From assembly GCA_021157815.1 (NCBI GenBank), contig JAGGVT010000035.1:1-18383 (forward strand): DNA of 18,383 nucleotides. The letters are read 5' to 3'. Positions 1 through 18,383 of this stretch are shown here, piece after piece. The notes under the pieces are model-generated. The model saw only the letters and a program-made list of their open reading frames with translations. It searched no databases and had not been told where the DNA came from. The translations under genes and the position numbers were made by a program. How positions within the stretch are numbered: position 1 is the first letter of the stretch; the number at the start of each line of letters is the position of its first letter. Source of the stretch: a bacterium. GTDB taxonomy: Bacteria > JAJVIF01 > JAGGVT01.

Positions 1-376
1 ATTCACTAATGATTCCTCGATAGTATTCATAGGGCAAATCGGGATGGCATCCGCCCACAATGTGGAATTCATCATAGCCGGGTGATGCCGCATTTATAAT
101 CTCCTCCAGTTTCATTTCATACGCGCCCTTTTCACCTTTCACTCTTGAAAAAGCGCAAAAAACGCAGCCGTTTACGCAAATATTCGTATGGTTGATATGG
201 CTGTTGACTATGTAATACGCCACATCACCGTGTTTCCTTTGGCGGACTAAATTCGCCAGCCGCCCGATTTCAACAATGTCACGGCACCCATAAAGCAGGA
301 TGCCGTCATCGCGGGTTAAACGTTCGCCGTCTTGAACCTTGCGCTCGATTGTTTTTAAATCTGAACTTTTTGTCAT
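1..376 (-). CDS. mqnE: Aminofutalosine synthase MqnE, N-terminal part (cut by window edge)
   Basis: This is the first 125 codons of a radical SAM enzyme that runs off the left edge. The translation contains NHTNICVNGCVFCAF, a CxxxCxxC iron-sulfur motif at about residues 67-74, followed by FHIVGGCHPDLPYEYY. The HIVGG-HP-LP-EYY pattern is typical of MqnE, the radical SAM enzyme that makes aminofutalosine from chorismate-derived 3-(1-carboxyvinyloxy)benzoate and SAM in the futalosine menaquinone pathway. MqnC and CofH are related, but the HIVGG context favours MqnE. The ATG at 374-376 is the natural start although no clear Shine-Dalgarno precedes it. It is the most downstream gene seen in the minus-strand menaquinone cluster, 15 nt after the small membrane protein. 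Other early pathway genes may lie beyond the edge. Confidence 0.85.
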   Translation of the reverse strand, partial: MTKSSDLKTIERKVQDGERLTRDDGILLYGCRDIVEIGRLANLVRQRKHGDVAYYIVNSHINHTNICVNGCVFCAFSRVKGEKGAYEMKLEEIINAASPGYDEFHIVGGCHPDLPYEYYRGIISE

Positions 377-391
377 AACGGAGTAATTATA

Positions 392-646
392 TCAGCTTTT
401 TCTGAAAGGCCGTGAGAGGATGTCAAACAGGCTGGCAATCAGCCAGAGAAGGATGAAAAACGGCGCGCCTACCGCAACCCAGATTATGAAACACACAACT
501 GCCCAAAGCATCATGAACAGCACGTTCACACCAATCGCGGCGAAATCAAAAATGCGATAGCCGTATGGAATTCGCTCATCGCCGATTAGCGGGGGAATTT
601 CAAACTCCAGGATATCATTTACATTTTCTATCGTTTCAACTGCCAT
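392..646 (-). CDS. Small membrane protein, function unknown
   Basis: This encodes 84 residues. An acidic N-terminal third (about residues 1-30) is followed by a long hydrophobic stretch at roughly 35-77 (VNVLFMMLWAVVCFIIWVAV then FFILLWLIASLF) that could form two membrane segments or a hairpin, ending in a basic tail RPFRKS. I do not recognise a family. It lies 10 nt after the VOC-fold gene and 15 nt before mqnE in the same direction, so it is very probably co-transcribed with menaquinone genes. The nearest ribosome-binding-like GGAG sits at the end of the upstream gene, about 13 nt from the ATG, which is long. Menaquinone synthesis finishes at the membrane, so a scaffold or anchor role is possible, but that is only inference from position. 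Confidence 0.7.
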   Translation of the reverse strand: MAVETIENVNDILEFEIPPLIGDERIPYGYRIFDFAAIGVNVLFMMLWAVVCFIIWVAVGAPFFILLWLIASLFDILSRPFRKS

Positions 647-656
647 TGTTTATATG

Positions 657-1064
657 CTACTCCGAAACCGGATACTGCACTATTTCAAGTTCAATATTAT
701 CGGGTCCCACGAAAAACGCTCGTTTGGCGCCGTCCGGGGTCTCAATAATTTCAGTTTTGAATTTCACATTACGACTCACAAGATCCGTATATGTCACATC
801 AATGTCATCAACCTTGAAAACCATGTGAGCGTACCCCAGCGGATAATCAGGAGCATCGCCCATTTCCTTCGCGCGGGCAATACGGCGTTCATCATGCATC
901 AATTTGATTGTGAAATTATCCCCCTTTACCTCAATCAGTTTTGTTTTAATATCCGGGATGTCCCAGACTCTGTCCTTTTTCAATCCAAGCTTATGAATGA
1001 AAAAGTCAAGCGCGGTGTCCATGTTGCTGACCGCGAAAGTTACATTATCGAAAGTTACTTTCAT
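657..1064 (-). CDS. VOC/glyoxalase-fold protein in the menaquinone cluster
   Basis: This is a 135-residue single-domain protein of the vicinal oxygen chelate family (glyoxalase, methylmalonyl-CoA epimerase, dioxygenase). Visible elements are the N-terminal strand and helix VTFAVSNMDTALDFFIHKLG, the central GYAHMVFKVDDID with the usual His, and the C-terminal DNIELEIVQY with the usual Glu. The first metal-binding His usually seen in the opening strand is absent (FDNV where many members have DHV), so metal binding may differ. The gene is fused tightly to mqnP: the mqnP stop TAA directly abuts this ATG, and the GGAGG ribosome site lies inside the last mqnP codons, implying translational coupling. 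The catalytic role and substrate are unknown. It could be a naphthoquinone-pathway accessory or an unrelated passenger. Confidence 0.8.
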   Translation of the reverse strand: MKVTFDNVTFAVSNMDTALDFFIHKLGLKKDRVWDIPDIKTKLIEVKGDNFTIKLMHDERRIARAKEMGDAPDYPLGYAHMVFKVDDIDVTYTDLVSRNVKFKTEIIETPDGAKRAFFVGPDNIELEIVQYPVSE

Positions 1065-1982
1065 TTAACTGCCTCCGTGGAAATAACTGTCTAATAAAAC
1101 TGCCAGATAGAACAACATGCTCACGAATCCATTCAGCGTGAAAAACGCCACCCCGATAAGCTCCAAACTTTTCGGAGTTACAACCATGTGCTCCACTAAT
1201 AGTATCATCGCAATTACCGCAATGAACCCCATGTAGATTATCCCACATCCGGCAAGATATCCAAATAGCAGGAATAATCCTATTGTAAGAATATGAAATA
1301 CCAAAGAAATCGCCAAAGCGCCTGTTATTCCAAATCGTTTTGGAATTGAGTGAAGCCCGATTCGCAAATCAAATTCAATATCCTGGCAGGCGTAGATGAT
1401 GTCGAATCCCGCAACCCAGAATACAACCGCGGCAGCGAGTATCATAGGTAAAAGATTGAATTCACCCCGGATTGCAATCCACGCTCCAACCGGTGCAATT
1501 GCCAGGCTCAAGCCCAGAACCAGATGCGACCACGATGTAAACCGTTTGAAATATGAATATCCAAGCACGACAGCAAGAGCCACAGGCGAAAGCGCGAACG
1601 CAAGAATATTTAAAAACCATGTTGTGATTACAAAAACCACACAACAGAAAATTACAAAACCGAGCATGGTTTTCGGAGCGACTGTTCCGGATGGAATCGA
1701 CCTTGATTTAGTGCGCGGGTTGACAGTGTCAATATCTCGGTCAAGCCAGCGATTAAACGCCATCGCGGCGAAACGCGCAGTGAACATGCATATAAGAATA
1801 AGAGCGAGCGTTTTAAAATCGTACCTGCCATCAAACGCAATATGCGCGCTCGACAGCGCGAACGGCAGCGCGAAAATTGTATGCTTGAGTTTGATATCTG
1901 AAAATATGGCGTTTAGTTTTCGCAGCATAAGTGAATTATCAAAGGAAACTGCTTCTATCATAATAGCCAACATCAAGGCCAT
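1065..1982 (-). CDS. mqnP: UbiA-type prenyltransferase MqnP of the futalosine pathway
   Basis: This is an integral-membrane aromatic prenyltransferase that attaches the polyprenyl tail to the naphthoate ring in menaquinone synthesis. Both Asp-rich prenyl-diphosphate/Mg sites of the UbiA family are present: FNRWLDRDID (about 76-85) and YACQDIEFDLRIG (about 197-209). Many hydrophobic helices follow the family layout. The opening KLKHTIFALPFAL is typical of UbiA/MqnP N-termini. The start is uncertain: the longest frame (ATG at 1980-1982) overlaps mqnM by 44 nt, whereas the ATG at 1926-1928, giving MLRKLN, leaves a 10-nt gap and looks more like family members. Neither has a strong Shine-Dalgarno. 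UbiA itself (ubiquinone) is the alternative, but the neighbouring mqnE supports menaquinone. Confidence 0.85.
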   Translation of the reverse strand: MALMLAIMIEAVSFDNSLMLRKLNAIFSDIKLKHTIFALPFALSSAHIAFDGRYDFKTLALILICMFTARFAAMAFNRWLDRDIDTVNPRTKSRSIPSGTVAPKTMLGFVIFCCVVFVITTWFLNILAFALSPVALAVVLGYSYFKRFTSWSHLVLGLSLAIAPVGAWIAIRGEFNLLPMILAAAVVFWVAGFDIIYACQDIEFDLRIGLHSIPKRFGITGALAISLVFHILTIGLFLLFGYLAGCGIIYMGFIAVIAMILLVEHMVVTPKSLELIGVAFFTLNGFVSMLFYLAVLLDSYFHGGS

Positions 1983-2538
1983 GGCTTATTCCCAAATGAT
2001 TAAGCACACGCGCTATCACTGTATCCACCAGTTTGTCAACCGTATCAGCGCCTGAATAAAACGATGGCATCGCCGGCAGAATCAACGCTCCGGCATCGTT
2101 AAGCTTCAGCAGATTTTCCAGATGGATTCGATTCAACGGCGTCTCTCTTGGAACTATTACAAGTTTTCGTTTTTCTTTAAGGTGAACGTCCGCGACTCTT
2201 GCAACAAGATTATCGCTTGTGCCGTTCGCAATTCGTCCTATGGTGCCCATGCTTGCTGGAATTATCACCATTCCCAGCGTATGATTCGAGCCGGATGCGA
2301 TTTCACAATCATAACTATCCGGATCGTGCCTGTGGAAACTCTCGCTTGCAAGCAGGAATTCAGATTTTTCATCCGGCAGTTCCTCTTTTATTATCAGCTC
2401 CGCTGTTTTTGTGATTATCAGATGCACGGACAAGTTAGCCTTAAGAAGCAGCTCACATGTACGGCAGGCATACATTGCCCCTGATGCCCCAGTAATGGCA
2501 ACTACAAGTGTTTGTTTAATCTGTATTTCAGTTACCAT
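1939..2538 (-). CDS. mqnM: UbiX-type flavin prenyltransferase MqnM
   Basis: This 199-residue flavoprotein of the UbiX/Pad1 family makes prenylated FMN, the cofactor of UbiD-type decarboxylases. The signature pieces are all present: AITGASGAMYACR (flavin-binding loop, about 14-26), SMGTIGRIANGTSDNL, ADVHLKEKRKLVIVPRETP and the C-terminal MPSFY. It would charge the MqnL decarboxylase encoded upstream in the same cluster. The ATG at 2536-2538 lies 2 nt after the menG stop and is preceded by a GAGGAT ribosome site embedded in the last menG codons, so translation is probably coupled. Its stop TGA at 1939-1941 lies inside the longest reading of mqnP. UbiX and MqnM cannot be separated by sequence alone; the assignment comes from the neighbours. 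Confidence 0.9.
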   Translation of the reverse strand: MVTEIQIKQTLVVAITGASGAMYACRTCELLLKANLSVHLIITKTAELIIKEELPDEKSEFLLASESFHRHDPDSYDCEIASGSNHTLGMVIIPASMGTIGRIANGTSDNLVARVADVHLKEKRKLVIVPRETPLNRIHLENLLKLNDAGALILPAMPSFYSGADTVDKLVDTVIARVLNHLGISHGLDVGYYDRSSFL

Positions 2539-2540
2539 AT

Positions 2541-3290
2541 TTATCCTCGTTGTTTATGCGCTATATGAAGCGCGGCAATCCTGGATATAAAAAAGTCGCG
2601 CTGTATATTTATAAATCCGGCTTCCAGCAGTTTTGAATCAAATTCATATGCTGACATGAAATTATTACGTGATTCCGACAGGTAATCATATACTCCGGGC
2701 TGTCCGCTTACAATCTTTCCGACAATAGGAATTATGGCTTTGATATACCAGTCAGAAAAGAATCGCAATCCCCTCTTGTCGGCTTTGAAAAACTCAAGCG
2801 ACAAATATTTCCCGCCGGGTTTTAACATCCTGAACGTCTCTTTTAATCCCTTTTCAACGTCACTAAAACTTCGCAATCCAAACACGTTTGTTATTAAATC
2901 AAACGATTCATCCTCGAATTGCAAATCAAGCGCGTTACCCTCGATAAAGCGAATTTTATCAGCCAATCGCCTTTTTACAGATTTCATCTCAGCTATTTCA
3001 AGCATACCAGCGGTGAAATCAACGCCAACCGCGCTGCCTGAAAAATCCTCTCGATTGAAAAACTCGAACAGGACATCCCCGGTACCCGTGCATAAATCGA
3101 GAACACGGACATCATCACCATAGTTCTGATAACCGGAGCGATTAACCAGTGCGCGACGCCATCCCCTGTCAAGATTCAAACTCAGCAGGTGATTGAGGAA
3201 ATCGTATCTATCAGCGCTGCGGGAAAACATCGCGCTGATTGTCTCCTCATCGCGTTCAAGCGCCTTATTCAGAAATTCGTCTTTTGTCAT
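2541..3290 (-). CDS. menG: Demethylmenaquinone C-methyltransferase MenG/UbiE
   Basis: This 249-residue class I SAM methyltransferase performs the last step, C-methylation of demethylmenaquinone. Family marks are RYDFLNHLLSLNLDRGWRR at the N-terminus, the SAM-binding VLDLCTGTGD (63-72), the acidic end of the next strand in VGVDFT, and the UbiE signature NVFGLRSF followed by MLKPGGKY. The usual UbiE C-terminal YRYLPxS..F is altered to YDYLSESRNNF, a mild divergence. The gene follows a 254-bp repeat-filled gap after mqnL and is followed 2 nt later by mqnM. No clear Shine-Dalgarno precedes the ATG at 3288-3290, but the residues from this start align naturally with family N-termini. Menaquinone rather than ubiquinone is inferred from mqnE, mqnP and mqnL. 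Confidence 0.9.
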   Translation of the reverse strand: MTKDEFLNKALERDEETISAMFSRSADRYDFLNHLLSLNLDRGWRRALVNRSGYQNYGDDVRVLDLCTGTGDVLFEFFNREDFSGSAVGVDFTAGMLEIAEMKSVKRRLADKIRFIEGNALDLQFEDESFDLITNVFGLRSFSDVEKGLKETFRMLKPGGKYLSLEFFKADKRGLRFFSDWYIKAIIPIVGKIVSGQPGVYDYLSESRNNFMSAYEFDSKLLEAGFINIQRDFFISRIAALHIAHKQRG

Positions 3291-3310
3291 AATTTCATAA
3301 TTCTACAACA

Positions 3311-3520
3311 GCACCACGCTAAAGCATGGTTCTAATTAAAATTGGTTGAAACCATATACAACTTTGGGTGCCGCCCACACATCACGTCTTTTTGTGATTT
3401 GTGGGTGAATTGAGTAACTTCGCAGCATGTCACCCATAAAGCCCGGAGGGCTTTATGGGCGGCACCCGATGTAGTATTTGGCTTCAATCTGTTTTGTATA
3501 GCATCACGCTAAAGCATAGC
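3311..3520. repeat. Nested 208-bp inverted-repeat element between mqnL and menG
   Basis: The whole gap is a symmetrical structure centred near 3416. The outer arms 3313-3376 and 3457-3520 are equal in length and match as imperfect inverted repeats. The ends are copies of a palindromic box (CACCACGCTAAAGCATGGT at 3312-3330; ATCACGCTAAAGCATAGC at 3503-3520). Next inward is GGTTGAAACC facing GGCTTCAATC, then a perfect 11-bp pair GGGTGCCGCCC (3366-3376) and GGGCGGCACCC (3457-3467). Inside are two hairpins: 3374-3385 with 3394-3405 (one mismatch), and a perfect 12-bp stem 3433-3444 with 3448-3459 and a 3-nt loop. It resembles a non-autonomous palindromic mobile element. I see no coding region in it. 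Confidence 0.8.
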
Positions 3521-3544
3521 GCTTGCTAAAAATTATCCTGAACC

Positions 3545-4987
3545 CTATAATCCTAGATTCTTCCAAATATCATCCACGCGTCTTTTCACATCATCGCTCA
3601 TGGTAATCACATCGGGCCATTCGCGATCATGCCCCTCATCCGGAGTTTTTTTCGTCGCGTCAATCATCATCTTGCTGCCGTAATTCGCCTGCGGTGATGC
3701 GTGATCAAGCGCATCCAAAGGCCCCTCAACAATCATCGTATCTCGTTCGGGCGAAACATTATTTCCGAGTTTCCACAAAACCTCGGATGTGTTCTGCACA
3801 TCGACATCCTCATCAACAATGATGATAAGTTTCGTAAACATCATCTGGCCCATGCCCCAGATCGCACTCGCCACTTTCCTGGCATGAGCAGGATATGATT
3901 TTTTAATCGAGACAAAAGCAAGATTATGAAAGACTCCCTCTAATGGCAGATTCATGTCAACAATTTCAGGCAGAGCTAATTTTAAAAGCGGGAGGAAAAT
4001 CCGTTCGGTTGCCTTGCCCATAAAACAATCCTCCATCGGAGGCTTGCCGACAACTGTCGCGGGATAGATCGGGTTTTCGCGATGCGTCATGTGCGTTAAA
4101 TGAAAAACCGGATAATCATCCGCTAGCGAGTAATATCCGGTATGGTCTCCGAATGGCCCTTCGCGCCTGAGTTCGCTGGTATCAACATAACCCTCAAGAA
4201 TATACTCGGCATTCGCGGGAACTTCCAAATCTACAGTTTTACATTTGACCAGTTCAGCCGGACGTTTCCGCAAAAATCCGGCAAAAAGGAATTCATCGAT
4301 TCCATCCGGCAGTGGAGCGGTCGCGGAGTAGATTGTCGCGGGGTCTGCGCCGATTGCGACTGCTACCTCCATGTGATTAATCCCCAATTTTTTGCATTTC
4401 TCAAAATTCGATGCTCCCCCTTTGTGAATATGCCAGTGCATGCCGGTTGTCGATTTGTCATAAACCTGCATGCGATACATTCCCATGTTGCGGATTTTCG
4501 TTTCAGGATCTTTTGTGATTACCAAAGGAAGCGTGATAAATCGTCCGCCGTCATCAGGCCAGCATTTCAGAATTGGGATGGTGTCAAGATCAGGCTCGGT
4601 TTCAATGAACTGGCACGGCGCTGATTTAACAACCTTTGGTGTAAACTGGGCGAACTGGGCGAGTTTCGGAAGCAGTTTAACTTTATCCAATAAACTCTCA
4701 GGGATTTCCTGATTTATCAAATCCTGAATTTCATTCGCTATGAAATCTATATTCCCGACTCCAAGCGCCCACGCCATACGGTCGAATGAGCCGAAAGCGT
4801 TCATCAATACAGGAGTTTTGCATCCTCGAACGTTTTCAAAAAGCAGCGCTTTATTATTATCCGACTTGCAGACACGATCGGTGATTTCGGTTATCTCAAG
4901 GTCGCGGTCAACCTCCTCGGATATCCGAACGAGTTCACCTTTTGATTCAAGGAATTCCACAAAGTCTTGCAGTGATTCAAATTTCAT
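3545..4987 (-). CDS. mqnL: UbiD-type decarboxylase MqnL of the futalosine pathway
   Basis: This 480-residue protein of the UbiD/3-octaprenyl-4-hydroxybenzoate carboxy-lyase family decarboxylates the naphthoate intermediate using prenylated FMN. Family motifs are NMGMYRMQVYDKSTTGMHWH (168-187) in the cofactor and metal-binding part, and REGPFGDHTGYYS (275-287), which carries the conserved Arg-Glu and Asp of the active site. TVVGKPPMEDC follows as expected. Length is normal for the family. The start at 4985-4987 is supported by AGGAG about 8 nt upstream. It is the first gene of the minus-strand menaquinone cluster and the presumed client of MqnM. The 254-nt repeat-filled gap before menG may separate it transcriptionally from the rest. 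Confidence 0.9.
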   Translation of the reverse strand: MKFESLQDFVEFLESKGELVRISEEVDRDLEITEITDRVCKSDNNKALLFENVRGCKTPVLMNAFGSFDRMAWALGVGNIDFIANEIQDLINQEIPESLLDKVKLLPKLAQFAQFTPKVVKSAPCQFIETEPDLDTIPILKCWPDDGGRFITLPLVITKDPETKIRNMGMYRMQVYDKSTTGMHWHIHKGGASNFEKCKKLGINHMEVAVAIGADPATIYSATAPLPDGIDEFLFAGFLRKRPAELVKCKTVDLEVPANAEYILEGYVDTSELRREGPFGDHTGYYSLADDYPVFHLTHMTHRENPIYPATVVGKPPMEDCFMGKATERIFLPLLKLALPEIVDMNLPLEGVFHNLAFVSIKKSYPAHARKVASAIWGMGQMMFTKLIIIVDEDVDVQNTSEVLWKLGNNVSPERDTMIVEGPLDALDHASPQANYGSKMMIDATKKTPDEGHDREWPDVITMSDDVKRRVDDIWKNLGL

Positions 4988-5030
4988 CGACTGCTCCTGT
5001 CACTTCGCCTTTTGTATACATCTGAACAAG

Positions 5031-5156
5031 GCTGGATTCCGGCTTTCGCCGGAATGACAAATTGCTATGCAATAACAAGCTAATGTCATTTCGCCGGAAT
5101 GACAAACTACAATGAAATAACAAGCTAATGTCATTCCGGGCTTGACCCGGAATCCA
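5031..5156. repeat. Dispersed hairpin repeats enclosing two 40-bp direct repeats
   Basis: The block is bounded by two hairpins of a type commonly scattered in bacterial intergenic DNA: ATTCCGGC/GCCGGAAT (5036-5043 with 5048-5055) and ATTCCGGG/CCCGGAAT (5133-5140 with 5146-5153). Between them are two direct repeats, 5051-5090 and 5096-5135, 45 nt apart, that share GGAATGACAA at the start and AATAACAAGCTAATGTCATT at the end and differ only in the middle. Each unit itself begins with AATGACA and ends with TGTCATT, so it is also an inverted repeat. It lies between the divergent mqnL and methyltransferase genes. Confidence 0.85.
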
Positions 5157-5163
5157 TTCTTTT

Positions 5164-5191
5164 TTTACAATGCAATATCATATATCATAAA
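5164..5191 (+). promoter_or_regulatory. Weak candidate promoter for the methyltransferase trio
   Basis: TTTACA at 5164-5169 and CATAAA at 5186-5191 are 16 nt apart, upstream of the gene at 5223. The AT-rich setting fits a promoter but the -10 match is poor, so this is tentative. Confidence 0.25.
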
Positions 5192-5222
5192 CCGCGATTA
5201 GATAAAAGGTTTTCCATTTAAA

Positions 5223-5888
5223 ATGCGCCAGTTCGATTTTGGAAATATCGCAAGCAGCTACGATTCATTCTATGAATCCGAAAAAGGCAGGATTTATGAC
5301 CGCCTTGAAAAATCCGCCGTTGCCCGAATGATGCCCTCCTCTAAAGACAATCCAAAAATGCTTGAGGTCGGTTCAGGCACAGGTCATTGGAGCAAGTTTT
5401 TCTCCGCTCATGGATTCCATGTAACAGGAGTAGACATCTCGCCTGAAATGGTCGATATCGCAAAATCGAAAAATATCCCAAACACCGAATTTCACGTTGA
5501 GGATATTTTCAAATTGCCTTATGAGAAAAACTCGTTCGACATTGTGTGCGCGATGGCGTCTATCGAATTTACTCACGCCCCGCAACTGGCATTAAACACA
5601 ATGGCGCAGTTTGTGAAAAGGGGCGGATACATTCTGCTTGGATGCCTTAACAGAAACGGGCTTTTGAACGCTAAACGCATCCTGGAAAAAAAAGAAACAT
5701 ACGTAAATGCGCAACTGCCAGACATCGTGTCATTCCGTAAAATGCTGTCGCAGTTCGGCAAGCCTGAAATTCAAGCCTGCGCGTTTGTGCCGATGTCCGC
5801 ATCGTGGCTGAATTTTGTAACTGAACCGATAGCCAAAATGCTAAACGCCAACTGGGGCGAATTTATTGTCGGGAGAGTTAAACTATGA
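5223..5888 (+). CDS. Class I SAM-dependent methyltransferase
   Basis: This is a 221-residue stand-alone methyltransferase. The SAM-binding glycine motif MLEVGSGTGHW is at 46-56, followed by VTGVDISPEMVDIAK with the acidic residue that binds the ribose, EDIFKLPYEKNSFDIVCAMASIEF (motif II region), and a KRGGYILLGCLN loop typical of small-molecule methyltransferases (Methyltransf_11 type). The substrate cannot be read from the sequence. It overlaps the next gene by 4 nt (ATGA at 5885-5888), so the two are translationally coupled. The ATG at 5223 has only a weak AAAGG about 10 nt upstream. The upstream gap carries repeats and a weak promoter candidate. UbiE-like quinone methylation is unlikely because the UbiE signatures are missing. 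Confidence 0.85.
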   Translation: MRQFDFGNIASSYDSFYESEKGRIYDRLEKSAVARMMPSSKDNPKMLEVGSGTGHWSKFFSAHGFHVTGVDISPEMVDIAKSKNIPNTEFHVEDIFKLPYEKNSFDIVCAMASIEFTHAPQLALNTMAQFVKRGGYILLGCLNRNGLLNAKRILEKKETYVNAQLPDIVSFRKMLSQFGKPEIQACAFVPMSASWLNFVTEPIAKMLNANWGEFIVGRVKL

Positions 5889-6133
5889 CAATACAAGCTG
5901 AGATTAGCCTTTACACACTGGGTGCGAGAACGCAGTCACCCGCAATTAATGATTTATACAACATTCTTAACAAACACGAACTCGAAATTGAGCCCGGACG
6001 GATGAGCAGTATCATTTCCGGGGACAGCGATATTCTGTTTCCCGCATTACAGGAGGCATTTGAGACAGCCGCCGAAAATTCTCAAATCGTAATGACTTTG
6101 AAAATATCAAACGCATGCCCCTTGCCTGATTAG
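5885..6133 (+). CDS. YkoF/MTH1187-type thiamine-binding-like small protein
   Basis: This encodes 82 residues starting QAEISLYTLGARTQSPAIND, the opening strand of the thiamine-binding protein superfamily (MTH1187/YkoF, formerly DUF77), whose members typically begin with a xSLYPLG-like strand and form a ferredoxin-like fold. EIEPGRMSSIISGDSDILFPALQEAF and the final QIVMTLKISNACP fit the remaining strands and helices. Members bind thiamine or its pyrimidine precursor, but ligand binding here is inference only. The ATG overlaps the stop of the upstream methyltransferase (ATGA), and the lipoprotein gene starts 7 nt downstream, so all three probably form one transcript. No thiamine riboswitch is visible in front of the trio. 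Confidence 0.7.
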   Translation: MTIQAEISLYTLGARTQSPAINDLYNILNKHELEIEPGRMSSIISGDSDILFPALQEAFETAAENSQIVMTLKISNACPLPD

Positions 6134-6140
6134 GTATCTG

Positions 6141-6833
6141 ATGAAAATTAATAAAATAACATATTTGCTAATTACACTCTCTGTTTGCATTTGCGCAATT
6201 AGCATCTCGTGTGCGTCCAATAAATCGTTCGAGCATTCAAAAGAGAAAATTGAAAATAAGTTATTGGCATTTCACTCAGAAGATTATCCTGCAAGAATAA
6301 CAAATGTTATGTGGCGTCAGCCGGACATTGAACTTACAGTCACAATCGAGATTGAACCGGATGCGCAATCGGGAAAAGCGTTCGAGGATGTCCTTGAGCA
6401 AACCCGCTGGGCTGCGATCAAAGCGTGCAATGCGATAAACTTCCCGCATCATGCCGTTCCGCCAATAAACATTCTAGTCCGGGATGACGGCCAGCTCGTT
6501 CATGTCGAAAGGGGCGGATTTGCTCATTTTGTGGTTATCGCTCTGAATCTCCCAACAGACGTCCCCTCGTTTGTGAATTTCAGTGCCGACTGGTGCGACA
6601 AGGGCCACAAAACAGACGCTGCAATGGATGAGGTCGCGAAATCATTAAATGGAAAAGTTCATTTCGAAACGGTTGATACGGATAAGGAGGTCGGACTTAC
6701 CAGCATGGCGAATGTCGTGGAGGTGCCGTCGCAAATGGTGTTTGACAAATCCGGCAGTTTTGTCGGCCTGTATGATGGTCCCATGGAGAAGGACAGGATT
6801 ATCGAAATACTGCAGCCTTTGGTGGATTTTTAA
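6141..6833 (+). CDS. Thioredoxin-fold lipoprotein with a single active-site Cys
   Basis: This 230-residue protein has a signal peptide and probable lipid-attachment Cys24 (ISISC; the Ser at -3 is unusual). The middle part (about 30-125) is unassigned and contains VMWRQPDIELTVTIEIEP. The C-terminal 90 residues look like a thioredoxin domain: SFVNFSADWCDKGHK (143-157), then HFETVDTDKE, then EVPSQMVFDKSG with the cis-Pro at 196. The redox motif reads WCDKGH, so the second Cys of CxxC is missing. Such proteins usually act as reductase-dead binders or form mixed disulfides rather than doing classical disulfide exchange. It is probably the last gene of the trio, exposed in the periplasm or on a membrane. 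The 258 nt downstream are filled with palindromic repeats. Confidence 0.75.
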   Translation: MKINKITYLLITLSVCICAISISCASNKSFEHSKEKIENKLLAFHSEDYPARITNVMWRQPDIELTVTIEIEPDAQSGKAFEDVLEQTRWAAIKACNAINFPHHAVPPINILVRDDGQLVHVERGGFAHFVVIALNLPTDVPSFVNFSADWCDKGHKTDAAMDEVAKSLNGKVHFETVDTDKEVGLTSMANVVEVPSQMVFDKSGSFVGLYDGPMEKDRIIEILQPLVDF

Positions 6834-6853
6834 ATGATGATTATACGAAGCAC

Positions 6854-7003
6854 GGACAGCCTTGTGACTGTTGAAAAACCTAATGATGTAGGGGCAGGTC
6901 TCTGTGCCTGCCTTTAGGTTTGCTGTAAATACAGGGCAGCCACAGAGGGCTGCCCCTACGGTTCGGGATAAAACAAGCTTTTTCAACAAGCCCAGTCTTG
7001 TCC
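6854..7003. repeat. Palindromic element with outer stem and two inner hairpins
   Basis: TGTTGAAAAA (6869-6878) faces TTTTTCAACA (6979-6988), with imperfect pairing out to GGAC...GTCC at the edges. Inside, GTAGGGGCAG (6888-6897) pairs perfectly with CTGCCCCTAC (6950-6959). Two hairpins lie within: GGCAGG/CCTGCC (6893-6898 with 6907-6912) and GGGCAGCC/GGCTGCCC (6934-6941 with 6948-6955). The inner and outer pairings share bases and so compete. The layout parallels the element at 3311-3520 although the sequence differs. No coding region is visible. Confidence 0.75.
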
Positions 7004-7020
7004 GCATCTTTTAATTTATG

Positions 7021-7044
7021 AAAAAAGCGGACAAGGCTGTCCGC
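7021..7044 (-). terminator. Rho-independent terminator of the LVIVD lipoprotein gene
   Basis: Read on the minus strand, GCGGACA, loop GCCT, TGTCCGC form a perfect 7-bp stem (7038-7044 with 7027-7033), immediately followed by TTTTTT (7021-7026). It lies about 50 nt after the stop of the LVIVD gene. Confidence 0.85.
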
Positions 7045-7091
7045 ATTCCGTGAGTCAAATTTATGTTTAAGCTGTTTACAGAATGAATCCC

Positions 7092-9785
7092 CTATTCAAC
7101 CCACAATTTAACAACCTTGAACCCGCCGCCGCCATCGGCAAGATATGCCATGTTGTCCGCTATCGCGACATCATCGACATAACCATCGGTTTGTAATGAA
7201 CTAAAGATGAATGGGGCAGTTGGGTCAGATATATCCACAATGATAAAACCATCCGTTCCATTTGCAACATAGGCGAAATTCCCCGATACGGCAACATTAA
7301 TCGCCGTGCCAGCAGCAGTATCCGCCTCACCAACGATTTCCGGTGCGTTTGGCACAGTGATATCGATAACAAGCAATCCGCCCCAGTTCGCGGCAACGTA
7401 AACATAATTGCCTGAAATGAAAACTCCTTTCGGTGAATTCCCAGTACTAACAAAGCCTTCAACAAATGGCGCATTTGGGTTATTTATATTGACAACATGC
7501 ATTTTACCTTCTGTATCAGCAACATACGCGTATGATCCGGATACAACAACATCATTGGCATATCCGACAGTATCAAGCACGGCAACAACCTGCGGATTGG
7601 ATGGCACTCTGATATCGACAACCTGAAGCCCGCCGTCGTAATCGGCAATATAGGCATAATCGCCTTGAACATCAATACCCCATGCGAAGCCATCCGTGTC
7701 AACTGTACCTTCAAAAAAAGGAGCAAGCGGATTTGAAATATCCGCGACAGACAATCCATAATAATAATTGGCGATATATGCATAATTGCCTCTAACAGTG
7801 ACATCGTAAGCCCAGGTGGATGTATCAATGCTGGAGACAATTTCAGGATTGAAATCATCAGTGATATCGATTATCTTCAAATCACCAACTTTTGCAGCGA
7901 GGTATGCGTAGTCGCCATTTACAGTGATGCCATAACCACCGCCGGTTGTTGGCAACGCACCAACAACGTCAGGATTTGAGGGAACTCCGACATATACAAC
8001 TGTCATGCCGTATTCATCATCAGCAATATAGGCATAGTCACCAGAAACAGCAAGATCCTGCGTTATACCACCTGTGGGAACATTGCCGATTTCTATCGGA
8101 TTTGTTGGAACACTGATATCAACCACAGTCATTCCGCGATATGTGTTTGCCAGAAAGGCGAAATCACCCTTAACCTTAACGCCGTAAACATTACCATCGA
8201 TAGGAACCTCACCTATTATCACGGGCGATGACGGTGTACTGACATCAACAACTTTCAATCCTCCGAGACTAAAACCAACATAGACATAGTCTCCGGAAAT
8301 CGCGATACCTGCCGCAAAACCGTCAGTACTGTCAACCTCACCCTCAATGAAAGGGGCATTCGGATTGCTCACGTTAACCACTTTTAGACCGCCGTCACGG
8401 TCAGCAACATAAGCGTAATTGCCCGAAACGACGACTCCTTTCGCATCATCATCTGTTGGCGCGACACCTGTAATTTCAGGTTCGGCTGGATTGCTGCAAT
8501 CCACAACCGCCAGCCCGCCCATCCCATCAGCGACATAGGCATAAACACCCTGAACGTCAACTGCTTTCGCGTTTCCGTTTGTGTCTGCCCTTCCCATTTC
8601 AACAGGATGCTGCGGCACGCTGACATTAATGATATGCAGGCCATCCCACATATCAGCAACAAAAGCATAATTTCCAGAGACAGCCACACCAATTGCATAA
8701 CTGTCCGTTTCAAACGCACCGACAATTAGCGGGACCATCGGATTGCTTATGTCAATCACTTTCAAACCGCCGTCCCAATCCACCGCATAAGCGTAATCGC
8801 CCTGAACAGCGACATCTAAGCATGTGGACAGCATGTATATTCCCCCGGCTATTATTGGATTGACTGGAGCATCCCCGGGCGAGACAGTGATAATCACTTC
8901 ATCATATAGCACAAGCGAGCCTGAATTAGCGGAGTTTGCAATCATGTAACCGGCATATTCACCTGTTGGAGCACCTGTGTTGTTAGTGATAATCGTTTCC
9001 CAGTATTCCTCAGATGGATTATATGAAAATCCTAACAATGTAACCGAGGTAATAGCCGGGCAGAACAGATTCACATAATTAACATCATCCTGCCAGTCTT
9101 GTACATCCACTGTCAGATGCGCTGTCGCGCCTGATTCATCTTTCAGATATCCCTGTGTGAAATCTGCTATTGCGTATGGTTCGTTGCAGTTTCCTGGATA
9201 TGACACATCCACGGCGAAAGAAACACTTGTATTACCGCCGGGAAGGGAAATCAGCAAATTTTCCGTATGATTACCATGTGCTGCAAATCTGCGCATATCC
9301 TCAGTTTTGGCGAAAGCCTTAAACGGGTTAATCGGCAATCCACCCGCGCGATTATATAAACCTGTCCAGTCATCCGCGTTTATAAGTCTATGCCCAACCG
9401 CATCAGTGTAGATAATCAGCCGGATATCATAACCGTCAATAGCATACGGATTTGAAATTGTGAAATCGACATCGACAATGCCCGTTACCGGGTCATAGCC
9501 GTTCACTACAATTCCCGGTGATGGCAGCCACGGTGTTACATTGTAATGAACTGTTGAATTTCGATCTGGTTCGATAGTGGCAGATAATGATTCGATATCG
9601 AATGTCGCAGTATATATGCCCCAAAGCGTTCGATCTGAATCAGAAACATCCGAAACAGGCAGTTGGCTCAAATCCTCAATATATGGGGCAGATGGCGCCA
9701 CCGGTGATGTCGTGGATGATGAGCATCCAAATGACATGGCATATATAAAACATAAAGCAGTAAGAAACAGGTAATTTCTATACAT
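7092..9785 (-). CDS. LVIVD-repeat lipoprotein, predicted double seven-bladed beta-propeller
   Basis: This 897-residue envelope protein has a hydrophobic signal peptide ending in SFGC, a likely lipid-attachment Cys. The start ATG at 9783-9785 is chosen because GGAGGT (9793-9798) lies 7 nt upstream; a longer TTG-started reading would overlap that site. Residues about 25-310 form an unassigned beta-rich region (for example ISNPYAIDGYDIRLIIYTD). From about 310 to the end there are 14 consecutive repeats of about 42 residues with the pattern VxVSGxYAYVAD..GGLxVVDISNPxxPxxVG, the LVIVD repeat. Thirteen are complete and the last ends at the C-terminus. Fourteen blades fit two seven-bladed propellers. 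The role is unknown; related proteins are surface or secreted and often thought to bind partners or glycans. Confidence 0.9.
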   Translation of the reverse strand: MYRNYLFLTALCFIYAMSFGCSSSTTSPVAPSAPYIEDLSQLPVSDVSDSDRTLWGIYTATFDIESLSATIEPDRNSTVHYNVTPWLPSPGIVVNGYDPVTGIVDVDFTISNPYAIDGYDIRLIIYTDAVGHRLINADDWTGLYNRAGGLPINPFKAFAKTEDMRRFAAHGNHTENLLISLPGGNTSVSFAVDVSYPGNCNEPYAIADFTQGYLKDESGATAHLTVDVQDWQDDVNYVNLFCPAITSVTLLGFSYNPSEEYWETIITNNTGAPTGEYAGYMIANSANSGSLVLYDEVIITVSPGDAPVNPIIAGGIYMLSTCLDVAVQGDYAYAVDWDGGLKVIDISNPMVPLIVGAFETDSYAIGVAVSGNYAFVADMWDGLHIINVSVPQHPVEMGRADTNGNAKAVDVQGVYAYVADGMGGLAVVDCSNPAEPEITGVAPTDDDAKGVVVSGNYAYVADRDGGLKVVNVSNPNAPFIEGEVDSTDGFAAGIAISGDYVYVGFSLGGLKVVDVSTPSSPVIIGEVPIDGNVYGVKVKGDFAFLANTYRGMTVVDISVPTNPIEIGNVPTGGITQDLAVSGDYAYIADDEYGMTVVYVGVPSNPDVVGALPTTGGGYGITVNGDYAYLAAKVGDLKIIDITDDFNPEIVSSIDTSTWAYDVTVRGNYAYIANYYYGLSVADISNPLAPFFEGTVDTDGFAWGIDVQGDYAYIADYDGGLQVVDIRVPSNPQVVAVLDTVGYANDVVVSGSYAYVADTEGKMHVVNINNPNAPFVEGFVSTGNSPKGVFISGNYVYVAANWGGLLVIDITVPNAPEIVGEADTAAGTAINVAVSGNFAYVANGTDGFIIVDISDPTAPFIFSSLQTDGYVDDVAIADNMAYLADGGGGFKVVKLWVE

Positions 9786-9814
9786 GATAATTACCTCCAA
9801 GTAGTAGTTTGACT

Positions 9815-9842
9815 ATTATATACTAAAACCCGCAGGATTCAA
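9815..9842 (-). promoter_or_regulatory. Promoter of the LVIVD lipoprotein gene
   Basis: On the minus strand TTGAAT (9837-9842) and TATAAT (9815-9820) are separated by 16 nt, a good sigma-70 type match. The -10 lies about 30 nt before the start codon. The -35 overlaps the U-tract of the gdhA terminator. Confidence 0.6.
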
Positions 9843-9871
9843 TAAAAAACCCGGCGAGGAGACGCCGGGTT
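9841..9871 (-). terminator. Rho-independent terminator of gdhA
   Basis: On the minus strand AACCCGGCG, loop TCTCCT, CGCCGGGTT form a perfect 9-bp stem (9863-9871 with 9848-9856), followed by a T-rich tract TTTTATT. It lies about 200 nt after the gdhA stop, so the octamer repeat and the palindromic box are part of the 3' untranslated region. Confidence 0.9.
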
Positions 9872-9890
9872 ACGATTCAGTTATTTTGCC

Positions 9891-9931
9891 GCACCACGCT
9901 AAAGCATGGTGTTATTGTCTTCGGTTTAAAC
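9891..9931. repeat. Third copy of the palindromic box, half of the 208-bp element
   Basis: GCACCACGCTAAAGCATGGT (9891-9910) is identical over 20 nt to 3311-3330. It is followed about 20 nt later by GGTTTAAACC (9922-9931), at the spacing where the first copy has GGTTGAAACC. It looks like one arm of the same element type. Confidence 0.7.
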
Positions 9932-9934
9932 CTA

Positions 9935-10068
9935 CTAACTTGCTAAACTGCTAACCTGCTAACTTGCTAACCTGCTAACTTACTAACCTGCTAACTTACT
10001 AACCTGCTAACTTGCTAACCTGCTAACTTACTAACCTGCTAACTTGCTAACCTGCTAACCTGCTAACC
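9935..10068. repeat. Octamer tandem repeat, 17 units, at the 3' end of gdhA
   Basis: Sixteen full copies and one partial copy of an 8-bp unit, mainly CTAACCTG alternating with CTAACTTG or CTAACTTA, giving a 16-bp higher-order period. One unit near the left end reads CTAAACTG. The array starts 1 nt after the gdhA stop codon and ends before the gdhA terminator. On the transcript strand it carries a TAG in every unit, and the 8-nt period places these in all three frames. There are no unique spacers. Confidence 0.95.
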
Positions 10069-10069
10069 G

Positions 10070-11413
10070 TTAAACAACACCTTGGTCGAGCATTGAATCC
10101 GCGACTTTTACAAAGCCTGCGATATTCGCGCCGTTGACATAGTTGCCGGGGGTTCCGTATTCCTCAGCAGTATCGTGGCACTGCTTGAAGATTGCTTTCA
10201 TGATGTTGTGGAGTTTCTCATCGACCTCTTCACGAGTCCAGCTTAGGCGAAGTGAATTCTGGCTCATTTCGAGTCCAGATGTCGCTACACCACCCGCGTT
10301 GGCGGCTTTGCTGGGGCCGTAAAGCATTTTGTTCTTGATGAAGATATTAACACCCTCTGGAACTGTCGGCATGTTCGCACCCTCTGAAACAACCTTGCAT
10401 CCGTTGCTGACAAGCGCCTGGGCGTCTTCCGCGCTGATTTCGTTCTGTGTTGCGCATGGGAACGCGGCGTCCGCTTTAATTTTCCAGACACCCACGCCCT
10501 CAGTGTATTTCGCATTCGGATATTTCTTGACATATTCCTTGATTCGTCCACGCTTGACATTCTTGAGATCCATAACGAATGCAAGTTTGTCACGGTCAAT
10601 GCCGTCTTCGTCAACGATGAATCCGCTTGAATCAGAAATGGTGATTGGTTTCGCGCCTAAGTCGAGGCATTTCTCGACACAATACTGCGCGACATTTCCT
10701 GAACCTGAAACAAGACAGGTTTTGCCTTTGAGAGTGTCACCTGCAGCTTTAAGCATTTCCTCGGCGAAATAGGTCACGCCGTATCCGGTTGCCTCAGGTC
10801 GAATCAAACTTCCGCCCCAGTTGCGGCCTTTGCCAGTGAAAACACCGGTGAACTCGTTTCGCAGTTTTTTATACATTCCAAATAAAAATCCGATTTCTCG
10901 TGCGCCGACTCCGATATCGCCAGCAGGAACATCAGTGTCTGGTCCAATGTGACGGAACAACTCGCACATGAAGGAATGGCAGAATCTCATAACCTCATTG
11001 TCCGATTTGCCTTTAGGGTCGAAATCGCTGCCTCCCTTGCCACCGCCCATTGGGAGTGTTGTCAGAGCGTTTTTTAAAATCTGCTCGAATCCGAGAAACT
11101 TGAGGATACCGAGATTGACTGTGGGGTGTAATCGAAGTCCGCCCTTGTATGGGCCTATCGCCGAGTTGAACTCAATACGGAATCCCTTCTGTACATGTAT
11201 CTCACCCTGGTCATCGACCCAGGGAACCCTGAACAATATAGTGCGCTCAGGTTCGACAATTCGTTCGAGAATTTTCCCCTTGGCGTATTTCGGATTTCTT
11301 TCGAAAACCACTTCAATTGATTCAACTACTTCGTGTACTGCCTGGTGAAACGTTTCTTCGGCGGGGTTTTTCGCCTTAAGATTCGCCATGAAATCATCTA
11401 CAAATTTTGACAT
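10070..11413 (-). CDS. gdhA: Glutamate dehydrogenase GdhA, canonical
   Basis: This 447-residue protein has exactly the length of the bacterial hexameric NADP-type enzyme (family GDH I) that interconverts 2-oxoglutarate plus ammonia and glutamate. All catalytic residues are visible: Lys90 in GPYKGGLRLHP, Lys114 in ILKNALTTLP, the active-site Lys126 in PMGGGKGGSDFDP, and Asp166 in PAGDIGVGAREIG. The dinucleotide-binding region VSGSGNVAQY, then SEGANMPTVPEG and KAANAGGVATSGLEMSQNS, also match. The start at 11411-11413 has AGGAG about 10 nt upstream. It is a single-gene unit ended by the terminator at 9841-9871 after a repeat-filled 3' region. It points away from a second, altered GDH gene 1.2 kb upstream. 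Confidence 0.95.
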   Translation of the reverse strand: MSKFVDDFMANLKAKNPAEETFHQAVHEVVESIEVVFERNPKYAKGKILERIVEPERTILFRVPWVDDQGEIHVQKGFRIEFNSAIGPYKGGLRLHPTVNLGILKFLGFEQILKNALTTLPMGGGKGGSDFDPKGKSDNEVMRFCHSFMCELFRHIGPDTDVPAGDIGVGAREIGFLFGMYKKLRNEFTGVFTGKGRNWGGSLIRPEATGYGVTYFAEEMLKAAGDTLKGKTCLVSGSGNVAQYCVEKCLDLGAKPITISDSSGFIVDEDGIDRDKLAFVMDLKNVKRGRIKEYVKKYPNAKYTEGVGVWKIKADAAFPCATQNEISAEDAQALVSNGCKVVSEGANMPTVPEGVNIFIKNKMLYGPSKAANAGGVATSGLEMSQNSLRLSWTREEVDEKLHNIMKAIFKQCHDTAEEYGTPGNYVNGANIAGFVKVADSMLDQGVV

Positions 11414-11500
11414 ATCTATTATCTCCTATCCCCATATTGGGATGAGATGATGATTAATATATATATAAAACATCTATGAATTAATGCCTTAAAGGCAATT
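11414..11500 (-). promoter_or_regulatory. AT-rich gdhA leader with two palindromes
   Basis: The leader contains CCCATATTGGG (11431-11441) just upstream of the ribosome site and TGCCTTAAAGGCA (11485-11497), with an alternating AT stretch between them. Either palindrome could be an operator. No convincing -35/-10 pair stands out, so the promoter itself is not placed. Confidence 0.3.
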
Positions 11501-11521
11501 AAACTGGAAATTTGCACATAC

Positions 11522-11552
11522 AGCGAAAATAAAACAGGGGATTTCCCTGTTT
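11522..11552 (-). terminator. Probable terminator after the TPR gene remnant
   Basis: On the minus strand AAACAGGG, loop AAATC, CCCTGTTT form an 8-bp stem (11545-11552 with 11532-11539), followed by TTATTTTC. It lies about 75 nt after the last stop of the TPR remnant and before the gdhA leader. Confidence 0.5.
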
Positions 11553-11628
11553 CACAGAAACGGTATAATAACACCGTAAAAATGAAATGGCAACTGAAAA
11601 TATTGTTAGGTTCATGGATTGTTTTTGC

Positions 11629-12054
11629 TTAAGAAAGGTTCTCAATTTGAGAACGAATTTTATCTAAAATCTCTTTGATTGCCTCGACATACTCTGCATA
11701 ACCATGTTTTTCCGCTAATTTATATGCCTCCTCAGCCAGTTTGACAGCTTTCTCAGGATTGCCCTTTTTAGCAATAACCTCAGCTCAATTAATCAACGCA
11801 AGAGCAAGGCCATCCGGCAGGTCATGTTTACGGCAGATTTGTTCCTGCTCTTTAAGCAATGGCAGAGCGTCATCCAAATCACCGCGATTAATCAGCATTG
11901 CCGCCTGATTGCCAAGGCTTACATTAAGATTCAAAGGATCATTGAGTTCGCGGAAGATTCTTTCCTCTTCCTTTCGAAGTTCCAGCGCCTTGTTAATTTC
12001 GCCCTTCACCATAAGAATGAGAGCTTTAATGCTTAAACTGCTTCCAATACCCGA
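11629..12054 (-). pseudogene. Decayed TPR-repeat gene
   Basis: The minus-strand frame encodes tetratricopeptide repeats of the NQALILxxRGxLDxAxxLxKEEExICRE type, often found in long repeat proteins. Readable pieces are KALILMVKGEINKALELRKE, SLGNQAAMLINRGDLDDALP and, after an in-frame TGA at 11785-11787, AEVIAKKGNPEKAVKLAEEA running to a TAA at 11629-11631. Upstream the frame closes at a TAA near 12055, and no start codon with a ribosome site is visible, so the 5' end is lost. A 75-codon fragment (11785-12012) could still be read from an internal ATG but has no Shine-Dalgarno. The remnant lies between the two GDH genes and close to an inserted element. Confidence 0.75.
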
Positions 12055-12090
12055 TTATTATTGAGGATTTTGATAAGAATATAAAGAAAT

Positions 12091-12299
12091 GGCGCTTCAA
12101 TAAACTGTGTGGGTTATTTGCCCTCCCGTAAAAAAAGGGGCATTCCCCAATCACGGGGTACGTCCACATGAGGCTTCAAATCTGATGTTATCAATATACT
12201 ATGCTGTAATCCCTTATTTATACTGTGTTTATTCACTTAGTTGGGACAGTCCTTTTTTTTACTCAATCCAGATTCAACCCACACGATTTATTGAAGAGC
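12091..12299. mobile_element. 209-bp TIR element flanked by a 9-bp target duplication
   Basis: Near-identical terminal inverted repeats lie at 12095-12115 and 12276-12296 (19 of 21 positions; shared core CTTCAATAAA then GTGTGGGTT). They are flanked by the 9-bp direct repeat TAAAGAAAT at 12082-12090 and 12300-12308, which looks like a target-site duplication. The interior has no transposase-like coding; a 74-codon frame crossing the right end lacks a ribosome site. It is most likely a MITE or a deleted IS derivative mobilised by a full-length element elsewhere in the genome. Confidence 0.65.
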
Positions 12300-12308
12300 T
12301 AAAGAAAT

Positions 12309-12459
12309 TAAACGCATTTAATAAACCGTAAATAAATCCCCAAATTTAACCTAAATAACCCGATAACTACCTGCATCGCGACAAATGCAAATGGTAATCC
12401 GCTTATTGTAAATAAACTACTATTAATCACAACGAATCACTATTAACATACCTTTAACA
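12309..12459. other. AT-rich intergenic stretch without visible genes
   Basis: This joins the inserted element to the promoter region of the second GDH gene. I see no open frame with a ribosome site and no strong hairpin here, only repeated short ATTAA/TTAAC words. Confidence 0.5.
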
Positions 12460-12488
12460 ATTGCTTATTAACATTATGTATGATAGAA
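12460..12488 (+). promoter_or_regulatory. Candidate promoter of the GDH-like gene
   Basis: TTGCTT (12460-12465) and TAGAAT (12483-12488) are 17 nt apart. The -10 matches 5 of 6 positions and the -35 only 3 of 6. It lies about 130 nt before the TTG start. Confidence 0.4.
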
Positions 12489-12617
12489 TCCATTTTTGGC
12501 GCGATTAGCCTTTCTATATCCGCCGTGATTTTGTGATGCCTGAATATGGGCATTTATCTGAAATCCGGCTTGCCAGCGCCAGTTATTTATTCTTTACCAA
12601 CCCAGGAGGTTGTTAAA

Positions 12618-13883
12618 TTGGCTGAGGAACTAAACACATTCGAAATAGCTAAGAAACAAATTGACGCAGCCGCGAAGAAGCTTAAACTGGATTCAGGACT
12701 GACTGAACTGCTTAAAACTCCGGCTCGCATGATGACTCTTGCAATTCCGGTCAAGATGCGCAACGGAAAAATCCATGTTTTCACAGGATATCGATGCCAG
12801 TACAACGATTTCAGAGGACCCACAAAGGGAGGAATCCGATATCATCCGGATATCACCGAGGATGAAATCAAAGCGCTCGCCAGCTGGATGACATGGAAAT
12901 GCGCCGTGTTGAATCTCCCCTACGGCGGCGCGATGGGGGGAGTGTCATGCAATCCGAAAGAGATGAACAACGCTGAACTCGAGGCGCTGACTCGACGATA
13001 CGCCTATATTCTCAGGGAACATGTCGGACCAAGAAAAGACATACCGGACCCGGATGTCTATACCGATGAACAGACAATGGCTTGGTTCATGGACACATAT
13101 TCCGTAATGGAATCAGAATACAAACCCGGAGTTATTACAGGCAAACCGATTGGTCTTGGCGGAAGTCTGGGCCGCGAGGAGGCAGTTGGACGAGGCTGTG
13201 TAATCCTTATCCGCGAGGCCGCGATGGCGCTTGGACTTGATCTAACCAAATCAACCGCCGCGGTTCAGGGTGCAGGTAAGGCTGGATCGGTTGCCGGACG
13301 TATTCTCGAGGAACTTGGCGTAACAGTTATCGCAATCAGCGACTCAAAAGGCGGAATTTACAACCCGAACGGGCTTAAAATCAAGGACGTTATCAGGCAC
13401 AAATATTCAAAATCGAACAAAAACAAGAGTGTAAAGGGATTCCCCGGCTCAAAACCGGTTACAAATGAGAAGCTCATGGAGATGAAATGCGATATCCTCG
13501 TCCCGGCAGCGCTCGCGAATTCGATTACCAAATCAAACGCGCGCAAGATAAAGGCGAAGATAATCGCTGAAGTCGCCAGCGGGCCGACAACTCCCGACGC
13601 GGATGACATCATCTACAAGAAAAACAAGGCGTTCCTGATCCCCGATATCCTCGCAAACGCCGGCGGTGTGACAGTATCCTATTTCGAATGGATTCAAAAC
13701 ATCAGCGGACATAACTGGACAGAGGATTATGTCCTGGATGAACTCGAGCGCTACATGGTCAGCGCGTTCAACGACGTGTACGAGATCCACAAGCGGAGCA
13801 AGGTAAACATGCGCACCGCGGCATACATGCTGGCAATGGAAAGAGTCTCCGAAGCGTTCAAGACTCGCGGCCTTTGGCCGTAG
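12618..13883 (+). CDS. Glutamate dehydrogenase-family paralogue lacking the catalytic lysine
   Basis: This 421-residue member of the Glu/Leu/Phe/Val dehydrogenase family resembles the short archaeal/Thermus-type enzymes. The TTG start at 12618 is chosen because AGGAGGT (12604-12610) lies 7 nt upstream; an upstream ATG at 12546 in the same frame would include that site and has none of its own. GPTKGGIRYHP (Lys70) and TWKCAVLNLP (Lys94) are intact, but the active-site motif reads PYGGAMGGVSCNP, with Met106 (ATG at 12933-12935) where the catalytic Lys belongs. Other signatures are also changed: EVASGPTTP instead of EGANGPTTP, DIPDPDV instead of DIPAPDV, and LANSIT instead of LENQIT. The nucleotide-binding GAGKAG is retained. 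It is probably not a normal glutamate dehydrogenase, and a regulatory subunit is one option. It is otherwise full length, so it is not a decaying pseudogene. Confidence 0.9.
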   Translation: MAEELNTFEIAKKQIDAAAKKLKLDSGLTELLKTPARMMTLAIPVKMRNGKIHVFTGYRCQYNDFRGPTKGGIRYHPDITEDEIKALASWMTWKCAVLNLPYGGAMGGVSCNPKEMNNAELEALTRRYAYILREHVGPRKDIPDPDVYTDEQTMAWFMDTYSVMESEYKPGVITGKPIGLGGSLGREEAVGRGCVILIREAAMALGLDLTKSTAAVQGAGKAGSVAGRILEELGVTVIAISDSKGGIYNPNGLKIKDVIRHKYSKSNKNKSVKGFPGSKPVTNEKLMEMKCDILVPAALANSITKSNARKIKAKIIAEVASGPTTPDADDIIYKKNKAFLIPDILANAGGVTVSYFEWIQNISGHNWTEDYVLDELERYMVSAFNDVYEIHKRSKVNMRTAAYMLAMERVSEAFKTRGLWP

Positions 13884-13913
13884 GGGTGTAGGTGGTGTAA
13901 GGTAGATAAAATC

Positions 13914-13949
13914 ACCCGGGGCGCTAAGGTCGCTCCGGGTTTTGTTGTT
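13914..13949 (+). terminator. Rho-independent terminator of the GDH-like gene
   Basis: ACCCGGGGCG (13914-13923), a 7-nt loop, and CGCTCCGGGT (13931-13940) form a 10-bp stem with one G-U pair, followed by TTTGTTGTT. It lies 30 nt after the stop. Confidence 0.8.
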
Positions 13950-13958
13950 ATGTTAACC

Positions 13959-13987
13959 TTGTCCTTTTATTGCTTAAATGGTACAAT
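13959..13987 (+). promoter_or_regulatory. Promoter of the large poly-C lipoprotein gene
   Basis: TTGTCC (13959-13964), 17 nt, TACAAT (13982-13987). It lies just after the upstream terminator and about 33 nt before the ATG at 14020, which has GGAGG at 14008-14012. Confidence 0.6.
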
Positions 13988-14049
13988 TAATTTGACTTTA
14001 GTAATTCGGAGGAAAAACAATGAGATTTAAAAACTCAAAGTCAATATTA

Positions 14050-14057
14050 CCCCCCCC
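14050..14057 (+). repeat. Run of 8 C that separates start and body of the next gene
   Basis: The ATG at 14020 (GGAGG at 14008-14012) reads 16 codons and then stops at TGA 14068-14070. One extra C (9 in total) or two fewer (6) would join it to the 1197-codon frame. The joined product would start MRFKNSKSILPPP followed by a hydrophobic core, a good signal peptide. Homopolymers of this kind are typical slippage sites. Confidence 0.8.
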
Positions 14058-14066
14058 GTTATTCTC

Positions 14067-17000
14067 GTGATTCCACTATTATTCAGTATGCTTTTCGTAC
14101 AGTGCTCAAAAGGCAGCGACACAATCATGCCGATTATCCCATCTGGTGATTATTCATTTCAGAACGAAAGGATTCTTCCGCCTGATGATTACGATGGTCG
14201 CGCTGGTTATCAGAACCGAACGAACGTTAGCCTTCAGGTAACAGGTCCCGCTGAATATATTTCGTCAAAACTTAATCCACCGTTGATAACCGAAATGAAT
14301 CCATTATTCTCCGCACGTGTGATTAACAATATTTCAAGGCTTGATGCGAAATATTTCAGCGCGACAATTGACAGCGAACATGTTATTTGCGCGTTCAATC
14401 AGGCATCGAATGAAGTATATTTCACATCTGCCAAACCACTTAAGAACGGCAAACATACTGCTGTTTTGCACTTTTCTAATCCCGACGGCTCCAGCAGAAT
14501 GCTTTATTGGTCATTTACGAGCAACACTGACCCACCTGAAATTCAAATTGTGATGTGGAACGATGAGGAGAAATTCGCGCTTGTTGTTTTCAATCGCGAC
14601 ATAGAACCTGATCTCCTGCATGATTCATCCCGCTGGAGGTTTAATGCAGAACAAGACATCTTGAGAGAAAATGTTGGCACCGTGGGCAATAACATGGCAT
14701 TCCTGCCTTTAAAAGATGTGGCTTTCGAAAAATACACTAATAGAACCGCATTAACTGTCAGTTTCATTGATAAGAACGGCATTGCGGATTATGTTGTCAA
14801 CCGCGGCGGTTCAGCAAGAAAAGGGCAAAGTGTTCCGTGCGGTGATTGCTCCGGCATTGAAATTACGTTTCCCCTTGCTGAACACAAATTTCTTGAGGCA
14901 GGGGCGGAAAAGTATGCACTCGCGTATGAAGTAACAAACCCATTAGAATGCAGTATTATCATGGAATGGGAAGGCTGGGCACGTGTTCCAATAGCAAACG
15001 ATGATCCTGCTGGTATTCCTGGAAACAACAATTGCGATCTTTACGATCTTGTTATTGATACCAAATGTGAAGGCATTGGTGAAACACAATCATCAGGAGT
15101 GCCCTATCCTGAAAGTTTTAGTATGGAATTTAATAATGGGACTCTTAAAACAATATCATTTAGTCGCAATTACGCGCATCATATCGAAATATCGTTCTGG
15201 GCTGACTGCACAGATGAACTTCGATACGATCGTGATGAACATGAATACAAGTTAGGAGAAGAAAGCATTGATTTCTCAGAATCCTTTGATTGCAAACACC
15301 CAGTGTTTGACTATAATCCAACAGTGTTGTGGGGTGATGAAGCTGCTGATCAGATAGAGTCCTTGATGGATGGTATCCCAATGCGAGGTGAACCTGTAAG
15401 TGGTGATATATATTGCAATACAATGTACAGAGATGATCCGGCTGAATATGATTTCAATGAAATGATGCAGGATTTGCGCGATCATAATTGCGATTTGTTT
15501 ATCGTGGCGCAGGCGAGTGATCCGATAAGCGGGAATCGTCGTGGAAACCTAGCGCCCTCCCAGATCACGCTTGACATGAAGAAAAACGATGGCACATGTT
15601 CCTATGACATCTCATGGTCAGGCGGGGAAATGCTTACCGGTGTCCTGGTTCTGGACTATAAACCATGGGGCAGTCCGGAATATGGCTATGTTGACGATCT
15701 TGAGCTTCTCACCTATCCCGATGACTGGCCTGATCCAAACTATCCTGTCGATACACCAGGAAATATATGGCACGATTGGTGCCCCGAGGAAAGTACAATC
15801 ATGGTGTGCAATCTGACCGATATTCTTACTGCCCCAAGCGGGGATGAGATAACGGGAATAAAAGTGCGTATAACCGACAACACACGAGATCCCGTAGATG
15901 GCTACCACGGCAACTGGCGTCGGAGCGAGGATGTCATGGAGCAGGTATGCCTGGTGCCAATAAGAAGTGGCAGCAGAAATGCTGCAGGGAAATTCTGTGG
16001 ATATGATACAAAAGCTGCATTTATTGAGAATAATCCATATGATAAAGTTCCATCCGATAAACCTACTGATCCTCATCCTGAGGATCATCTGAAGCGGTTG
16101 CATTATGGAGGGAAAACTGATGATAATAACACTGCATTTATCTCACTTCGAGACAATGATGGAAGCGCTTTTCTTGATTACTATATCGCTATTCAGGTAA
16201 CAGATCCGACAGTAATCGAGAATTTTGCAGATGAAATTGATATGGTTTTTTACAGCAGCGAAACGAGTATTCCAAACGGCATGGAGGATCTTAATTTTAC
16301 TTATCCAGGTCATGTCGCAGCGGTTGAGACCAAAGCCAAACGCTGTCATCCCTTGCCTTCTGGTGTAACTGATCCAGTAAAAAAGAGAATCTTTGATCTG
16401 TTGTTTGGCGATGGCATGCAACGTAACGAATGCCTGCTGTATCATGTGCAATTGGAAGTATCCGATTCCAAGAGAACAACAAGCAGCGATACTAATCCTG
16501 TGCTTTATGTCAGCTCGTCTGACCATAAATGGGGTACCGATTGGCTGGCAAAAAGAGACTTCGCCAAATCTTTTGATTCAGGATCAAATTTGTTAACAAT
16601 TAATGGATTTAGATTTGGATCTGAGGATAATATTCGTGGAACAGGAAGGAATTATGCAAAAGAGTATGAAGATAAAAAGAAAAATTCCTGGTATTCCTAT
16701 GATGAATTCATTACAAGTGGTGGGATTGAAACTGTCTATGCAAAAATCGTTGACGACGACTACAAACCCAGCTTGTTTTTTGAAGAAGAGCATTGCGTTG
16801 CTGTGCAAAGTGAATCTGATATAATTCTTTTAACTTCACACGGTGTCCCCGCTGGCGCAGTAGGAAAGAAATTCATACCTCCATTTTACAGCGAACTACC
16901 TTATCCATATTGGCCATATTACCAAGAAACTCATGATCCTGCTAGTTACTACTCGGATTATGGAATTGTAATCCCCCCCGATAATGATGGTTTAAATGCA

Positions 17001-17660
17001 TGGGGTTTTGGACGATGTGGTGACTTCTGGCAAAAAAATCATAGGAGTTCTAATGAGTGTGAACTACGATGGCTAACACTTCTTGCTTGCGAAGCATTAA
17101 CTCAAGGTCCAGTATCGGGCTCAGTTAATTGGAAGCAAAGAATTAGCTTTAATGAAACTGACCCAGATGATCATCCATATCTAAGTTCTGTTTGCGGTTT
17201 TCGCAAGTTTATTAAAGCACCGAATACATCTATTTCATTAGGTATAGCAGGGGACTTTCATCATGATATGGCGTTTATTAATAAATACAGTGCTAACATG
17301 GAGGAACTTTTTGATCCTGTGCAGAATCCGTTTCCTTATGAACCCATAAATCCATGTTCTACACAGGAAGGAGAACACCTGTGGCAATGCCCAGCATCGT
17401 ATGATATAAGTGTATCTGCCTGGATGGAAGCTGCCTGTCATGAGCTAAATACGGTAAGTAAGAAAAAACAAAAAGGATATATGAAACAAGGGTTGCGTTG
17501 GGCGGCTGGAATTGATCGCATGAATGTAGACCCCTATGAATACTTTTATTATTACCTTTATAGATATCTTGATCCTAATGAAAAGGGTCAAAAATGGAAA
17601 TTTGACATCAGAAGAACTGAAGATTTCATTAGTCCAGTTAAAGATCAACCAGATACTTAG
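14067..17660 (+). CDS. Very large lipoprotein with a possible caspase-like C-terminal domain; start out of frame across poly-C
   Basis: The open frame has 1197 codons, counted here from a GTG at 14067. That GTG has no ribosome site; the real start is probably the ATG at 14020, connected by a frame change in the C run at 14050-14057. The hydrophobic N-terminus ends in MLFVQC, a poor but possible lipid-attachment site (Gln at -1). Residues 20-860 are unassigned and beta-rich, for example ISWSGGEMLTGVLVLDYKPW and TDILTAPSGDEITGIKVRIT. Near the C-terminus, DIILLTSHGVP (His925-Gly926) and ELRWLTLLACEALTQ (Cys1008) follow hydrophobic strands, as in clan CD (caspase, gingipain-like) peptidases. A secreted beta-propeller-like gene starts 30 nt downstream, so the two may be co-expressed. 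The second half is more AT-rich than the GDH genes. The function is not recognised. Confidence 0.75.
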   Translation: MIPLLFSMLFVQCSKGSDTIMPIIPSGDYSFQNERILPPDDYDGRAGYQNRTNVSLQVTGPAEYISSKLNPPLITEMNPLFSARVINNISRLDAKYFSATIDSEHVICAFNQASNEVYFTSAKPLKNGKHTAVLHFSNPDGSSRMLYWSFTSNTDPPEIQIVMWNDEEKFALVVFNRDIEPDLLHDSSRWRFNAEQDILRENVGTVGNNMAFLPLKDVAFEKYTNRTALTVSFIDKNGIADYVVNRGGSARKGQSVPCGDCSGIEITFPLAEHKFLEAGAEKYALAYEVTNPLECSIIMEWEGWARVPIANDDPAGIPGNNNCDLYDLVIDTKCEGIGETQSSGVPYPESFSMEFNNGTLKTISFSRNYAHHIEISFWADCTDELRYDRDEHEYKLGEESIDFSESFDCKHPVFDYNPTVLWGDEAADQIESLMDGIPMRGEPVSGDIYCNTMYRDDPAEYDFNEMMQDLRDHNCDLFIVAQASDPISGNRRGNLAPSQITLDMKKNDGTCSYDISWSGGEMLTGVLVLDYKPWGSPEYGYVDDLELLTYPDDWPDPNYPVDTPGNIWHDWCPEESTIMVCNLTDILTAPSGDEITGIKVRITDNTRDPVDGYHGNWRRSEDVMEQVCLVPIRSGSRNAAGKFCGYDTKAAFIENNPYDKVPSDKPTDPHPEDHLKRLHYGGKTDDNNTAFISLRDNDGSAFLDYYIAIQVTDPTVIENFADEIDMVFYSSETSIPNGMEDLNFTYPGHVAAVETKAKRCHPLPSGVTDPVKKRIFDLLFGDGMQRNECLLYHVQLEVSDSKRTTSSDTNPVLYVSSSDHKWGTDWLAKRDFAKSFDSGSNLLTINGFRFGSEDNIRGTGRNYAKEYEDKKKNSWYSYDEFITSGGIETVYAKIVDDDYKPSLFFEEEHCVAVQSESDIILLTSHGVPAGAVGKKFIPPFYSELPYPYWPYYQETHDPASYYSDYGIVIPPDNDGLNAWGFGRCGDFWQKNHRSSNECELRWLTLLACEALTQGPVSGSVNWKQRISFNETDPDDHPYLSSVCGFRKFIKAPNTSISLGIAGDFHHDMAFINKYSANMEELFDPVQNPFPYEPINPCSTQEGEHLWQCPASYDISVSAWMEAACHELNTVSKKKQKGYMKQGLRWAAGIDRMNVDPYEYFYYYLYRYLDPNEKGQKWKFDIRRTEDFISPVKDQPDT

Positions 17661-17690
17661 TAACAATAAATTCATATGGGAGAAAACAAT

Positions 17691-18383
17691 ATGAGAAAAA
17701 CAGCATTATTGACTATTTTATTTGTTGCATTGTTAACCAAGCCAGCATTAGCGGACAGCAGCGTATATTGCAACCTACCGTATGCATTTTTTTATAGCGC
17801 AATAACTGAAATGATATATCTTGGGTGTAATTATGGTGGAACGTCATTTGAATTAGTTACAATAGAGCCAGTAACATCAAATGAAATTAGTAGATATCCA
17901 ATTGACGGCTCATTATGTGGCTGTGGCGCTGTCGATGATGGTTTAAATCTTGTTCTTATACTATCTCACACAGATTTGAGCTCTGAGTGGAATACTGGCA
18001 AGATACAAAAAATCAATACTCTTACAGGTGAACCTGTAATTGAATCTGAGTACGAGCTTAATGATAACGCGTTGGATTTAGAAATTGATCATACAAATGG
18101 TTTGGCATATGTTTGCTGGGGAGCTTTCGAACAGGGGTATCTAGGAAAATTCTCAACCACAGATTGTCAGATTATTGGAAATGAAATTAAGTATGGAGTA
18201 GTTCCTGAAAATATATCATTAACAAATGATGGAGCTAAGCTATATGTGAATAACACTGAATTATATCACATAGATGAACCAGAACTGATTACATACTGGG
18301 AGATAGGTATCTTTGATACATCAAATATGGAGTTATCCAATACAATTCGGATGGACATACTTCCTGAAGATTTTGAAATGGGA
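17691..18383 (+). CDS. Secreted propeller-like protein, N-terminal part (cut by window edge)
   Basis: From the ATG at 17691 (GGGAGA at about 17678-17683 as ribosome site) the frame stays open for 231 codons to the window end. It begins with a Sec signal peptide, MRKTALLTILFVALLTKPAL then ALADSS, a normal AxA cleavage site with no lipobox. The mature part has repeated short strands such as LDLEIDHTNGLAYVCWG, NISLTNDGAKLYVNN and WEIGIFDTSNMELSNTI, resembling YVTN/WD40-like beta-propeller repeats (D-x-x-NGLAYV, NDGAKLYV). Four Cys in the first part (positions 27, 46, 76 and 78) suggest disulfides. It is 30 nt behind the large poly-C lipoprotein gene and shares its direction, so they are likely in one transcript. 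The target is unknown. Confidence 0.75.
   Translation, partial: MRKTALLTILFVALLTKPALADSSVYCNLPYAFFYSAITEMIYLGCNYGGTSFELVTIEPVTSNEISRYPIDGSLCGCGAVDDGLNLVLILSHTDLSSEWNTGKIQKINTLTGEPVIESEYELNDNALDLEIDHTNGLAYVCWGAFEQGYLGKFSTTDCQIIGNEIKYGVVPENISLTNDGAKLYVNNTELYHIDEPELITYWEIGIFDTSNMELSNTIRMDILPEDFEMG

Follow-up and report, generated by a model that had tools for sequence, protein, structure and literature searches.

A gene at 12618..13883 (+ strand) encodes a 421-residue protein of the Glu/Leu/Phe/Val dehydrogenase superfamily in which the catalytic lysine of glutamate dehydrogenase (GDH) is replaced by methionine. It lies in the window, the whole 18,383-nucleotide stretch of DNA analysed here (contig JAGGVT010000035.1 of assembly GCA_021157815.1). 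Judged from its sequence, the protein on its own is very probably no glutamate dehydrogenase, and it is best read as a pseudoenzyme; by analogy, it would most likely be a regulatory subunit working like the GdhA of Thermus. The loss of activity, the partner, the ligand, and the direction of regulation are all points that we infer, and they are argued below.

A lysine-less member of the GDH family

Both Pfam domains of the superfamily, ELFV_dehydrog_N and ELFV_dehydrog, are present well over their cut-offs (PF02812, 178 bits against 25.3; PF00208, 248 bits against 23.4). The AlphaFold2 model, built with 32 sequences, is a confident GDH fold with a mean pLDDT of 92.7; its best match by fold among solved structures is the Thermococcus GDH (Z 61), and the nearest solved structures by sequence are the Thermococcus and Thermotoga GDHs. 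Archaeal-type GDH (NF040817; Thermococcus GDH 1euz, 8xcr) shares this fold and matches over the full length at ~50% identity. However, the best NCBIfam score of the protein, 542 bits to GdhA_Arch NF040817, stays under that model's cut-off of 750, and neither the lysine nor the N of ANGP is present.

The reading frame is intact from its TTG start at 12618, with a ribosome-binding site AGGAGG (12604..12609, + strand) 8 bases 5' of the start and a terminator-like hairpin of the intrinsic type (13914..13940, + strand; 10 pairs, 8 of them G-C) 3' of the gene. An earlier note on this DNA had listed all of these parts as kept, together with a promoter; the promoter is the exception, for none was found on the + strand just upstream, in a region with 10 promoter-like sites against 6.2 ± 2.3 expected. 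The window has no Rfam match, thus no RNA regulator was found upstream of the gene and this idea was dropped. Directly 3' of the gene lies an ORF of 1197 residues (14067-17660, +) without a Pfam or NCBIfam match, and elsewhere in the window a 902-residue protein with 13 LVIVD repeats (7092-9800, -) is probably a surface or lipoprotein beta-propeller.

The genome is 90.9% complete and holds three GDH genes. One is the gene described here; a second, at 10070..11413 (- strand), encodes a canonical NADP-type GdhA of the E. coli type, with GGGKGG intact and a score of 756.6 bits to NF006929 (cut-off 536), and thus belongs to another subfamily. The third, on a contig referred to as C66, encodes an intact GDH with GGSKGG that belongs to the same subfamily as the lysine-less protein and shares 43% identity with it. 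On C66 (L172:4684-9964, G000), a histidine kinase and a sigma-54 response regulator are followed by this GDH in the same orientation. No PII protein was found in the genome, and glutamate synthase is represented only by a weak partial domain match (24.7 bits over 110 positions), although the missing 9% could hold either.

Residue changes at near-invariant positions

Homologues were gathered from public genome contigs, broadly sampled bacterial genomes, and Deinococcota, giving 297 distinct sequences that form a non-random set, as the first collection consisted of best matches. At position 106, the catalytic lysine of GGxKGG, 265 of them have Lys, 30 Ala, and 2 Met, the Ala count being inflated because Deinococcota were searched deliberately. 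The Ala-106 sequences are 29 Thermus-type GdhA proteins from Deinococcota and one paralogue from Planctomycetia, and the lysine is absent in only four lineages of the set: the window protein, a second Met protein (L112), the Planctomycetia paralogue, and the Thermus type. In the window protein the motif reads GGAMGG (K106M, codon ATG at 12933..12935).

Five further changes, all on the + strand, fall at positions that hardly vary among the 265 Lys-bearing homologues. They are D48R (12759..12761; D in 254 of 265), A144D, which lies two positions ahead of the catalytic Asp146 (13047..13049; A in 263), T190V in the GRxxATG motif (13185..13187; T in 263), N221K, right after the GxG of the nucleotide loop (13278..13280; N in 256, K in 5), and N321S in EVASGP (13578..13580; N in 263, D in 2). 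Ser at 321 is common only to the window protein and L112. The alignment also shows what is retained, namely K70, K94, D146, K176, R186, and S354, along with the GxGxxG loop. Measured against what a competent GDH carries, the catalytic lysine is absent (Met 106), whereas D146, K70, and K94 are present. From GDH structures, we assign K106, T190, N221, and N321 to the catalytic center and the cofactor side, and K70, K94, R186, and S354 to the substrate side. Hence the fold and the residues that would hold the dicarboxylate appear to be kept, while the lysine for chemistry and the cofactor-side pocket residues appear to be lost.

The earlier note had read several catalytic signatures as changed together. 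Its central observation, GGAKGG turned into GGAMGG at 12933-12935, is confirmed, and its statement that the other substrate lysines are kept holds for K70 and K94. The change from DIPAPDV to DIPDPDV is indeed exceptional, and so is the N-to-S part of EGANGPTT to EVASGPTT, but EGA to EVA is ordinary variation (G in 52, A in 51, and L in 8 of 114), and LENQIT to LANSIT is no signature at all, since these columns are variable (E in 94 and Q in 68 of 114). T190V, N221K, and D48R, on the other hand, had been overlooked.

How unusual such a combination is depends on the columns considered. In a first set of 72 near-invariant columns, with the E. coli-type rows included, the protein departs at 7 and keeps 65, and Lys-bearing homologues depart at 1.06 on average and at 15 at most. 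In a second set of 74 columns, which leaves out the E. coli-type rows and column 106, it has 5 departures against a mean of 0.83 in Lys-bearing homologues; 3 of 258 of these have at least 6, so the number of departures alone is not unique to this protein. It is the position of the departures, rather than their number, that stands out. Five columns (A144, S183, T190, N221, and N321) have changed at least three times across the four lysine-less lineages, and the window protein is changed at four of them. This recurrence has p = 0.009 in random draws weighted by the natural variability of each column (<1e-4 unweighted), in a test whose columns were picked from Lys-bearing homologues only and which was designed after the overlap had already been seen.

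Thermus GdhA and other lysine-less proteins

The Thermus precedent invoked by the earlier note turns out to be closer than was claimed, as Thermus GdhA, described as a catalytically inactive, leucine-responsive regulatory subunit of a mixed hexamer (PMC9570180), has Ala at the very same lysine (GGAAGG in the aligned PDB 3AOE chain E). Thermus GdhA and its Deinococcota orthologues are full-length proteins of the same subfamily as the window protein; they have lost the same lysine, kept K94 and D146, and are mostly changed at 144, 190, and 221 as well. They differ in having Ala rather than Met and in being mostly changed also at 143, 323, 347, and 351. The leucine-site positions reported for Thermus (PMC9570180) are kept in the window protein (R127, D159, and the C-terminal RGLWP, located through alignment and counting), but leucine-site residues are also common in ordinary GDHs, with R417, Y/W420, and P421 occurring together in 103 of 265 Lys-bearing homologues. 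The two Thermus GDH subunits are 48% identical to each other.

L112, the second Met protein, comes from an unrelated bacterium (G230), in whose 68% complete genome no other GDH was found. It shares K106M, N321S, and N221K with the window protein, but the two are only 45% identical and L112 additionally carries M91A and R186G. Its gene lies in a run (L311:4748-12173, G230 C61) of a GAF histidine kinase, a double-receiver regulator, L112 itself, citrate synthase, and an ammonium transporter, and the gene order at the C66 GDH is similar to that around L112. A Planctomycetia contig (L100:3437-5985) holds a tandem GDH pair, the second member of which has Ala in place of the catalytic lysine and departs at 19 near-invariant columns; from its sequence, it is probably another regulatory subunit outside Thermus. 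A search for further Met proteins with a DNA pattern for [YF]GG-x-MGG only, outside which variants after Leu fall, gave 39 matches in 385 broadly sampled bacterial genomes, and among the 30 that were fetched, the only GDHs were the window protein and L112.

Descent was assessed in quick trees with long branches and the trait columns removed. The window protein is placed near archaeal GDHs (Nitrososphaera, Bathyarchaeota, and Thermoplasmata), away from L112 and not clearly with the C66 GDH. The Met homologues, for which the earlier note had suggested asking whether they form a clade, do not (AU test, p 0.0026), and a single origin of all lysine-less GDHs is likewise rejected (AU test, p 0.0035). 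These rejections support more than one loss of the lysine; it was thus probably lost independently in different GDHs, the exact number of times not being fixed by these sequences. A clade of the window protein with Thermus GdhA is not rejected (AU p 0.074), though the tree sets them apart, and a sister relationship to the C66 GDH is not rejected either (AU p 0.158), though not supported by the tree.

Proposed function and competing explanations

The earlier note had proposed a new job for the protein. A changed role in an intact gene is supported by concerted changes at near-invariant columns that recur in lysine-less GDHs, but the partner it named is not. That a pseudoenzyme should retain its substrate pocket, together with the analogy to Thermus GdhA, makes a regulatory subunit the best explanation. 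In the mechanism we favor, to which we give a probability of about 0.4, the window protein would join the catalytic, same-subfamily C66 GDH in mixed hexamers, where it may bind glutamate, 2-oxoglutarate, or leucine without turnover and tune the C66 GDH, as Thermus GdhA does for GdhB. The C66 GDH is, from its sequence, the best candidate partner and the neighboring GdhA a poor one. The C66 partnership is nevertheless unproven because the genes are unlinked and the sister relation lacks tree support. Whereas the Thermus GdhA gene adjoins that of its catalytic partner, and two neighboring GDH copies occur in 37 of 38 Deinococcota genomes with a match and likewise on the Planctomycetia contig, here the same-subfamily GDH is on another contig. 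The placement beside archaeal GDHs and the commonness of the leucine-site residues also count against a mixed hexamer. The partner named by the earlier note, the neighboring GdhA, is a very unlikely one: the two genes are divergent and ~1.2 kb apart, which speaks for a link, but the proteins belong to different subfamilies (NF006929 for GdhA) with 32% identity, and the lysine-less members found beside a partner adjoin a GDH of their own subfamily.

Several other explanations have to be weighed. Bacillus GDHs bind other proteins, and glutamate synthase is a known GDH target. One may thus argue that homohexamers of the window protein bind a dicarboxylate or a nucleotide and regulate a target other than a GDH, such as a transcription factor, a kinase, or another enzyme, though this possibility is unlikely. 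The gene is unlinked and apparently monocistronic, L112 is the sole GDH found in its 68% complete genome and sits amid a histidine kinase, a regulator, citrate synthase, and an ammonium transporter, and a complex of GDH with glutamate synthase does exist (PDB 7mfm). Yet no specific partner was found, and glutamate synthase was dropped as a target because of its weak partial match in this genome. It is rather unlikely that the protein is still an enzyme, be it a slow GDH or one with another substrate or a chemistry that can do without this lysine. The substrate lysines, Asp146, and the GxGxxG loop would allow it, as would the completely preserved fold, but the lysine is missing from only four lineages of 297 sequences, the near-invariant T190, N221, and N321 are changed too, and Thermus GdhA, the sole characterized lysine-less lineage, is described as inactive (PMC9570180).

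A decaying duplicate or a recent acquisition without function is improbable as well. No close orthologue was found, including in 3 other genomes of the phylum, and the codon usage and GC3 (0.57) of the gene are unlike those of most neighboring genes; but 421 uninterrupted codons, 65 of 72 near-invariant columns kept, a strong ribosome site, and a terminator are not what decay would leave. Its codon usage is also like that of the ribosomal protein genes (it ranks 4 among the 58 genes scored), which is a mild argument against decay as this measure separates genes weakly here. It is highly improbable that the Met codon arose through faulty sequencing or assembly. A single base separates AAG from ATG, but four more rare changes occur alongside the Met codon, and N321S is found again in L112, the independent Met protein.

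As far as the searched literature shows, regulatory GDH pseudo-subunits have been described in Thermus only, and by sequence such genes score plainly as glutamate dehydrogenase. A broader and as yet doubtful proposal is that non-catalytic, pocket-keeping GDH subunits arose several times independently, with the same catalytic and cofactor-side residues lost in each case, and that in some bacteria without detectable PII they serve as glutamate/2-oxoglutarate sensors. Independent cases in which the same residues have disappeared would represent a repeated route to the control of a central nitrogen enzyme, and the recurrently lost residues would provide a signature for finding more regulatory GDH subunits.
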